Assembly (NCBI RefSeq): GCF_002072175.1
Contig: NZ_MVIV01000001.1
Span: forward strand, 62,001-126,000
Direction: 5' to 3'
DNA length: 64,000 nt
Origin: Actinomyces gaoshouyii
Lineage (GTDB): Bacteria; Actinomycetota; Actinomycetes; Actinomycetales; Actinomycetaceae
Both the position numbers and the translations under genes were made by a program. The notes beneath the pieces were generated by a model. That model saw only the letters and a program-made list of their open reading frames with translations. It did not search any database and was not told where the DNA came from. Of the stretch, positions 1-64,000 are shown piece after piece. The stretch's first letter is position 1; every line of letters starts with the position of its first letter.

Positions 1-431
1 TGCGGCTGGCCGCGCCGGGCGCGAGCGAGGAGGAGGTGCGGCGGGCCTGCCAGGACGCCGGGATCCATGACGACATCATGGCCCTGGAGTCCGGTTACGG
101 CACGATGATCGGCGAGCGCGGGGCCTCGCTGTCCGGCGGCCAGCGCCAGCGGCTCGCGCTGGCCCGGGCGCTGCTGGTCCAGCCCGGGGTCGTCGTCCTG
201 GACGAGTTCACCTCGCACCTGGACCCGGCGCTCGACGCCCGGGTGCGCTCCCGCGTGCGCAAGCGCCTGGCGGGCACGACGGTCGTGGAGATCACGCACC
301 GCCTGCAGTGGGTGGGCGAGGCGGACCACGTGGCCGTTCTCGACGGCGGACGCGTCGTTGAGCAGGGCGCCCCCGCCGCGCTCATGTCGGCCGGCGGGGA
401 GCTCGCCAGGCTCATGGCCCGTCAGGCGTGA
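1..431 (+). CDS. ABC transporter ATP-binding domain, C-terminal part (5' end outside window)
   Basis: This is the C-terminal end of an ABC ATPase whose frame is already open at base 3. It contains the signature LSGGQRQRLALARALL, then the Walker B strand VVVLDEFTSHLD and the H-loop EITHRL. The Walker A motif lies upstream of the window. Loops of this kind usually belong to exporter-type ABC proteins (fused permease-ATPase, for example CydC/CydD or multidrug type), but the membrane half is not visible, so substrate and direction are unknown. DEFTSHLD differs from the usual DEPTSALD. It converges on the symporter gene, with 26 bases between the stops. Confidence 0.85.
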   Translation, partial: RLAAPGASEEEVRRACQDAGIHDDIMALESGYGTMIGERGASLSGGQRQRLALARALLVQPGVVVLDEFTSHLDPALDARVRSRVRKRLAGTTVVEITHRLQWVGEADHVAVLDGGRVVEQGAPAALMSAGGELARLMARQA

Positions 432-457
432 GGAACGGCTGCGGCCCCGACTCGGCC

Positions 458-1807
458 TCAGTCACCGGGATTGCCCGCGGCGGCGCTGGAGGCGGCCAGC
501 TCCTCGGGGCTGACAACACCCTCGACGCTCACGCCGTCGAGGTAGGCCATGCCGTCGAAGGCGAGCTCACGGGCGTTCTCCGGGTCCCCCTCGTGGCCGA
601 GGCGGCCATCGGCGAAGCGGTCGATGGTGATGGCGATGGCCGCGTCGCCAGTGACATTGGTGGCGGTGCCGAAGGAGTCCATGGCGATGTACGTGGCGAA
701 CATGAGGCCGACCTGGGCGTCGTTGAAGCCCAGCATGGAGGCGATGAGGCCCGAAGCCGCGGCGATGGCGCCACCGGGGACGCCGGGGGCCGCGACCATC
801 GTGACGCCGAGCATGAAGATGAAGCCGATCCACTGGGCGGCGCTGATCGTCAGGCCCTGGGTGAAGGCGATGGCGAAGGCGAAGGCGAAGATCTTCGACG
901 TCGAGCCGGCCAGGTGGATCGTGGCGCACAGGGGGATGACGAAGGAGGCGACGGCGTCGGACACGCCCAGCTTCTTGGTCTGGCGCAGCGTGACCGGGAT
1001 GGTCGCCGCGGAGGAGGAGGTGCCCAGGGCCGTCATGTAGGCGGGCAGCAGCGTGAGAATGGCCTTGAGCGGGTTCTTGCGGCCGATGGCCCCGGCGGCG
1101 GTGTACTGGCAGGCCAGGATGACGACCTCGAGGACGAGAACGACGACGACCACGCGCACGAGGGTCCTCATGACCGCCCATGCCTCGCCCGTGTAGGCGA
1201 AGTTGAGGAAGATGCCGAAGATGTGCAGCGGCAGGAGGGGGATGATGATCGTCTCGATGAGGCGGGTGATGATGGCGCGGAACTCGATGAATCCCTTGCG
1301 CAGCACGCCGCGGGGCACGAGCGAGAGGCCGATGCCCATGACGAAGCTGAGGATGAGGGCGGTCAGGACCTCCACTGGCGGGGCGATCTCAAGAGTGAAG
1401 AAGCTCTCCAGGGCACTCCCGGGCTCGGAGACGTCGCCGAGCATCACCCCGGACAGGAGCGAGGGGAACAGGGCCGCGCAGGTCGCATAGGTGACGAAGC
1501 CCGCGAAGAGGGTGGAGGCGTACGCGACGGCGGTGGTGACGCCCAGCCACTTGCCGGCCCCGCGCCCGAGGTCGGCGATGGCCGGGGTGACCAGGCCGAT
1601 GATGATCAGCGGGATCGCGAATTTGAGGAACTGGCTGAAGACCGCCGAGAAGGTGGCGAAGCCGCGGCCAACGGGGGCGGGGATGATGGGGTGGCCGCCC
1701 ACGCGAATCGAGCCGAGGGCCACGGCAAGCAGGATCGCGACAATCACCCACAGGAGAATGCCGCCCTTCATGCGGCACTTGCGCGCGACGGGCTGTGCGT
1801 TGGACAT
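458..1807 (-). CDS. Dicarboxylate/amino acid:cation symporter (DAACS/SDF family)
   Basis: This 449-residue polytopic membrane protein probably takes up a dicarboxylate or small amino acid with Na+ or H+. The family's serine-rich hairpin is seen as GTSSSAATIPVT (about 262-273), followed by a PGVPGG loop (341-346) and DSFGTATNVTGD (377-388), which replaces the usual NMDGT-type substrate/cation motif. The SSS and xxGTATN pattern is closest to SstT-like (serine/threonine) members, but the substrate cannot be fixed. I chose the ATG at 1807 because GGAAGG lies just upstream and the protein begins as family members do; the open frame continues upstream with arginine-rich shadow sequence. It is the last gene of a minus-strand run after purH and DUF3017, separated by 149 bases, and may have its own promoter. 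Confidence 0.88.
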   Translation of the reverse strand: MSNAQPVARKCRMKGGILLWVIVAILLAVALGSIRVGGHPIIPAPVGRGFATFSAVFSQFLKFAIPLIIIGLVTPAIADLGRGAGKWLGVTTAVAYASTLFAGFVTYATCAALFPSLLSGVMLGDVSEPGSALESFFTLEIAPPVEVLTALILSFVMGIGLSLVPRGVLRKGFIEFRAIITRLIETIIIPLLPLHIFGIFLNFAYTGEAWAVMRTLVRVVVVVLVLEVVILACQYTAAGAIGRKNPLKAILTLLPAYMTALGTSSSAATIPVTLRQTKKLGVSDAVASFVIPLCATIHLAGSTSKIFAFAFAIAFTQGLTISAAQWIGFIFMLGVTMVAAPGVPGGAIAAASGLIASMLGFNDAQVGLMFATYIAMDSFGTATNVTGDAAIAITIDRFADGRLGHEGDPENARELAFDGMAYLDGVSVEGVVSPEELAASSAAAGNPGD

Positions 1808-1956
1808 GTTGGGGCCTTCCAGATACCGGGGGATCGCCGCGTGAGCGCGATAACCGTGACAGCGGGGCAGAATCGCATAGTCGGGCCTGCGCGGGCCGGG
1901 GCGTCTGCCATCCGGGATGGGATGCCGCCCGGTTGGCACCCTCCGGCCCGTAGGCC

Positions 1957-2334
1957 TCAGCCGGAAATGCGCGGGAGGTCCGCGTAGGGGGCCAGTACGA
2001 GGAGCGCCAGGGCGAGCAGTGCCCCGAAGAGGACGTCGAAGAGCCGCGAGCGCGCGGAGATCCAGGTGCCCTGGGGACGCTGGAAGCGCATGACGACGAG
2101 GGTGAGGAGCAGGGCCACCAGCGCGATAACGCCGAGCCGCTGGTGCCCCAGCAGGCTGCTGGCGGGAACGACGGTGAGGCTCACCGCCACGGTGACGACG
2201 CCGGCGATCCGGTAGGTCTGATGGGCGCGGCTGCACGGTGGAGCCACGCCCCGTCGGGGGCGCTCATCAGCGGGTCCCGCCGAGGACCCGCCCGTGGTGC
2301 TGGCGCCGGCGGCGCTGTCCCGCTCCTGGCTCAC
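1957..2334 (-). CDS. DUF3017 family small membrane protein
   Basis: This 125-residue protein has a charged, proline-rich N-terminus of about 40 residues and then three hydrophobic helices (about 43-60, 66-86 and 102-118). It fits DUF3017, a family of unknown function found in Actinobacteria, where the gene commonly follows purH and folD. Here it lies about 105 bases downstream of purH on the same strand, while folD has moved elsewhere in the window. The start is a GTG with no strong Shine-Dalgarno, so the N-terminus is uncertain. It is probably co-transcribed with purH and thus under the same ZTP riboswitch. Confidence 0.7.
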   Translation of the reverse strand: MSQERDSAAGASTTGGSSAGPADERPRRGVAPPCSRAHQTYRIAGVVTVAVSLTVVPASSLLGHQRLGVIALVALLLTLVVMRFQRPQGTWISARSRLFDVLFGALLALALLVLAPYADLPRISG

Positions 2335-2439
2335 GCGCCCACCCTATCGCCCGTTCCGGTCGCGGCCCGGCCGCACCGGGCCGCGCCAGGCCGAACTGGG
2401 AGCGGCGGGTCCTGTCATGCCGGGGCGGGCGCCACGGCC

Positions 2440-4227
2440 TCAGTGGAAGAAGTGGCGCCGCCCGGTGAGGTACATGGTCACGCCCGCGGCCTTGGCTGCG
2501 GCGATGACCTCCTCGTCGCGGATGGAGCCGCCGGGCTGGACGACTGCGCGCACACCGGCGTCGATGAGGACCTGCAGGCCATCGGCGAAGGGGAAGAAGG
2601 CATCGGAGGCGGCCACGGCCCCCCGGGCGCGCTCGGGGGCGGAGCCGGTGAGGATCTGGGCGGCGTCGCCCCCGCCGACGGCCCCGGTCTGCCCGGTCGC
2701 GGCGGCGGGCGCCGCGGCGTCGCCGGTGGAGCGGGCGCCGAGCGTGTTGGCGCGCTCGACGGCCAGGCGGCAGGAGTCGACGCGGTTGACCTGGCCCATG
2801 CCCACGCCCACGGTGGCCCCGCCGGAGGCCAGCAGGATGGCGTTGGACTTGACCGAGCGGATGGCGCGCCAGGCGAAGCGGAGGTCGGCGAGGGTGGCCT
2901 CATCGGCGGGGCGGCCGGCGGCGAGGGTCCATGCGGCGGGGTCGTCGTCACCGGCCTGATAGGCGTCGCGCTCCTGGATGACGGCGCCCCCGGAGATCTG
3001 CCTGATCTCCCATCCCTCGCGCTCGGGCGCCTCGACGGCGAGGATGCGCAGGTTCTTCTTGGCCCTGAGGATCTCCAGGGCCTCGTCCTCGAAGGCGGGA
3101 GCGACCACGACCTCGGTGAAGATCGGCTTGATCTGATGCGCCATGGCGGCGGTGACGGTGGCGTTGGTGGCGATGACGCCGCCGAAGGCGGACACGGGGT
3201 CGCAAGCATGGGCGAGGCGGTGGGCCTGCGCGACATCACCACTGGGGCTGATGGCCACGCCGCAGGGGTTGGCGTGCTTGATGATGGCCACGCAGACCTC
3301 GCCGTCATGGTCGTAGGCGGCGCGCAGGGCGGCGTCGGCGTCCGTGTAGTTGTTGTAGCTCATGGCCTTGCCGGACAGCTGCCGGGCCTTGGCCACTCCT
3401 CCGCGCGCCCCCGGGGCGGTGTAGACGGCGGCGCCCTGATGGGGGTTCTCGCCGTAGCGCAGGGCGGCGAGGCGCTCGTAAGCGGCACCGACGTAGGCGG
3501 GGGGCGCGGCCGGGCCCTCGGCATCGGCCGCACTGCCGGGGCCGGCCTCTGCGCCGTCGGCCTCGGTCTGCTGAGCGAACCAGGTGGCGACGGCGGCGTC
3601 GTAGGCGGCGGTGCGGGCGTAGGCGGCCGCGGCGAGGCGGCGGCGCTGGGCGAGGGAGAATCCGCCATCGGCGATGGCCTGGACGGCCTCGGCGTACTGG
3701 TCGGGGGAGGTCAGGACAGCGACGCCGGGGTGGTTCTTGGCGGCGGCGCGGACCATGGAGGGACCGCCGATGTCGATCTGCTCGACGCAGGCGTCGAAGG
3801 GAGCGCCGGAGGCGACGGTGGCAGTGAAGGGGTAGAGGTTGACGACGACGAGATCGAGGGGGGCCACGCCCAGGGAGCCGAGCTGGGCGAGGTGGTCGGG
3901 CTTGCGGCGGTCGGCGAGGATGCCGGCGTGGATGCGCGGGTGGAGGGTCTTGACGCGGCCCTCGAGGCACTCGGGGAAGCCGGTGACCCGCTCGACGCCG
4001 GTGACCGCGATACCCGCGGCGGCGATGGTGGCGGCCGTGGAGCCGGTGGAGACGATCTCGACGCCGGCGGCGGCCAGGGCGGTGGCGAGCTCGACGAGAC
4101 CGGTCTTGTCGTAGACCGAGACGAGCGCGCGGCGCACGGGGACGATATCGGGATTGACAAGTCCCTCGGTGGGGACGTGGGCGGTGGGCACGGTGGTCGA
4201 GGCTGCGGGGGCCGGTGAGGCGGTCAC
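2440..4227 (-). CDS. purH: Bifunctional AICAR transformylase/IMP cyclohydrolase PurH
   Basis: PurH catalyses the last two steps of IMP synthesis in the cytoplasm: formylation of AICAR with 10-formyl-THF, then ring closure. The N-terminal MGS-like cyclohydrolase domain opens with [15 protein letters not shown]. The transformylase domain shows [37 protein letters not shown] and the C-terminal FPFADGL and QPGGSIRD. Start: GTG at 4227 with AGGAG six bases upstream. An upstream ATG at 4287 would run into the riboswitch and is rejected, leaving 595 residues. The family is usually near 520; the extra length comes from an N-terminal tail and an Ala/Gly-rich insertion (roughly [16 protein letters not shown] to PERARGA) between the [10 protein letters not shown] and DAFFPF motifs. 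Confidence 0.96.
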
Positions 4228-4259
4228 AAGGGGCTCCTGTGGTTCCGGGGGTCGGCGGG

Positions 4260-4340
4260 ACGCCCAGGCGGGCGACGTCCCCTCCACATGGGGCGGCGGC
4301 CACTCCCCGGTGGTGCCCCACCCTCGCCAGTCGCGACCAG
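4260..4340 (-). promoter_or_regulatory. ZTP (pfl) riboswitch upstream of purH
   Basis: Read on the minus strand, the purH leader contains all three conserved blocks of the ZTP/ZMP riboswitch: CGCGACUGGCG (bases 4335-4325), CACCGGGGAG in the middle and CGCCUGGGC near the end (about 4270-4262). ZTP riboswitches sense Z nucleotides that accumulate when 10-formyl-THF is short, and they turn on purine and one-carbon genes. The aptamer ends about 35 bases before the GTG, and no U-rich terminator follows it, so control of translation initiation is the likelier mechanism (inference). A second copy with the same blocks precedes glyA. Confidence 0.9.
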
Positions 4341-4382
4341 TCCCAGGCTAGCGCGCTCCCGCCCCGCCCCGCCACATCACGC

Positions 4383-4462
4383 CGAGGCCGGTCGAAAATA
4401 GGGGCGAGACCGGTTCCCCGCACCCTGCCAACCGGTCTCGATCACTATTTCGACCGGTCTCG
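4383..4462. repeat. GAGACCGGTC 22-bp repeat, inverted pair (probable prfB terminator)
   Basis: Two head-to-tail units (22-bp period, starts at 4383 and 4405) face two inverted units (4462-4441 and 4440-4430). They form an imperfect 33-base inverted repeat around the loop 4416-4429. Each unit begins CGAGACCGGTCGA (one G-for-A change in the first). The element lies between the prfB stop and the purH leader and could terminate prfB transcription. The same unit recurs at about 32717, 45712 and 50332, always at a gene 3' end. Confidence 0.75.
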
Positions 4463-4497
4463 GGTTAAGAGCGAAGGACAGGGGCACGGGGCGCGGA

Positions 4498-5616
4498 TCA
4501 GTCCTCGGTCTGCTCCTGCTGCTTGCGCCAGCGGATGCCGGCGTCGATGAAGCCGTCGATGTCGCCGTCGAAGACGGAGTCGGGGTTGCCGACCTCGTAG
4601 TTGGTGCGCAGGTCCTTGACCATCTGGTACGGGTTGAGGACGTAGGAGCGCATCTGGTCGCCCCAGGAGGCCTTGATGTCCCCGGCGAGCTCCTTCTTCT
4701 TGGCGTCCTCCTCCTGCTGCTTGAGCAGGAGGAGCCGGGACTGCAGGACACGCATGGCCGCCGCACGATTCTGGATCTGCGACTTCTCGTCCTGCATGGA
4801 GACCACGAGGCCCGTGGGCAGGTGGGTGATGCGCACGGCGGAGTCGGTGGTGTTGACGGACTGGCCGCCTGGCCCCGACGAGCGGAAGACGTCGATGCGG
4901 ATGTCGGTCTCGGGGACGTCGATGTGGTCGGTGGACTCGATGAGCGGGATGACCTCGACGGCGGCGAAGGAGGTCTGGCGGCGCCCCTGATTGTCGAAGG
5001 GGCTGATGCGCACGAGGCGGTGCGTGCCGCCCTCCACCGACAGGGTGCCGTAGGCGTAAGGGGCGTGGACCTCGAAGGTCACGGACTTCAGCCCGGCCTC
5101 CTCGGCGTAGGAGGTGTTGAGGACCTTGACGGCGTAGTCGTGGCGCTCGGCCCAGCGCGTGTACATGCGCAGGAGCATCTCGGCGAAGTCGGCAGCATCG
5201 ACTCCCCCGGCGCCCGAGCGGATGGTGACGACGGCGTCGCGCTGGTCGTACTCGCCGCTCAGCAGGGTGCGGATCTCCAGGTCGGCCAGGTCCTTGGAGA
5301 TGGCGGCGAGGTCGGCCTCGGCCTCGGCGAGGATCTCCGCGGCGTCGTCGCCCTCCTCCCCGGCGAGCTCGACCATCGTCCCGAGATCGTCGATGCGCTC
5401 GCCCAGCTCCTCGACGCGTTTGAGATCCGCCTGGGCGTGGGACAGGGCGGAGGTGACCACCTGGGCGGCGTCCGGGTCGTCCCACAGATCTGGGGCGGCA
5501 GCGGACTCGCTCAACTCGACGATGCGGGCGCGCAGGGCGTCGGGGTCGGTCACCGCGGCGATGGAGGCGTAGGTGTGTCGGAGTCGTTCGATCTGCACGG
5601 GGAAGTCAATGGCCAC
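4498..5616 (-). CDS. prfB: Peptide chain release factor 2
   Basis: This 372-residue class I release factor recognises UGA and UAA stop codons. It shows the SPF anticodon tripeptide ([11 protein letters not shown], residues 205-207) and the catalytic GGQ loop ([20 protein letters not shown] at 250-252). Length is normal. There is no in-frame stop and no programmed +1 frameshift of the kind seen in enterobacterial prfB, as expected for Actinobacteria. The start is a GTG at 5616 with a poor Shine-Dalgarno. In many Actinobacteria ftsE-ftsX-smpB follow prfB; here the gene is followed by the inverted repeat and purH. Confidence 0.96.
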
Positions 5617-5697
5617 TCGGCAAGACTACAAGACTAGTCGATCCGGGGTCGGGCGGTGGCGGGGCCACGCGTCGCGGCGCGGGAGGCGCCGTCCGCA

Positions 5698-6615
5698 TCA
5701 GCCCATGACGGTGCCCAGGGGGATCGTCTGCTCCAGCAGCGCTGCCAGGACCGCGCGCACCGCCGGCCCGGGCTCGGTGCGCGTGGCGCGATGGCGCACG
5801 ACGAGCTGTCGGGCCCCGATGCCCGGCAGCCGAGTGATGTGCAGGTCATCGGGGATGACGCTGCTGCGCACGGCGAGCTCGGGGAGGAGCGCGTAGCCCA
5901 ATCCCGCATGGGCCATGGCGAGCACGACGTCGTAGTCGTAGCCCACGTGCCGAGTGGCCAGGGGGACTCCGAGTTGCCTGGACAGGCGGGCGAGCGCGAA
6001 CGCCCCGGCGGTGGAGGGATCAAGAGCGATCCAGGTGGCGCCGGTCAGGTCCGCCAGCGACGCCGGCACGGCGCTGCCCGGCGGGACGACGACGAGCCAG
6101 GACTCATCGAGGATCGGCACATCGCCGAGACCTCGGGGGGCCGGCGGAAGGGCACGGGCGTCGCGCTCCAGGAGGAGCAGGTCGAGCTCGCCGCGGCGCA
6201 GGCGGGCCAGGCCCGCGCGCTCCTCGACCTCCTCGATGATGACGTCGAGCCCGGGGCGGTTGACCTCCAGGTCGGCGATGAGGGGCAGGAGGATGGCGCG
6301 CACGGCGGTGGCGAAGGAGCCCACGCGGACTGTCCCCGTGGGGCTGGCGCCGTCGAGTCCGGCGAGCTTGCGCTGAGCCTCTGCGAGCTCTCCCTCGATG
6401 CGCTCGGCGGTCTCAGCCAGGACTCGGCCCGCCTCAGTGAGCACCGATCCGGTGGGCGCGCGATCCATGAGGCGGGCGCCGGTCTCCTCCTCCAGAAGGC
6501 GGACGTGCTGGGACACGGCGGAGGGGCTCATATGTAACGAATCCGCAGCTGCGACCACCCCTCCGGAGCGCTGGACGGCGAGGAGGACGGACATCCGGCG
6601 AGGCGACAGGTTCAT
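5698..6615 (-). CDS. LysR family transcriptional regulator
   Basis: This 305-residue regulator has an N-terminal winged HTH (residues about 1-60, with AAADSLHMSPSAVSQHVRLL) and a periplasmic-binding-like effector domain (about 90-300). LysR proteins bind DNA as oligomers and commonly control a divergent neighbour. The only divergent gene is the CBU_0592-like membrane protein that starts 73 bases away, so that gene is the first candidate target (inference). The start ATG at 6615 gives the standard length. The co-inducer is unknown. Confidence 0.92.
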   Translation of the reverse strand: MNLSPRRMSVLLAVQRSGGVVAAADSLHMSPSAVSQHVRLLEEETGARLMDRAPTGSVLTEAGRVLAETAERIEGELAEAQRKLAGLDGASPTGTVRVGSFATAVRAILLPLIADLEVNRPGLDVIIEEVEERAGLARLRRGELDLLLLERDARALPPAPRGLGDVPILDESWLVVVPPGSAVPASLADLTGATWIALDPSTAGAFALARLSRQLGVPLATRHVGYDYDVVLAMAHAGLGYALLPELAVRSSVIPDDLHITRLPGIGARQLVVRHRATRTEPGPAVRAVLAALLEQTIPLGTVMG

Positions 6616-6688
6616 GAAGTAAAACTACATCCCCTATACAGATACCTGCGATTGATCTTCATCGCGAAGGGGGCCAGGATCATCCCCC

Positions 6689-7120
6689 GTGACCCATCTC
6701 GTTCCCTCCCTCCTGTCCCTGGCCGGTTGGCTCGGCGCCGCCGAGCTCCTCTGGGCGTACGCCCTCATCTCGTCGGGCAAGCTGGCCGGTGATTCCCTCA
6801 AGTACCAGGCCCTCAACATCTCGGGCTCGATCATGCTCATGGTCAACTGCGCCTCCTCGGGCGCCTGGCCGAGCGTCGTCGCGAACCTCTTCTACCTGGT
6901 GGTCGGCATCAACGTGCTCCTGACCGTCAAGCGCGCCTACATCGCCGGCCTCGTGCGCCGCGAGGCGGCCGCCGTCTCCGCCCGCTGGCAGCGCCCGGGG
7001 CTGGCGGGCCCCGCCACCGCCCCGGCCGCACGGGTGCTTCCGGCACCCACGGCCGAGGCGACGGCGATGCCCACTGGTCAGGCGGCGTCGGCCGCCGCTC
7101 TCCTGAGCACCGCCGCCTGA
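6689..7120 (+). CDS. CBU_0592-like small membrane protein
   Basis: This 143-residue protein has an N-terminal membrane block of about 90 residues (WLGAAELLWAYALI, then NISGSIMLMVN, then NLFYLVVGINVLLTV) resembling the CBU_0592-like family of unknown function. An Ala/Pro-rich cytoplasmic tail follows. The start is GTG at 6689. It is divergent from the LysR gene across a 73-base shared promoter region. I see no catalytic motif. A dispersed repeat block (7129-7238) separates it from the convergent Tad operon. Confidence 0.7.
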   Translation: MTHLVPSLLSLAGWLGAAELLWAYALISSGKLAGDSLKYQALNISGSIMLMVNCASSGAWPSVVANLFYLVVGINVLLTVKRAYIAGLVRREAAAVSARWQRPGLAGPATAPAARVLPAPTAEATAMPTGQAASAAALLSTAA

Positions 7121-7128
7121 CCGAGCCG

Positions 7129-7238
7129 CCCATCGACTGGTGCGCGCTCCGCACCGGGCGGTGCCGCACGCGCCGAACGGTGTGAGCTGCCCGCACCGGT
7201 GGGTGCGAATGGCACCGGTGAGCGCGCATCGCGCGGTT
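7129..7238. repeat. CACCGGTG-type intergenic repeat block, copy 1
   Basis: Short palindromic units of the form CACCGGTGGGTGCG start near 7131, 7152, 7171, 7194 and 7213 (spacings 21, 19, 23, 19). The segment reading GCCCGCACCGGTGGGTGCGA is shared exactly with the copy near 52811. The block fills the gap between two convergent genes. It may end transcription from both sides, but there is no U-tract. Confidence 0.65.
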
Positions 7239-7249
7239 CCCTGTCCGTC

Positions 7250-7798
7250 TCAGGGCCCCGTCGTCGTCCGGGCCGACCCAGTGGCACTGATGTCGAAGCC
7301 CTCGAAGGGCAGCAGCCCCCAGGGCAGGACGGGCGGGCGCGAGTGGCCGCTGAGGGTGACGACGGCGATCCTCCCATCCTCGGCGTGGGCATCGCTGACA
7401 CCCACATCGCTCAGGCCCCCGGCGCTCGCCACTCCCAGCTCGGCCTGGGAGGCGAGGTCGTCGACGGCTGCGCTGCGCACGGAGGCGTCGTCCATGGCCA
7501 CGGGCGCGGCGGGAAGGCCGCCCGCGTAATAGCCGCCGGGCGCGGTATTGCCCGCCCCCGCCACCGCGGCGGAGTCCGCCATGGCGGTCAGGCGCTTGAC
7601 GTCCAAGTAGACGGAGGTCACCGACGCGATGCCGAGGATGAGGGCGAGCACGACGGCGATCATGCCGATCCCGAGCAGCATGGCCTGGCCGTCCTCGGCC
7701 GCGCAGCGACGGCGCAGCGCCCTGAGGCGCCGTCGCCAGGGGGCGGGCGCCGAGAGCGCGGGTGAGCCCGTGGCGGCACGGGCATTGTTGTGCCTCAT
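7250..7798 (-). CDS. TadG-like pilus assembly protein
   Basis: This 182-residue protein has a TadG-type N-terminal segment. A basic stretch is followed by EDGQAMLLGIGMIAVVLALILGI (split here as EDGQA plus a hydrophobic helix, about 36-58) and DVKRLTAMADSAAVAGA, the typical run after the helix in Flp pilus minor pilin-like proteins. It is the last gene of the Tad operon and its ATG overlaps the stop of the upstream tadE by four bases. It probably acts at the membrane in pilus assembly or as a pseudopilin. The remaining C-terminal 110 residues have no recognised motif. Confidence 0.75.
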   Translation of the reverse strand: MRHNNARAATGSPALSAPAPWRRRLRALRRRCAAEDGQAMLLGIGMIAVVLALILGIASVTSVYLDVKRLTAMADSAAVAGAGNTAPGGYYAGGLPAAPVAMDDASVRSAAVDDLASQAELGVASAGGLSDVGVSDAHAEDGRIAVVTLSGHSRPPVLPWGLLPFEGFDISATGSARTTTGP

Positions 7799-8274
7799 CG
7801 ATCACCCCCTGAGGCCGGGACGCCATTCTCGATAGTGCTCACGGGGCGCACGGCGGAGATCGTGACGAGATCGTCACCGATCCCGGTCGCGGACACGAGC
7901 GGCAGGTCGACTCCCACCTCCACGCGCACGGCCCTGGGCCGGGCGCAGGCGGAGTCCTCGCAGTCGAGGGCGAGCGCGGTGGCGGGGTCGTCGTCGAGCC
8001 CTTGATCGGCCAAGGCGAGGCCGACGGCGGCACGGGCGCGGGCCGGCCCCAGGCCATCGGCGTCACCCGCGCTGGACTCCATGGCGCGGGCGGCGGAGTC
8101 GGCGGCGCTGGCCACGGCAAATGAGGCCGCCTGGGCCTGGGCGAGGGCGACGATGAGGTAGAGGATCGGCACGACGATGACCACGCTCCATCCGATGAAC
8201 TCGACCGTCGCACTGCCCCGCTCGGCTCCCCCGCCCGGCACGGTGAGCCACCGGGCCCTCGCCAGCCGGCTCAT
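7795..8274 (-). CDS. TadE family pseudopilin (second copy)
   Basis: This 159-residue protein has the TadE hallmark GSATVEF (about 20-26), a hydrophobic helix IGWSVVIVVPILYLIVALA and AQAASFAVASAADSAARAME. TadE/F proteins are processed pseudopilins that support Flp fibre assembly. The C-terminal domain has a Cys pair (about 104 and 109, CEDSAC), possibly a disulfide outside the cell. Its ATG overlaps the preceding gene's stop by four bases, and its own stop overlaps the tadG-like start by four, so translation is probably coupled along the operon. Confidence 0.82.
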   Translation of the reverse strand: MSRLARARWLTVPGGGAERGSATVEFIGWSVVIVVPILYLIVALAQAQAASFAVASAADSAARAMESSAGDADGLGPARARAAVGLALADQGLDDDPATALALDCEDSACARPRAVRVEVGVDLPLVSATGIGDDLVTISAVRPVSTIENGVPASGGDR

Positions 8275-8744
8275 GGCGTCGCGCCCGCTCGGGCGAGGGC
8301 CGACTCATCGAGGGCGTGACCGCTCACGCGCAGGCTCCCGCCGGGGCCGAGCAGCCCGAGGACGGGCATGGGTGCGCTCGCCTCGACCTCCACCACGGGC
8401 AGACCATCGCGAACCACGCGGCGGACCCGCACATCCGTGACGTAGTCGTCGGCGAGGGCGGCGCCCGTCAGGGCGCGGACGCGCGCGGTAGCCTCCTCCT
8501 CGGTGCCTCCCGCCAGCGCGGCGCGCCTGGCGCCCTCGCCCGCGGCATCAGTGAGGACATTGCGGGCGTAGAGCCCCAGCGCGAGCTGGAGGAGGGCGAT
8601 GGCCACCGCGATGACGAGGGCGCCGACCATGACGAACTCGGCGATCGCCGAACCCTCCTCACCGCTCCCCCGCCCAGGGGCACGGCGGCATCGGGGCAGG
8701 CGCGGGACGTCGAGCCGACGCGGGCCGCGGATCTCAAATCGCAC
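8271..8744 (-). CDS. TadE family pseudopilin (first copy)
   Basis: This 157-residue TadE-like protein shows GSAIAEFVMVGALVIAVAIA with a conserved Glu at the start of the helix, then LGLYARNVLTDAAGEGARRAAL, the typical TadE continuation. The start is GTG at 8744, inside the end of flp (11-base overlap). It sits between flp and a second tadE-like gene, an order common in actinobacterial Tad loci. A role in pilus biogenesis at the membrane is inferred from family and context. Confidence 0.83.
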   Translation of the reverse strand: MRFEIRGPRRLDVPRLPRCRRAPGRGSGEEGSAIAEFVMVGALVIAVAIALLQLALGLYARNVLTDAAGEGARRAALAGGTEEEATARVRALTGAALADDYVTDVRVRRVVRDGLPVVEVEASAPMPVLGLLGPGGSLRVSGHALDESALARAGATP

Positions 8745-9000
8745 CGGTCACCTTGTTCATCGCGGAGGTGAAGATGTTGACGAGCGCGGGACCGGCCACG
8801 GTCCACAGGGCGACGACGAGTCCGGCGGTCATGAGCGTGACGAGGACCCATCCGGGGACGTCGCCGCGCTCGGGCGAGAGCGCGCGGCCGGCTCGAACGG
8901 CAAGGGCCCTGGCGCGCCGGGCGCAGCCGAGCAGGGCGGCATCCAGTGAGTCGCTCAATCTGGCGGCGGCGCGCCGGACACTGCGGGAGGGGATGCTCAT
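8734..9000 (-). CDS. Flp-type pilin (small major pilin candidate)
   Basis: This 88-residue protein has a long basic leader and then RGDVPGWVLVTLMTAGLVVA, LWTVAGPALVNIFTSAMNKV, a single hydrophobic helix near the C-terminus as in Flp/Fap type IVb pilins. The size and position after tadC support it as the major pilin. The canonical G-(x4)-E processing site is not clear (RGDVPGW instead), so either it is divergent or cleavage differs. An AAAGGAA Shine-Dalgarno sits just before the ATG at 9000. No prepilin peptidase gene is visible in the window. Confidence 0.68.
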   Translation of the reverse strand: MSIPSRSVRRAAARLSDSLDAALLGCARRARALAVRAGRALSPERGDVPGWVLVTLMTAGLVVALWTVAGPALVNIFTSAMNKVTGAI

Positions 9001-9051
9001 GGTGGTTCCTTTCTTGGATAGGGGCGGGGATTGGGCTGCGGCTCCGGGCGG

Positions 9052-9981
9052 TCAGATGCCCAGCCGCAGGACGACGAGCCCGGGATAGAGGGCGAACAGG
9101 ATGGTGATGGGCAGGACGAGGAAGACGACGGGCACCATCTGGGCGATCTCGCGCTTACCGCCCTCCTCGATGAGGGCCCGCCGGGCGGCCTCGCGGGAGT
9201 CGGCGGCCTGGGAGCGTAGAACCTCGGCCAGGGGTGTCCCGCGCTCCATCGCCACGGTGATGGCCTCGCAGAGGCGGGACAGGGCCGGGCAGCCGCACCG
9301 CGCCTCCAGGCCCTCGAGAGCGGTGGCCAGGACGGTCCCCGAGCGAATATCGGCCAGGGTCATGCCGAGCTCGTCGACGAGGTCCCCGCGCCCTCGGCGG
9401 GTGACCCGCTCGATGGCGTCCACCGGCCCTTGACCGGCCCCGACGGCGAGAGCGAGGAGTTCGACGACGTCGGGCAGCTGCGCCTCGATCCTCGCGGTGC
9501 GCCGCTTCACGGCGCGCGAGAGCCACCAGTCGCGGGCGGCCACCCCGGCGATCGCCGCGATGAGGGCGCCTATCAGCACAGCAGGAACGCTAATGGGCCG
9601 CACGAACGAGGAGATGAGCCCCAGCCCGAGGGCGGCGGATAGGCCCGCGCCCGCCCAGACGAGCTGCTGGACCCTCAACTCGTCGTAAGTGAGGTGGGAG
9701 CCGGATCGGGCCAGGCGCCGTCGGACTGAGTCCGCGGACGACCCCATGGACTCCAGAAGCCCGCCGAGGTCGGCAACGGCGGCCAGCAGCAGGCCTGGAA
9801 CGGTCTTCCCGCCAGGACCGGGGGCGCGCAGGAGCGCGGATCCGCGGGGCCGCTCCTGGACATAGGGTTCGAGACGGGCGACGAGGCCGGGGCGCCGCCG
9901 CGACAGGGCCTGAAGGACCAGGACGATGCCGAGCGAGGCGAGCAGGCCGATCAGGCCCCCGACAACGAGATGGTTGCTCAT
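9052..9981 (-). CDS. tadC: Type II secretion system F family protein, TadC-like
   Basis: This 309-residue inner-membrane platform protein belongs to the Tad (type IVc pilus) machinery. It has an N-terminal helix (about 5-25), a paired helix region around 110-155 (LSAALGLGLISSFV, AVLIGALIAAIAGVA) and a C-terminal helix (VFLVLPITILFALYPGLVVL). The T2SSF-type domain lies between (ELLALAVGAGQGPVDAIERV, CEAITVAMERGTPLAEVLRS). The start ATG overlaps the tadB stop by four bases. TadB and TadC form the membrane platform that works with the TadA ATPase. Confidence 0.88.
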   Translation of the reverse strand: MSNHLVVGGLIGLLASLGIVLVLQALSRRRPGLVARLEPYVQERPRGSALLRAPGPGGKTVPGLLLAAVADLGGLLESMGSSADSVRRRLARSGSHLTYDELRVQQLVWAGAGLSAALGLGLISSFVRPISVPAVLIGALIAAIAGVAARDWWLSRAVKRRTARIEAQLPDVVELLALAVGAGQGPVDAIERVTRRGRGDLVDELGMTLADIRSGTVLATALEGLEARCGCPALSRLCEAITVAMERGTPLAEVLRSQAADSREAARRALIEEGGKREIAQMVPVVFLVLPITILFALYPGLVVLRLGI

Positions 9982-10829
9982 CGCAGCACCCGCTCCTCCT
10001 CGGGCAGGCGCCCGATCCTCAGCATGAGGCGGTAGGCGAACGCGCTGGCCATCGCCCCGATGAGCAGGACGAGGGCGCCGCCGCTCGTGGCGTAGGCGGC
10101 CGCGGCCTGGGGACGCGTGGACAGCAGGCCCAGGACGAGCCAGGGGGCGGCCACGGCCACCCGCGCGCCATTGACGGTCCAGGACTGGCGGGCCTCGAGC
10201 TCGCCGCGGGTGCGCATATCCTCGCGCAGCATCCGGGCCAGGGACCGCATGAGGTCGGCGAGCTCGGTGCCGCCGACCTCATGGGCGAGGTGGAGCGCCT
10301 CGATAATCCTGTCCGCGACGGGGTCGGCGAAGCGGGCCTTCAAACGGGCCAGGGACTCGTCGAACCGCGCGGTGGCCGCGTAGTCGACGGCGAAGGCGGA
10401 GAACTCGGCGCGCACCGCCTCCGGGCCCCGCTCGGCGAGGCTGGCCAGGGCCTCGGGCAGGCTCATCCCGGCCCGGATCCCGGAGACGAGCGTGTCGACC
10501 GCCTCGGGCCAGATCTCGCGCAGACGAGTGCGCCGGGCGCGGGCCCGCGAGGAGATGAGGAGGAAGGGGCAGAGGGATGCGATGACGCCGAAGGCGGCCG
10601 CGATGCTCCATGCCCCGGTGGCGCCGAGGAATCCGAAGGCGACGACGGCGCCGGCCCCGAGGCTCCCGGTCACGAAGGCGGCGGGGCTCGTGCGCCCGGC
10701 GCCGGCTCGGATGAGAAGGTCTCCCAAGCGCCGGGAGCGCTCGGATCGCCACTGCGGGGGCTCGCTCGTGCAGGCCTGCCAGATGAGGACGAGGCCCAGG
10801 CCCGCCAGGAGCCCTGCGATGGCACCCAT
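9978..10829 (-). CDS. tadB: Type II secretion system F family protein, TadB-like
   Basis: This 283-residue platform protein is paired with TadC. It has hydrophobic helices at the N-terminus and around 60-100, then a T2SSF core (WPEAVDTLVSGIRAGMSLPEALASLAERGPEAV; ADRIIEALHLAHEVGGTELADLMRSL) and two C-terminal helices. The ATG overlaps the tadA stop by one base (TGATG), and its own stop overlaps tadC by four bases. It is assigned as TadB because it directly follows the ATPase gene, the usual tadA-tadB-tadC order. Confidence 0.88.
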   Translation of the reverse strand: MGAIAGLLAGLGLVLIWQACTSEPPQWRSERSRRLGDLLIRAGAGRTSPAAFVTGSLGAGAVVAFGFLGATGAWSIAAAFGVIASLCPFLLISSRARARRTRLREIWPEAVDTLVSGIRAGMSLPEALASLAERGPEAVRAEFSAFAVDYAATARFDESLARLKARFADPVADRIIEALHLAHEVGGTELADLMRSLARMLREDMRTRGELEARQSWTVNGARVAVAAPWLVLGLLSTRPQAAAAYATSGGALVLLIGAMASAFAYRLMLRIGRLPEEERVLR

Positions 10830-12175
10830 CAGTGGCCCTCCCGCCCGGCGGGGGCCACGTGGGAAGCCGTGACGGCGGGGCCCGGGGAGGAACGCCGTCG
10901 GGCGAGCGCCGCGGTCCCCGGTGACGCGGCGTCGGGGAGGGACGGCGCCTGGTCGACGGCCAGGAGGCGGGAGAGGTCGTGCCCGGCGCGCTCGTAGCGC
11001 TCCCGGCCCGGCGGCAGGCCGGTGCCGCGAACGAGGCGGTCAGCCCGGTCGCGGTGGAAGAGGTCGGCCAGTTCGATGACGCCGTTCTCGACCCGGCCCG
11101 TGACGGCGTGGATCTCTCGCACGGTGCGGCGGCCGGCGGCGTCGAGGCCGAGGTGAACGACGAGGTCGATGGCGCTGGCGACCGTGGGCATGACGAAGGC
11201 GGCGGAGACGTTCTCCCCGGCGAGCAGAGGCAGGGTGCAGATCTTGACGACGGCCTCCCTGGCCGAGTTGGCGTGGAGGGTGGACATGGCCGGCAGGCCG
11301 GAGTTCATCGCGATGAGCAGATCGAGGGCCTCGGCCTCCCGGACCTCGCCGATGAGGAGGCGGTCGGGGCGCATGCGCAGCGCCTCCTTGACCAGGCGCC
11401 GCAGGGTGATCTCACCGGCGCCCTCAAGATTGGCGGGGCGGGTCTGCATGGCCACGCAGTCGCGGTTGCGCAGGGAGAGCTCGAAGACCTCCTCGCAGGT
11501 GATGATGCGCTGCCCGGCGGGGATGGCCCCGGCCAGGGCGCGGACCATGGTGGTCTTGCCAGCCTGGGTTGCCCCCGAGACGAGGATGTTGAGGCCCGCC
11601 TGCACGGAGGCGTCGAGGAAGGCGGCCGCCCTGGCCGGCAGGGAGCCGAGGCGGACGAGATCGGTCAGGCGGCCGGCGCGGGCCATGTGCTTGCGGATGT
11701 TGACCGCCCAGTGGGCGCCGGTGATGGGCGGGATGACCACGTGGAGGCGCTCGCCGCCGGGCAGCTGCGCGTCGACGAAGGGACTGGACATATCGAGGCG
11801 GCGCCCGGAGACGCGCAGCATGCGCTCGACGAGGACGCGCAGGTCGCCTTCGGCCAGGAGGGTGGTGGTCAGCTCGGGGCGGCCCGAGCGGGCCACGAAG
11901 ACGCGATCCGCGCCATTGACCCAGATCTCCTCGACCTCGTCGTCGTCGAGGTAGCGCTGGAGGGGCCCCATGCCGGCCAGGGCGTCGATGATGTCGGCGG
12001 TGGCCGCCTCGGGATCGAGCAGGGGCGGGACGAGTCCGGCGTCAGCACGGGCGAGGTAATCAGCGGAGGCCTCCCTGACGAGACCGGCCAGGGATCCGGG
12101 CTCGGAGAGGGGATCGATGCCGCGACGGCGCACGAGCTCGCGGACCTCTGTGTGCAGCAGCGTCGCGGCGTCCAT
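10829..12175 (-). CDS. tadA: Tad pilus secretion ATPase TadA (CpaF family)
   Basis: This 448-residue ATPase powers Flp pilus assembly. Walker A is GATQAGKTT (201-209), the Asp-box region TCEEVFELSL (226-235), Walker B RLLIGEVRE (272-280) and the His-box STLHANS (298-304). The open frame continues well upstream, but the start is set at ATG 12175: GAGGA lies five bases before it and the frame upstream is arginine-rich shadow. Walker A carries TQA where most family members have TGS/TGT. It is the first gene of the operon. The ssd/tadZ gene that normally precedes tadA in Actinobacteria is absent. Confidence 0.93.
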   Translation of the reverse strand: MDAATLLHTEVRELVRRRGIDPLSEPGSLAGLVREASADYLARADAGLVPPLLDPEAATADIIDALAGMGPLQRYLDDDEVEEIWVNGADRVFVARSGRPELTTTLLAEGDLRVLVERMLRVSGRRLDMSSPFVDAQLPGGERLHVVIPPITGAHWAVNIRKHMARAGRLTDLVRLGSLPARAAAFLDASVQAGLNILVSGATQAGKTTMVRALAGAIPAGQRIITCEEVFELSLRNRDCVAMQTRPANLEGAGEITLRRLVKEALRMRPDRLLIGEVREAEALDLLIAMNSGLPAMSTLHANSAREAVVKICTLPLLAGENVSAAFVMPTVASAIDLVVHLGLDAAGRRTVREIHAVTGRVENGVIELADLFHRDRADRLVRGTGLPPGRERYERAGHDLSRLLAVDQAPSLPDAASPGTAALARRRSSPGPAVTASHVAPAGREGH

Positions 12176-12460
12176 GGGGTTCCTCGGTGGTCGAGCGGGA
12201 GGAGGGGCGTCTGGCTCGGGGGACCAGTCGAGGTCAGGGGCCGGCGCTATGGTCGGATCGCGGCTCCGACCTGGGACGATCGGACGCGAACCGAGACTAA
12301 GCGAGGATCCGCGCCTCGCGCTACCCCATTCGGCGAACCTGTGGATAACCGCATGGATGGCGGGGATGGTGCTTGTAGGGGCGCCACTGGCCCGCTCACC
12401 AGGCGAGCGGGCCAGGCGCGGCGGCTGCGCGAGATGCCGCGCCTCGCCTACGGTTGGGTC

Positions 12461-13744
12461 ATGACGCCCACGGACCCCGCCCCGGACCCGGCCATGGAGA
12501 TGAACGCTGAGACGAGCGCTGAGACAGGCGCGGGGGCCTCCCCCAGCGCGCCGTCGGGCTCGAAGGGCGAGAGGCCCGGGCACGGGGTACTGCCCGACGG
12601 CGAGCAGGCCTCCCCCGAGGACGCCGACGAGGCGATCCCCTCCCCTGAGCGCGCCGAGGTCCCCGAGAGCGCGGGCGCGCCGGAGGGGACGCCGGTCGAG
12701 CACCGCTCAGCGCTGGCCTTGGCCGCCATGGCGTCGATCGCGGTGCGGGGCCTGGACCCGGCCCGCCTGGCGCTGCCCCAGTTGGATTCCGCGCATCTGA
12801 GGGTGGTCGGCGTCATCGACACCCGGGGGCGCCATTGGGAGGTCCACGAGGCCCTCGACGACCTCACCGGCGCCGAGCTGGTGGCCGAGGCGGAGGTGCT
12901 GCGGCGCATCGGCAGGGTCGTGGACGGCGGGCTCCTGTCCTTCGACGTGCCCCGGCCGGCCGGATTCCTCAGGCGCAACGGCGCCTGCATACAGGTCCGC
13001 TCCCATATGGCGGGCCGGCCGATCAATCTGATGTCCCTGCACCCGGGGCCGGGATTGTCGGCGGGGCTCGGCAAGGCGCTGGGTGAGCTGCATGAGCTTC
13101 CCACCGCCGTCGTGTCGGAGGCGGGTATGCCGGTGCACGACGCGAATGAGGTGCGGGGCTCGTGGCTGGCGCTGCTCGATGAAGCCGCGAGCACGGGCAA
13201 GGTGCCGTCCTCGGTGCTCTCGCGCTGGGAGCAGGCCCTGGAGGACGCGGCGCTGTGGCGCTTCCGGCCGGTGGTGGTCCATGGGGACATGGCCGCGGAG
13301 AACGTCCTGACCGCCGGGGGCACCGTGGTGGCGATGAGCGGGTTCGGCCAGGCGCATGTGGGCGACCCGGCGGAGGACCTGGCGTGGATCTACTCCTCGG
13401 CGCCCCTGGACTGCCTGGACTCGATCGAATCGGCCTACGACCTGGCGCGCTCGGAGGGGGTGGACCGCCACCTGCGCGACCGCGCGGAGTTGGTGAGCGA
13501 GATGAGCCTGGCGCGCTGGCTGTTGCACGGCGTCCACTCGGAAGACGAGTCGGTCACTCGGGATGCGGTGGCGATGCTGGAGGATCTGGCCGACCAGGTG
13601 GGCGACGATCCGATCGTCGACCATCATGAGCCGCGCCTCGCCTCGGTGCCAACGGACTCGGCGCTTCAGGCCGCCGGTGAGATGGAGGCGGTGACCTCCG
13701 AGGTCCCCACGCCCCTGCGGGCCGTGCCCCGCCCCGAGGAGTAG
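12461..13744 (+). CDS. Aminoglycoside/macrolide phosphotransferase-fold protein with altered catalytic motif
   Basis: This 427-residue protein has a low-complexity acidic N-terminus (about 1-85) and an APH-type kinase-like domain. The Brenner motif is VVVHGDMAAENVL (HGD 274-276, N281), followed by GDPAEDLAWIY (301-311). The metal-binding Asp expected seven residues before GDP is replaced: the segment reads MSGFGQAHVGDP, so xDWG/xDFG has become SGFG. Phosphotransfer may be weak or absent. Database annotation of such proteins as macrolide 2'-phosphotransferases is not evidence of resistance. It is divergent from tadA across 285 bases and convergent with adnB. Confidence 0.75.
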   Translation: MTPTDPAPDPAMEMNAETSAETGAGASPSAPSGSKGERPGHGVLPDGEQASPEDADEAIPSPERAEVPESAGAPEGTPVEHRSALALAAMASIAVRGLDPARLALPQLDSAHLRVVGVIDTRGRHWEVHEALDDLTGAELVAEAEVLRRIGRVVDGGLLSFDVPRPAGFLRRNGACIQVRSHMAGRPINLMSLHPGPGLSAGLGKALGELHELPTAVVSEAGMPVHDANEVRGSWLALLDEAASTGKVPSSVLSRWEQALEDAALWRFRPVVVHGDMAAENVLTAGGTVVAMSGFGQAHVGDPAEDLAWIYSSAPLDCLDSIESAYDLARSEGVDRHLRDRAELVSEMSLARWLLHGVHSEDESVTRDAVAMLEDLADQVGDDPIVDHHEPRLASVPTDSALQAAGEMEAVTSEVPTPLRAVPRPEE

Positions 13745-13758
13745 GGGCGAAGAGGCGG

Positions 13759-13785
13759 GGTTGGAGGATCGCTTTCCTCCCAACC
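13759..13785. terminator. Hairpin between convergent phosphotransferase-like gene and adnB
   Basis: GGTTGGAGG (13759-13767) faces CCTCCCAACC (13776-13785) with one bulged base and an 8-base loop containing TTT. It lies 14 bases after the upstream stop and 28 bases before the adnB stop, so it could serve both strands. Confidence 0.5.
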
Positions 13786-13813
13786 GCTCCGTCGATGGCC
13801 GGATTCGTTGGAA

Positions 13814-16800
13814 TCATGCGGTTGGGGCGAGGAGGCCCTCGACGGCATCCAGTGGCAGCAGATCCGCCGGCGTGAGCTCGTCGACCTCACCCAAGTCCAC
13901 ATAGGCGTAGGCGGCGCTCACCCGGTCCACCGCAATCCCCTGGCTGGCGGCCCAGGCATGGACGTAGACACTCAGCTGGCCCACGGGGACGCGGCGGCGC
14001 CCCGTCTTCCAGTCGACGATGAGCCAGGAGCCGTCCGGGGCGGCGAAGACGGCGTCGATCCGGCATCGCAGCGTTGTGCCGCCCAGCGTGAGCTCTCGCT
14101 CCACCTCGGTGGCGTGCAGGGCGCGGCCCTCCAGGAGGGGCAGGGACTCGGCAGTGGCGAGCCAGCGCTCGACGCGCTTCCGGTCGGCCGGGGGAAGGGC
14201 GTCGGGGACGCCCGCATCAGTGAGCGGGATGAGGGCCGCGCGACCCGCGAGGCGCTGGGCGATGGCGTCGTGGAAGACGGTGCCGAGCCGCCCGGCGATC
14301 CGTGGCTCGGGCGGCAGGGGGCGGCGCAGGTCGAGGGCGAAGGCGGCGGGATCGGCGCGCAGACGGTCCAGGCTTGTGGCCGCCAGGTGGGAGGGCATGC
14401 GCACCCCGGTAAGTGCGTCCTTGGTCCGACGGCGCTCGGCCAGCAGTAATTCGGCCTCGGCCTCCCATCGGGCCACGAGTGGATCCGTGGGCGGCACCGG
14501 ATCCTCTCCGGCCTGCGGCACGGACGCGCGGCGGGCGGCGTCGACGGCACGGGCGGCCGCGATCCTCGCCGCGCGAGGGCTTCCGGGCCCGGCGGGGTGC
14601 TCCACCGGCCACCAGGCTGAGGCGGTGGCATCGTGGAGGGGGTTGGAGGCCCCGTCGCCGAGCTCAGTCAGGCCCGGGCCCCAGACGGTGGCGGGCGAAG
14701 CCCCTCCACCGTCGCCCAGGACCTCGGCGAGGAAGCGGGACATGCACCGCGGGGTCTTGCCTGTCTTGACGAAGTGCGATCCGGTGAGCAGCAGGTCGTG
14801 GCGGGCGCGGGTCACGGCCACGTAGGCCAGGCGCCTCTCCTCGGCGATGACGTGGCGGCCCAGGGCCCGCGTGTACCGCTCCCACATGTCCTTGACGTCC
14901 TCCTTGTCCACGTGCGGGGGCTCCAGGGCCCCCAGCTCGAAGGGCGGCAGCTCGCCGGCGTCGGCGCGCAGGGGATGGGGGAACTCCTCCGTGCTGGAGG
15001 TCCAGGAACCCGTCTTGATGGCGCCGTCCTCCTCGGCCTTGCCCCGGTAGGAGGGGAAGGCGGTCTCGGTCATGCCGATGACGGCGACGGCGTCCCATTC
15101 CAGGCCCTTGGCGGCGTGCATGGTGAGGAGCTGGACGGCGCCGGGCTCGGGAGCGGGCTCGGGGGCGTCGAGCCCGTTCTCCTCGGATTGGGCGACCTGG
15201 AGCCAGTTGAGGAACCCGGCCGGGGTCGGGGCCTCGGTGTCCGCGGCGTACTGCTCGGCCACGGCCCTGAAGGCGTCGACGGCGCGCCGGCCGCCCCACT
15301 GGGGGCCCATGGCGGCGATCTCAATATCGAGGTCGAGGGCCTGCTCGGCGATGTCGATGATGTCCGGCAGTGGTAGGTCGAGGGCGGTGCGGACCCGGCG
15401 CAGGGCGCGGGCCAGGCGCAGGGCGAGAGCGCGCCCGGCCTCGGACAGGCCCTCGATGGGACCGTCGCCGCCCGGTTCCTCGGCGCGCCGGGCGATGGTC
15501 TCCAGTGCCTCGGTGAGCAGCGGTGCCTCGGGGGCCTCCTCCTGGCCGTCGACCGGGGCCCCGGGCAGGGCGGGGTCGGCGATCCCGCCCCGGCGCTCCG
15601 CGGGCCGCTGCGGACCGCGGGTATGGCGGCGCGCCAGGGCGTGGAGGGCTCGCAGGTCGGCGGCGCCGATGTCCCCGGCGCTCAGCAGGCGCATGAGGCG
15701 GTCCCCCCGCTCGGGGTCCGCGGCCGCGGTGATGAGGGCACGGAGGTCCGCGACCTCGGGAACGCCGAGCATTCCGCCGATGCCGACGACCTCGTAGGGG
15801 ATGCCGCGCGCCTGGAGCGCGTCGGCGATGGGGAGGAGCTGGGAGCGCGTGCGGGACAGGACGGCGAGCTCGGCGCGCGGCCCCCAGCACCGCGCCATGA
15901 ACTCGGCTACCTCCTCGGCCTCTGCGAGGGGATCGGACAGGAAGGCGACGCGGACGGCGCCCTCGGCCAGACCCGCGGCCGCGGAGCGGGGGACGAGGCG
16001 CGTCACGGGGATGCGCTCCACGGCGGCGTCCCCCGGCTCGGGGCTGCGGTCGCGCAGGGGGGCGGAGATGATGTTGGCGGCATCGAGGATGCGCCGGTCA
16101 TTGCGCCAGGCGGTGGATAGGGGCAGCACGGGCGTGGCGAGCGCGGGGTCCGCCCCCGCGGCCAGGGCCTCGGTGCCCGCGGGGTTGAAGCGGGCGTGGA
16201 AGGAGTCGAGGGCCCCGGCACTGGCGCCGCGCCATCCGTAGATCGCCTGGTTGGGGTCCCCGACAGCGGTGACGCCTCCCCCGGCGAAGAGGCGGGAGAG
16301 CAGGAGGGTCTGGGCCACCGAGGTGTCCTGGAACTCGTCGAGGAGGACGGCGGAGTACTGCTCGCCGAGCGCGCGGACGGCGCCGGGGACCTCCTCGACG
16401 ATCCGGCACGCCAGGGAGATCTGGTCCCCGAAATCGACGAGCCCGTGGCGGCGCTTGTGCTCGCGGTACTCGGCGGCGAGCTCGAGGAGGGCGCGCTGGG
16501 TGGCCATGGTCTCCGCCCTGGTCTTGAAGATGCCGGCCAGGCCTCTCACACCGGCGAGTCCCGCGAAGAGGTGCTGGAGGTCATCCAGGCCCTCAGCGGC
16601 CTCCTCGACGTCGAGCAGGTTCTCCGACAGGGCGCTGTCGACGCGCAGGACGGCGCGCACGGTGGTGGGGGTGGGGTCGAGGGGCAGTGGCGTGACGCGC
16701 TCGGCCAGCATGTCGTCGACGATCTGCCAGGCGCGCGCCGCGGTGATGAGCGTGGCGTCGGGATCGACGCCGATGCCCAGGCCGTGGTCGCGCACGAGTG

Positions 16801-17209
16801 CGGCGGCGAAGGAGTTGTAGGTGGAGATCGTCGGCTCGCCGAGTTCGGCGGCGGCGCCGTCGGCCTCGGTCGCTCCGGGCAGGAGCCCCGCCTCGGCGAG
16901 CTGGCCGAGGCGGGCGGACACGCGCGAGGCGAGCTCGGCAGTGGCCTTGCGGGTGAAGGTGAGTCCCAGGACCTGGTCGGGGCGAACGGCGCCGCTGGCC
17001 ACGAGGTGGACGACACGCTGACTCATGGTGGCGGTCTTCCCGCTGCCCGCGCCGGCGACGACGAGCAGGGGGGTCAGCGGGTGGGCGATGACCTGGGACT
17101 GCTCGGCCGTGGGCGGGGGCAGGCCGAGTGCCTCGGCCAGCGCCCGGGGGCTGGGGCCCGGCCTGGCGTCGGGCTGGTCGGTTCGGCCAGTGGTCCGGGG
17201 CTCGCTCAT
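13814..17209 (-). CDS. adnB: AdnB-like helicase-nuclease (UvrD-type motor plus RecB-like nuclease)
   Basis: This 1131-residue protein is the second subunit of the actinobacterial AdnAB helicase-nuclease, which resects double-strand breaks. The SF1A motor shows a Q-motif (TAEQSQV), Walker A AGAGSGKTA (52-60), motif II LLDEFQDTS (289-297) and motif III GDPNQAIYGWRGAS (317-330). The C-terminal PD-(D/E)XK nuclease shows RIDAVF and LIVDWKTGRR, with D1052, D1066 and K1068 and then Q1078. All key motor and nuclease residues are present. The ATG at 17209 overlaps the adnA stop by four bases, so the two subunits are co-expressed. UvrD/PcrA is excluded by the nuclease domain and pairing. Confidence 0.9.
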   Translation of the reverse strand: MSEPRTTGRTDQPDARPGPSPRALAEALGLPPPTAEQSQVIAHPLTPLLVVAGAGSGKTATMSQRVVHLVASGAVRPDQVLGLTFTRKATAELASRVSARLGQLAEAGLLPGATEADGAAAELGEPTISTYNSFAAALVRDHGLGIGVDPDATLITAARAWQIVDDMLAERVTPLPLDPTPTTVRAVLRVDSALSENLLDVEEAAEGLDDLQHLFAGLAGVRGLAGIFKTRAETMATQRALLELAAEYREHKRRHGLVDFGDQISLACRIVEEVPGAVRALGEQYSAVLLDEFQDTSVAQTLLLSRLFAGGGVTAVGDPNQAIYGWRGASAGALDSFHARFNPAGTEALAAGADPALATPVLPLSTAWRNDRRILDAANIISAPLRDRSPEPGDAAVERIPVTRLVPRSAAAGLAEGAVRVAFLSDPLAEAEEVAEFMARCWGPRAELAVLSRTRSQLLPIADALQARGIPYEVVGIGGMLGVPEVADLRALITAAADPERGDRLMRLLSAGDIGAADLRALHALARRHTRGPQRPAERRGGIADPALPGAPVDGQEEAPEAPLLTEALETIARRAEEPGGDGPIEGLSEAGRALALRLARALRRVRTALDLPLPDIIDIAEQALDLDIEIAAMGPQWGGRRAVDAFRAVAEQYAADTEAPTPAGFLNWLQVAQSEENGLDAPEPAPEPGAVQLLTMHAAKGLEWDAVAVIGMTETAFPSYRGKAEEDGAIKTGSWTSSTEEFPHPLRADAGELPPFELGALEPPHVDKEDVKDMWERYTRALGRHVIAEERRLAYVAVTRARHDLLLTGSHFVKTGKTPRCMSRFLAEVLGDGGGASPATVWGPGLTELGDGASNPLHDATASAWWPVEHPAGPGSPRAARIAAARAVDAARRASVPQAGEDPVPPTDPLVARWEAEAELLLAERRRTKDALTGVRMPSHLAATSLDRLRADPAAFALDLRRPLPPEPRIAGRLGTVFHDAIAQRLAGRAALIPLTDAGVPDALPPADRKRVERWLATAESLPLLEGRALHATEVERELTLGGTTLRCRIDAVFAAPDGSWLIVDWKTGRRRVPVGQLSVYVHAWAASQGIAVDRVSAAYAYVDLGEVDELTPADLLPLDAVEGLLAPTA

Positions 17210-20200
17210 GGGAGCGTCCTCCTCCCCTCGTCGACGGCGGGACAGGCGTCCTTGACGGCGCAGAAATGGCAGTGACGGCCCGTAGTGGCGCGCAGGCGCG
17301 GGCCCCTGGCGGCCAGGGCGGCGCCGGCGACAAGGGCGGCGGCCCAGTCCTCGCCGGTCTCGGGGTCGGGGATGGGAGCGAGGGCGGCGGCATCCGGGGC
17401 GAGGCGCACGCCGCCACCATTATTCTTGCGCGGCTCGGCACCGAGGAGGACGAGCGCCCCGCCGTCGACCCGATAGCCCAGGGATTCCAGGGCCAAGCGG
17501 TAGGCGGTCAACTGCGGGTGGCGGGAGGCGTCTCCCTCGCCCGCGCTCTTGCCGGTCTTGAGATCAATGAGGCGCAGGCGCTGGCCCGTGCCGCCGGGCA
17601 GAGGGGCGCCCGGCTCACCGGCCGCGGGAGGGACCTCCCCCTCGATGACCTCGAGGCGGTCGATGCGGCCGCGCAGCCGCACCTCGATCGTCGCTCCGCC
17701 AGCGCCGCCCGATGTCGGGGCCCCGCCATCGCCCTGCCCCTCCCCAATGTCCGTGCCGGCAGGCAGCGGCAGGGCGAGGGTGGCGTCGATGGAGCGCTCG
17801 ACCTCCACCTGACCGGGCACGTCCTCGAGGCGCGCGTTGAGGCGGCGGATCATCTCGCGGGCGCGCTCGGCCTCGAGGGAGCCCATCCAGGTGGACGGGA
17901 GGCCGAGCTCGGGCAGGCGCGCCTCGAGGGCCTCCATGAGGGCCTGCCCGCGCAGACCCTCGCGCTGTGCCCGCTCGGCGAGCGAGTGGATGAGGGTTCC
18001 GAGCGCCTGAGCGCCCGTGGGCGCGCCGCCGGCGCCGTTGCGCTGGAGGAACCAGCGCAGCGCGCAGGTGGTGAGGCCCTCGACGTCGGAGGGGCTCACG
18101 CGCACCGGCTGGCCGTCCGCCACGAGGGGCTCGGTGGAGGTGGGCTCGGACAGTCCGCCCCAGGTGGCCGGATCGGCGCCGGCCACGCCTGCCCCGGCCA
18201 GGCGCGCGAGCAGGGCGGCGGCGCGGGCACCCCGCTGGCGCGCCAGCGCCGTGGCCTGGGGCGATTGGGCGGCCAGGAGAGCGTGGCGGAGCTCACCGAC
18301 CAGGCCGCGCAGGGTGAGATCGCCGGTATCCGGCGCGATGAGCGGGTCGCCGTCGGCATCGGTCAGGGGGCGGCCGGCGGCGACGGCGACCTCGATGAGG
18401 AAGGAGGAGGGCGAGTTGTCATCGTCCTGGACGGCGGTGGCGATGAGGCGGCGGGTGGCGCGGGTGAGGGCGGCCAGGAGCATGCGGCGCTCGTCGGCGC
18501 GCACCTGGGCGCGGGCGGCGGTGACGTCGAGCGCACCGATGGGGGCGCCGTCGGGGCCGACGGGCAAGCGGCCGGTGGCGGCGTCCACGAGGAGGCCGGA
18601 ACGGGTGAGGGAGTCGCGCAGGCGCAGATCAGGCCAAGAATCGCGGCCCAGCCCCATGACGGCGACGGTGGCCCACTCGCGGCCTGCGGCGGCGGCCGGG
18701 GTGAGAACGGCAACGCCCTCGGGGCGAACCCCGGCGGGGGCCACGGAGTCGGAGGGGAGGACCTCGGCGGCCAGCTCGTCGAGGAAGGCGGTGGCGTGGG
18801 CGCCGGGATGCCGCTCGGCCCAGACTTCGGCTCGCTTGAACAGCGCGGTGACCACGTCGAGGTCGCGCTCGGCGGCACGGGCGAGCGGCGCCCCGTGATC
18901 GCCCGCCAGCGCGAGACGGCGCCAACGCTCGGCGCAACCCGAGGCGCTCCAGGCCGCCCAGAGCAGCGCCTCGGCGTCGATGCGCCCATCATCCGGCGCC
19001 TCCGCGCTCTCCGGCCCGTCATCGCACCGCGGGCCCTGGAGAGCGGCGACGCCGCGCAGGGCCTCGATGATCCGGGCGGCCCGGGCCAGACGCGCGGCCT
19101 GCTCGGCCAGGGGCTCCTCGGCGAGCTCCGCGGCGAGATCCCCACCGGCACTGGTGGAGGCGAGGGCGGCGAGCAGGTGCTCGTCCGGGACCGTCCGGGC
19201 GGGACGATCCTCGCGCAGACGGCGGCGCAGACGGCGCAGGTCCAGGAGGCTGAGGCCCACGAGCGGGCTGGTGAGCAGGTCGATCGCGGCAGTGCGCTCC
19301 GGTGGCTCGCCCACTGCCCCAAGACGACCGTCGACAGCGGCGCGGGACACCCGCAGGAGGGCTGCCGCAGCGGGCTCGGCGCGCAGCAGGACGGCGGGGG
19401 CGGAGGCCGCCAGGGGCACCCCTCGCCGCCCGAGCTCGCGGGCGACCGCACGGGCCCGCCCGGCGGAGCGCACGATGACGGCCATCTCCCGCCAGGGCGT
19501 GGCGTGGTGGATGTGCTCGGCGCGCAGGGCGCGCGCCACATGAGCGGCCTCCTGCGCGGCGGAGGAGGCGACGATCGGCTCGATCCCCGAGGGAGCGCCG
19601 GCATCCCCCGGCCCGGCCGGCGGTGCCCCGCCCGGCACCGGCTCGGTCGTAGCCGCGCCGCCGCCCCGCTCCGGGCTGAGGCTCGGGTGGCGGTGGGTGG
19701 CTGATCCCGTGACGGGCAGCCGCCCGGCCTGATCCGCCCACAGGGCCGCGAGCGCGGGCGTGCCGCGGTGCAGGGTGCTCAGGCGCAGGCGGCGCGCCGC
19801 GAGCCCGGAGCGGTCCTCGGCGGCCGGCAGAAGGCTGGGAGAGCCGCCGCGGAAGGTCTCGACGGCGACGTCCGGGTCCCCCAGGACCACCACCTGGGCG
19901 CGGTGCCCGCGCTCATCGGAGCGGGCGAGTGCGGTCAGGAACCGGGCGGTGGCGGCGGTGCAGTCCTGGTAGTCATCCACGATGACCAGGCCGGGCACGG
20001 GCCGGGGGACGGCGACGCCGTCGGCGTCCCAGGAGGCCAGGGCCTCAGCGGCGCGGTCCTGGAGGCGGGCGGTGTCCATGCGGCGGGTATCGGCGCGGCG
20101 CTCCGCGGTGGGACGGCCCTGGGCGTCCCAGGTGCGCAGGAGCGCGGAGGCCGGCCCCCACAGGGGGACGTCGAGGGCACGACCCAGCCCGGCGAGGTCG

Positions 20201-20787
20201 TCGGCGGTGACGCCGAGCTCCCCGGCGCGGGCGAGCAGGTTGCGCAGCTCGGTTCGGAAGGCGCGCGATCCGACGGCCTCGGGCGGCAGGCCGGGCCACT
20301 GCTCGGGGCGGATGAGGGAGGCGAGCGCGGCGTCCTCCTCCGCGCCGGCCAGCAGGATCGGGGCGGGCAGCGGGTCCGGGCGCTGAGTGAGGGATGCGGT
20401 GAGGATGGTCAGGGCGAGGGAGGCGGGCGTGCGGGCACGGACCACCCCCCCGCCGCGGGCGCCGAGGAGGGATGCGGCGCGTTGGCGCAGGCGGTCCGCG
20501 CGGGCGCGCGTGGGGGCCAGGAGGACGGCGTCGGTCCCCCGCCCGACGGCGCCGGCGAGCATCCGCAGGGCGAGGCTCGTCTTTCCGGTGCCGGGGGCGC
20601 CGAGCACAACGATGTTGTCCCCGCCGGCGACCGCCTCGAGGACGGCGCGCGCGGACGCATCCGGCTCCGGCAGGGGCTCGGGGGCGGGAGCCGGCAGGAG
20701 GCGCGGCGACGCGATGATCGCCGGATTCGCGGCGCTGGCCATACTGCCGGCACTGCCGGTGCTCGGGGTGGCCTCCTGGATCCGCAT
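17206..20787 (-). CDS. adnA: AdnA-like helicase-nuclease with Cys-cluster nuclease domain
   Basis: This 1193-residue UvrD-like protein is the first gene of the adnAB pair. Walker A is GAPGTGKTS (63-71) and motif II IVDDYQDCT (269-277). Motif III reads GDPDVAVETFRGG (303-315) in place of GDxxQxIYxFRGA. The RecB-like nuclease has H934, RID (D1043) and LIDLKTG (D1075, K1077). A Cys at 908 (LTTCALRWF) and three more in HCHFCAVKDAC (1173, 1176, 1182) match the AddB-type 4Fe-4S arrangement that locks nuclease domains. The motor motifs are more divergent than in AdnB, which fits the idea that AdnB is the main motor (known for mycobacteria). DUF3107 is transcribed divergently. Confidence 0.88.
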   Translation of the reverse strand: MRIQEATPSTGSAGSMASAANPAIIASPRLLPAPAPEPLPEPDASARAVLEAVAGGDNIVVLGAPGTGKTSLALRMLAGAVGRGTDAVLLAPTRARADRLRQRAASLLGARGGGVVRARTPASLALTILTASLTQRPDPLPAPILLAGAEEDAALASLIRPEQWPGLPPEAVGSRAFRTELRNLLARAGELGVTADDLAGLGRALDVPLWGPASALLRTWDAQGRPTAERRADTRRMDTARLQDRAAEALASWDADGVAVPRPVPGLVIVDDYQDCTAATARFLTALARSDERGHRAQVVVLGDPDVAVETFRGGSPSLLPAAEDRSGLAARRLRLSTLHRGTPALAALWADQAGRLPVTGSATHRHPSLSPERGGGAATTEPVPGGAPPAGPGDAGAPSGIEPIVASSAAQEAAHVARALRAEHIHHATPWREMAVIVRSAGRARAVARELGRRGVPLAASAPAVLLRAEPAAAALLRVSRAAVDGRLGAVGEPPERTAAIDLLTSPLVGLSLLDLRRLRRRLREDRPARTVPDEHLLAALASTSAGGDLAAELAEEPLAEQAARLARAARIIEALRGVAALQGPRCDDGPESAEAPDDGRIDAEALLWAAWSASGCAERWRRLALAGDHGAPLARAAERDLDVVTALFKRAEVWAERHPGAHATAFLDELAAEVLPSDSVAPAGVRPEGVAVLTPAAAAGREWATVAVMGLGRDSWPDLRLRDSLTRSGLLVDAATGRLPVGPDGAPIGALDVTAARAQVRADERRMLLAALTRATRRLIATAVQDDDNSPSSFLIEVAVAAGRPLTDADGDPLIAPDTGDLTLRGLVGELRHALLAAQSPQATALARQRGARAAALLARLAGAGVAGADPATWGGLSEPTSTEPLVADGQPVRVSPSDVEGLTTCALRWFLQRNGAGGAPTGAQALGTLIHSLAERAQREGLRGQALMEALEARLPELGLPSTWMGSLEAERAREMIRRLNARLEDVPGQVEVERSIDATLALPLPAGTDIGEGQGDGGAPTSGGAGGATIEVRLRGRIDRLEVIEGEVPPAAGEPGAPLPGGTGQRLRLIDLKTGKSAGEGDASRHPQLTAYRLALESLGYRVDGGALVLLGAEPRKNNGGGVRLAPDAAALAPIPDPETGEDWAAALVAGAALAARGPRLRATTGRHCHFCAVKDACPAVDEGRRTLP

Positions 20788-21020
20788 GGGTCTATCTCAC
20801 CACGCCTCACCGACACGCATAGGCGCGCGCAAGGCCCCGGCTCAGCGCTCCGGCCCTCCCCCGACCGCGCCCCGTCCGCGCGGCGCGAAAACCGACGCCG
20901 CCGGACCCGCGCTGTCGCCGTCGTCGACCACGGGCGCCCTACGATCGGGGCAGCGACGCGGGACCCTTCGGGGCCGCCCGCGCACAATCCGCCCCCCGAT
21001 CCGCTCTTCAAGGAGTCACC

Positions 21021-21236
21021 ATGCAGGTCAGCCTCGGCTTCAAGCACGCCGCCCGTCAGATCGAGATCGAGACCTCCGCCTCCCACGACGAGGTCCTGGG
21101 CGCGCTGTCCGACTCGGCGACGAAGGATGTCGTCCTCACGGATGACCGGGGCCGCAAGGTGCTCGTGCCCGCGGGCTCCCTGGCCTACGCCGAGCTCGGG
21201 GCCGCTGAGCAGCGCCGAGTCGGCTTCGGGATCTGA
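21021..21236 (+). CDS. DUF3107 family protein
   Basis: This 71-residue protein (MQVSLGFKHAARQIEIET start, LTDDRGRKVLVPAGSLAY core) belongs to DUF3107, a short actinobacterial family that includes mycobacterial TB9.4. No enzymatic motif is visible. The ATG at 21021 has AAGGAG seven bases upstream. The 233-base gap to the divergent adnA start holds the promoters for both. In mycobacteria the homolog also lies between adnA and an rhlE-type helicase, so the placement is conserved. Confidence 0.85.
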   Translation: MQVSLGFKHAARQIEIETSASHDEVLGALSDSATKDVVLTDDRGRKVLVPAGSLAYAELGAAEQRRVGFGI

Positions 21237-21297
21237 GCCTGCGCCGCCCGCGCGACGCCTGCCGGGAACGGCCCGCCCGCCCGCGATCCTACCGGTC

Positions 21298-21978
21298 TCA
21301 GACGCGCAGCCCGAGGCCCTTCATGCGGCTCGTCATGCCGGAGGACAGGACGGCGCTCAGGCGCGCCGCGCCCTGCTCCCCGCCGGCGAGCTCGGGGAAG
21401 CGGGCGAGCATGAGCTGGATCGCGCCGATCTCCTCGCCCGCCACCCGGCGACCCCACAGACCCAGGCGGGCGGCGAGTTGGGGGTCGCCGTCGAGATCGG
21501 CCATGAGTTCGGCGGCGGCGAAGGAGCCGAAGCGGTCCTCGGACAGGGCCTCCAGGACGGCGCCGCGCACACGCGGGGGCAGGGAATCGGTCAGGGCCAT
21601 GCCGAAGTCGACGAGCAGCCCGAAGGATAAATAGGTCTTGACCAGCCGCTCGACCCAGTCGTGGGGGCGCAGGCGATCGTCGACGTCGCCCAGGGAGCCG
21701 AGGAAGCGCTCGGCGGCCGCCGGCACGTCCACGCCCTCATCGGCGCCGATGCGGATGATCGCATCGAAGGCACTCACCTTGGCCGCGCTCATGCGCAGCA
21801 GCTCGACGCGCAAGGGCATCGCCGGGGCCCTGTCCGCGTCCTTGGCGTAGCGCGTGCAGGCCACGGAGCAGCTGTAGCCGACGACGCCGAGCACGGCGGC
21901 CATGAAGGCATCGGGCGCGCTGGGGGCGGGGGTCGGGGGCGGCGGGGCGGGGACCGGGTCAGGAACGGAAGGGCTCAT
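21298..21978 (-). CDS. Ferritin-like fold protein
   Basis: This 226-residue, largely helical protein starts after a Pro-rich tail (about 1-22). It resembles the ferritin-like/tRNA-hydroxylase-like proteins that lie next to rhlE in many Actinobacteria. Visible pieces are LRVELLRMSAAKVSAFD, DDRLRPHDWVERLVKTYLSFGLLVDFG and RVAGEEIGAIQLML. Carboxylate and His residues suitable for metal binding occur, but the classical EXXH pairs are not clear, so activity is uncertain. The frame runs upstream past 21978; that ATG was chosen because upstream sequence is shadow. A single ACCGGTCTCA repeat half-unit overlaps its stop (21291-21300). Confidence 0.75.
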   Translation of the reverse strand: MSPSVPDPVPAPPPPTPAPSAPDAFMAAVLGVVGYSCSVACTRYAKDADRAPAMPLRVELLRMSAAKVSAFDAIIRIGADEGVDVPAAAERFLGSLGDVDDRLRPHDWVERLVKTYLSFGLLVDFGMALTDSLPPRVRGAVLEALSEDRFGSFAAAELMADLDGDPQLAARLGLWGRRVAGEEIGAIQLMLARFPELAGGEQGAARLSAVLSSGMTSRMKGLGLRV

Positions 21979-22341
21979 GGGCAAAGCGTAGAGCGAAGGC
22001 CCCGCTCCCGCGGCCGCCTTGGCGAAGGCGCGTGATGTGCCCCACCTACCGGAGGCAATCGCCGTCGCATCACCGCCGCGAGGGCGAATGACCGGTAGTC
22101 TGCCGACGTCCACGGTTGCCCGGTCGTCCAGCAGCCTGGTCCCGCCTGCCCGCGAGCCGCGCCCAGAGCGCGGCGGCGCCCCTGGCCCCTGAACGGGACA
22201 CGATTCACGATCGGCTGCCACACATACGACCGCAAGCGCGGCCCAGGGCCCCGCCGGCCCGGGCGGCGGGGCCCTGTCGGCCCGCGCAGGACCCCCCTCC
22301 GCGCCGGGCACTGGGCCGCGGTCCACATCCGAAGGAACGTC
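21979..22341. other. 363-base divergent intergenic region and long rhlE leader
   Basis: No gene is seen here. The region separates the ferritin-like gene (minus) from the DEAD-box helicase gene (plus) and must hold both promoters. Its helicase-proximal part contains a very strong G+C hairpin (22244-22276) and GAAGGA just before the GTG start. Long structured leaders are common on DEAD-box helicase genes, so post-transcriptional control is possible. Confidence 0.5.
22244..22276 (+). promoter_or_regulatory. Strong hairpin in the rhlE leader
   Basis: Perfect 12-base arms (22244-22255, CAGGGCCCCGCC, and 22265-22276) flank a 9-base loop that is itself palindromic (GGCCCGGGC). It lies 66 bases before the start codon with no U-tract after it. 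It could stall transcription or be the structured target of the helicase itself; this is inference only. Confidence 0.45.
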
Positions 22342-24033
22342 GTGACCGACGAGAACCCCGTCATCACCAGCCCCGCCGAGGCCGGCTCGGCCGCCAGCGC
22401 CCCCAGCCCGACCAGCCCCGCGAGCACCCCCGCCTCGGGCCTCATCGAGACCGCGGGTGCCCACGCCCCCGTCCTGGACGAGGCAGCCCCCGACATCACC
22501 GATGAGGGCGCCCAGGCGGACCTGAGCATCAAGTCCTTCGCGGACTTCGGCGTCGAGTCCGAGATCTGCGAGGCACTGGCCGCCAAGGGCATCATCCACC
22601 CCTTCCCCATCCAGGCCCTCACCCTCCCGGTGGCCCTGGAGGGCAACGACATCATCGGCCAGGCCAAAACCGGCACCGGCAAGACCCTGGGCTTCGGCAT
22701 CCCACTGCTCATGGACACCCTGGGCCCCGGTGAGGAGGGCTGGGACTCCGATCCGGCCTCCGGCAGCCCGCAGGCCCTCATCGTCCTGCCCACACGCGAA
22801 CTGGCCAAGCAGGTCGCCGTCGAGCTGGAGCAGGCCGCGGCCAAGCGCACCGTGCGCATCGTGCAGGTCTACGGCGGTCGCGCCTACGAGCCGCAGATCG
22901 AGGCCCTGGAGAAGGGTGCCGAGATCGTCGTGGGAACCCCGGGGCGCCTCATCGACCTCATGGACCGCGCCGTCCTGGACCTCGCCCACGTGACCACCGT
23001 GGTGCTCGACGAGGCCGATGAGATGCTGGATCTGGGCTTCCTGCCCGATGTGGAGAAGATCCTGGCCCGCACCCGCGCCGACCGCCAGACGATGCTGTTC
23101 AGCGCCACGATGCCGGGTGCCGTCGTCGCCCTGGCCCGCCGCTACATGACTCAGCCGACCCACATCCGCGCCCAGGACCCCGGGGATGAGTCGATGACGG
23201 TCAAGTCGGTGGCGCAGGTCGTCTACCGCACGCACGCCCTGAACAAGGTGGAGGTGGTCGCCCGGATCCTCCAGGCCGAGGGCCGGGGCCGCACGATCAT
23301 CTTCGCCCGCACGAAGCGCACGGCGGCGCGAGTGGCCGACGACCTGGCCTCACGGGGCTTCGCCACCGGTGCGCTGCACGGCGATCTGGGACAGGGGGCG
23401 CGCGAGCAGGCCCTGCGCGCCTTCCGCAACGGCAAGGTGGACGTGCTCGTGGCCACCGATGTCGCCGCCCGCGGCATCGACGTCGACGACGTCACCCACG
23501 TCATCAACTACCAGTGCCCCGAGGACGAGAAGGTCTACGTCCACCGCATCGGGCGCACGGGCCGCGCCGGGAACGCGGGCACGGCCGTGACCTTCGTGGA
23601 CTGGGATGACATCCCGCGCTGGCGGCTCATCGCCAAGGGCCTGGGCCTGCCGGTGACCGAGCCGATCGAGACCTACCACACCAGCGCGCACCTGCACTCC
23701 GACCTGTCGATCCCCGAGGGCACCACGGGCACGTTGCCGCGCTCCAAGCGGACACTGGCCGGCCTCGACGCCGAGGAGATCGAGGACCTGGGCGAGACCG
23801 GCAAGCGCAGCGGGCGCGATGACCGACGCGATCGCCGCGGCGGGGCCAGGGGCCGCGATGGGCGGGGCTCGCGCTCCCGAGGCGGCCGGGGCGGCGGCGC
23901 TTCGCGGGCTCCGAAGGACGGCGAGCGCCGGCAGCCCTCCGGGCGCGTCTGCGACGGCGAGGCCCCGCTGCGCGCGAGGAACCGCAAGCGGACGCGCGGC
24001 GGCAAGCCGATCGACTCCGCCGGCCAGGACTGA
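22342..24033 (+). CDS. DEAD-box ATP-dependent RNA helicase (RhlE/DeaD type)
   Basis: This 563-residue RNA helicase contains motif I AKTGTGKT (108-115), PTRELAKQ, GTPGRLIDL, DEAD (223-226), SATMP, VLVATDVAARGID and YVHRIGRTGRAG. The first 60 residues are Ala/Pro-rich and disordered. The C-terminal tail after about 485 is rich in Arg and Gly (RRDRRGGARGRDGRG-type), a typical RNA-binding extension. The start is GTG at 22342 with GAAGGA upstream. It likely remodels ribosomal or mRNA structure. Mycobacterial RhlE occupies the same relative place next to DUF3107. A perfect 13-bp terminator hairpin follows the stop. Confidence 0.93.
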   Translation: MTDENPVITSPAEAGSAASAPSPTSPASTPASGLIETAGAHAPVLDEAAPDITDEGAQADLSIKSFADFGVESEICEALAAKGIIHPFPIQALTLPVALEGNDIIGQAKTGTGKTLGFGIPLLMDTLGPGEEGWDSDPASGSPQALIVLPTRELAKQVAVELEQAAAKRTVRIVQVYGGRAYEPQIEALEKGAEIVVGTPGRLIDLMDRAVLDLAHVTTVVLDEADEMLDLGFLPDVEKILARTRADRQTMLFSATMPGAVVALARRYMTQPTHIRAQDPGDESMTVKSVAQVVYRTHALNKVEVVARILQAEGRGRTIIFARTKRTAARVADDLASRGFATGALHGDLGQGAREQALRAFRNGKVDVLVATDVAARGIDVDDVTHVINYQCPEDEKVYVHRIGRTGRAGNAGTAVTFVDWDDIPRWRLIAKGLGLPVTEPIETYHTSAHLHSDLSIPEGTTGTLPRSKRTLAGLDAEEIEDLGETGKRSGRDDRRDRRGGARGRDGRGSRSRGGRGGGASRAPKDGERRQPSGRVCDGEAPLRARNRKRTRGGKPIDSAGQD

Positions 24034-24037
24034 GCCG

Positions 24038-24067
24038 GGTCGCCGCGGCCAGCGGGCCGCGGCGACC
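24038..24067. terminator. Intrinsic-type hairpin after the DEAD-box helicase
   Basis: Perfect 13-base arms (GGTCGCCGCGGCC at 24038-24050 and its complement at 24055-24067) enclose the tetraloop AGCG, four bases after the helicase stop. There is no U-tract, as is usual in high-G+C Actinobacteria. The PHP gene converges from the other side and may use it too. Confidence 0.8.
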
Positions 24068-24107
24068 GAATACGGCAGAGGCGGGGAAGGTGCGGGCGCC
24101 CCTGGTA

Positions 24108-24950
24108 TCAGGGGGCGACGAGCGGGAGGGTCCCCTCGTCCACGATCCGCTCGAGGAGCTCGGGGGGCATGAGATTCTCCCCGAGTCGATTGGGCTTTCC
24201 GGCGCCATGGTAGTCGGAGGATCCCGAGACGCCCAGGCCGAGGCGATCGGCGAGGTCCTGCGCGGCGCGGCGGTCGGCGGGCCCGTGGTCGCGGTGGTCG
24301 ACCTCCAGGGCGGCGAGCCCGACCTCGGCCATCGCGGCGAAAGTCTCATCGGGCACGAGCCGGCGCTGGCGCTCGGAGGCACGGGGATGGGCGGCAACGG
24401 GCACGCCCCCGGCAGCCCGCACGAGGGCGCAGGCCTCGACGGGGTCGAGAGCCCAGTAGGGCACATAGTAGGGACTGGAGACGGCCAGGGGACCGGCGAA
24501 GACTGCGTCCCGGTTCTCGAAGGAGCCCGCGGCGACGAGCGCATCGGCGATATGGGGCCGGCCGATGCTGTGGCCGACCGACTGGACGAGCACGTCCTCC
24601 CACGTGATGGGGTAGTCGACGGCGATGCGCTCGACCATGTGCTGGGCGCGGGTTCCCCGGGAGTCGCGGGCGTGGGCGAAGGCCTTGGCGAGGTCCGCGT
24701 TCTCGGGATCGAAGAGGTAGGCGAGCAGGTGGAGGGTGACCCCACTCGCGGCGCAGGAGATCTCGGTGCCGCGTAGGAGGGTCACTCCTGTGGACTGCAC
24801 GGCGGCCTCGGCCTCCTCCCAGCCGATCGTCGTGTCGTGGTCGGTCAGGCCGACGACGTCGAGGCCCGCTTGGGCGGCTGCCCGCATGAGCTCCGCCGGG
24901 GTGTCCGTGCCGTCGGAGCAGGAGGAGTGGGTGTGGGGGTCGATGCGCAC
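24108..24950 (-). CDS. PHP domain phosphoesterase
   Basis: This 280-residue metal-dependent phosphoesterase belongs to the PHP family. Metal ligands are seen in DPHTHSSCSDGTDTP (H6, H8, D13), GLTDHDTTIGW, RGTEISC, AAHPRA and the C-terminal SSDYHG. Its size matches stand-alone bacterial PHP enzymes such as 3',5'-nucleotide bisphosphate or 5'-3' RNA/DNA phosphatases (YciV/RnaAM type), rather than DNA polymerase III. The exact substrate cannot be read from sequence. The start is GTG at 24950. It is convergent with the helicase gene and divergent from the oxidoreductase gene. Confidence 0.88.
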   Translation of the reverse strand: MRIDPHTHSSCSDGTDTPAELMRAAAQAGLDVVGLTDHDTTIGWEEAEAAVQSTGVTLLRGTEISCAASGVTLHLLAYLFDPENADLAKAFAHARDSRGTRAQHMVERIAVDYPITWEDVLVQSVGHSIGRPHIADALVAAGSFENRDAVFAGPLAVSSPYYVPYWALDPVEACALVRAAGGVPVAAHPRASERQRRLVPDETFAAMAEVGLAALEVDHRDHGPADRRAAQDLADRLGLGVSGSSDYHGAGKPNRLGENLMPPELLERIVDEGTLPLVAP

Positions 24951-25079
24951 CGGCCAAGTCTAGGAGGGCGTGCCGGGCGGCGCAGGAGCACGCCCGCCGG
25001 CGGGGCACGGGCCGGCCGGGTACGCGCCCCGCCGGCCACAGCCGGTGACAGGGCGCCGGCTCAGTGGAACAGTGGGGCC

Positions 25080-26213
25080 ATGAGCACAGCGAGCACCGGC
25101 CGTCCCTCCCCCGTCGTCGCATCTGGCGCGCCCCTCCCCCATACCCGCACCGGGCCCTCCGCGAGCGCTGGGCGCCCGGTGCGCTTCGGCGTCGTCGGCG
25201 CGGGATTCATCGCCGCCTGGTTCGCCCGCGCCGTGGCCGCCGAGCCCGCCGCCGAGATCGTCGCCGTCACCTCGGCCAGGCCCGAGCGCGCCGCCGCCTA
25301 TGCCGCCAAGCACGGCGTCCCCCACGCCCATCCCACCCTCGAGGCGATGCTCGCCGAGCACGGCCCGGACTGCGCCGCGCCCATCGACGTCATCTACATC
25401 GCCTCGCCCAACTCCCTGCACGCATCCCAGGCGATCGCAGCCTTGGAGGCCGGATACGGGGTGCTCGTGGAGAAGCCCTTCGCCCTGACTCCCGCTCAGG
25501 CCCGGGCCATGGCCGTCACCGCGGAGCGCACCGGCGGCTTCCTCATGGAGGCCTGGCAGACCGCCTTCGAGCCCGGCGTCGCCGCCATCCGCTCCGCTTT
25601 TCCCCGACTCGGGGAGCTGCGCCGAGCCGCCTTCGTGCGCGAGCAGTTCTCCTCGCGCATGAACGCCTACCGGGCCGGCGAACTCCCCCCGGCCTTCAAC
25701 CCGGCGCTCGGCGGCGGCTCGCTCATGGATCTCGGCATCTACCCCGTCAGCCTGGCCATCCATCTGTTCGGGCGCCCGGACCGCGTCACCGCCACGGCGC
25801 AACTCCTGGACTCCGGCGTCGACTCCCACGGCACGCTCACCCTCTCCTACGGCACCGGGGAGCACGCCGGCCTCGAAGTGGCCTGCCTGCACTCCAAGAC
25901 CTCCGCCAATGCCCTGGGCAGCCAGATCTCCGGCGAGTCCAGGGCGATCCTCCTCGACCACTGCCAGTGGCCCGAGCGCATCAGTCTCATCACCGCGCCG
26001 GGCTCCCCCGAGGAATCCCATGAGGACCTGTCCGTGACGCGCTCGGCCGAGGTGATGGGCCCCCTCCTGGCGGAGGTCTGCCGGCTCGTGAGCGCCGGCG
26101 CGCGCGGCTCCGAGCTCCACCCCGTGTCCGCCTCGGTGGCCGCGATCGAGGTCCTGTCCGAGGCCCGCTCGCAGATCGGGGTCCATTTTCCCGACGACGG
26201 CGCCGATGCCTGA
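25080..26213 (+). CDS. Gfo/Idh/MocA family oxidoreductase
   Basis: This 377-residue NAD(P)-dependent dehydrogenase has a Rossmann motif VRFGVVGAGFIAAWFARAV after a 33-residue Pro/Ser-rich tail, then the family signature VLVEKPFALT, where the Lys of EKP is catalytic. A C-terminal sheet domain includes NPALGGGSLMDLGIYPVSLA. The substrate is probably a sugar or inositol derivative but cannot be fixed; trans-dihydrodiol dehydrogenase-like members are similar in layout. The frame continues upstream, and ATG 25080 is chosen as the first start giving a normal N-terminus. It is followed by a perfect 15-bp terminator. Confidence 0.88.
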   Translation: MSTASTGRPSPVVASGAPLPHTRTGPSASAGRPVRFGVVGAGFIAAWFARAVAAEPAAEIVAVTSARPERAAAYAAKHGVPHAHPTLEAMLAEHGPDCAAPIDVIYIASPNSLHASQAIAALEAGYGVLVEKPFALTPAQARAMAVTAERTGGFLMEAWQTAFEPGVAAIRSAFPRLGELRRAAFVREQFSSRMNAYRAGELPPAFNPALGGGSLMDLGIYPVSLAIHLFGRPDRVTATAQLLDSGVDSHGTLTLSYGTGEHAGLEVACLHSKTSANALGSQISGESRAILLDHCQWPERISLITAPGSPEESHEDLSVTRSAEVMGPLLAEVCRLVSAGARGSELHPVSASVAAIEVLSEARSQIGVHFPDDGADA

Positions 26214-26235
26214 GCCTGCGGCTTGAGGGAGCACG

Positions 26236-26269
26236 GCCCGCCCAGCCCGGCCGTCCGGGCTGGGCGGGC
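26236..26269 (+). terminator. Intrinsic-type hairpin after the oxidoreductase gene
   Basis: Perfect 15-base arms (GCCCGCCCAGCCCGG at 26236-26250 and its complement at 26255-26269) enclose the loop CCGT, 22 bases after the stop. It lies in the 83-base gap before the next plus-strand gene. Confidence 0.85.
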
Positions 26270-26296
26270 GCCTGGCCGCGGTGGGAGGATGCCCCC

Positions 26297-27919
26297 ATGA
26301 GCCAGTCCTCCCCCGCTAGCCGCCCCCAGGCGCCCGCCGCCCCCGAGATCACTGCGGGCGCCCCCGCCCCGAAAGCCCCGGTTGTCGCCGGGCAGTCCCT
26401 CGCGCAGCGGGGCGGAAACCGCTCCCGCCAGCCCACCAACCAGGCGTTCCGGGATTTCATCGGCTCCGGCTGGGGGCCTCGCCCGGCCGGGCTCCCTCCG
26501 CGCTCGGAGGCCGCCGACTGGGCCGTCGCGCGCCGCGCCGCCCTGGGTGCCCAATTCCCCGGCGAGCGCCTCGTCTTCCCCGCCGGCCCCCTCAAGGTTC
26601 GCAACAACGACTGCGACTACCGCTTCCGCCCGCACTCCGCCTTCTGCCACCTGACGGGCACCGGCACCGATTTCGAGCCCGACGCGGCGCTCGTCCTGGA
26701 GCCCCTCACTCCGCCCGGCGCCCCCGCGCCCGAGGGAGAGCCCACGCATGAGGGCGTCCTGTACTTCCGGCCCCGTGCTTCACGGATCTCCCAGGAGTTC
26801 TACGCCGACCCCCGCTACGGCGAGTTGTGGGTGGGGCCGCGTCCCTCCATCGAGGAGGTCGAGGCCGTCACCGGGATCCGCTGCGCCCATATCGATAGCC
26901 TCGGCGATGCCCTGGCCAAGGACGCCGGGGCCGACGGCGTGCACCTGCGCGTCATCGCCCAGGCCGATGAGGCCATCACCGCACTCGTGGACCAGGTCCG
27001 TCAGGCCTCGGGGCTGGCCAGTGGGCGGGCCGCCACCGAGGTGGACGACCGCCTCCTGGAGGCGGCCAGCGAGCTGCGCCTGCGCAAGGACGCCTGGGAG
27101 ATCGCCCAGATGCGGGCCGCCGTCGACGCCACGAAGGCCGGATTCGATGACCTCATCCGCTCCATCCCGCGCGCGGTGGGTCACTGGCGCGGCGAGCGCG
27201 TGCTGGAGGGGGCCTTCGCCGCCATCGCCCGTGAGGAGGGCAACGGCCTGGGCTACGACACGATCGCCGCGGCCGGGGACCACGCCAACACCCTGCACTG
27301 GATCAACAACGACGGCCCCGTGCGCCCCGGCGAGCTCGTGCTCGTGGACGCCGGGGTGGAGATCGATTCCCTCTACACTGCGGACGTCACCCGCACGATC
27401 CCGGTCGACGGCGTCTTCACCGGCCCGCAGCGCCGCGTCTACCAGGCGGTGCTCGACGCCGCCGATGCCGCCTTCGCCCGCGCGAACCAGCCAGGCTGCC
27501 GCTTCAAGGACGTCCACAGCGCCGCCATGGAGGTCATCGCCGCCCGTCTGGAGGAGTGGGGGCTGCTGCCCGAGGGCGTGACCGCCGCGGACTCCCTGGG
27601 CCCCGACGGCCAGTATCACCGCCGCTGGATGGTGCACGGCACGAGCCATCACCTGGGCCTTGACGTGCATGACTGCGCACAGGCCCGCCGTGAGATGAGC
27701 ATGGACGCGCTACTGGAGCCGGGCATGGTCTTCACGATCGAGCCGGGCCTGTACTTCCGCGCAGATGATCTGCTCGCCCCCGAGGAGCTGCGCGGCATCG
27801 GGATCCGCATCGAGGACGACGTCGTCGTTCGCCCCGATGGGAGCGTCGAGCGGCTGACGGCGGGCATCCCTCGCACGGTCGAGGAGGTCGAGGCCTGGGT
27901 GAGCGGCCTCATCGCCTGA
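26297..27919 (+). CDS. Aminopeptidase P family (Xaa-Pro) metallopeptidase, M24B
   Basis: This 540-residue cytoplasmic peptidase removes N-terminal residues preceding proline. An AMP_N domain (YRFRPHSAFCHLTGTG) is followed by the pita-bread fold with metal ligands in LVDAGVEIDSLYTADVTR (two Asp), HGTSHHLGLDVHD (His), FTIEPGLYF (Glu) and RIEDDVVV (Glu). An extra Ala/Pro-rich tail of about 35 residues precedes the AMP_N domain. The ATG at 26297 gives the expected size for the long (PepP-type) class. A hairpin with a 13-bp stem follows directly, so it appears to be a single-gene transcript. Confidence 0.93.
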   Translation: MSQSSPASRPQAPAAPEITAGAPAPKAPVVAGQSLAQRGGNRSRQPTNQAFRDFIGSGWGPRPAGLPPRSEAADWAVARRAALGAQFPGERLVFPAGPLKVRNNDCDYRFRPHSAFCHLTGTGTDFEPDAALVLEPLTPPGAPAPEGEPTHEGVLYFRPRASRISQEFYADPRYGELWVGPRPSIEEVEAVTGIRCAHIDSLGDALAKDAGADGVHLRVIAQADEAITALVDQVRQASGLASGRAATEVDDRLLEAASELRLRKDAWEIAQMRAAVDATKAGFDDLIRSIPRAVGHWRGERVLEGAFAAIAREEGNGLGYDTIAAAGDHANTLHWINNDGPVRPGELVLVDAGVEIDSLYTADVTRTIPVDGVFTGPQRRVYQAVLDAADAAFARANQPGCRFKDVHSAAMEVIAARLEEWGLLPEGVTAADSLGPDGQYHRRWMVHGTSHHLGLDVHDCAQARREMSMDALLEPGMVFTIEPGLYFRADDLLAPEELRGIGIRIEDDVVVRPDGSVERLTAGIPRTVEEVEAWVSGLIA

Positions 27920-27933
27920 GGCGCCCGAGCCGC

Positions 27934-27971
27934 GGGCCGTCCGAGCTCCCGGCCCCGGGCTCGGGCGGCCC
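27934..27971 (+). terminator. Intrinsic-type hairpin after the M24 peptidase
   Basis: Arms 27934-27946 and 27959-27971 pair over 13 positions, with one T-G wobble, around a 12-base loop (27947-27958). It begins 15 bases after the stop. Confidence 0.7.
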
Positions 27972-28041
27972 TGCGAGGCGGCGCCCATGGCGCCGGCCCG
28001 CGTGGGACCCTCGGGGCCGCTCTCCATGCGGGGATGCGCGA

Positions 28042-28069
28042 CATCGTGGGGCGGCCGCTCTCCACGATG
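28042..28069. terminator. Hairpin near the 3' end of the stress-protein gene
   Basis: CATCGTGG (28042-28049) pairs perfectly with CCACGATG (28062-28069). It sits in an imperfect direct duplication of GGCCGCTCTCCA (near 28016 and 28054) and only 11 bases from the stop of the minus-strand gene. Confidence 0.5.
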
Positions 28070-28079
28070 GGGCGCCTCG

Positions 28080-28850
28080 TCAGCGGCGCAGGTAGGGGTC
28101 GTGGTCCTCGGGAACCGGAGTCCCGCCCCCACTGGGCCGAGCGGCCCCGCCCGCCTCAGTTCCCCCGGCAGGACCGGCAGCGCCGGAGGCCCCGGAAGTG
28201 GCGGCAGCCCCGCCGCCCGAGACCGCGCCGTCGGGCTGGATGCGCACGCCGAAGCGGGGCTGCTCGTCGGGGCGCGATCCGAACGCCGTGGGCCCGTCAG
28301 CGGACTCCGCGCGGGCGCGACGGCGCTCCTCGGCGCGGCACGCGGCCTGGCCGCCCCGGCTCAGGTTGCCCGGCGCGTCCGCCAGCGCCCGAGCCGCCTC
28401 CTGGACCCGGTCCGCGGCGAGGATCGAGTAGCGCGAGGCCACCACCTGGCTGATGGAGGTGAAGTCCCGGCGACCGCGCGTGAGCGCGTATCCGACCACC
28501 TGGAAGAGGATCCCCCACACAACGCCCAGCAGCACGGCGCCGAGGAGCATCGGGGACGTCGAGGCACTGCCGATGAAGTTCATCATGAGGGCGAAGAACA
28601 CGCCGATCCACAGCCCGGACCCGGCGCCGCTGGCCACCGCCCGCCCCCAGCTCAGGCGGCCGGTGATGCGCTCGACCTGCCGCAGATCGGTGCCGATGAT
28701 CGACAGCAGTTGGACGGGGAAGCCCTCGTCCGACAGGGAGTCGACGGCGTGCTGCGCCTGCGCGTAGGTGGCGAAGGAGGCGATCTCCTCCCCCTGGGGC
28801 AGCGCGCCCCCGCGACCGACGATCGTGTCAGGACCCATCTGGATGCTCAT
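28080..28850 (-). CDS. General stress protein-like membrane protein (YflT/GSP17M-type domain)
   Basis: The 256-residue protein opens with a YflT-like segment (ASFATYAQAQHAVDSLSDEGFPVQLLSIIGTDL). A Gly-rich two-helix membrane segment follows (about 72-125: AVASGAGSGLWIGVFFALMM and MLLGAVLLGVVWGILFQVVG). A soluble middle and a long Gly/Ala/Pro-rich tail make up the rest. Proteins of this layout are often named general stress or magnesium-transport-related proteins in Actinobacteria. Its function is unknown, and I see no transporter motif. In this window it sits next to the MgtE_N/CBS-DUF1003-Mrp group but on the opposite strand. Confidence 0.72.
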   Translation of the reverse strand: MSIQMGPDTIVGRGGALPQGEEIASFATYAQAQHAVDSLSDEGFPVQLLSIIGTDLRQVERITGRLSWGRAVASGAGSGLWIGVFFALMMNFIGSASTSPMLLGAVLLGVVWGILFQVVGYALTRGRRDFTSISQVVASRYSILAADRVQEAARALADAPGNLSRGGQAACRAEERRRARAESADGPTAFGSRPDEQPRFGVRIQPDGAVSGGGAAATSGASGAAGPAGGTEAGGAARPSGGGTPVPEDHDPYLRR

Positions 28851-29584
28851 GACCCCATCGTCCCATGCCGACCGCCGCGGAGACGAGCCGGTCCGCCCTC
28901 CGTCGCCCCGATCCGCTCTCAGCGACCACGGGGCGGCGGGGGAATATCGGTCCGATGGCGCCCCTCAGGAATCAGCAGCGAGTGAGTGCCTGGCCACTCG
29001 ATTCCAGTCAGGAGTATTCATCAGACCTCCGCCGCGCCGACCGCGCTCTCGATTCCGAAGAGGCACATGCAAAACCATAGGGTCGACAGCAGGAGGAATA
29101 AGCCAATGCAATGCATCACGAACTCGCAACGACCGCATCGCGCCATGGAACCACTATTTACGCGAAGCCATGCCCACAGGTAATCTAGTGGTCGCGAACA
29201 CAGCCGAAGGCATATGGGGCCATCATGACCGCTCAGAAGAGCGCGCGACTGCGGAATAAAACGGCACTTCAGTTCCTCTGGGGACTCCTTGTGATGAAGA
29301 TCATCACCTGCTGCATCCGGGGGTTGCCCCTCTCAGCGCTCAGCACATGGGCGGACCTCACAACCTGGATGTACTCGCTTGTTCCAGCCATGATCTTCAC
29401 CGTCAGCTACTACCGCTTCTCGATAAGCCGTCACAATCCGTCTTAGGGCTCAGGACAGCGCGAGGCGGCGCTGAGTAGGCGAGCGTCGGAGCCGGCGGGC
29501 ACGAGGATTCGCCGAGGGCTCTTCCAGCGGGCCGTCCTCGCGCCCGCCGGCTCACGGGCCCGCCCTCTCGGATGCGGCTAGGCT
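28851..29584. other. 734-base region, A+T-richer than its surroundings, with one small ORF
   Basis: The stretch from about 28980 to 29450 is visibly less G+C-rich than flanking genes and carries A+T runs. It holds one plausible small gene (29225-29446). A 25-codon frame at 29106-29183 follows a perfect AGGAGG (29091-29096). No known RNA or mobile-element end was recognised. It may be a remnant of acquired DNA. Confidence 0.5.
29225..29446 (+). CDS. Hypothetical small membrane protein
   Basis: This possible 73-residue protein has a basic N-terminus (MTAQKSARLRNK), a hydrophobic segment (about 15-33, LQFLWGLLVMKIITCCI) and a second one (about 47-64, TTWMYSLVPAMIFTVSYY). I do not recognise a family. 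Its base composition is lower in G+C than its neighbours. There is no strong Shine-Dalgarno. The two membrane helices and the absence of a better frame on either strand are the only support; it may be a relic of a larger gene. Confidence 0.4.
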   Translation: MTAQKSARLRNKTALQFLWGLLVMKIITCCIRGLPLSALSTWADLTTWMYSLVPAMIFTVSYYRFSISRHNPS

Positions 29585-30883
29585 GTGCCCGTGGAGAGCA
29601 GCAGGGCGCGCAGCGCAAACAGGGTCTTCGTGGCGCGGCTCGTCGGCACGACCGTCTTCGACCCCCTCGGGGATCCCGTCGGCCGCGTCCACGATGTCGT
29701 CGTCCTCATCCAGTTGCGCGGCGAGCCCCGGGCGGTGGGCTGCGTCATCGAGGTGCCCGGACGGCGCCGCGTCTTCCTGCCGCTGTCGCGCATCACGGCG
29801 ATCGAGCCGGGCGCGGTCATCACCACGGGAGTGGTCAACATGCGCCGTTTCGAGCAGCGCAAGGTCGAGACTCTCGTGGTCGGCGAGCTCCTCGACCGCG
29901 TCGTCACCCTCAAGGACGGCACGGGCACCGTGGAAATCCGCGATGTGGCCATCGAGCGCGACGCCGGCATGGATTGGAAGGTCACCCGCCTGTTCGTCCA
30001 GCGCGCCTCGTCGGGCCCCCTGGGACTGCGGCGCGGGGAGACCGCCATGGTCCGCCCCGACGAGGTCACGGGCCTGGCAGGCGGCATGGAGCAGCAGGGC
30101 GTCACCGCCCTCCTGGCCACCCTGGAGGACCTCAGGCCCGCGGATCTGGCCGAGGCGCTGCGGGACCTCCCTCCCACCCGCCGCGTCGAGGTGGCGCGCG
30201 AGCTGCCCGACGACCGCCTCGCCGACGCCGTCGAGGAGCTGGGCGATGACGACGCCGTCGCCCTCTTGTCCGCCCTGGAGTCGGCCCGCGCCGCCGACGT
30301 CCTGGAGGCGATGCAGCCCGACGACGCGGCCGACCTCGTCGCCGAGCTCCCCCAGCTCAAGGCCAACGAGCTCCTCGAGCTCATGCAGCCCGATGAGGCC
30401 GCCGACGTGCGCCGCCTCATGCGCTACGACGAGTACACCGCCGGCGGCCTCATGACCACCGAGCCGATCATCCTGCCGCCCGAGGCGAGCGTGGCCACCC
30501 TGCTGGCCCGGGCCCGCAAGGCGGAGGTCCCCCCGGCCCTGGCGGCGGTGGCCTTCGTGTGCCGCCCGCCACTGGAGAGCCCGACGGGCATGTACCTGGG
30601 CATGGTCCACCTCCAGCGCGCCCTGCGCGAGCGCCCCCAGCAGATGGTGGGGCGCATCCTGGACAAGGACCTCGGCGCCGTCGGACCCACCGACTCCATC
30701 GGCACGATCACGCGCCTGCTGGCCACGTACAACCTCACGGCCATGCCCGTGTGCGATGAGGCCGGTCGCCTCGTGGGCGCGGTGAGCGTGGACGACGTGC
30801 TGGACCACCTCATGCCCGATGACTGGCGCGAGGCCGACGACGCCGTCACCGACGAGATGATCGAGAGGAGCGCCAATGCCTGA
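29585..30883 (+). CDS. MgtE_N and CBS domain protein (no membrane part)
   Basis: This 432-residue protein has an N-terminal PRC-barrel-like region (about 10-150) and MgtE-type N-terminal helical repeats (LEDLRPADLAEALRDL, ELGDDDAVALLSALE, MQPDDAADLVAEL, MQPDEAADVRRLM, about 175-285). A CBS pair follows (YDEYTAGGLMTTEPIIL through VGAVSVDDVLDHLM). It lacks the five-helix channel domain of true MgtE Mg2+ transporters, so it is more likely a regulator or Mg2+/nucleotide sensor than a transporter. The start is GTG at 29585 or 29591. Its end overlaps the DUF1003 gene by eight bases, implying co-translation. Confidence 0.88.
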   Translation: MPVESSRARSANRVFVARLVGTTVFDPLGDPVGRVHDVVVLIQLRGEPRAVGCVIEVPGRRRVFLPLSRITAIEPGAVITTGVVNMRRFEQRKVETLVVGELLDRVVTLKDGTGTVEIRDVAIERDAGMDWKVTRLFVQRASSGPLGLRRGETAMVRPDEVTGLAGGMEQQGVTALLATLEDLRPADLAEALRDLPPTRRVEVARELPDDRLADAVEELGDDDAVALLSALESARAADVLEAMQPDDAADLVAELPQLKANELLELMQPDEAADVRRLMRYDEYTAGGLMTTEPIILPPEASVATLLARARKAEVPPALAAVAFVCRPPLESPTGMYLGMVHLQRALRERPQQMVGRILDKDLGAVGPTDSIGTITRLLATYNLTAMPVCDEAGRLVGAVSVDDVLDHLMPDDWREADDAVTDEMIERSANA

Positions 30884-31508
30884 GCAGCTCGATCAGCCGT
30901 TGGACCAGGGACGCGGTCGCCGGCTGCGCGGGCTGCGCCCGCGCCGGTCCTCGCGCTCGGACGCCTTCGGGCGCTTCGCGGAGGCCACCGCCCGCTTCAT
31001 GGGTTCGCCGAGGTTCGTCCTGTACATGACGGTCTTCGTCATCACCTGGATCGTGGCGAACATCGCCCTGGCGAGTGCTTCCAAGGCCTGGGACCCCTAC
31101 CCGTTCATCCTGCTCAACCTGGCCTTCTCCACCCAGGCCTCCTACTCCGCCCCCCTCATCATGCTGGCGCAGAACCGCCAGGACGACCGCGACCGCGTCA
31201 CCGCCGAGCAGGACCGCCAGCGCGCCGAGCGCAATCTGGAGGACACCGAGTACCTCACCCGGGAGATCGCCGCGCTGCGCCTGGCGATGAACGACGTCGC
31301 CACTCGTGACTTCGTGCGCGGCGAGCTGCGGGACATGCTCTCCGAGATCCTCGCCGAGGAGCGCGCCATCCGCGAGGAGATCTCCGAGCTCGGCGATGAC
31401 GAGCACGCCGAGGGCGACGAAGCGCCCGTCCTGGCCGAGACGGCCTCCCCCGAAGGCTCCCACGGGGCCCGACCCTCACCGCCGCTCCCACTCGCCCCCT
31501 CCCCCTGA
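30876..31508 (+). CDS. DUF1003 family membrane protein
   Basis: This 210-residue protein has two membrane helices (about 50-68, FVLYMTVFVITWIVANIAL, and 77-98, YPFILLNLAFSTQASYSAPLI) and the DUF1003 signature APLIMLAQNRQDDRDR. A long charged coiled-coil-like segment (about 105-175) and an acidic/Pro-rich tail follow. The function of DUF1003 is unknown; the family is typically encoded next to the MgtE_N/CBS gene, as here, so the two may form a complex. The ATG lies eight bases inside the upstream gene. Confidence 0.85.
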   Translation: MPEQLDQPLDQGRGRRLRGLRPRRSSRSDAFGRFAEATARFMGSPRFVLYMTVFVITWIVANIALASASKAWDPYPFILLNLAFSTQASYSAPLIMLAQNRQDDRDRVTAEQDRQRAERNLEDTEYLTREIAALRLAMNDVATRDFVRGELRDMLSEILAEERAIREEISELGDDEHAEGDEAPVLAETASPEGSHGARPSPPLPLAPSP

Positions 31509-31553
31509 TCCGACACGGTGGGCCCAGAGCTGACGAGCCCGTAGGATGAGGGC

Positions 31554-32696
31554 ATGCCCATGCCCACTGAAGAGGCCGTCCGCGATGCTCTCGCCCGCGT
31601 CAACGACCCTGAGATCCGCCGTCCCATCACCGAGCTCGGAATGGTGGACTCCCTCGAGATCTCACCAGACGGCGTCGTGAGCGTCCATGTCCTCCTCACC
31701 GTGGCTGGCTGCCCGCTCAAGGACACGATCACGGAGGACACCACGCGGGAGGTCGGCGCCGTCGAGGGCGTCACCGGTGTGCGCGTGAGCCTGGGCGTCA
31801 TGACCGATGAGCAGCGGGCGGCCCTGCGCTCCCAGCTGCGCGGAGGGGCGGCGGAGCCCGTCATCCCCTTCACCCAGCCCGGCTCGCTCACCCGCGTCTA
31901 CGCGGTCACCTCCGGAAAGGGGGGCGTCGGCAAGTCCTCGGTGACGGCCAACCTCGCCGCCGCCATGGCCGCGCAGGGCCTGAGCGTCGGCGTCGTCGAC
32001 GCGGATATCTACGGCTTCTCCATCCCCCGGATGCTGGGCTCGGAGCAGGTGCCCACCCAGCTCGATGGCATGATCGTCCCGCCCATCGCTCACGGCGTGA
32101 AACTCATCTCGATCGGCATGTTCGTCGATGACAAGCAGCCCGTGGTGTGGCGCGGCCCCATGCTGCACCGCGCGGTCCAGCAGTTCCTCTCCGATGTCTT
32201 CTGGGGGGACCTCGACGTCCTCCTCCTCGACCTGCCCCCCGGCACCGGGGATGTGACGATCTCCGTGGCGCAGCTGCTGCCGGGCGCGGAGATCCTCGTG
32301 GTCACCACGCCCCAGCAGGCGGCGGCCGAGGTGGCCGAGCGCACGGGTCTCATCGCCACCCAGACCAAGCAGCGGGTGGTGGGCGTCATTGAGAACATGT
32401 CCTACTTGACGCAGCCCGACGGCTCTCGCCTGGAGATCTTCGGCTCCGGCGGCGGCCGGGCCGTGGCCGGCTCCCTAACCGAAACGCTGGGCTACGACGT
32501 GCCGTTGCTCGCCCAACTTCCCCTGGACATCAAACTGCGCGAGGGCTCCGACACCGGCGTACCGGCGACCATCGGCGGGGGCGGCCGCGCGCCCGCGGAC
32601 GCCCCCGCCGCCCAGGAGCTCTCGGCGGTGGCGCAGAGGCTGTCCCACCGCTCCCGGGGCCTGGCCGGACGCCCCCTCGGCGTCACCCCCGCCTGA
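31554..32696 (+). CDS. mrp: Mrp/NBP35 family iron-sulfur carrier P-loop ATPase
   Basis: This 380-residue cytoplasmic ATPase, also called ApbC, probably delivers Fe-S clusters. It has an N-terminal MIP18/DUF59 domain (about 5-95) and a deviant Walker A SGKGGVGKSS (120-129). DADIYGFSIPRML and LLLDLPPGTGDV (switch/Walker B) follow, with the family's ENMSYLTQPDG segment. The CxxC pair of some Mrp/NBP35 members is not seen, as in many actinobacterial forms. It starts at ATG 31554, 45 bases after DUF1003, in the same operon order (CBS - DUF1003 - Mrp) recalled from mycobacteria. A 22-bp repeat array follows its stop. Confidence 0.93.
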   Translation: MPMPTEEAVRDALARVNDPEIRRPITELGMVDSLEISPDGVVSVHVLLTVAGCPLKDTITEDTTREVGAVEGVTGVRVSLGVMTDEQRAALRSQLRGGAAEPVIPFTQPGSLTRVYAVTSGKGGVGKSSVTANLAAAMAAQGLSVGVVDADIYGFSIPRMLGSEQVPTQLDGMIVPPIAHGVKLISIGMFVDDKQPVVWRGPMLHRAVQQFLSDVFWGDLDVLLLDLPPGTGDVTISVAQLLPGAEILVVTTPQQAAAEVAERTGLIATQTKQRVVGVIENMSYLTQPDGSRLEIFGSGGGRAVAGSLTETLGYDVPLLAQLPLDIKLREGSDTGVPATIGGGGRAPADAPAAQELSAVAQRLSHRSRGLAGRPLGVTPA

Positions 32697-32716
32697 TTCT
32701 CTCTCTCCCCCCGCAC

Positions 32717-32771
32717 CGAGACCGGTCGAAAACAGCATCGAGACCGGTCGATATTAGAAACGAGACCGGTT
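32717..32771. repeat. GAGACCGGTC 22-bp repeat, three tandem units
   Basis: Units start at 32717, 32739 and 32761 with an exact 22-base period; each begins CGAGACCGGTCGA or CGAGACCGGTT. The A+T-rich second half varies (AAAACAGCAT, TATTAGAAA). The array starts 21 bases after the mrp stop, on the side shared with the convergent tatB gene. It could be a terminator or a set of helically phased protein sites. Confidence 0.8.
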
Positions 32772-32961
32772 CGGGGCGGGTGGCGCGACGCGATCGGGGC
32801 GCGCCGGGGCCCCTCGCCGGGCTTCAGCAGTGATGGATGGGCCGAGCGCTGTGGGCTGCGGTGAGAACGCGCCCGGAGGCGCTCATCGCGACCATCGGTG
32901 CGGAGCATCATCGCCGACGCACCGTTCCACGGGCTGAGCCCAGTCGAATGACTGAGGGGGC

Positions 32962-33738
32962 TCAGTCGACGGGCGCTGACGCCGCGGCCACGCGGCTGCG
33001 AGAGGCCTCCTTGGCGGCCCGCACGATGTCGCGCGGCGAGAGTGGGCGCGGCGCGCTGGATGCGGCCGCCGACGCGGCTGCGGGATCCTCCACCAGCGAG
33101 GCCGGCACGGCCACCGGCTCGGTCATCGGGTCAGCGGTGGGCGCGACGACGGCGGGCTCTGGAGCGGCGGGATCAGCCGTCACGGGCTCGACAGGCGTGG
33201 GCTCCCCCGCCGACTCGGCCTCATCCCTCTCCTCGGCACCGGCCGCCGGATCGGCCTGGGACGCCTCCACCTGCGGGAGCTCGGCGGTGGAGGCCTCGCC
33301 CTCCTTCACGGCCCGGGCAGCGGCGAAGGCCTCGGCCTTCTTCTCCTCGATCTTGTTGGCCAGGGAGTTCGCCCGGTCCTTGTCCCGAGCCTCCTTGACG
33401 GAGGCGTCGATGGCGTCGGTGGTCTCCTTGGCGGCGTCCTTGACCGCCTTGAAAGGCGACTGGAGGTCCTTCTTGATGGCGTCGAGGTCCTCGCCCAGGG
33501 CGTCGCGCACGATCTTACGCGGGTCGTACTGGCGCGGGTCGAGGCTGGACAGGTCGAGGTCGGCGAGCTCGGGGCCGACCTCCTCGGCGATCTGCGTCTT
33601 GGTGCTCTCCAGGAAGACGCGCAACTGACGGACCATCTGAGTGAGTTTGCGAGTGTACTCGGGCAGCCTCTGGGGGCCGATGACCACGACGGCCACCAGC
33701 AGGAAGACCACGAACTCAGATGAGGAGAATCCCAGCAC
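32962..33738 (-). CDS. tatB: Sec-independent protein translocase subunit TatB
   Basis: This 258-residue protein has an N-terminal helix FVVFLLVAVVVIGPQRLPEY (about 9-28). Its GPxxLP turn and the amphipathic helix that follows (TRKLTQMVRQLRVFLES) are diagnostic of TatA/TatB; the long charged coiled-coil and acidic/Ala-Pro tail indicate TatB. TatB docks twin-arginine signal peptides with TatC at the membrane; tatA and tatC are not in the window. I chose GTG at 33738 because upstream residues in that frame are shadow and family members begin M-x-G-x-S/G. It is divergent from the O-methyltransferase gene and convergent with mrp. Confidence 0.88.
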   Translation of the reverse strand: MLGFSSSEFVVFLLVAVVVIGPQRLPEYTRKLTQMVRQLRVFLESTKTQIAEEVGPELADLDLSSLDPRQYDPRKIVRDALGEDLDAIKKDLQSPFKAVKDAAKETTDAIDASVKEARDKDRANSLANKIEEKKAEAFAAARAVKEGEASTAELPQVEASQADPAAGAEERDEAESAGEPTPVEPVTADPAAPEPAVVAPTADPMTEPVAVPASLVEDPAAASAAASSAPRPLSPRDIVRAAKEASRSRVAAASAPVD

Positions 33739-33945
33739 GAGGCGAGTATAGAGAGCGCGGGCCGCGATACCCTCATGCCTCCGCTCCCGGCTCAGCGTGT
33801 CCCGGCCCAGCGCGCCGCACGCCACACTCCGGGCAAGACGGCGGGTCGGGCGAGGAATTCCCCATGGTCCTGGGACAATTCGGTTGCCGCGCGGATGGCG
33901 CGGCGAACTCGAGCGCACGCTTCACCGCCATGGAAGGGACTCACT

Positions 33946-34581
33946 GTGAGCGCGGACAAGACTCTGACCTGGTCCTACACCGAGGAGTTCCCCTTCGAGG
34001 ACGAGGCGACCTCCCAGGCCCGCCTGCGCGGCATCGAGCTCGGCATCTCGCCGGTCTCCCCGGCCACTGGCGCCGCCCTGCGCGCACTCGCCGCGGCCGC
34101 GGGCGCGAAGTCCGTGGCCGAGATCGGCACGGGCACGGGGGTCTCCGGACTGTGGCTCATGGCCGGCATGGGCGCCGACGGCGTGCTGACGACCATCGAC
34201 GTCGAGGCCGAGTTCCAGCGGGAGGCGCGACGGGCCTTCGACGCCGCCGGGTACTCCGGCCACCGCACGCGCATCATCCAGGGCCGGGCCTCCGACGTCA
34301 TGCCCCGTATGGCGGCGGGCTCCTACGACATGGTGGTGCTCGACGTCGACCCGCAGGATGCCGCCGACCTCCTCCCGGACGCTTTGCGGATGCTGCGCGC
34401 CGGAGGGTCGCTCATCATCACCCACGCGCTGTGGCGCGACCATGTGGCCGACCCCGCGCGCCGCGACGCCGTGACGGTGGCCGCCCGAGAGCTGGGCAAG
34501 ACCCTGCGGGACGCCGACGGGCTCCTGACTTCCCTGCTTCCCGTGGGCGATGGCTTGCTCGTGGCCGTGCGCCGGAGCTGA
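33946..34581 (+). CDS. O-methyltransferase (class I SAM-dependent)
   Basis: This 211-residue methyltransferase belongs to the family 3 (catechol-type) group. Motif I is EIGTGTGVSGLW (59-70), the acidic strand end TTIDVEAEFQ, and the metal/catalytic region YDMVVLDVDPQD. Start: GTG at 33946 with GGAAGGGA about five bases upstream; the open frame extends to 33775 but with shadow composition. In mycobacteria the homolog (Rv1220c) is divergent from sigE. Here it is divergent from tatB with no sigma factor, anti-sigma or HtrA gene between. The substrate is unknown. Confidence 0.88.
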   Translation: MSADKTLTWSYTEEFPFEDEATSQARLRGIELGISPVSPATGAALRALAAAAGAKSVAEIGTGTGVSGLWLMAGMGADGVLTTIDVEAEFQREARRAFDAAGYSGHRTRIIQGRASDVMPRMAAGSYDMVVLDVDPQDAADLLPDALRMLRAGGSLIITHALWRDHVADPARRDAVTVAARELGKTLRDADGLLTSLLPVGDGLLVAVRRS

Positions 34582-34598
34582 GGGCGGCTACGGCATCA

Positions 34599-34730
34599 CC
34601 CGCCCCGAGGGGCGCCAGCCGCTCCCACTGGTAGGTCCTGCCCGCGCCTGTCGGCGCAAGTGGCACCTCCCGGGGCGAGAGGTGGCTGTCGGGGCAAGAC
34701 GCACCACTCAAAGCGAGGTGCGCCCTAGGA
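34599..34730. repeat. CACCGGTG-type intergenic repeat block, copy 2 (inverted pair)
   Basis: The left half has unit cores near 34603, 34622, 34645 and 34664, spaced 19, 23 and 19 bases exactly as in the copy near 52.8 kb. The right half (about 34675-34726, including GACGCACCACTC) is related to the left half in reverse orientation, so the block could fold into a long imperfect hairpin. It fills the gap between the convergent O-methyltransferase and DUF3117 genes. Confidence 0.6.
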
Positions 34731-34745
34731 GCTGACGGAGACGGA

Positions 34746-34779
34746 AGAAGGACCGCCCCGATCCGGGAACGGTCCTTCT
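34746..34779. terminator. Hairpin between convergent O-methyltransferase and DUF3117 genes
   Basis: AGAAGGACCG (34746-34755) and its exact complement (34770-34779) enclose a 14-base loop. On the minus strand it lies about 85 bases after the DUF3117 stop. Confidence 0.6.
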
Positions 34780-34863
34780 CCTGTGCGATACGGCCATTCG
34801 GCCCCTCCGACGGTGGACGGGTGAGCGGCCGACCAGTTCCGGCGCTCGGCGCCGGGGCATGGC

Positions 34864-35031
34864 TCAGATCTTGACAGTGGCCAGCGCCTCGCTGAGAGCC
34901 TTGATCTCATCAGGGGTGATCTCAACGACCAGGCGGCCGCCGCCCTCGAGGGGCATGCGCATGATGATGGCGCGTCCCTCCTTGACGACCTCCAGGGGGC
35001 CGTCCCCAGTACGGGGCTTCATGGCAGCCAT
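34864..35031 (-). CDS. DUF3117 family small protein
   Basis: This 55-residue protein (MAAMKPRTGDGPLEV..., with IIMRMPLEGGGRLVVEITPDE) matches DUF3117, a highly conserved actinobacterial family of unknown function (mycobacterial Rv1211 type). The start is placed at ATG 35031 because GGAAGGG lies five bases upstream and the family begins MAAMKPRTG. Two upstream in-frame ATGs are inside or before that Shine-Dalgarno. It is a single gene convergent with the O-methyltransferase gene. Confidence 0.9.
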   Translation of the reverse strand: MAAMKPRTGDGPLEVVKEGRAIIMRMPLEGGGRLVVEITPDEIKALSEALATVKI

Positions 35032-35147
35032 ATGCATCCCTTCCATCGTGCTCGCGCGGTTCCGCCCGCGGTGCTGCCTCTCATTCTAAGGCATGATTCT
35101 CGACGGCACGATAAGTAGGACACAAGGCTCACGGTCCGGCGCCCGAC

Positions 35148-35900
35148 TCATTCCGGTGACGTGGGACGGATCCTCTGGGCGCCCGCGACCACGTACTCGA
35201 CCGCCTCGGCAGCGGTGTCGACGACGCGCAGCAGGTCGAGGTCCTGTGACGCGATCATGCCCGATCCCAGGAGCGAGGAGCGGATCCAGTCGACGAGCCC
35301 GCCCCAGTATTCGCGCCCGACGAGCACCACGGGGAAGGAGTCGACCTTGCGAGTCTGAACCAGTGTGATGGACTCGAAGAGCTCGTCAAGGGTGCCGAAG
35401 CCACCGGGCATGACGACGAATCCGTCGGAGTACTTGACGAACATCGTCTTGCGGGCGAAGAAGTAGCGGAAGTTGATGCCGAGGTCGACGTACTCGTTCA
35501 TGGATTGCTCCATGGGCAGCTCGATGCCGAGTCCCACGGACAGGCCGCCGGCCTCATGGGCTCCCTTGTTGGCGGCCTCCATCATGCCCGGACCGCCGCC
35601 GGTGATGACGCCGTAGCCGGAGCGGACCAGCCCAGTGGCGATCTCCTCGGCGAGGCGGTAGGCGGGATCTTCCCGCTTCGTGCGCGCCGAGCCGAAAACG
35701 CTGATCGCGGGTCCGATCTCCGCCAGGGCGCCGAAGCCCTCGACGAACTCGGACTGAATGCGCAGCACCCGCCAGGGGTCGGCGTGGAGCCAGTCGGAGC
35801 GCTCGGTCGCGGAAAGGAGGCTCGCGTCGGAGGTCTGCCGGGGGATCTGCGTCCCCCGCAGGAAGACAGGGCCCTTGCGATAGGTCTGGCGATCAGTCAT
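35148..35900 (-). CDS. LOG family (TIGR00730) nucleotide 5'-monophosphate phosphoribohydrolase
   Basis: This 250-residue Rossmann-like protein carries the LOG signatures GGGPGMMEAANKGA (101-114) and PGGFGTLDE (165-173), the latter containing the catalytic Glu and phosphate loop. Family members cleave AMP or cytokinin riboside monophosphates to base plus ribose 5-phosphate; which nucleotide is used here is unknown. The N-terminal 60 residues are longer than in minimal LOG proteins, as in other actinobacterial type II forms (inference). It is divergent from the phosphohexomutase gene across 151 bases that include a 15-base palindrome. Confidence 0.9.
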   Translation of the reverse strand: MTDRQTYRKGPVFLRGTQIPRQTSDASLLSATERSDWLHADPWRVLRIQSEFVEGFGALAEIGPAISVFGSARTKREDPAYRLAEEIATGLVRSGYGVITGGGPGMMEAANKGAHEAGGLSVGLGIELPMEQSMNEYVDLGINFRYFFARKTMFVKYSDGFVVMPGGFGTLDELFESITLVQTRKVDSFPVVLVGREYWGGLVDWIRSSLLGSGMIASQDLDLLRVVDTAAEAVEYVVAGAQRIRPTSPE

Positions 35901-35966
35901 GCCCGCATTGTGTCATCACGTGTGCGACGAGCCCTAGGTCACAGGTGTTCCATAGCCTCTGACCAG

Positions 35967-35981
35967 CAACATCAGATGTTG
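35967..35981. promoter_or_regulatory. 15-base palindrome in the LOG/phosphohexomutase divergent region
   Basis: CAACATC-A-GATGTTG is a perfect inverted repeat with a one-base centre. It is 66 bases before the LOG start and 70 bases before the mutase start, a reasonable place for an operator. No regulator is suggested by sequence. Confidence 0.4.
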
Positions 35982-36051
35982 TGGGAGGTGCCACGCATGA
36001 ACGCCATCACCTTGTCCACTAGAAGGAGAGCCCGACCGGTACGGTCAAGTC

Positions 36052-37797
36052 ATGACCCACTCCCCCAAGGCTGCCCCGACCACCGGGGTTGTCCGTACTA
36101 CCGTCGCGCAGTGGATCGCCGAGGACCCCGATGAGACCACTCGCGAGGAGCTATCCGAGCTGCTCGCCCTCCATGAGGCGGGGGATCCCGCTGCCACAGC
36201 CACCCTCGCCGAGGCCTTCTCCGGTCCGCTGACCTTCAGGAGCGCGGGCCTGCGCGGCAGGCTCGGCCCTGGTCTAGGCAGGATGAACCGGGCCGTGGTC
36301 ATCCGTGCAACGGCAGGCCTGTGCGCCTATCTGCGCGAGGAGATCGGGGACGGCTTCATCGTCGTCATCGGCTACGATGCCCGCCACTGCTCCGACGTCT
36401 TCGCCCAAGACGCCGCCGCCGTGGTCACCGGCGCTGGGGGCCGAGCCCTCCTCATGGACTCCCACTGCCCCACCCCCCTGCTGGCCTTCGCCCTGCGCGC
36501 GCTGGACGCGGACGCGGGCATCATGGTCACCGCCTCGCACAATCCCGCCCAGGACTCCGGTTTCAAGGTCTACCTCGGTGGCCGGGCCACCGACGACTGG
36601 GACCGCGGCGCACTGATCGCCCCGCCGCAGGACGCGGCCATCAGCGAGGCCATCACCGCCCTGGGCGCCCTGGACTCGATCCCCCGCGCGGACTCCGGCT
36701 GGGAGCTCGTCGGGCCCGAGCTGCGCGAGGACTACATCGAGCGCGTAGTCACCGCCGCTCGGACGCGCGCGGCCGCGAGCCTGCGCATCGTCCTGAGCGC
36801 CATGCACGGCGTGGGCGGGCGGATCTGCCTCGAGGCGCTGCGCCGGGCGGGCTTCGACGACGTCGTCGTGGTCCCCGAGCAGTTCGAGCCGGATCCGGGA
36901 TTCCCCACCGTGGACATCCCCAATCCGGAGGAGGCCGGCGCTATGGACCTCCTGCTGGACCTGGCCCGCCAGGAGGGCGCGGACCTGGCCATCGCCCTCG
37001 ATCCCGACGCGGACCGCTGCTCGGTGGCCGTCCCTGATGAGACCGTGCCCGGCGGCTGGCGCCAGCTCACGGGCGACGCCGTCGGGATCTTCCTGGGCGA
37101 GCAGGCGGCCGAGCTGGCGGCCTTCACCGGCACCGGCGTGCTGGCCTCCTCCATCGCCTCGGGCCGGATGCTGCGCAAGATCGCCCAGGACCACGGGCTG
37201 GCGCACCGCATCACCCCGACGGGCTTCACCTGGATCAGCCGCGTGCCCGGGCTCGTCTTCGGTTACGAGGAGGCCATGGGCTACTGCGTGGACCCCGCCT
37301 CCGTGCGGGACAAGGACGGCATCGCGGCCGCCGTGCGCATGGCGCTCCTCTCATCGGTCCTCAAGGCGCAGGGGCGCTCCCTGCTCTCGCTCCTGGATCG
37401 GCTCGCCCAACGGCACGGCCTGCACCTGACCGGGCAGATGAGCATCCGCGTCGACGACATGGCGATCATCGAGCGCATCATGCGGCGCCTGCGCGAGGGA
37501 GGGGCCCCCACAAAGCTGGCGGGCTCGCCAGTGGTGGACGTCTTCGACCTCATGGATGGGGCCAGCGACGGCAATGGCGCGCAGTTGCCGCCCGCGGACG
37601 GGATCATCATCAAGACCGCCGCGGACGACCGCGTCGTCCTTCGGCCCTCGAGCACCGAGCGCAAGCTCAAGTGCTACTGCGAGGTCGTCATGGAGATCCC
37701 CGACGGCGAACCGGTCCCGGCCGTCCGAACCGCGGCCGCCGAGCGCCTGGAGCTCATCAGGGCCGATCTGCGCGAGGCACTGGGGATCCGCGCCTGA
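36052..37797 (+). CDS. Phospho-sugar mutase (phosphoglucomutase/phosphomannomutase family)
   Basis: This 581-residue alpha-D-phosphohexomutase has the active-site phosphoserine loop TASHNP (160-165), the Mg2+ loop DPDADR (317-322), the sugar-binding loop GYEEAMG (404-410) and the phosphate-binding RPSSTERKLKCY. The size matches the long PgcA/phosphomannomutase class. A mannose-1-phosphate guanylyltransferase gene 3.6 kb away makes mannose-6-P to mannose-1-P a plausible reaction, but glucose phosphate is equally possible. The ATG at 36052 has no good Shine-Dalgarno (AGGAG is 23 bases away). Its last 41 bases overlap tail-to-tail with the metal ABC permease gene. Confidence 0.92.
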   Translation: MTHSPKAAPTTGVVRTTVAQWIAEDPDETTREELSELLALHEAGDPAATATLAEAFSGPLTFRSAGLRGRLGPGLGRMNRAVVIRATAGLCAYLREEIGDGFIVVIGYDARHCSDVFAQDAAAVVTGAGGRALLMDSHCPTPLLAFALRALDADAGIMVTASHNPAQDSGFKVYLGGRATDDWDRGALIAPPQDAAISEAITALGALDSIPRADSGWELVGPELREDYIERVVTAARTRAAASLRIVLSAMHGVGGRICLEALRRAGFDDVVVVPEQFEPDPGFPTVDIPNPEEAGAMDLLLDLARQEGADLAIALDPDADRCSVAVPDETVPGGWRQLTGDAVGIFLGEQAAELAAFTGTGVLASSIASGRMLRKIAQDHGLAHRITPTGFTWISRVPGLVFGYEEAMGYCVDPASVRDKDGIAAAVRMALLSSVLKAQGRSLLSLLDRLAQRHGLHLTGQMSIRVDDMAIIERIMRRLREGGAPTKLAGSPVVDVFDLMDGASDGNGAQLPPADGIIIKTAADDRVVLRPSSTERKLKCYCEVVMEIPDGEPVPAVRTAAAERLELIRADLREALGIRA

Positions 37798-39280
37798 TCG
37801 CCCGCCAGCAGGCCGCCACCAGGTAGACCGCGGCGACGATGGCGGCGATCATGCCGCCCACGGAGAGCCTCAGCGCCACGCCGAGCACGAGGCCCACCAG
37901 CGCGCTCGCCGCACCGAGCAGGGGAGCCCCGATGAGGAGCCCGCGCGCGCTGCGCGCCGAGGGCGCCAGAGCGGCCGCGGGGGCGGCGATGAGGGCGATG
38001 GGCAGGATGGTGCCGACGGCGGGCACCAGCACCACGATGGTGGAGGTGATGAGGACGAGCACCGCGCCCTCGGCCCAACCGGCTCGCAGGCCCGCCGCGC
38101 GGTGGCCCACCGGGTCGAAGGCATGGAAGACGAGGGCCCGATCCGTCAGGGCGACCACCGCCACGGCCACCACCAGGACCGCGCCCACGGCGGCTACGTC
38201 CACGCGCCCCACGTTGAGCACGGAACCGGTGAGGAAGGAGTCGATCTTGAGCGGCAAGGGCTTGAACCAGCCGGCCAGGAAGTAGCCCAGGGCCGAACCG
38301 ATGGTGAGCACGATGCCCGCCGCCGACTGGGGCCCCAGCCCCTCCACGCGTGCCAGCGCGCGCATGAGCGCGGCCATGGGCAGGCACATGAGGGCCGCGC
38401 CCACGAGCAGCATGGCGCTCAGCAGTTCGAATCCGGGGCGCCCGTGCCCGAGCGCCGCGGCGATCCAGGTGGCGACGACGACGCCGATGATCGCCCCGGG
38501 AAAGGTCGCGTGGGTGAGGGACTCGGTGAAGAAGACGCGGCGGGACAGCAGGGCCAGGGCGCCGACGACGAGCAGCGTACCCACGGCGGTGGAGGCCGAG
38601 ACGACGACGGCCGCGATGGCCGCGTTGAGGGCCAGGTCGAGGGCGAGGAGCCGGTGGCCGGCGGCCCGGGCCCCCACGGGGTCGAAGGCGTAGGCGACCT
38701 GCCCCCGCCAGGTGACGGCCACGAGGATGATCGCCATGAAGCAGGCGATGAGGGCATGGGCGAGCCCGGCGTCGGTGACCTCCAGGAGCCGCCCGAACAT
38801 GAGGGCCTCCAGCTGCCCGGACATATCCCCCTCGGCCAGGGACAGGATGATGCCCACGGAGAAGAAGCCTGTGAGCACGACGGCGGTACCGGCCTCGGCC
38901 CCGCCGCCCCCGGCCGAGCGGCGGGCCCCGGCGATGCGCCCCGAGTGGTGGGTGAGAATGGTCAGGCCTGCCGCCGCGATCATGGCGACGGTGGAGGCCG
39001 CGGGGGTGATCGCCTCGATTCCCCAGAAGACGGCGCCGGCCACGATCCCGGGGAAGACGGCATGGACGAGGGCCTCGGCGCTGAACTCCGCGCCCCGCAG
39101 GTTGACGAGCACCCCGACGACGCCCGAGACGATCCCCAGCAGGACCACCATGACCAGGGGCCGGAAGAAGAAAGGGGCGCCGGCCAGGGGCACGAGGCCG
39201 GGGACACCGACAAGCGCCAGCCGAAGCTGCTCGACAGCGCCGGCCACGAGGGCGGTGAGCGGATCCATGGCGGTCATCAA
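37757..39280 (-). CDS. Metal ABC transporter permease, ABC-3 type, tandemly duplicated
   Basis: This 507-residue membrane protein is almost twice the usual length (about 280) of Zn/Mn/Fe ABC-3 permeases. Two repeats are visible: EALVHAVFPGIVAG (69-82) and ESLTHATFPGAIIG (253-266), then AYAFDPVGARAAG (196-208) and FHAFDPVGHRAAG (385-397). The offset is about 184-189 residues, so one polypeptide carries both permease copies that normally form a dimer. The ATG overlaps the ATPase stop by four bases. It is the third gene of the lipoprotein-ATPase-permease operon and overlaps the convergent mutase gene by 41 bases. Confidence 0.88.
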   Translation of the reverse strand: MMTAMDPLTALVAGAVEQLRLALVGVPGLVPLAGAPFFFRPLVMVVLLGIVSGVVGVLVNLRGAEFSAEALVHAVFPGIVAGAVFWGIEAITPAASTVAMIAAAGLTILTHHSGRIAGARRSAGGGGAEAGTAVVLTGFFSVGIILSLAEGDMSGQLEALMFGRLLEVTDAGLAHALIACFMAIILVAVTWRGQVAYAFDPVGARAAGHRLLALDLALNAAIAAVVVSASTAVGTLLVVGALALLSRRVFFTESLTHATFPGAIIGVVVATWIAAALGHGRPGFELLSAMLLVGAALMCLPMAALMRALARVEGLGPQSAAGIVLTIGSALGYFLAGWFKPLPLKIDSFLTGSVLNVGRVDVAAVGAVLVVAVAVVALTDRALVFHAFDPVGHRAAGLRAGWAEGAVLVLITSTIVVLVPAVGTILPIALIAAPAAALAPSARSARGLLIGAPLLGAASALVGLVLGVALRLSVGGMIAAIVAAVYLVAACWRAIRRGSPVPRADRP

Positions 39281-40074
39281 GCCTCCTCCGCCTTGAGCAG
39301 GAGGTCGTCACGACCGCTCGCGCCGGCCCCGTAGGCCCGTTCGATGAGGTCGGGGACGAGGACCTCCTCGCGGGGCCCGAAGGCGATCTGACGCCCGGCG
39401 AGCAGGGCCGCCTGCTCGCAGCACTCGCGGGCGATGACGAGGTCGTGGGTGGAGATGACCAGGGCGACGCCGTCGTCCTTGAGGGCGGCGATGATGCGCA
39501 GGAGGGCGTCGCGGTTGGGCTGGTCGAGGCCGTTGAAGGGCTCGTCGAGGGCGATGAGCCGGGGGCGGGTGGCGATGCAGCGGGCCACGAGGACGCGCTG
39601 CTGCTGGCCGCCGGACAGGGTGCCGAAGCGCCGTCCCACGGCCTCGGCCAGGCCCACGGACTCCAGTGCGGCCAGGGCGCGCCCCCGGGCCTCGCGGCGA
39701 CGGTCCCCGAGCAGCGGGAGCGCGCCGAAGCGGGCCGCGGAGGCGGTGATCCCCATGAGGACGACATCGAGGACGGTGACGGGGAAGGTGGGGTCGAGAT
39801 CGGCGACCTGAGGGACGTATCCGATCGAGCCCCTCCGGGCCCGGCCGGGCGCTCTCCCGCAGACCTCGATGCGCCCGGCGGCGACATCGACCATGCCGAG
39901 CAGCCCCCGCAGCAGGGTGGTCTTGCCCGAGCCGTTGGGGCCGATGAGGGCGAGCGCGGTACCGGGCCCCACCTCACCGGTGACGCCGGTGAGCGCCACG
40001 GTGCGCCCGTAGACGAGGGCGGCGCCATCGCAGCGGACAACAGCGCCCCCACCCTCGGGATGCCCGGGGATCAC
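39277..40074 (-). CDS. Metal ABC transporter ATP-binding protein
   Basis: This 265-residue ATPase drives the adjacent metal importer. Walker A is GPNGSGKTT, the Q-loop lies in GYVPQVADLD, the signature is LSGGQQQRVLVARC, Walker B is LIALDEPFNGLD and the switch His is in VISTHDL. It resembles ZnuC/MntA-type subunits. The start ATG overlaps the stop of the substrate-binding protein gene by four bases and its stop overlaps the permease start by four, so all three proteins are probably translated as a coupled unit. Confidence 0.93.
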   Translation of the reverse strand: MIPGHPEGGGAVVRCDGAALVYGRTVALTGVTGEVGPGTALALIGPNGSGKTTLLRGLLGMVDVAAGRIEVCGRAPGRARRGSIGYVPQVADLDPTFPVTVLDVVLMGITASAARFGALPLLGDRRREARGRALAALESVGLAEAVGRRFGTLSGGQQQRVLVARCIATRPRLIALDEPFNGLDQPNRDALLRIIAALKDDGVALVISTHDLVIARECCEQAALLAGRQIAFGPREEVLVPDLIERAYGAGASGRDDLLLKAEEA

Positions 40075-41276
40075 TGCGCCACCGCCTTGGGAGTCCAGGC
40101 GGCCAGCGAGGCGGGGATGGGGGCCACGGTGCCGCCCCAGGCATTGGTGAGCACGGTGATGTTGTGGAGGATGGATCCGATGTAGGTCTCACCGTCGGAT
40201 CCGGGCTCGCCCAGCGAATCGCCGTAGAGGGCCTCGTCGCCGATGATCGCCTTGACGCCCGCGATCTGGGCCACCTTGCGCACGGAGGCGGGGTTGTTGG
40301 AGTTCTCGGCGAAGATGGCCACGGCGCCCGAGGCCCTCACGGCGTCGGCGGTGCTCTGGATCTGCTGGGCCGTGGCGTCCTGCTGGGCGTTGAAGTCGGA
40401 CAGGGCGGCACCCTCGAACCTCAGTCCGTAGGCCTTCGACAGATAGCCGAAGGCATCGTGGCTGGTGAACAGGACGCGCTTGTCCGCCGGCACGGTCTCG
40501 AAGCTGGAGCGGGCCCAGGCGTCGAGCTCGGTGAGCAGGGAGACATAGGCCTCGGTGCGCTCGTTGATGATTGCGGCGCCGGCCGGGGAGGCCTTGGCGA
40601 GGGCCTCGCCGATGTTGCGCACCTGGATCATGGCGCCGGCCGGGGAGGTCCAGACATGCGGGTCGAAGCGGAACTCGGCCTCGGACTCGCTCTCCTCGGG
40701 GGCGAAGGGCCAGGGAGCGGCGTCGACCTTCTGGCTCCCGCGCTCGACGGTGTAGGGCAGGTCCTTCTCCTTGGCCTTCTGAGCGTCGAGGTCATCGATA
40801 TCGGCGGCTCCGTAGACGCCGGAGGTGATGACCATGGTGCCCTTGAAGCCGGTGGAGACGACGGCGTCGTCGAGGAAGTGCTCCAGGTCCACCCCCGAGA
40901 CGAGGAAGAGATCAGCCTCGGACAGGGCCTTGGCCTGCGCAGCGGTGATGTCGTGCTCGTGGGTGGAGGCGTTGGGGGCGAGCAGGCAGGTGAGGTTGAT
41001 TCCGGCACCGGCCTTGGCGCCTTCAGGGCCCAGGTGGGTGGTGATGCCGTCGGCGCCGGTGCGGTCAAGGGCCAGGGAGTCCGAGTCGGAGGGATTGCCC
41101 CCGGTGACGATCTGGGTGACGTAGTCGCAGATCTGGGTGGTGGAGGCGACGACTTTGATGGCTCCGGTCCGGCCGCCCGGGGAGGCCCCGGCGCAGGCGG
41201 TGAGAGCGGGGATAGCGAGAGCGAGGGAGGCGAGCGCGATGGCAGCCCGGCGCCCGGGGCTGGGGAGGATTCTCAT
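40071..41276 (-). CDS. Metal ABC transporter substrate-binding lipoprotein (ZnuA/TroA family)
   Basis: The 401-residue lipoprotein has a signal peptide with lipobox LTAC (Cys about 28) and a cluster A-I metal-binding fold. Probable ligands are His in NASTHEHDITAA, His in FRFDPHVWTSP, His in FTSHDAFGYLS and Glu/Asp in FAENSN or IIGDEALYGD. There is no long His-rich loop of the kind found in many zinc-specific ZnuA proteins, so Mn2+ or Fe2+ is as likely as Zn2+. It is first in the operon. Two tandem DtxR-geometry palindromes lie 17-45 bases upstream of its ATG. Confidence 0.9.
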   Translation of the reverse strand: MRILPSPGRRAAIALASLALAIPALTACAGASPGGRTGAIKVVASTTQICDYVTQIVTGGNPSDSDSLALDRTGADGITTHLGPEGAKAGAGINLTCLLAPNASTHEHDITAAQAKALSEADLFLVSGVDLEHFLDDAVVSTGFKGTMVITSGVYGAADIDDLDAQKAKEKDLPYTVERGSQKVDAAPWPFAPEESESEAEFRFDPHVWTSPAGAMIQVRNIGEALAKASPAGAAIINERTEAYVSLLTELDAWARSSFETVPADKRVLFTSHDAFGYLSKAYGLRFEGAALSDFNAQQDATAQQIQSTADAVRASGAVAIFAENSNNPASVRKVAQIAGVKAIIGDEALYGDSLGEPGSDGETYIGSILHNITVLTNAWGGTVAPIPASLAAWTPKAVAQ

Positions 41277-41292
41277 GAGAGCCGAGAATAGT

Positions 41293-41321
41293 TTCGGCCA
41301 CCCGAAGTTCGCAAACCCGAA
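41293..41321 (-). promoter_or_regulatory. Tandem DtxR/MntR-like operators before the metal ABC operon
   Basis: TTCGG-CCAC-CCGAA (41293-41306) is a perfect 5-4-5 palindrome. TTCGC-AAAC-CCGAA (41308-41321) is a near copy 15 bases away. The 5-4-5 geometry matches the DtxR-family box TTAGG-N4-CCTAA with C for A at position three. Tandem sites directly before a metal-uptake gene fit repression by a metal-bound DtxR/MntR-type regulator (inference). The region is A+T-richer than its surroundings. Confidence 0.6.
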
Positions 41322-41366
41322 ATTTCTCGCGCGCGCTTCGCGCGGGGCTGGCGGCTCGCGGGCGGC

Positions 41367-42551
41367 CTACAGCAGGCCCGTCCGGCCGTCCTGCTTGAGA
41401 CGGTCGACAGCTCCCTTGACGTCCTGGGCGCGCTCCGGCATCGTCACCAGCAGGGCGTCCGGGGTGTCGACGACGATGAGTCCGGGCACACCGAGCAGCA
41501 CGATCCTCCGCCCGGTCGTCGTGGCGACGATCGCCCCCGAGGAGCCCACGGCCTCGACGTCGGCGGCGGGGCCTCCCTGGCCGGCGCCGTCGAGCACGGC
41601 AACGCCCTCGGCGCTGCCCTCGGCCTCGACGGGGACGATGGCGGACAGCGCGTCGAAACCGCCGACGTCGTCCCAGCCCATGGCGGCCGGGACGGTGGCC
41701 ACTCCCCCTGCGGCGGCGACGGGCTCGGCGATGGCGTGGTCGATGGCGATCCTCTCCAGGCCCGGCCAGACGCGCTCCAGGACCGGCTCCCGCTCGGGGG
41801 TGTCCCAGGCGGCGGCGATCTCCTCCACGCCCACGGCGAGCTCAGGGCGCTGGGCGGCGAGGTGGTCGAGGAGGACCCCGGCGCGCACGACGAACATGCC
41901 GGCGTTCCAGCGGTACTCGCCGGTGGCGAGGTACTCGGCGGCGGTGGCGGCGTCGGGCTTCTCGGTGAAGCCGAGGACGACCCGGCCCTCGGGGGCCCCG
42001 GGCACGGAGGTGGGGCCGCCGGCGTGGATGTAGCCGAAGGCGGTGGAGGGGTGGGTGGCCTCGATGCCGATCGTCACCACCCAGCCGTCCTCGGCCAGCG
42101 CCGCGGCCTGGCGCACGGCCCCGACGAAGGCGCCCTCGTCGGCGATCACCTGGTCGGCGGCGAATGAGCCGACGACGGCATCCGGTGTGTGGCGTCGGGC
42201 GATGACGGCCGCGGCCAGGCCGATAGCGGCCATGGAGTCGCGGGGGGAGGGCTCGGCGAGGATCGACTCGGCGGGCACGCCCGGCAGTTGCGCGGCGACG
42301 GCCTCGACATGGGCGGCGCCGGTGACGATCGTCGTCGTGGCGGCCACGGGCTCCAAGCGGGCGACGGTGCCCTGCAGGAGGGTGCGCCCGGCGCCGGTGA
42401 GATCGAGGAGGAATTTCGGGCGCTCGCGGCGACTGAGCGGCCAGAGCCTGGTGCCCGCGCCGCCGGCGGGGATGATGGCGTGGATGGGCTTGCCCTGACA
42501 GGTCGGCGCTGCGGCGCGCCGGGCCTCGGCACTGGCGGGGGAATCGGTCAT
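41367..42551 (-). CDS. manC: Mannose-1-phosphate guanylyltransferase
   Basis: This 394-residue nucleotidyltransferase makes GDP-mannose from mannose-1-phosphate and GTP. The N-terminal signature is IIPAGGAGTRLWPLSRRERP, where the Gly loop and Arg bind the nucleotide phosphates, followed by the PKFLLDLTG segment. Later pieces are GAAHVEAVAAQLPG, FTEKPDAATAAEYL and NAGMFVVRAGVLLDHL, typical of the actinobacterial single-domain enzyme without the C-terminal isomerase domain. GDP-mannose feeds glycolipid and cell-surface glycan synthesis. It ends 91 bases downstream of the metal ABC operon start on the same strand and follows yihY by 19 bases. Confidence 0.92.
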   Translation of the reverse strand: MTDSPASAEARRAAAPTCQGKPIHAIIPAGGAGTRLWPLSRRERPKFLLDLTGAGRTLLQGTVARLEPVAATTTIVTGAAHVEAVAAQLPGVPAESILAEPSPRDSMAAIGLAAAVIARRHTPDAVVGSFAADQVIADEGAFVGAVRQAAALAEDGWVVTIGIEATHPSTAFGYIHAGGPTSVPGAPEGRVVLGFTEKPDAATAAEYLATGEYRWNAGMFVVRAGVLLDHLAAQRPELAVGVEEIAAAWDTPEREPVLERVWPGLERIAIDHAIAEPVAAAGGVATVPAAMGWDDVGGFDALSAIVPVEAEGSAEGVAVLDGAGQGGPAADVEAVGSSGAIVATTTGRRIVLLGVPGLIVVDTPDALLVTMPERAQDVKGAVDRLKQDGRTGLL

Positions 42552-42570
42552 TGGCCCAGGTTAGTGGGGA

Positions 42571-43701
42571 TCAGCCCTCGGGAGGAACGTCCCGGTCGAC
42601 AGGGCGCCCCCGACCCTCGGTCGGCGCGGGGACGCGCTCCCCGGCCGGCGCGGGCGGCCGGTAGTCGGGGTGCTCCGTGGGATCGACCTCGACGGTGCCG
42701 GTCAGGGACTGCCGGGGCCAGGCCAGTGTCTCGGGGACGGACAGGGTCACGTAGTTGGGGCGCGCCCTGGCATGGACCTCATCGGGATGCTCGATGAGGG
42801 CGGGTCGCGGGGGGTTGGCGATCCAGGCCGCGACGAGGAGGAGGATGCGGCTGGCCAGGTGCAGCCAGAGGATGAGGATGACGATCGCGGTGAAGGAGGC
42901 CAGGAGGGGGTTGTGCCAGCTCGACCCGACGGCGCGCGAGCCGATTTCGCGCAGTGCGCCGAAGGCGAGGGCTCCCAGGCACACGCCCCCGGCCAGGTCC
43001 TTGCGGGGGACGCGGATGCCGCAGGCTGCCAGCAGGAGGGCCAGCACGGCGGCGTCGATGAGGAAGGAGATGACGACGACCGCCAGGTGGGTGCCGGCAC
43101 CGCTGAGCCAGGCGGGCAGCCCGATGAGGCTGGCCGTCGAGCCGGCGAGCGCCGTCGTCAGGGCGGACGCGGTGGCGGTGGCGAGCACGCCGGCCATCAT
43201 GACGAGCAGCGCCGCGAGGTTCCACGCCCATGCCCTCACGGGATTCTCCGGGAGACGGGCGATGCCGAACATGGCGCGCAGGGCGGTCTTGAGGACCCCC
43301 ATGAGGGCGACGGCGGAATAGAGGAGGACGCCGCCCGCGGCGAGAGAGCCGATGTTGAGCACCGAGCCGAGGGTGAGCTGGTCGACGGTCACCAGGCCGC
43401 CCGAACCGGTGTCGATGACACCGGGGAGGGCCTGTCCGATCTGCTCAAGGACCCGGTCGCGCAGGGCCGGCTGGCTGCCGAGCAGACCCATGAGGATCGT
43501 GACGCCGATGGCCAGGGCGGAGAACACGGAGAACAGGCCCGTGTAGGCGATCCCCCCGGCCAGGAGCGCGCCGCGGGCCATGGAGTACCGGGTCAGCGCC
43601 CGCCCGAGGCGGCTGGACTTGTAGCGGTTGACGAGCGCGGCGGCGCCTGCGCGCATCGTGGTGATCGCGCTCGCCATGCCGTTGCCGCCCTGACGTCTCA
43701 C
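42571..43701 (-). CDS. YihY/BrkB family inner membrane protein
   Basis: This 376-residue protein has about six membrane helices (43-70, 108-125, 151-172, 190-210, 226-245 and 260-285). The family segments are GGIAYTGLFSVFSALAIGV and HNPLLASFTAIVILILWLH, with a Pro-rich cytoplasmic tail. YihY proteins were once called RNase BN; that activity belongs elsewhere and their role is unknown. The GTG at 43701 overlaps the stop of the upstream 2'-5' RNA ligase-like gene by four bases; an internal ATG eight codons later is an alternative start. Confidence 0.87.
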   Translation of the reverse strand: MRRQGGNGMASAITTMRAGAAALVNRYKSSRLGRALTRYSMARGALLAGGIAYTGLFSVFSALAIGVTILMGLLGSQPALRDRVLEQIGQALPGVIDTGSGGLVTVDQLTLGSVLNIGSLAAGGVLLYSAVALMGVLKTALRAMFGIARLPENPVRAWAWNLAALLVMMAGVLATATASALTTALAGSTASLIGLPAWLSGAGTHLAVVVISFLIDAAVLALLLAACGIRVPRKDLAGGVCLGALAFGALREIGSRAVGSSWHNPLLASFTAIVILILWLHLASRILLLVAAWIANPPRPALIEHPDEVHARARPNYVTLSVPETLAWPRQSLTGTVEVDPTEHPDYRPPAPAGERVPAPTEGRGRPVDRDVPPEG

Positions 43702-44252
43702 GCCGGCGCTGCCCCGCCCAAGGGGATGCGCGCCAGGAGCGCGCAGTGGTCCCGGTTCAAGGTGTGCAGGAGCATCTGCCCGGCGACGAATGCGGCGTCG
43801 AGGGCAGCCCCGGCCCGCATGGCGGCGTCGAGCGCGGCCTGGCCCACCTCATGGGCGAGGGTCACGTGGGGGTGGAAGGGGAAGCGCAGAGGGGCGCCGA
43901 GCGGGCCGGAGGCATTGCGGATGTCCTGCTGGAGGGAGCGCAGTGCGTCGCCGCCGCCGATCACCTTGAGATAGGCGACAGCGCTGACGGGCAGGAAGGT
44001 CGCGGCACCCGACAGGCGCAGGTCGATCGGCGCATGGGCGCGGGCGACGTCGGCCAGGTGCTCCTTGATGGAGTCGAGCCGGTCGGTCGGCACCGCCGTG
44101 GGCGGCACAAGGGTGATGTGGGGGGCGATCCGGGCAGCGAGCGGGTCTCCCGCGTCGCGGCGGATATCGCGGATCGTGGCGGCGAAGGGCTCGGGAACGG
44201 GCACGGTGACACCGACCACGCTCTCGCGGTCGGCAGGCTCAGGGACCTCCAT
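43698..44252 (-). CDS. 2'-5' RNA ligase/phosphodiesterase superfamily protein
   Basis: This 184-residue 2H protein contains both required HxT motifs, PHITLV (HIT 45-47) and PHVTLA (HVT 129-131), which form the catalytic site of RNA ligase/cyclic phosphodiesterase enzymes. Actinobacterial members are of unknown physiological substrate. The ATG at 44252 has the strong Shine-Dalgarno GGAGAGGAGGG. Its stop overlaps yihY, so the pair is translationally coupled; the same pairing is known in other Actinobacteria. It is divergent from galK, separated by 135 bases. Confidence 0.88.
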   Translation of the reverse strand: MEVPEPADRESVVGVTVPVPEPFAATIRDIRRDAGDPLAARIAPHITLVPPTAVPTDRLDSIKEHLADVARAHAPIDLRLSGAATFLPVSAVAYLKVIGGGDALRSLQQDIRNASGPLGAPLRFPFHPHVTLAHEVGQAALDAAMRAGAALDAAFVAGQMLLHTLNRDHCALLARIPLGGAAPA

Positions 44253-44387
44253 GACCCTCCTCTCCGTGCGTTAGGGGCGCACTCGGCGGTCTCATCGGGT
44301 GTCCGCGGCGGCGGGGTCCGCCACGGGCCGGCCAAGCCTAACCCGCATCGCCCCCAAAGGCATCACCCGCATGGCACGATGTGCGTT

Positions 44388-45701
44388 ATGAGCGACCTCA
44401 CCACCGACGCTGACGCCGTCACGCCCCCCGCCGCCCCTGATTTCTCCCCCGCCTTGACGAATGAGGAGGGCATCGCCCAGGCCACCGCCCTGTTCCACGA
44501 GGCCTTCGACTCCGACCCCGACGGCGTCTGGTACGCGCCGGGGCGCGTCAACATCATCGGGGAGCACACCGACTACAACGGCGGCCTGGCGCTGCCCATC
44601 GCTCTGCCGCACCGCGCCTTCCTGGCGCTGCGCCGCCGGGACGACCGCACAGTGCGCCTCATCTCCCCGCAGACGCGCGAGGCCGTGGACGTGCTCGACC
44701 TGGACGCCATCGGCCCCAAGGGAACCCCCGGCGAGATCCCCCAGTGGGCCTCCTACATCGCGGGGGTCGCCTGGGCCCTCGAGCGCGACGGCCTCGGCCC
44801 CCTGCCGGGCTTCGACGCCGCCCTGGTCTCCTGCGTGCCACTGGGAGCGGGCCTGTCCTCCTCGGCCGCCCTGGAGTGCGCCACGAGCGTGGCCCTCGAT
44901 GAGATCGCGGGGCTCGCACTGGCCGGGCCCGCCGACGCGCCCGCGGACGCCGGCCGCGCCCGCCTGGTGACCTCCTGCGTGCGCGCGGAGAACGAGATGG
45001 CCGGAGCGCCCACGGGCGGCATGGACCAGTCGGCCTCCCTGCGATGCCGCGCCGGCCACGCCCTCGAGCTCGACTGCCGCGACGGCGAGGTCGTTCACGT
45101 CCCCTTCGACCTGGCCGCCGAGGGATTGGCCCTGCTCGTCATCGACACCCGCGCCGAGCACTCACTGGCCGATGGCCAGTACGGCGCGCGCAGATCGGCC
45201 TGCGAGCGCGCGGCGGAGATCCTCGGCGTCGAACTCCTGGCGGATATCGCCCCCGAGTGCCTGGAGGAGGCGCTGGCCGCCCTGCGCGAGCGCGGCGGCG
45301 AGGAGGCGGAGGTCCTGGTGGCCCGCACCCGCCACGTCGTCACCGAGATCGCCCGGACTGTCGAACTCGTCTCCCTCCTGTCCGACGGCCGCCCGCTGAC
45401 CGGGGAGAAGCTGACGAAGGTCGGGCAGCTCATGGACGCCTCGCACGAGTCGCTGCGCGTGGACTACGAGGTGACCTGCCCCGAGCTGGACGTGGCCGTC
45501 GAGGCGGTGCGCGCGGCCGGCGCCCACGGCGCCCGTATGACCGGCGGCGGGTTCGGGGGCAGCGCGATCGCCCTGGTGGACGCCGATCGGGTGGACGATG
45601 CGGCGCGCGCCGTCGTCGCCGCCTACGGGCGCGAAGGCTTCGCTCTCCCTGCCTTCCTCGACGCCGTCCCCAGCGCTCCCGCGGGGCGCGCGAGGGGCTG
45701 A
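44388..45701 (+). CDS. galK: Galactokinase
   Basis: This 437-residue GHMP kinase phosphorylates galactose at C1, the first committed Leloir step. The galactokinase signature GRVNIIGEHTDYNGG occurs at 52-66, the ATP-binding PLGAGLSSSAALE follows later, and MTGGGFGGSAIAL lies near the C-terminus. A 30-residue Thr/Pro-rich N-terminal tail precedes the domain. No galT or galE is adjacent, so the gene stands alone. One full unit and a partial copy of the 22-bp GAGACCGGTC repeat lie 11 bases after its stop. Confidence 0.95.
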   Translation: MSDLTTDADAVTPPAAPDFSPALTNEEGIAQATALFHEAFDSDPDGVWYAPGRVNIIGEHTDYNGGLALPIALPHRAFLALRRRDDRTVRLISPQTREAVDVLDLDAIGPKGTPGEIPQWASYIAGVAWALERDGLGPLPGFDAALVSCVPLGAGLSSSAALECATSVALDEIAGLALAGPADAPADAGRARLVTSCVRAENEMAGAPTGGMDQSASLRCRAGHALELDCRDGEVVHVPFDLAAEGLALLVIDTRAEHSLADGQYGARRSACERAAEILGVELLADIAPECLEEALAALRERGGEEAEVLVARTRHVVTEIARTVELVSLLSDGRPLTGEKLTKVGQLMDASHESLRVDYEVTCPELDVAVEAVRAAGAHGARMTGGGFGGSAIALVDADRVDDAARAVVAAYGREGFALPAFLDAVPSAPAGRARG

Positions 45702-46029
45702 GGGGCTCCGCCGAGACCGGTCGATATCAGGATCGAGACCGGGCGCGCCCCCCGCTCGTCCGCCCCGTCATGGTCCCTGCCGCGGAAACATGGTTTCCGA
45801 ACACACCCTCACGATCTCGGCCGTTTGGAGCGATAACAATGCCATTGCGCTGGTGGCGCCCGCACCCCTGAGGTTGCTATTGTCGCTTGCGTTCGCCGAG
45901 GTATGGCGAATTCCCATCGCCACCTCGATCCCTTCCTATCAGGACAAACATTCCCACACCCCGCCGCCCCACCCTCATCTGTCGGCGAGGCAGGGAGTGC
46001 CACGTCCGATTCACAACGAAGAGTGACTC
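45702..46029. other. 328-base intergenic region before the LPXTG protein gene
   Basis: It contains the 22-bp repeat unit at 45712-45745. After that comes A+T-richer sequence (about 45780-46020) that should hold the promoter of the surface-protein gene. No confident -35/-10 pair or small gene was found. Confidence 0.5.
45712..45745. repeat. GAGACCGGTC 22-bp repeat, one full and one partial unit
   Basis: The first unit (45712-45733) starts CGAGACCGGTCGATATCAG; the second begins exactly 22 bases later (CGAGACCGGG). It lies 11 bases after galK. Confidence 0.75.
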
Positions 46030-48858
46030 ATGGCATCCGGTTCCCACGCTCTGCCGCGCATCAACCGCATCACCCGATGCGCGATACTCGCTGTCTGCGC
46101 GTTTGCCCTCATCTGCGTTGACGCGATCAGCATTCCCCGCCCCCTCGGCATCATCGCGACCGCCCAGGCGGCGGACGGGATCTTCGACTGCTCTCCCGGG
46201 TACGTGTACGGCCTGGACCGGGATGGGCGCATCAGCAGGATCTCCCCCGACGGCACCGTCTCGGAGGTGGCCGGCGACGACATTCCCTGGGACTGGTTCT
46301 TCGATGGGTACCGGGCGAACAGCCTGGGCATCGAGAAGAACGGGACCGGCGCCTACTACGTCATCCAGAGCCAGCCGGACGGCGGCTCCCGGACCATCAG
46401 GATCGCCCGTTACACCAATGAGGGATGGACGTCCACGGAGCCTGTGGACTCCGCCGAGCGCGGCCTCCTCTCCGGAGGGACCTATATCGCCGGCGGCGTC
46501 CAGCCCTCGACCGGCGACTACTACTTCGGTGGCTACCAGGAGCACGAGGACGAGCAGAGCGGCAAGACCCACCTGCGTTTCCGCATCTGGAAGCTTCCCC
46601 ACGACTCCGGGATGAACGCCGATCGGATCCAGGAAGTCGGGTACGTCGACGTCGGCGAGCAGCACCCCCTCGGCGACGGCAACGGCGACCTGGCCTTCGA
46701 CGACAACGGGAACATGTTCATCGTCCGGAGCGTGAGCACCTCGGGCCTCACCCGGATCTACTCCGTCACCGCTGAGGCTCTCGCCACGGCCAACGGCAGC
46801 GACTACAGCATCCCCTCGAACGCCACCAAGGCCGACATCGTCTCAGCCAATATGGCCATCAACGGCATCGCCTTCGACTCCGAGGGGAAGCTCTACCTCT
46901 CCGACGCCTCCAACGTGGGCACCTACGATCCGGTCAGCTTCGACGCCATCGAATCGAAGATCAATAAAACAACCCTCACTAACAACTACGACCTGGCGAG
47001 CTGCGGCTCGCCCGCAACATTCATCCTGAAGAAGGACATCGTCAAGCGGGACAAGCCCGGCGACCAGTTCCGCCTCTCAGTGAGCTACGGGGAGCCGAAC
47101 GATGAGATCGCCTCGGTTGACACCACGGGTAGCAGGACTGGCGTGCAGAGCGAGCTCATCGGCCTCTTCCCGGTGAGGATCGGCGGCTCCTTTTCCTTCT
47201 CGGAAACCGCCGTCAATGGCGCCGTCCTCTCCAACTACTCCTCGTCATGGAGCTGCACGAAGAACGGGAGCAGCACCCCATTCGCCCAGGGCATTGGAAC
47301 CGGGAGCACGATCAAGATCCCTCAGGAGAACGGCGTCGCAGTGGAGTGCACACTCACCAATACCGCCCTCACCGGCTCCCTGTCCTGGGACAAGACGGCC
47401 AGCGACGCGCCGTCCCAGTATCTGCCCGGCTCCGAGTGGTCTCTCTCCGGCCCTCACGGCACCGCGCTGGCGGTGAAGGACTGCGTTTCCCCTGGGCAGT
47501 GCGATGGCACGAACGACGCCGACCCCGCCCCTGGCAAGTTCCGCGTCGAGAATCTCCCCCTGGGCGACTACTCCCTCACCGAGACCGTCCCTCCCGAGAA
47601 CTATAAGAAGGCCACGACCGCCTGGAGTGGGAGGATCACGAGCGACCAGCTCGATGCGCGCATCAGCGACGTCACCAACGATCGCCTCGAAGCGGCCCTC
47701 ACGATGACCAAGAAGGCCCTCGCGGTGGACGGGACTCCGCTGCCCGCCTCCCGCAAGGGCTGGGAGCTGACCGCCGCCGCCCAGGACTCCTCCACCGTGG
47801 TGGGCGGCACCCAGACCACGGGGGACGATGGCACGGTCACCGATCCTTGGACCGTCACCGTTCCCTCCGGCAAGAGCACCGGCACCGTCACCATCAGTGA
47901 GGCAGCCGTCGAGGGCTGGGAGAACAAGGCGATCTCCTGCACGGCCGAGGACGGTTCCTCCCTCCCCGTCACCCCCACCGGCAAATCCGGCGAGGGCACG
48001 ATCACCGTCTCGCCCGGCACCACAATCGCCTGCGAGTTCACCAACCAGCGCAAGCCCGGCACCCTCACCTGGACCAAGACCGACGCCGGCACCGCGGAGG
48101 AGATCCCCGGATCCTCCTGGACGATCAAGAGCGCGAGCCCCGGCGCCGCAGAAGTGACCGTGTCGGACTGCGTTGAGGACGGGAAGTGCCAGGACGGCAT
48201 CGCCGACTCCGATCCCGCTCCCGGAAAGTTCAGGGTGACGAACCTGCCCTGGGGCCGCTACACCGTGACCGAGGCCACCGCTCCCAGTGGCTATGTCCTG
48301 GACGCCACCGTCCGGCCCGCGGAGATCTCGGGCACGGCACTCGACGTTGATCTTGGAGCCATCGCGAACACCCGGACCACTGGCGCAGTGACCTGGAAGA
48401 AGGTCGATGGCGATAGCAACAAGGCCCTGGCGGGCTCCGAATGGACCCTCACCGGACCCTCCTTCCCCGCAGCGACTGTGATCACCGACTGCGATTCCGG
48501 CGATTGCAAGGCCAAGGCCGCGGGCGCGACCTACTACGACGCCGACCCGGCTCCTGGCGCCTTCAGGGTCGAGGGCATTCCCGCCGACGGCGCAGCCCTG
48601 GCACTCACCGAGTCCAAGGCGCCGGCCGGGTACTGGCTCGACAATACGGCGCAGGCCTTCAGCATCACGATCGGAGCGGACGGCGCCGTCGTGAACCACG
48701 TGTTCGACGATCCCTTCCCGAACTACAAGAGCCCGGTGCCCGCGCTCCCGGTGACCGGCGGAATAGGAGCCGATTTCTTCTACCTCGGAGGACTCGGCCT
48801 GGGCCTCACCGCGGTCATCGCGCTCGTCACCAGGCGGCTGCGCCGCCGTCGGGCCTGA
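46030..48858 (+). CDS. LPXTG-anchored surface protein with propeller-like head and SpaA-like modules
   Basis: This 942-residue secreted protein has a signal peptide (about 1-47, ending ATAQA) and a head of about 285 residues with propeller-like repeats (YVYGLDRDGRISRISPDG, GNMFIVRSVSTSGLTRIYSV, GIAFDSEGKLYLSD). Prealbumin-like modules follow. Three share W-x-K...GSxW...DPAPGxFRV...LPxGxYxxTE (about 449-550, 676-781, 784-895), each with a Cys pair; two others (about 332-445, 555-672) end SCT/ACEFTN-like. LPVTG (906-910), a helix and RRLRRRR complete a sortase signal. No sortase or other pilin gene is adjacent. It could be a stand-alone adhesin or pilus tip. Base composition is somewhat less G+C-rich than its neighbours. 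Confidence 0.88.
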   Translation: MASGSHALPRINRITRCAILAVCAFALICVDAISIPRPLGIIATAQAADGIFDCSPGYVYGLDRDGRISRISPDGTVSEVAGDDIPWDWFFDGYRANSLGIEKNGTGAYYVIQSQPDGGSRTIRIARYTNEGWTSTEPVDSAERGLLSGGTYIAGGVQPSTGDYYFGGYQEHEDEQSGKTHLRFRIWKLPHDSGMNADRIQEVGYVDVGEQHPLGDGNGDLAFDDNGNMFIVRSVSTSGLTRIYSVTAEALATANGSDYSIPSNATKADIVSANMAINGIAFDSEGKLYLSDASNVGTYDPVSFDAIESKINKTTLTNNYDLASCGSPATFILKKDIVKRDKPGDQFRLSVSYGEPNDEIASVDTTGSRTGVQSELIGLFPVRIGGSFSFSETAVNGAVLSNYSSSWSCTKNGSSTPFAQGIGTGSTIKIPQENGVAVECTLTNTALTGSLSWDKTASDAPSQYLPGSEWSLSGPHGTALAVKDCVSPGQCDGTNDADPAPGKFRVENLPLGDYSLTETVPPENYKKATTAWSGRITSDQLDARISDVTNDRLEAALTMTKKALAVDGTPLPASRKGWELTAAAQDSSTVVGGTQTTGDDGTVTDPWTVTVPSGKSTGTVTISEAAVEGWENKAISCTAEDGSSLPVTPTGKSGEGTITVSPGTTIACEFTNQRKPGTLTWTKTDAGTAEEIPGSSWTIKSASPGAAEVTVSDCVEDGKCQDGIADSDPAPGKFRVTNLPWGRYTVTEATAPSGYVLDATVRPAEISGTALDVDLGAIANTRTTGAVTWKKVDGDSNKALAGSEWTLTGPSFPAATVITDCDSGDCKAKAAGATYYDADPAPGAFRVEGIPADGAALALTESKAPAGYWLDNTAQAFSITIGADGAVVNHVFDDPFPNYKSPVPALPVTGGIGADFFYLGGLGLGLTAVIALVTRRLRRRRA

Positions 48859-48877
48859 TCTCGCTACAGCCGAAGAC

Positions 48878-48938
48878 GGCCCCAGGGCGGCCGAGACCAG
48901 GTCAGAAGCCTCCACCTGGTCTCGGCCGCCCTGGGGCC
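48878..48938. terminator. Perfect 25-bp inverted repeat between convergent genes
   Basis: Arm 48878-48902 and arm 48914-48938 are exact complements over 25 bases, with an 11-base loop (48903-48913). The inner part contains CCGAGACCAGGT, which resembles the GAGACCGGT repeat family with an inserted A. It lies 20 bases after the LPXTG gene stop and 9 bases before the exonuclease stop, so it can serve as a bidirectional terminator. Confidence 0.9.
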
Positions 48939-48947
48939 GCGCCCGGG

Positions 48948-49793
48948 CTACAGCCGGTAGTCGACGACGAGCGGGGCGTGATCGGACCAGCGCTTCTGGT
49001 AGTCCTCGGCGCGGTCCACGCGCAGGCTCTTGGCGCGCTCGGCCAGGCCGGGCGTGACGACCTGGTAGTCGAGGCGCCAGCCGACGTTGTTATCGAAGGC
49101 CTTGCCGCGTTGGGACCACCACGTGTATGGGCCCTGAGCGTCGGGATGAAGGTGGCGGGAGATGTCGATCCACCCGGCGTCGAACCAGGATTCCAAGTGG
49201 GCGATCTCGTCATCGAGAACGCCGGCGACCTTGTTGTGGTTGGGCTTCCAGTTCTTGATGTCGCGCTCGGAGCGCACCACGTTGAGGTCACCGGCCATGA
49301 GGATCTCACGGGCGCCATCGCAGGCCGCGCGCTCGGCCAGGAGGGCGGCCATACGGGCGTCGACGAGCTCGAGATGGGCGTACTTCTGCTCCATCTTCTC
49401 CGTGCCGATCTGGCCGGAGTGCAGGTAGGCGGAGATGACCGTGAGGAGGCGGGAGGCGCCCGGGGTGGCGTCGGGGAGGGCGAGGTCAGCCTCCAGCCAG
49501 CGGCCGGAGTCGACATCGGGCTCGTCGCTCCCGGGCACGGCGACTCCCAAACGGGTCCGCCCCACCGTGATGCCGCTGCCCTCGCGCACGGCGACGGCGA
49601 CTCCCGCGCGACCTTTGATGCGGCAGGGCCAGATGATGGGCTCGTAACCGGGTAGGAGCGGGGCGGCGATCTCGGGGTCGGCGCGCACCTCCTGCAGGAG
49701 GAGGACATCGGGCGCGGCGGCCTCGAGCCAGTCCCCCATTCCCTTGCGGGCGGCGGCCCGGATGCCGTTGACATTGACGGTGGCGATTCGCAT
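48948..49793 (-). CDS. xth: Exodeoxyribonuclease III (AP endonuclease)
   Basis: This 281-residue base-excision-repair nuclease belongs to the exonuclease III/endonuclease-exonuclease-phosphatase family. Catalytic pieces are ATVNVNGIRAA (N-terminal Asn), LLLQEVRA (Glu 35), MAGDLNVV (Asp/Asn) and the C-terminal SDHAPLVVDY (270-279). All are intact and the size is standard. It cleaves at abasic sites and degrades 3' ends. The ATG at 49793 is clear. It ends at the 25-bp terminator shared with the LPXTG gene and is divergent from acylphosphatase. Confidence 0.94.
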   Translation of the reverse strand: MRIATVNVNGIRAAARKGMGDWLEAAAPDVLLLQEVRADPEIAAPLLPGYEPIIWPCRIKGRAGVAVAVREGSGITVGRTRLGVAVPGSDEPDVDSGRWLEADLALPDATPGASRLLTVISAYLHSGQIGTEKMEQKYAHLELVDARMAALLAERAACDGAREILMAGDLNVVRSERDIKNWKPNHNKVAGVLDDEIAHLESWFDAGWIDISRHLHPDAQGPYTWWSQRGKAFDNNVGWRLDYQVVTPGLAERAKSLRVDRAEDYQKRWSDHAPLVVDYRL

Positions 49794-49914
49794 GGCGACC
49801 AGGGTAAGGCGAGCGGCGGCGCCCTAGCGAGCACCGGCGAGCCGCGGCAGAGCGCAGCTGAACGAGGCGGGTTGAGGCCCGGCGAGGCGGATGACCGCCT
49901 GCGACAATGGGAGC

Positions 49915-50307
49915 ATGAGATTCATCGGCGGCAAGGGCGGCAGAGCGGCGAGCGTTGGAGCACAGGATGAGGCGGACACGGGGGCTGACAGGGCGCCGAG
50001 CACCGGGACGGGCGCTGACGGCGGAACCCGCGCGCGCACGATCCACGCCCTGGTCTCAGGGCGGGTCCAAGGCGTCGGCTTCCGCTGGTCCTGCATGGAG
50101 GAGGCAGAGCGCCTCGGCCTGGTGGGCGAGGTGCGCAATCTGCCCGATGGCGATGTGGAGGTCCTCGCGCAAGGCCCTGCCGACGACGTCGCGCGCCTCA
50201 TCGCCTGGCTCTACCGCGGCCCGCGCTGGGCCTCGGTGAGCGCCGTCGTCATCACGGACCTGGAGCCCGGGAGTCTGAGGAAGCGCGCCTTCGTCATGGG
50301 CAACTGA
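49915..50307 (+). CDS. acyP: Acylphosphatase
   Basis: The 130-residue protein has a poorly conserved Gly/Ala-rich tail of about 40 residues followed by a complete acylphosphatase domain: HALVSGRVQGVGFRWSC, with the phosphate-binding loop and catalytic Arg, and VRNLPDGDVEVLAQG, with the catalytic Asn. It hydrolyses carboxyl-phosphate bonds of small acyl phosphates. ATG 49915 is favoured over an ATG at 49891 because GGGA lies just upstream. It converges on folD, with a repeat half-unit in the 33-base gap. Confidence 0.9.
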   Translation: MRFIGGKGGRAASVGAQDEADTGADRAPSTGTGADGGTRARTIHALVSGRVQGVGFRWSCMEEAERLGLVGEVRNLPDGDVEVLAQGPADDVARLIAWLYRGPRWASVSAVVITDLEPGSLRKRAFVMGN

Positions 50308-50331
50308 CTGACCGTCCCCCTCCCCTCTCAC

Positions 50332-50343
50332 CGAGACCGGTCA
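50332..50343. repeat. Single GAGACCGGTC repeat unit at the acyP/folD junction
   Basis: CGAGACCGGTCA lies between the convergent acyP and folD stops and includes the folD stop codon. Only one copy of the core is present, with no second unit 22 bases away. Confidence 0.5.
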
Positions 50344-51249
50344 AGGGGCCACACGGGCGGTGCGCTCGGCGGCCTCCACGACGTTGGCCAGCAGGAGGGC
50401 GCGGGTCATCGGACCCACCCCCCCGGGATTCGGGGAGAGCCACGAGGCGACCTGGTCGACGCCGTCGGCGACATCCCCGGCGATCCGGCCCTTGCCAGTG
50501 CCGGGGTCCACCACGCGCGAGACGCCCACATCGAGCACGACGGCGCCCGGTGCCACCATCGCAGGAGTAATGATCCCGGCCGAGCCAGCCGCGGAGATGA
50601 CAACGCCTGCGCGGCGCACGTGCGCTGCGAGGTCGGCGGTGCCCGTATGACACACGTCCACCGTGGCGTTGACATCCTTTCGGGCCAGCAGGAGGCCGAT
50701 GGTGCGCCCCACGGTGACGCCGCGGCCGACGACGCACACGTCCTTGCCGGCCAGGTCGATGCCATGGCGGGCCATGAGCTCGATGCAGCCGCGCGGCGTG
50801 CACGGCAGCGGCGAGTCGATGGGCCCGGAGCCGCGCAGGACGAGTCGGCCGAGGTTGGTGGGGTGGAGCCCGTCGGCGTCCTTGTCGGGGTCGATGCGCT
50901 CCAGGATGGCATTGGTGTCGATGCCGCGCGGCAGCGGCAGCTGAACGATGTAACCGGTGCAGGCGGGATCGGCGTTGAGGCGATCGATCGCGGCCTCGAT
51001 CTCCCCCTGGGCGGCGGTGGCGGGCAGATCCACTCGGATGGACTCGATGCCGGCCTCGCGGCAGTCCGAGTGCTTGCCGGCCACGTATTTCACGCTGCCC
51101 GGATCCTCACCGACGAGCACTGTGCCCAGCCCGGGCACGACCCCACGGGCCCGCAGCACCGCCACTCGCTCGGCGAGCTCGGCCTTGATGGCGGAGGCGG
51201 CGGCCTTGCCGTCCAGGACGCGGGCGGCGCCCTCCCAGGGGGCCCTCAC
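50341..51249 (-). CDS. folD: Bifunctional methylene-THF dehydrogenase/methenyl-THF cyclohydrolase FolD
   Basis: This 302-residue enzyme interconverts 5,10-methylene-THF, 5,10-methenyl-THF and 10-formyl-THF. Visible signatures are [14 protein letters not shown] (Tyr and catalytic Lys of Y-x3-K), [10 protein letters not shown], the [10 protein letters not shown] loop and the C-terminal [13 protein letters not shown]. Start: GTG at 51249, overlapping the glyA stop by four bases (GTGA), so the pair is coupled. The product supplies the 10-formyl-THF used by PurH, which explains the shared ZTP control. In many Actinobacteria folD sits beside purH and DUF3017 instead. Confidence 0.95.
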
Positions 51250-52556
51250 TGAGCCAGGCCCGGGTAGAGCGGGAAGGCGTCGGTCAGGGCCGTCACCCGC
51301 GAGCACAGGCCCGTGAGCAGATCCTCAGTGGCGTTGCCGGTGGCGCCCGCGGTCAGCGCGGTGGCGATGATCTCGGCGACCTCGGTGAACTCGGCCTCGC
51401 CGAAGCCGCGGGTGGCCAGAGCGGGGGTGCCGATGCGCAGTCCGGAGGTGACGCGCGGGGGGCGGGGGTCGAAGGGCACGGCGTTGCGGTTGACGGTGAT
51501 CCCCGCAGCGTGGAGGAGGTCCTCGGCCTGCTGGCCGTCGAGAGCGGAGTCGCGCAGGTCCACCAGGACGAGGTGGACGTCGGTGCCGCCAGTCACCAGG
51601 CTGATACCCGCGCCGCGCACGTCGTCGGCGAGAAGGCGCTCGGCGAGGATCCGGGCACCGGCGAGGGTACGGGCCTGCCGGTCGGCGAACTCGGGGGTCC
51701 CGGCGATCTTCATGGCTATGGCCTTGGCGGCGATGACGTGCATGAGGGGCCCGCCCTGCTGGCCGGGGAAGACGGCGGAGTTGAGCTTCTTGCCCCACTG
51801 CTCGGCGCGGTTGGACAGGATCATGCCCGAGCGCGGCCCGCCGAGGGTCTTGTGAACGGTGGTGGACACGACGTCGGAGGCGGGCAGGGGGCTGGGGTGC
51901 AGGCCTGCAGCGACGAGTCCGGCAAAGTGCGCCATGTCGGTCCACAGGGCGGCGCCGACCTCGTCGGCGATGGAGCGGAAGGCGTCGAAGTCCAGATGGC
52001 GGGGGTAGGCGGACCAGCCGGCGATGATGACGCGGGGACGCTCGCGCAGGGCGGTCTCGCGCACCTGCTCCATCTCGATGCGATGGGTGGTCTCATCGAC
52101 GCCGTAGGCGGTGGCGTGGTAGTTCTTCCCGGAGAAGTTGATTCGCATGCCGTGGGTGAGATGCCCACCGTGGGCGAGCGACAGGCCGAGGATGGTGTCG
52201 CCGGAGTCGGCCAGGGCGTGGAGAACGGCAGCGTTGGCCTGGGCCCCGGCGTGGGGCTGGACATTGGCGTACTCGGCGCCGAAAACGGCCTTGGCGCGGT
52301 CGATGGCGAGCTGCTCGGCGACGTCGACGACCTCGCAGCCGCCGTAGTAGCGCTTGCCGGGGTAGCCCTCGGCGTACTTGTTGGTGAGCACGCTGCCCTG
52401 GGCCTGGAGAACAGCGCGGGGCACGAAGTTCTCCGAGGCGATCATCTCGAGCGTTCCGCGCTGGCGGTCGAGTTCGTCGTCCAGAACGGCGGCGATCTCG
52501 GGGTCGAGCTCGGCCAGGGGGAGGTTGTTGAGGCAGACGGTGGCTGGGGCGGTCAT
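51246..52556 (-). CDS. glyA: Serine hydroxymethyltransferase
   Basis: This 436-residue PLP enzyme converts serine plus THF to glycine plus 5,10-methylene-THF. It shows [10 protein letters not shown] near the N-terminus, [27 protein letters not shown] and the PLP-lysine segment [13 protein letters not shown]. Size and motifs are standard. The ATG at 52556 has AGGAG five bases upstream. A ZTP riboswitch lies in its leader, and folD overlaps its stop, giving a riboswitch-controlled glyA-folD operon for one-carbon units. Confidence 0.96.
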
Positions 52557-52607
52557 GCTTCTCCTGCGAGTACATCGGGCGCGCGTGCGCTGCGGCGGGC
52601 GATCCGC

Positions 52608-52684
52608 GGCCCAGGCGGGCGACCCCGGATCTGCGTGTCATGCCGCTCCCCGGTGGTGATCCACCCGGCGCCAGTCGCGACGGC
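52608..52684 (-). promoter_or_regulatory. ZTP (pfl) riboswitch upstream of glyA-folD
   Basis: The glyA leader read on the minus strand contains CGCGACUGGCG (52679-52669), CCACCGGGGAGCGGC in the middle and CGCCUGGGC (about 52618-52610), the three conserved ZTP aptamer blocks. It ends about 54 bases before the ATG. The layout is very close to the purH copy, so both transcripts should respond together to ZTP/ZMP. No terminator with a U-tract follows, so translational control is the likelier mode (inference). Confidence 0.92.
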
Positions 52685-52767
52685 CATACCCTATCGCGCC
52701 CGACGGCACGACGCGCGGCGACACCAAGGAGACGACGGGGGACGGCGCGCGCCGGTCGGCCAGTGCT

Positions 52768-52845
52768 ATCCGCCCCGAGTGGCGCCATTCTCACCGAGTG
52801 GTGCGTCCTGCCCGCACCGGTGGGTGCGAGCCGCACCGGTCGGCC
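52768..52845. repeat. CACCGGTG-type intergenic repeat block, copy 3
   Basis: Unit cores start at 52773, 52792, 52815 and 52834 (spacings 19, 23, 19): CCCCGAGTGG, CACCGAGTGGTGCG, CACCGGTGGGTGCG and CACCGGTCGG. The third unit and its flank are identical to copy 1. It lies in the 307-base gap 52557-52863, between the CobW-like gene stop and the glyA riboswitch; the rest of that gap holds the riboswitch and presumably the glyA promoter. Confidence 0.65.
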
Positions 52846-52863
52846 CGCCGGCCCCACGGCTCC

Positions 52864-54081
52864 TCAATCTCCGCCGAACCAGTCATCCATGGCATCGCCG
52901 TCGGGGCCGCTCCAGGCCAGGGCCATCACGAACTCGTCGGGCCTCAGGAGGATGCGGGAGAAGGCCTCGCGCACGCGCTCGCAGGTGGCGTCGTCGGCGA
53001 TGCCGGTGATCACCAGGTGGCAGCGCGGGCCGACGGGCCCGCCCACTGCGGCCCCCAACGTCTCCTCCCCTCCCCAGGCAACGGGTGCCTCGTCCCAGGT
53101 GCCGGCATCCCCCACAGTGACGGCGCCGCCGGCGACCTCCCACGCGCAGACGCGCCCGGGACGGCTGGGCAGCCAGAAGCAGCCGCGCGCGCACATGCCC
53201 GCCCCGGCGAGGTCGGCGACGAGCTCGCGCAGTCGCTCGGGATGGAAGGGTCGGTCGGAGACGAGGTCGAGGGTGCGCACGCCGTGCTCCACCGGCCCTC
53301 CCCAGGCGCGGGTGGAGGCGGGATGGACTCGGGCGACGGCGGCGCGGGCGTCATGGCGCACCGACATGAGGGCGTTGAGGACCGGCGCATCGAATCCGGG
53401 CAGGAGGAGCGCGTCGTGGGCGCGCAGGTGCTCGACGAGGTCCGCGCCCGCACCCTCCTCCCCCACCGCGATGATGACATCGGCGTAGCCGAGCCCCAGC
53501 ATATGGACCTCGCCGGTGCAGCGGGGGTCGCCCTCGCCCCAGGCCAGACCGCGGTCGGCCAGGGGGATGTGGGTGAGGATCTCGTCGACGGCGGTGACGG
53601 TGAGCACCGCGTGGGCGACGCCCGCCAGCGCGACGCCCGGGACGGCCTCGAGTGCCTCTGCCAGGCGCGGTGCGAGGTGGACGATCTCGATCGCCGGGGG
53701 CAGGAGGATGACGGTGGCACCGCGCGGATCATCGGCAGCGCGGTCCTGGGCGACGGCGAGGAGCACCTCGCGCAGGGCGCAGGTGGGACAGGGCATCGGC
53801 ATGTCGATATCGAGCACGGCGGGCTCGGCGAGCGCCGGGGAGGGCTCGCCGTCGAGGGCCTCCGATCCAACCGACGACAGGCTGATGACGCCATGCTCGC
53901 CCCGGTCTGGGTGGATCGTGGTGGCGATGACGAGGGCGTCCTCGCCATGGAGGCTGAGAGCCGCCAAGTCCAGCAGCGCGGGATCGACGGCGCCGATGAG
54001 GGCGATCCGGTGGCCGGCGTCGGCGTGGGGGCTGCGGGAGGGGGGCGGGTTCGCCCCGGGCGGGGATGAGTCGAAAGTCAT
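52864..54081 (-). CDS. CobW C-terminal domain protein lacking GTPase motifs
   Basis: This 405-residue protein resembles COG0523/CobW metallochaperones in layout: a Cys pair ([10 protein letters not shown]) where the CxCC metal site normally lies, a [15 protein letters not shown] segment, and a CobW_C-like domain ([25 protein letters not shown]). The Walker A loop (GxxGxGKT) and the NKxD motif are absent; [16 protein letters not shown] and [10 protein letters not shown] stand in their places. It is therefore probably not a GTPase. ATG 54081 is chosen; an upstream start at 54138 would overlap rpmB. The divergence from zinc-independent ribosomal protein genes suggests a role in zinc shortage. 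Confidence 0.72.
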
Positions 54082-54098
54082 GGGGGGCTCCAACTTGA

Positions 54099-54113
54099 CG
54101 GTAATGAGATTCA
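54099..54113. promoter_or_regulatory. Candidate Zur box between the CobW-like gene and rpmB
   Basis: CGGTAATGAGATTCA matches 8 of 12 fixed positions of the actinobacterial Zur consensus TGAnAATnATTnTCA. It sits in the 49-base gap between divergent genes that are classic Zur targets. The match is imperfect, so the context carries most of the weight. Confidence 0.45.
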
Positions 54114-54130
54114 ATCCCAATACTGCCCCC

Positions 54131-54370
54131 ATGACCACCTACTGCCAAGTCACGGGGGCCCGACCGGTCTTCGGAAAGTCCGTCTCCCACTCCCACCGCC
54201 GCACGAACCGACGCTGGGACCCCAACCTCCAGCGCAAGCGCTACTGGGCGCCCTCGCTCGGGCGCACCATCACACTGACCGTCAGCGCACGCGGGATCAA
54301 GACCATCGACAAGAGGGGCATCGACGCCGTCGTGGCTGACATGCTCGCCCGAGGGGAGAAGTTGCGATGA
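54131..54370 (+). CDS. rpmB: 50S ribosomal protein L28, zinc-independent paralog
   Basis: This 79-residue L28 ([20 protein letters not shown] start, [24 protein letters not shown]) has a single Cys rather than the two CxxC pairs of zinc-binding L28. It is the first gene of a five-gene cluster of cysteine-depleted ribosomal proteins. Such C- paralogs replace the zinc forms when zinc is short, and are usually repressed by Zur. The ATG at 54131 has no clear Shine-Dalgarno, so a leaderless or very short-leader mRNA is possible. Its stop overlaps rpmG by four bases. Confidence 0.93.
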
Positions 54371-54537
54371 GCACGGCCGCCAAGGGCCTGCGCCCCATCA
54401 TCACGATGGTGTCCACCGCGGGCACGGGCCGCACCTACGTCACGCGCAAGAACCGCCGCAACACCCCCGATCGCCTCGTGCTGCGCAAATTCGACCCCGT
54501 GGTGCGCCGCCACGTCGAGTTCAAGGAGTCCCGCTGA
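54367..54537 (+). CDS. rpmG: 50S ribosomal protein L33, zinc-independent paralog
   Basis: This 56-residue L33 ([20 protein letters not shown], then [16 protein letters not shown]) has no cysteine, whereas zinc-type L33 carries two CxxC pairs. It starts at ATG 54367, overlapping the rpmB stop (ATGA), and ends by sharing one base with the rpsN start (TGATG). The length is typical. It acts as a stand-in ribosomal protein under zinc limitation by analogy with other bacteria. Confidence 0.94.
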
Positions 54538-54842
54538 TGGCCAAGAACTCCAAGATCGCCGCGGACAAGCGCCGCCGCGCCGTCGTGGCCCGCTACGCCG
54601 AGCGCCGCGCCGAGCTCAAGAGGATCTCCGTCAACCCGCACCTGAGCGCCGCCGAGCGAGAGGCCGCCATGGCCGCGCTGCACGCCCTGCCCCGAGACGC
54701 CTCCCCCACGCGAGTGCGCAACCGGGACGCCATCGACGGGCGCCCCCGCGGATACCTGCGCGCCACCGGGACCTCCCGCGTGCGATTCCGCGAGATGGCC
54801 GCGCGCGGCGAGCTGCCCGGCATCGTCAAGTCGTCCTGGTGA
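54537..54842 (+). CDS. rpsN: 30S ribosomal protein S14, zinc-independent paralog
   Basis: This 101-residue S14 is the long, cysteine-free type ([17 protein letters not shown], then [26 protein letters not shown]). Zinc-binding S14 is about 61 residues with two CxxC pairs, so length and Cys content both identify the C- form. It is translationally coupled to rpmG. The primary rpsN gene should lie in the main ribosomal protein operon outside the window. Confidence 0.95.
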
Positions 54843-54866
54843 CAAGCTGATGACAAGGAGCACGCC

Positions 54867-55136
54867 ATGAGACCCGGAATCCACCCCGACTACCACCCGA
54901 TCGTCTTCCGCGATAAGAGCGCGGGCTTCGCCTTCCTGACCCGCTCGACCATGACCTCCGCCGAAACCATCGAATGGGAGGACGGCAATGCCTACCCCGT
55001 CGTCGACGTGGAGGTCTCCAGCGCTTCCCACCCGTTCTGGACCGGCCAGGGCCGGATCCTGGACACGGCCGGCCGCGTGGAGAAGTTCGAGCGCCGCTAC
55101 GGCAAGCGCGCCCGCCCCGCCAGTAAGGAGGCCTGA
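54867..55136 (+). CDS. rpmE: 50S ribosomal protein L31 type B (zinc-independent)
   Basis: This 89-residue L31B ([23 protein letters not shown]-like [31 protein letters not shown]) has no CxxC, as in the zinc-independent YkgM type. The start ATG 54867 has AAGGAG seven bases upstream. It lies 24 bases after rpsN and two bases before rpmJ. The exchange of L31A for L31B frees ribosomal zinc in bacteria where it has been studied. Confidence 0.95.
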
Positions 55137-55138
55137 GA

Positions 55139-55261
55139 ATGAAGGTCCGCGCCTCGATCCGCTCCCTGGCCAAGCAGCCGGGCTCGAAGGTGGTGCGCCG
55201 TCGCGGTCGCACCTATGTCATCAACAAGAGGAACCCGCGTCTCAAGGCCCGCCAGGGCTGA
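55139..55261 (+). CDS. rpmJ: 50S ribosomal protein L36 type B (zinc-independent, YkgO-like)
   Basis: The 40-residue protein [20 protein letters not shown] (first 20 residues) followed by [20 protein letters not shown] lacks the Cys/His zinc site of standard L36. It starts at ATG 55139, preceded by AAGGAGG, two bases after the rpmE stop. It completes a rpmB-rpmG-rpsN-rpmE-rpmJ C- ribosomal protein operon and is followed by a hairpin terminator. Confidence 0.94.
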
Positions 55262-55308
55262 AGCGCCGCGAGAGCTCACTCCAGGGAGCCCTCCGCTCAC
55301 CCCCTCGC

Positions 55309-55339
55309 GCCCCGCGTCGGCATTGATCCGGCGCGGGGC
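55309..55339 (+). terminator. Hairpin terminator after rpmJ
   Basis: GCCCCGCGTCGG (55309-55320) pairs with CCGGCGCGGGGC (55328-55339) through 12 positions, one of them T-G, with a 7-base loop CATTGAT. It ends exactly where the candidate nickel-regulator box begins. Confidence 0.7.
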
Positions 55340-55356
55340 TCGCAATGTTGTCGCAA
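55340..55356 (+). promoter_or_regulatory. Candidate Nur (nickel-responsive Fur-family) box before nikM
   Basis: TCGCAA-TGTTG-TCGCAA is a direct repeat of six bases with a 5-base spacer. It has the same spacing as the Streptomyces Nur box I recall as TTGCAA-N5-TTGCAA, with C for T at the second position. It also contains the palindrome TGTTG-TCG-CAACA. It lies 119 bases before the nickel transporter start. The regulator gene is not in the window. Confidence 0.5.
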
Positions 55357-55475
55357 CACATCGGCACTAGCGTCCACCGGCGGAAAAGACCACTCCGCAC
55401 GCCGTCGACGGCATCAGAATCCCCTACCGCCCGAGGATAGGATCCGGGCCCGCCGAAGGCTCTGGAAAGGACGAT

Positions 55476-56582
55476 ATGCATATTCCTGACGGTTACCTCT
55501 CCCCGGAGACCTGCGCCGCGACCTTGCTCATCACCGTGCCGAGCCTCGCGCTCGCCGCGCGCAGGGTCGGCGAGGAGATCGGTACCCGCCAGGTCCCGGC
55601 CCTCGCCCTGTTCTCATCCTCCAGCTTCCTGATCATGATGCTCAATCTGCCCGTGCCGGGAGGCACGACGGCCCACGCCGTAGGGGCCGTCATCATCGGG
55701 GTGGTGCTGGGGCCCTGGGCGGCCATGATCGCCGTCGCGGTGGCTCTGCTCTTCCAGGCCCTGCTCTTCGACGACGGCGGCATACTCACCTGGGGCGCCA
55801 ACGTACTCAACATGGCGATCCTCATGCCGATCGTCGGCCTGGCGGTCTATCGCCTCCTCTCCAAGGGCTCCATGCTGAACTCGCGGCGCCGTACCCTGGC
55901 CGCAGCGCTCGGGGGGTACACGGGGATGCTCGCGGCGGCACTCGCCGTTGCGGTCGAGCTGGGCATCCAGCCGGCCTTTTTCCACTCCGACGATGGGACC
56001 CCCCTGTACTCACCCTATTCCCTGTCCCAGACACTGCCGGCGATGCTGGTGGCGCACTTGCTCGTCGCCGGGCCCGCCGAGGCCCTCCTCACCGGTGCCC
56101 TGCTCACCCGCATCGCGCGCACGCGCCCCTCGCTCCTGCTGCGCACCCATACCGGGCTCATCGGCGGGGCCGCTGCCGACGGAGCCGCACGCGCGGCCAA
56201 AGCTCCCAGGAGCATCCTGGCGCTCATCGCCCTGGCGCCCCTCGGCATGCTCGCAAAAGGCACGGCCTTCGCCGAAGACGCCCCCGAGGATCTCTCCCCC
56301 TCCGACCTCGGCCTCAATGCCCTCCCCTCCGGGATGACGCGCTACGCGGAATTCTGGAACCATGCACTGCTCTCGGGCTACGGCGCGGATGGCCCGCATC
56401 CCGTCCTCGCGTACTGGGGATCCGCCATCCTGGGCACCCTCACGATCGGGACCCTCGCCATGGTCATCATGCGCCTCGTCCGCCACCCGGCCGGCAGAGC
56501 GCCCCATTCCTCCCCGCCCCACCGGCCCACAGGACCGAACACGGCCATCGTGGCGTCGGGACCACCGGCGTCAGACTCGTGA
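55476..56582 (+). CDS. nikM: Energy-coupling factor nickel transporter substrate component (NikM/CbiM with CbiN-like tail)
   Basis: This 368-residue membrane protein begins MHIPDGYLSPETC, the metal-coordinating N-terminus of CbiM/NikM, in which the amino group and His2 bind Ni2+ or Co2+. A CbiM core of about six helices follows (about 1-215). The remainder (about 240-340, with SGYGADGPHPVLAYWGSAI and a final helix) resembles the PDGLE/CbiN-like component fused in-line. The urease genes downstream make nickel the likely metal. ATG 55476 has GGAAAGGA upstream. Its stop overlaps the nikQ GTG by four bases. Confidence 0.9.
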   Translation: MHIPDGYLSPETCAATLLITVPSLALAARRVGEEIGTRQVPALALFSSSSFLIMMLNLPVPGGTTAHAVGAVIIGVVLGPWAAMIAVAVALLFQALLFDDGGILTWGANVLNMAILMPIVGLAVYRLLSKGSMLNSRRRTLAAALGGYTGMLAAALAVAVELGIQPAFFHSDDGTPLYSPYSLSQTLPAMLVAHLLVAGPAEALLTGALLTRIARTRPSLLLRTHTGLIGGAAADGAARAAKAPRSILALIALAPLGMLAKGTAFAEDAPEDLSPSDLGLNALPSGMTRYAEFWNHALLSGYGADGPHPVLAYWGSAILGTLTIGTLAMVIMRLVRHPAGRAPHSSPPHRPTGPNTAIVASGPPASDS

Positions 56583-57469
56583 GATCCCCGCACTGGGCCC
56601 GCTCCACGCGCCGAGCACTGACGAGGACCCTCGCCGATGCGACGGCGGCCGCCTCGCTCGCGCTGCGCGAGGGCCGCCCGCCGCATCCCGGAACCAGCCC
56701 GCCCCGCGGCATCGACGCCAGGTGCGCAGTCCTCCTCTCCCTGGCGGGCCTCATCCGCATCGCCCTCGTCCGCTCCCCGATCACCCTGGCCGTCATCTAC
56801 GCGTCCGAGGTGATCCTCGCCCGCAGCGCGCGCCTGCCAATGGGGACCTTCCTGCGCCGCAGCCTCCTGCCCGCTCCCCTGTTCACTCTCGCGCCCGCGC
56901 TGCCGGCCGCACTGTCCGCAGTCTCACCGGGCCCCGTGCTCTTCGCGCTTCCCGGAGGCCTGACCGTGACGACCATCGGCGTCATCGTGGCTGCGCGCCT
57001 TGTCGAGCGCGCTGCCTGCTCACTCGCGCTCGTCGCCCTGCTCGTCATGACCACGCGGTGGTCCGCGCTCCTCGAAGCGCTCACGGCGCTGCGCGTGCCC
57101 CGTCTCATCACGACAATCGCGTCGATGGCCCATCGCTACCTGCTGGTCCTGCTCGGCGTTGTTGCCGATGCCATCGACGCGCGGCGCTCGCGCACGGTGC
57201 GCCCCAGGCTGGCGCCCGGCGGGACGGGCGCGGCAGTGGCCCATGTGGGAGCGGCCGCCCTCGTACGGGCCGGCGCACTGTCCGAAGAAGTCCACGACGC
57301 CATGCTCGCCCGCGGCTTCCGCGGGTCCTTTCCCGCTGTGTCCGGCCCTCGGGGTCTCGGGCACCGGGAGGCGGTCCTGATCGTCACAGTCTTCATCTCA
57401 TTCCTCCTCTGGGGCGGTCTCGACGTCCTTGCGGGGCAGTGGGGCCCATGGGGGAGGTGGGCGGCGTGA
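56579..57469 (+). CDS. nikQ: Energy-coupling factor nickel transporter transmembrane protein (NikQ/CbiQ)
   Basis: The 296-residue T component has several helices (about 48-82, 100-130, 140-160 and 262-282) and the CbiQ coupling-helix type segment in HDAMLARGFRGSFP (A-R-G), which contacts the ATPase. It starts at GTG 56579, overlapping nikM, and ends overlapping nikO. The Arg-rich, Pro-rich first 45 residues are longer than usual. With nikM and nikO it forms a complete group I ECF importer. Confidence 0.88.
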   Translation: MRSPHWARSTRRALTRTLADATAAASLALREGRPPHPGTSPPRGIDARCAVLLSLAGLIRIALVRSPITLAVIYASEVILARSARLPMGTFLRRSLLPAPLFTLAPALPAALSAVSPGPVLFALPGGLTVTTIGVIVAARLVERAACSLALVALLVMTTRWSALLEALTALRVPRLITTIASMAHRYLLVLLGVVADAIDARRSRTVRPRLAPGGTGAAVAHVGAAALVRAGALSEEVHDAMLARGFRGSFPAVSGPRGLGHREAVLIVTVFISFLLWGGLDVLAGQWGPWGRWAA

Positions 57470-58308
57470 GAGCGTGCCTCCGCTCCCGCGCCGCCTCGTC
57501 GTCCCCTCCCTCCGGGGCCGGCGAGCTCCCTCCCCTGATCCGCCTGGTCGGCATCAGCCACGTGTACGACGGCCCGGTCACGGCGCTCGACGACGTCACC
57601 CTCGATATCGTCGCCGGTGAGTCGGTCGCGCTCCTCGGCGCCAACGGATGCGGGAAGTCAACCCTCCTGCGCGTGCTCGATGCCCTCCTGGCGCCCACAC
57701 GGGGATCATTCGCCCTGGAGGGCCGCCCTATCAGTGAGGATTCCCTGGAGGACGAGGAGGCCAATGCCTGGTTCCGCTCGCGCGTCGGGTTCGTCTTCCA
57801 GAACACCGATGCCCAGCTCTTCTCGGCCTCGGTGCGGGAGGAGATCGCCTTCGGCGCCCATCAGCTCGGCCTGAGCGTCGATGAGGCCGCGGATCGTACG
57901 TGGACCGCGATGCGACGCATGGGGATCGAGGCCCTCGCGGATCGGCCCCCATTCCGCCTGTCGGGTGGGCAGAAGAAGCGTGTGGCCCTCGCCTCCGTCC
58001 TCGTCATGGAACCGCGCGTCATTCTCATGGATGAGCCGACGTCGGCTCTCGACCCGCGCTCACGGGCATGGCTCATCGATGTGGTCGACGGCTTGCGCGC
58101 CGCGGGCACGACCCTCGTCATCGCCAGTCATGATCTGGACTCCGTCGCCGCGATGACCTCGCGCGCCGTTGTCCTGGGGGAGGACCACCGTGTGGCCGCC
58201 GACGCCCCGACTCCCGAGGTGCTGGCGGATCGCGTCCTGCTCGAGCGGGTCAACCTCATCGCCCCGTCCGGCCCCGCCCGCACGGCCGATGGGCATCCCG
58301 CCGCGTAG
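57466..58308 (+). CDS. nikO: Energy-coupling factor nickel transporter ATPase (NikO/CbiO)
   Basis: This 280-residue ABC ATPase has Walker [10 protein letters not shown] (58-66), Q-loop [20 protein letters not shown] (Q-N-x-D, typical of ECF A components), signature [15 protein letters not shown], Walker [13 protein letters not shown] and switch His in ASHDL. The GTG at 57466 overlaps the nikQ stop (GTGA), matching the nikM-nikQ junction, with GGGAGG about nine bases upstream; ATG 57448 is an alternative start. The open frame runs back to 56362 but that part is shadow of nikQ. Confidence 0.92.
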
Positions 58309-58349
58309 AAGCCAGCACTACCCGTCTCATCAGGGATTACCGTAAGCGT

Positions 58350-58364
58350 CCTGAAACATTCAGG
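58350..58364 (+). promoter_or_regulatory. Perfect palindrome upstream of ureA
   Basis: CCTGAA-ACA-TTCAGG is a perfect 6-3-6 inverted repeat, 62 bases before the ureA ATG, in the 117-base gap after nikO. It could be an operator for urease expression. Its geometry differs from the candidate Nur box before nikM. Confidence 0.4.
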
Positions 58365-58425
58365 GAGTTGCATCACCTTGTCAGCGGAGCCGGACCGTCC
58401 GGTCGTCCGCAACCCGGGAGGGACT

Positions 58426-58728
58426 ATGCATCTGACGCCCAGGGAGCAGGAGAAGCTGCTCATCGTCGTCGCCGCCGACCTCGCCCGTCGCAGGAAGGAG
58501 CGGGGCCTCAAACTCAACCATCCCGAAGCGGTCGCCTACATCACCGCCGAGATCCTCGAGGGCGCCCGCGACGGGCGCAGCGTCGCCGAGCTCATGTCCT
58601 ATGGGACGACCCTGCTCACACGCGACGACGTCATGGAGGGTGTCGCGGAGATGATCCACTCCGTCCAGGCCGAGGCGACATTCCCGGATGGGACCAAGCT
58701 CGTCACCGTCCACGACCCGATCCGGTGA
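58426..58728 (+). CDS. ureA: Urease subunit gamma
   Basis: This 100-residue urease gamma subunit ([20 protein letters not shown] start, [20 protein letters not shown] and [15 protein letters not shown]) has the standard length and sequence. The frame is open 48 bases further upstream, but ATG 58426 has GGGAGGGA directly before it and gives the canonical N-terminus. First of seven urease genes in the order ureABCEFGD, it forms the trimeric enzyme with UreB and UreC in the cytoplasm. Confidence 0.97.
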
Positions 58729-58739
58729 AGGAGAGGCCG

Positions 58740-59060
58740 ATGATCCCAGGAGAGTACCGACTGGCCGATGGCCCCATCACGATCAACGAGGGCCGTCCCA
58801 CCGTCGAGCTGGCAGTCATCAACACCGGCGACCGCCCCGTCCAGGTGGGGTCGCACTTCCACTTCGCCGAGGTCAACCCCGCCCTCGCCCTCGATCGCGA
58901 GGCCGCCCGCGGCTTCCGGCTCGACATCCCCGCCGGAACCGCGATGCGCTTCGAGCCGGGGGACGCGCGCACCGTCCGACTCGTCGCACTGGCCGGCGCG
59001 CGCGAGGTCCATGGTCTGGCCGGGCGCACCAATGGCTCCCTCGATCAGGCCGACGACTGA
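58740..59060 (+). CDS. ureB: Urease subunit beta
   Basis: This 106-residue beta subunit ([20 protein letters not shown] start, [31 protein letters not shown]) is canonical. ATG 58740 follows AAGGAGAG and lies 11 bases after ureA. It is a separate polypeptide from UreA, as in most Actinobacteria, and not the fused form found in Helicobacter. The C-terminus is short (NGSLDQADD). Confidence 0.97.
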
Positions 59061-59080
59061 CGGGCGAAGGAGGCAGAACC

Positions 59081-60793
59081 ATGAGCAAGGCACTCAGCCG
59101 CGAGGAGTACGTGGCCCTGTACGGCCCCACAACCGGCGACGCCGTGCGCCTGGCCGACACTGACCTGTTCGCCAGGATCGAGCGCGACCTGACCAACCAC
59201 GGCGATGAGGCCGTCTTCGGGGGCGGCAAGGTCATCCGCGATGGGATGGGGCACAACGGCCGCCTCACGCGCTCCAACGACATACCGGACACCGTCATCA
59301 CCAACGTCATCATCATCGACCATACGGGCATCTACAAGGCCGATGTCGCGCTGCGCGACGGCGTCATCCAGGCCATCGGAGCCGCGGGAAACCCGGATAT
59401 CAGCGATGGCATCGACATCGTCATCGGCGCCTCCACCGAGATCATCGCCGGCGAGCACCGCATCCTCACCGCTGGCGGCATCGACTCCCATATCCACTTC
59501 ATCTCCCCCAGCCAGGTGGGAACGGCCCTGGCCTCCGGTGTGACGACGATGATCGGGGGCGGCACCGGCCCTGCGGACGGCACGAACGCCACCACGATCA
59601 CTCCCGGCTCATGGCACTTGGCCCGGATGCTCCAGGCCGCCGAGTCCTGGCCGATGAACATCGGCTACCTCGCCAAGGGGCATGCCTCGGCGCGGGGCCC
59701 CCTCGTCGAGCAGCTCGAGGCCGGTGCCTGCGGTTTCAAGATCCACGAGGACTGGGGCGCCACCCATGCCGTCATCGACGAGGCCCTCAAGGCCGCGGAT
59801 GAGTACGACGTCCAGGTCGCCATCCACACCGACACGCTCAACGAGTGCGGCTTCGTGGAGGACACCCGGCGCGCCATCGCCGGGAGGGTCATCCACACCT
59901 TCCACACCGAGGGCGCCGGCGGCGGCCACGCCCCGGACATCATCGCACTGGCGCAGTACCCCAATATCCTGCCGTCGTCGACGAACCCGACGCTGCCGTA
60001 CACGCGCAACACCACCGAGGAGCATCTCGACATGCTCATGGTGTGCCACCACCTCAACCCCTCGATCCCCGAGGATGTCGCCTTCGCCGATTCGCGCATC
60101 CGCCCCGAGACGATCGCGGCCGAGGATGTGCTGCACGACATGGGCGTCTTCTCGATGACCTCGTCCGACTCCCAGGCGATGGGGCGCGTCGGCGAGGTCA
60201 TCCTCCGCACCTGGCAGGTGGCGGACCAGATGAAGAAGGCCCGTGGCCGCCTCGCGGGCGACCCCGCCGGTGAGGACAACCTGCGCATCAAGCGCTACGT
60301 CTCGAAGTACACGATCAACCCTGCCCGCGCCAACGGCATCGGCGATGTCGTCGGTTCCATCGAAGTGGGCAAGTGGGCCGACCTCGTCCTGTGGGAGCCC
60401 CAGTTCTTCGGCGTCAAGCCGGCGATGGTCCTCAAGGGGGGTCAGATCGCCAGCGCGGTTATGGGCGACGCCAATGCATCGATCCCCACCCCTGAACCGA
60501 GACTCATGCGTGACATGTTCGGTGCGCAGGGCAGTGCCCCGGCCTCCAACTCGATCACCTTCATGTCGCAGGCGGCGATCGATGCCGGCGTACCCGCCTC
60601 CCTCGGCCTGCGCCGCGAGGTGCGCGCCGTCCACGGCGTGCGCGCGCTGAGCAAGGCGGACATGGCCTTCAACGACCGGATGCCCGCTCTCGCCGTCGAC
60701 CCGGAGACCTACGAGGTCACGGTCGACGGGGAGCGCATCGGCTGCGAGCCCGCCGAAGTCCTCGCAATGGCCCAGCGCTACTTCCTGTTCTGA
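59081..60793 (+). CDS. ureC: Urease subunit alpha (catalytic)
   Basis: This 570-residue catalytic subunit hydrolyses urea to ammonia and carbamate at a dinickel site. Ligands are all present: HIH (H137, H139) in GIDSHIHF, the carbamylated Lys in GFKIHEDWG (K220), H249, H275 and D363 (SSDSQAMGR). The flap Cys-His is in MVCHHL (C322, H323). ATG 59081 has AAGGAGG upstream, 20 bases after ureB. The frame stays open upstream for 390 bases as shadow of ureB. Ammonia made here would buffer acid in an oral biofilm and supply nitrogen. Confidence 0.98.
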
Positions 60794-60804
60794 GGAGGGC
60801 CCGG

Positions 60805-61296
60805 ATGATCATCACTGAGATCGTCGGCTCCATCGGCTCCCTGTCGCCCGAGGAGCTGGACTCCTGCCACATCGAGCGCGTGCGCATGCCCCTGTCCGAT
60901 CTCACCCGGCGCATCCAACGGGTGAGGACCGACCATGGCCGGGAACTGGGCATCCGCCTCGCCCCCGGGGCCGCGGATCTGCGCGCGGGGGACATCCTCG
61001 CGCGCGACGAGCGAAGCCTGATCGTCGTCGAATTGGAATCCACGGATGTCCTCGTCATCGCGCCGACCACCATCGAGCAGATGGGCGTCGTCGCGCACAA
61101 CCTCGGCAACCGCCATCTACCGGCCCAGTTCTTCGGGCCGGAGGAGGATTTCGAGGGGCTGGGGGGCCACGACGGCGTCATGGTCATCCAGTACGACCAC
61201 ACGGCGGAGCACTACCTCGAGCGCATCGGGGTCCCCCACATCCGCCTCCAGCGCGCCATGCGAGTCCCCTTCCGCCATGCCGAGCACACTCACTGA
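60805..61296 (+). CDS. ureE: Urease accessory protein UreE
   Basis: This 163-residue nickel metallochaperone has an N-terminal peptide-binding-like domain (about 1-75) and a C-terminal metal-binding domain with GVVAHNLGNRHLPAQFF, whose His lies at the dimer nickel site, and IQYDHTAEHYLERIG. The tail RHAEHTH is short compared with the long His-rich tails of Klebsiella UreE. It starts 12 bases after ureC, and its 3' end overlaps ureF by 20 bases. It passes nickel to the UreG-F-D complex. Confidence 0.93.
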   Translation: MIITEIVGSIGSLSPEELDSCHIERVRMPLSDLTRRIQRVRTDHGRELGIRLAPGAADLRAGDILARDERSLIVVELESTDVLVIAPTTIEQMGVVAHNLGNRHLPAQFFGPEEDFEGLGGHDGVMVIQYDHTAEHYLERIGVPHIRLQRAMRVPFRHAEHTH

Positions 61297-62020
61297 CCCG
61301 GCGGCGGGCACGGCGCCGGAGGGCGCCGTGCCCGGGTGGCTCCTCCCTCTCGCCCAGCTGTGCGACTCAGCGCTTCCCACAGGCGCCTTCTCGCACTCGC
61401 TCGGCATGGAGACCTACATCAGCGAGGGCATCATCCACGACGAGGAGTCCTTCGTGGCCTGGCTGCGCGTTCTCATCGCCACCCAGCTCACCTACTCGGA
61501 TGCCCTGGGCCTGCGCCTGGCCCATGAGGCGGCTCTCGATGGGAGCACCGCGCGACTGCGGCAGATCGACCTGCTCCTGCGCGCGCAGGCCATTCCCCGG
61601 CAGGTGCGCGAGGCGGGCAGAACGATGGGGCGGCGCATGCTCGCCATCGCCCTGGCGAGCGTCCCCCAGGCGCGCGGCGCCCTGGAGGGGTACTCGATGG
61701 ATGTCATCTCGGGCGCCTGCTCGGGGCACCCCGCTGTCGTCCTCGCGCTCGTCGGCCACGCCCTGAACGCGCCCATCGGGGCCCTGATGGCGAGCTATCT
61801 GCAGTCCAGCGTCATCTCGCTGACCCAGAACGCCGTCAGAGCCGTCCCCCTGGGGCAGGACGCGGGCCAGCGCTCCATCGCCACTGTGCGCGATCAGGTG
61901 CGCGAAGCCGTCAGGACGGCCCTGTCCCTGGAGGCCGACGAGCTCGGCGCGACGGCCCCGGGGATCGAGATCGCTCAGATGCGCCACGAGCATCAGCGCG
62001 CGCGCATGTTCATGTCCTAG
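61277..62020 (+). CDS. ureF: Urease accessory protein UreF
   Basis: This all-helical 247-residue protein links UreD and UreG in the activation complex. Family segments are LPLAQLCDSALPTGAFSHSL (about 24-43), GMETYI and NAVRAVPLGQDAGQRSI. ATG 61277 overlaps the end of ureE by 20 bases, and the protein then begins with a normal short tail before the conserved LLPLAQ; the open frame extends 231 bases further upstream as shadow. It ends 63 bases before ureG. Confidence 0.93.
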   Translation: MPSTLTDPAAGTAPEGAVPGWLLPLAQLCDSALPTGAFSHSLGMETYISEGIIHDEESFVAWLRVLIATQLTYSDALGLRLAHEAALDGSTARLRQIDLLLRAQAIPRQVREAGRTMGRRMLAIALASVPQARGALEGYSMDVISGACSGHPAVVLALVGHALNAPIGALMASYLQSSVISLTQNAVRAVPLGQDAGQRSIATVRDQVREAVRTALSLEADELGATAPGIEIAQMRHEHQRARMFMS

Positions 62021-62083
62021 CCGTCCGCCCCCGCGCACGCGGCCCCATCCTCAACAGCATCCGCCATCATCTAGGAGAACCCC

Positions 62084-62758
62084 ATGCCCGGATCTTCAGC
62101 CCCCTCATCAGCCGCCCCGGCGCGAACCACCCCCGCTTCGGGGACAGGCCCTGTGCGCATCGGCGTCGGGGGCCCCGTCGGCGCCGGGAAGACCCAGCTC
62201 ATCGAGCGCATCACCCGCGCCATGATCGACGAGGTCTCGATGGCCGCCGTGACCAACGACATCTACACGATCGAGGACGCCAGGATCCTCGCGAAGAACG
62301 GCGTCCTGGCCGACGATCGCATCATCGGCCTGGAAACCGGGGGCTGCCCCCACACGGCGATCCGCGAGGATACGTCGATGAACGACGCCGCCATCGCCGA
62401 GCTCGTCGGGAGGCATCCGGATCTGGAGATCGTCTTCGTCGAGTCCGGCGGAGACAATCTCTCGGCGACTTTCTCCCCCGAACTCGTCGACTTCTCGATC
62501 TACATCATCGACGTCGCCCAGGGGGAGAAGATCCCCCGCAAGGCCGGGCAGGGGATGATCAAGTCGGACCTGTTCATCATCAATAAGACCGACCTCGCCC
62601 CCTACGTCGGGGCGGACCTCTCCGTCATGGAGGCGGACTCGCGGACCTTCCGCGGGAACAAGCCATTCTGCTTCACCAACCTCAAGACCGACGAGGGCCT
62701 GGGTGCCGTACTGGACTGGATCCGTCACGACGTGCTCATGACGGACCTCGAGCGGTGA
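62084..62758 (+). CDS. ureG: Urease accessory GTPase UreG
   Basis: The 224-residue SIMIBI GTPase uses GTP hydrolysis to insert nickel into urease. P-loop GPVGAGKT (30-37), the CPH metal motif in [24 protein letters not shown] and the base-recognition NKTD ([11 protein letters not shown]) are all intact. A Ser/Ala/Pro-rich N-terminal tail of about 22 residues precedes the P-loop. ATG 62084 has AGGAGA upstream. Its stop overlaps the ureD start by four bases. Confidence 0.97.
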
Positions 62759-63624
62759 GTGGGAGTGATCGGGCCTGGGCGGTTCCTCCCCCGTCCTGGC
62801 CGGTTGAGCCCACGGGCGAACTGCACCTCGCCGTGGGCTCGCGCGGCAACCGCTCCGTCGCGACACGGCAGCACCACCGCGGCGCCCTGCGCGTCATCCG
62901 TCCCATGTACCTCGACGACAGCTCGCAGGTCACCTATGTGATGGTCAACCCGGGCGGCGGCTACCTGGGCGGCGACACCTACTTCACGGATGTCGTGGTC
63001 GACGACGGCGCGCGCCTCTTGCTCACCACCCAGGCGGCCACGAAGGTCTACCGCACACCGGGGAATCGCGCGCGCCAGCGCACCGAGGCCGTCCTCGGTG
63101 AGGGAGCCGTCCTCGAGATCATCCCGGACCAGCTCATCGCCTACCGGGGCGCCGCTTACGAGCAGACAACCCATGTCACCATGGCGCCCTCCGCGATCCT
63201 CATCAGCCTCGACGTCGTCACACCCGGATGGGCGCCCGACGGGTCCGCCTTCGGCTACGACAGCGTGCGCCTGCGCACGCGCGTCGACATCGCCGGTTCG
63301 CCCGTCCTGCTCGACAACCTGCGCCTGGAACCCGCCGACGGCGACATGCGCGCCCTGGGGCTCCTGGAGGGACACAGCCATGTGGGCTCCCTGACCGTCA
63401 TCGGGCAGAGGACTGACGACGGGATCATCGAGCGGGTCCGCGCGCTGCTGGCCAACGTGGGCGCCGGTGTGCGCGCCGCCGTCACCCGCATCGAGGGCCC
63501 CGGGATGCTCGTGCGAGTGCTCGGCCACGACACGGGAACGATCACGGCCCTCTTGCTGGGCGTTGACGCCCTCGTGCGCCGCGAGTGGCTGGGAGCCTCC
63601 CCACTCGTACTGCGCAAATACTGA
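62755..63624 (+). CDS. ureD: Urease accessory protein UreD (UreH)
   Basis: This 289-residue scaffold protein shows the family segments [30 protein letters not shown] and [14 protein letters not shown]. It starts with a GTG at 62755 in a GTGA overlap with ureG. UreD binds the urease apoenzyme and forms the tunnel with UreF for nickel delivery. Placing ureD last, after ureG, is common in Gram-positive and actinobacterial clusters. Confidence 0.94.
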
Positions 63625-63688
63625 CCCCCGCTCTGCCCTGGGCCGCCCGAGGAGGCGTCCCCACCAGACCATCAGGAAGGACCGAGCC

Positions 63689-64000
63689 ATGTCCGCCGCA
63701 ACCGCATCCCCCACCGAGGCCGCAGCCCTGCTGCCCCAAGTGCTCGGCGCCGGGCATGCCATCGCCCTCGGGCTGGGGCAGATCTTCCTCCAGCCCCGCG
63801 CGTGGACCGGGATGCTCATCCTCGCGGGGATCACCGTCCACTGCCCGCTCATGGCGCTCCAAGCGCTACTGGGCACCGTCATCGCCACGGTAGCGGCCCG
63901 TTCACTCGGGCTGCCGCTGGAGGCGGGCCTGCAGGGGTACAACGGCGCCCTCGTTGGGCTGGCGGCTTGGTCGACGCTCTCGGCCACATGGCCCGCCACG
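63689..64000 (+). CDS. Urea transporter (UT family), 5' part
   Basis: The reading frame is open from ATG 63689 to the window edge (104 residues visible). AGGAAGGA lies seven bases before the start. It shows ALGLGQIFLQPRAWTGMLIL (about 26-45) and LQGYNGALVGLAAWST (about 82-97), patterns typical of the UT/Yut channel-type urea transporters, which pair a G(I/L)GQ(I/V)F segment with G(F/Y)NG.LVG. Placed directly after ureD, it would supply urea to the urease. The rest of the gene is outside the window. Confidence 0.85.
   Translation, partial: MSAATASPTEAAALLPQVLGAGHAIALGLGQIFLQPRAWTGMLILAGITVHCPLMALQALLGTVIATVAARSLGLPLEAGLQGYNGALVGLAAWSTLSATWPAT

Follow-up and report, generated by a model that had tools for sequence, protein, structure and literature searches.

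In the window, by which we mean the whole 64,000-nucleotide stretch of the Actinomyces gaoshouyii genome analysed here, a CobW-like gene stands back to back with a set of ribosomal protein genes poor in cysteine codons. The question raised by this locus is whether a COG0523-like protein that has lost its nucleotide-binding motifs, placed beside genes of the zinc-starvation response, represents a new functional class, as the initial annotation had suggested, or a form of a protein already described in other actinobacteria.

Results

A ribosomal protein operon without zinc ligands lies opposite the CobW-like gene

The A. gaoshouyii genome (20 contigs, 2.26-Mb, completeness 99.99%) was examined by family searches with Pfam and NCBIfam, by which the five plus-strand genes at 54131–55261 were assigned to L28, L33, S14, L31 and L36 (Table 1). 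The reading frames of rpmB, rpmG and rpsN overlap by a few bases, and a 49-bp gap separates the set from the divergent CobW-like gene on the minus strand. Cysteine counts are 1 for L28 and 0 for each of L33, S14, type B L31 and type B L36, and the single L28 cysteine lies outside any CxxC; the description of all five as cysteine-depleted was therefore correct. Genome searches for second copies, carried out for L28, L31 and S14, returned one further copy of each, with four paired cysteines. The operon thus has the composition of a C- operon, in which paralogs without zinc ligands are accompanied by zinc-type copies elsewhere in the genome, the second copies being those of these three proteins.

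Table 1. Features of the locus, with positions numbered from the first base of the window
Feature	Position	Strand	Basis
mrf-type gene, CobW-like pseudo-GTPase, 405 aa	52864..54081	-	ORF, family searches, alignment, tree, model, fold match
CxxC (CPTC, Cys98/Cys101)	53779..53790	-	invariant in 42/42 aligned sequences
Place of lost P-loop, residues 29-37 (IGAVDPALL)	53971..53997	-	sequence; end of first strand and next helix in model
Promoter-like pair TTGACG-18-AATACT	54095..54124	+	9 of 12; shuffles mean 0.1; overlaps operator
Predicted Zur-type operator between divergent genes	54102..54122		matrix score 14.18
rpmB, C- type L28	54131..54370	+	family searches, Cys count, second-copy search
rpmG, C- type L33	54367..54537	+	family searches, Cys count
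rpsN, C- type S14	54537..54842	+	family searches, Cys count, second-copy search
rpmE2, type B L31	54867..55136	+	family searches, Cys count, second-copy search
rpmJ2, type B L36	55139..55261	+	family searches, Cys count

After the C- operon comes a cobalt/nickel ECF transporter (55476–58308), made up of CbiM and CbiQ, both found by family searches, and an ABC ATPase named from its sequence. Further along, at 62075–63999, are frames that we take for a GTPase resembling UreG, a protein resembling UreD and the beginning of one resembling urea transporters; a nickel and urease cluster thus adjoins the zinc operon.

A Zur-type site lies between the divergent genes

Candidate operators were scored with a matrix derived from 15 Zur sites published for actinobacteria, and the single best site in each locus was taken. 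The site in the intergenic gap was the best in the 64 kb (14.18), the next non-overlapping site scoring 3.56. The Zur-like box noted earlier is thus present, and by the matrix it is not the weak one it had been called, though a consensus scan misses it: when the genome was scanned for the consensus with up to 2 mismatches, the window operator was passed over and 7 sites were returned, against 4 for the reversed pattern. This being little above the control, the consensus pattern was rejected as an operator test and the matrix was used instead. In 40 of 41 relatives, no more than 4 of 200 letter shuffles equalled the best upstream site; the exception, L101, had no site, its best upstream match being equalled by 52 of 200 shuffles.

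The rpmB start lies 7 bases after the promoter-like pair, whose -10 element ends at 54124 with the ATG at 54131, and rpmB may be leaderless. The genome encodes one Fur-family protein, which is likely to be Zur; the frame adjoining its gene is presumably glycyl-tRNA synthetase. For Mycobacterium smegmatis, passages of PMC7174638 report that, when zinc or Zur is absent, expression of MSMEG_6069 (MRF) and the C- genes rises hundreds- to thousands-fold, and place a predicted Zur site before MSMEG_6069 and another before rpmB (MSMEG_6068).

The COG0523 fold is retained and the nucleotide-binding motifs are lost

The longest open frame of the CobW-like gene starts with GTG at 54138. From sequence comparison the ATG at 54081, giving 405 aa, appears the likelier start, because a matching ATG is found in the two closest named relatives, from A. 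denticolens and A. timonensis (88% and 77% identity to the window protein over the best segment, records of its own genome possibly being excluded).

A CobW_C domain was detected above the Pfam cut-off (9.7e-9), and a Pfam search of the window protein at E values up to 0.1 gave no match to the cobW GTPase domain. Pattern reading (locus L014) found neither P-loop nor NKxD. In 16 P-loop COG0523 proteins the place of residues 29–37 is taken by GFLGAGKT or GFLGSGKT, and the CxCC motif of such GTPases is CPTC in the window protein. The RGCFW blocks are as invariant as this CxxC, being found in 42 of 42 aligned sequences. The CobW_C match, CPTC and the motif reading together bear out the view that the CobW layout and a cysteine pair are kept while P-loop and NKxD are gone.

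A sequence search of the PDB with the window protein found no relative (best E 0.44). An AlphaFold2 model was built from 35 sequences (pLDDT 87, pTM 0.86), and its best solved match was zinc-bound YjiA, a COG0523 protein (Foldseek E 5e-11; Z 11.4 over 255 residues, rmsd 8.1), followed by SRP-type GTPases at Z 9. The high rmsd to YjiA suggests that the two domains may be placed differently. The structural comparison with CobW proteins that had been proposed as a check thus returned the COG0523 fold, which with the CobW_C domain is the part of the COG0523 definition that this protein retains; Walker A, NKxD and CxCC, which mark the P-loop GTPases of the group, are missing. An intact P-loop, which had been named among the observations that would overturn the proposal, was not seen in the model, where residues 29–37 form the end of the first strand and a helix. 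The possibility of a hidden intact P-loop was dropped on the motif reading of relatives and the predicted model.

Profile comparisons place the protein with Mrf, as a distant branch

The window protein has the marks of Mrf: it is COG0523-like, without Walker A and NKxD and with CxxC, and its gene is divergent from C- rpmB–rpmG–rpsN with a Zur-type site. In passages of Haas et al. 2009 (PMC2770081), Rv0106, the Mycobacterium tuberculosis Mrf, is described as COG0523-like with both GTPase motifs missing, so the idea of such a protein was already in print; the family has since been described, in parts of PMC7174638 and PMC13418864, as the Mpy recruitment factor. The proposed new functional class accordingly did not hold, since these defects are already those of the Mrf family (MSMEG_6069/Rv0106), and the layout around MSMEG_6069 is likewise divergent. 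What stood was the derivation from CobW/COG0523, the absence of nucleotide-binding motifs and the Zur-type locus.

The NCBIfam MRF model (NF047431) matched residues 91–385 of the window protein (E 5e-16) with 58.6 bits, far below the curated cut-off of 375 bits, which counts against Mrf identity. For comparison, profiles were built for four groups, against which the protein scored 73.0 (Streptomyces-like), 47.5 (mycobacterial), 38.8 (a third P-loop-less group of 3 sequences) and 34.9 bits (P-loop); profile–profile E values were, in the same order, 2.3e-33, 3.6e-31, 5.3e-28 and 3.2e-27. All 41 relatives scored higher with the Streptomyces-like than with the P-loop profile. Two observations count against Mrf, namely the small gap between the mycobacterial Mrf and P-loop COG0523 scores (47.5 vs 34.9) and the 6 of 41 relatives for which the P-loop profile outscored the mycobacterial one. 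From the profile scores the window protein falls on the Mrf side, as a distant branch, and is most probably a remote form of Mrf and not a novel sort of protein.

Loss of the P-loop is shared by relatives and maps to one branch

A survey had been suggested of whether the P-loop is consistently lost in orthologs that neighbour C- ribosomal genes, and it is, in all 30 family loci and all 41 named relatives. In the family survey 36 of 151 genomes were matched, from which 30 loci, the window's own included, were fetched. None of the 30 has a P-loop or NKxD pattern, and each has ribosomal protein genes on the opposite strand, Cys-free and zinc-type copies being undistinguished per locus. CxxC was read in 29; the exception, L009, is a split gene represented here by its C-terminal piece, and the split may reflect recent loss or an error in sequencing. 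Every named relative lacks the P-loop, keeps CxxC and has L28 and L33 on the opposite strand (41/41 each), one of them (L094) containing a chance NKND. The two sets have some species in common and are not independent.

Across the phylum, 70 of 396 genomes matched NF047431, 11 of them above the cut-off, and we read the best 30 loci. P-loop and NKxD are absent from all 11 fetched proteins above the cut-off, CxxC is retained in each, and L28 and L33 are encoded on the other strand in every case. The title of NF047431 is "ribosome hibernation factor-recruiting GTPase MRF"; judged by its members' motifs, the GTPase label appears doubtful, and on this evidence the word should be dropped from the name. 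Six Streptomyces-like proteins, from genomes of another family label (f6) that are probably Streptomyces, likewise have neither motif; they carry CACC, and L28 and S14 are encoded on the other strand (6/6). The 16 P-loop proteins among these best 30 loci, whose P-loops are given above, have CICC.

In another class of the phylum (L045, L047 and L050), a P-loop-less Mrf-like gene and L31 stand beside an intact P-loop COG0523 gene, an arrangement that is possibly a tandem duplication near the origin of the P-loop-less type. Genes for P-loop proteins were also found near ribosomal genes, on the same strand, in L044 (L33) and L060 (S14, L28 and L33), and in L061 L31 and L33 lie on the strand opposite to a P-loop COG0523 gene, which gives a comparable neighbourhood around an intact GTPase. 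Such surroundings therefore do not set the P-loop-less type apart and are by themselves no proof of Mrf.

The P-loop is ancestral in the COG0523 GTPase family. In a tree of 55 proteins, one branch (100/99), recovered in 200 of 200 bootstrap trees, separates the 16 P-loop from 39 P-loop-less proteins and puts the window protein with known Mrf, apart from P-loop COG0523; the branching among P-loop-less groups is not firm (93/85). The root is a midpoint one, and a single loss rests on the ancestral P-loop. GTP binding would most simply have been lost in an ancestor common to the Actinomyces, mycobacterial and Streptomyces-like forms. Viral contigs scanned with mycobacterial-type Mrf gave 7 pattern matches and no relative.

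Mrf and a second L28 gene occur together

Among the 151 family genomes, the window's own included, mrf was found in 36 and two L28 genes in 39. Both were present in 34 and neither in 110, with 2 genomes having mrf only and 5 a second L28 only (7/151 discordant; Fisher p 4.5e-26, uncorrected for relatedness). Two mrf searches returned 36 genomes each, and each set includes two that the other lacks. Of 12 genomes in the genus of the window, 10 have both genes and 2 neither. In at least one of the five genomes with a second L28 only (G035), NF047431 weakly matches a gene divergent from L28. The other four (G004, G020, G054 and G063) have two L28 genes and no mrf match in either mrf search, and could show how C- ribosomes manage without Mrf.

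A Cys/His set marks one sub-branch of the family

Residues H157, H171 and C188 are each found in 38 of 42 aligned sequences and in 22 of 29 readable family loci, and are absent together from the remaining 4 and 7, respectively; H193 occurs in 26 of 42 sequences and 22 of 29 loci. The set was ruled out as a mark of all Actinomycetaceae: the seven loci without it (L002–L007 and L031) belong to the same family as the window, so it marks a sub-branch and not the whole family. One of the 38 sequences with the set (L089) comes from a metagenome bin labelled Propionibacterium. Other Mrf-type proteins are missing H157, H171 and C188, which counts against the Mrf assignment, and the metal site of the window protein may differ from theirs. 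From the alignment, shared ancestry would fit the pattern as well as a shared metal site.

A wider proposal can be put forward tentatively, which we consider rather unlikely to hold in full: that Mrf proteins throughout the Actinomycetota are zinc-gated pseudo-GTPases of one origin from COG0523, that the Actinomycetaceae sub-branch of the window gained H157, H171 and C188 as metal ligands near the dead nucleotide pocket, with zinc occupancy replacing GTP as the switch, and that in genomes like this one, in which the searches returned no standard COG0523 zinc chaperone, the protein would be the only CobW-family zinc sensor, acting on ribosomes.

Discussion

The reading we favour draws together what was observed here, that is, gene content and divergent layout, motif loss, CxxC conservation, an operator-like site, co-occurrence with a second L28, the COG0523 fold, and one gene each for a long HPF and a Fur-family protein. 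It is that the window protein is probably the Actinomyces Mrf, a Zur-controlled, zinc-gated, nucleotide-independent factor that would bring the long HPF onto zinc-free ribosomes, with Zur control, HPF recruitment and gating by degradation carried over by analogy from mycobacteria. With zinc plentiful, Zur-Zn on the operator would block both divergent promoters. With zinc low, zinc-free L28, L33, S14, L31 and L36 would be made and would replace the zinc-binding copies, and Mrf, also made then, would recruit the hibernation factor in its long form (HPF/Mpy) to the ribosomes so changed. CxxC would serve as the zinc gate, zinc-bound Mrf being inactive or degraded and zinc-free Mrf acting. One long-form HPF gene, the long form being judged from sequence, is present in the genome, so the recruitment partner exists. 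Zinc-induced hibernation has reportedly been disputed even in mycobacteria, by Tobiasson in 2019, and this counts against the proposed role. In parts of a review (PMC13418864), Mrf is described as having CXXC, bringing Mpy to C- ribosomes, and being degraded by Clp when zinc-bound.

The best placed of the alternatives, in our estimate still an unlikely one, is a nucleotide-free zinc store or chaperone, in which CxxC, possibly with H157, H171 and C188, would take zinc freed from ribosomal proteins and pass it to enzymes, with no role in hibernation. COG0523 ancestry and the all-or-none Cys/His set in the window's sub-branch speak for it, as does the composition of the genome: the only cobW-domain match lies at window 62159–62668, in a frame that we take to be UreG, and Mrf is the only CobW_C match, so zinc starvation seems to be met without a standard COG0523 zinc chaperone. 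Against it stand the close coupling to C- ribosomal genes and the action of the studied relative on ribosomes.

The coupling in layout and co-occurrence would also fit an assembly or quality factor for C- ribosomes that binds zinc-free subunits directly and independently of HPF; we hold this to be less probable again, as Mrf is described as recruiting Mpy and the binding to subunits is hypothetical. A true GTPase with a non-standard nucleotide site, to which the title of NF047431 and the retained P-loop NTPase fold would point, is very improbable, given that Walker A is absent from every Mrf-type protein read and NKxD from all but L094, with its chance match, and that passages of Haas et al. 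2009 (PMC2770081) take the same view of Rv0106. A decaying remnant of a zinc chaperone, to which we give scarcely any weight and which was dropped, could be read from the mrf gene of G110 (L009), split into frames of 249 and 132 aa, from the 239-aa frame that is all G010 has, and from the weak matches that are all that was found in G029, G058 and G120, but the frames of the relatives are open and share 38–88% identity with the window protein, apart from L100–L103 at 25–29%, and CxxC and the RGCFW blocks are invariant in 42 of 42.

Among the matches listed in searches of the literature on Rv0106, MSMEG_6069 or SCO3424, and on Actinomyces Zur with alternative ribosomal proteins, there was no account of an Actinomyces Mrf. 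What is added here is modestly new, and comprises the reach of the pattern beyond mycobacteria, its one change of P-loop state on the tree, the counts of co-occurrence with a second L28, the mismatch with the name "GTPase" and the sub-branch Cys/His set. The Mrf arrangement known from mycobacteria extends broadly across the actinobacteria, so that harmless organisms are available in which to test the disputed hibernation pathway.

Comparison with known systems

The five ribosomal proteins without zinc ligands and the Zur-type site are as in C- (alternative) ribosomal protein operons under Zur, and nothing notable differs. With the COG0523 P-loop zinc GTPases (YjiA, ZigA and YciC types) the window protein shares the fold (YjiA, Z 11.4) and the CobW_C domain, but it is without Walker A and NKxD and has CxCC reduced to CxxC. 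The Streptomyces-like P-loop-less CobW proteins are its best profile match and also lie divergent from L28 and S14; they differ in keeping CACC and in having L31 and L33 upstream of the CobW gene, on its own strand. Mrf itself (MSMEG_6069, Rv0106; NF047431) is alike in its COG0523 derivation, the absence of P-loop and NKxD, CxxC, divergence from rpmB and rpmG, and predicted Zur sites before MSMEG_6069 and rpmB, matched here by a Zur-type site. It differs in that the window protein reaches 58.6 of 375 bits, in H157, H171 and C188, which belong to the window's sub-branch, and in the operator, of which there is here one strong example in the 49-bp gap, whereas the passages of PMC7174638 concerned list one site per gene.
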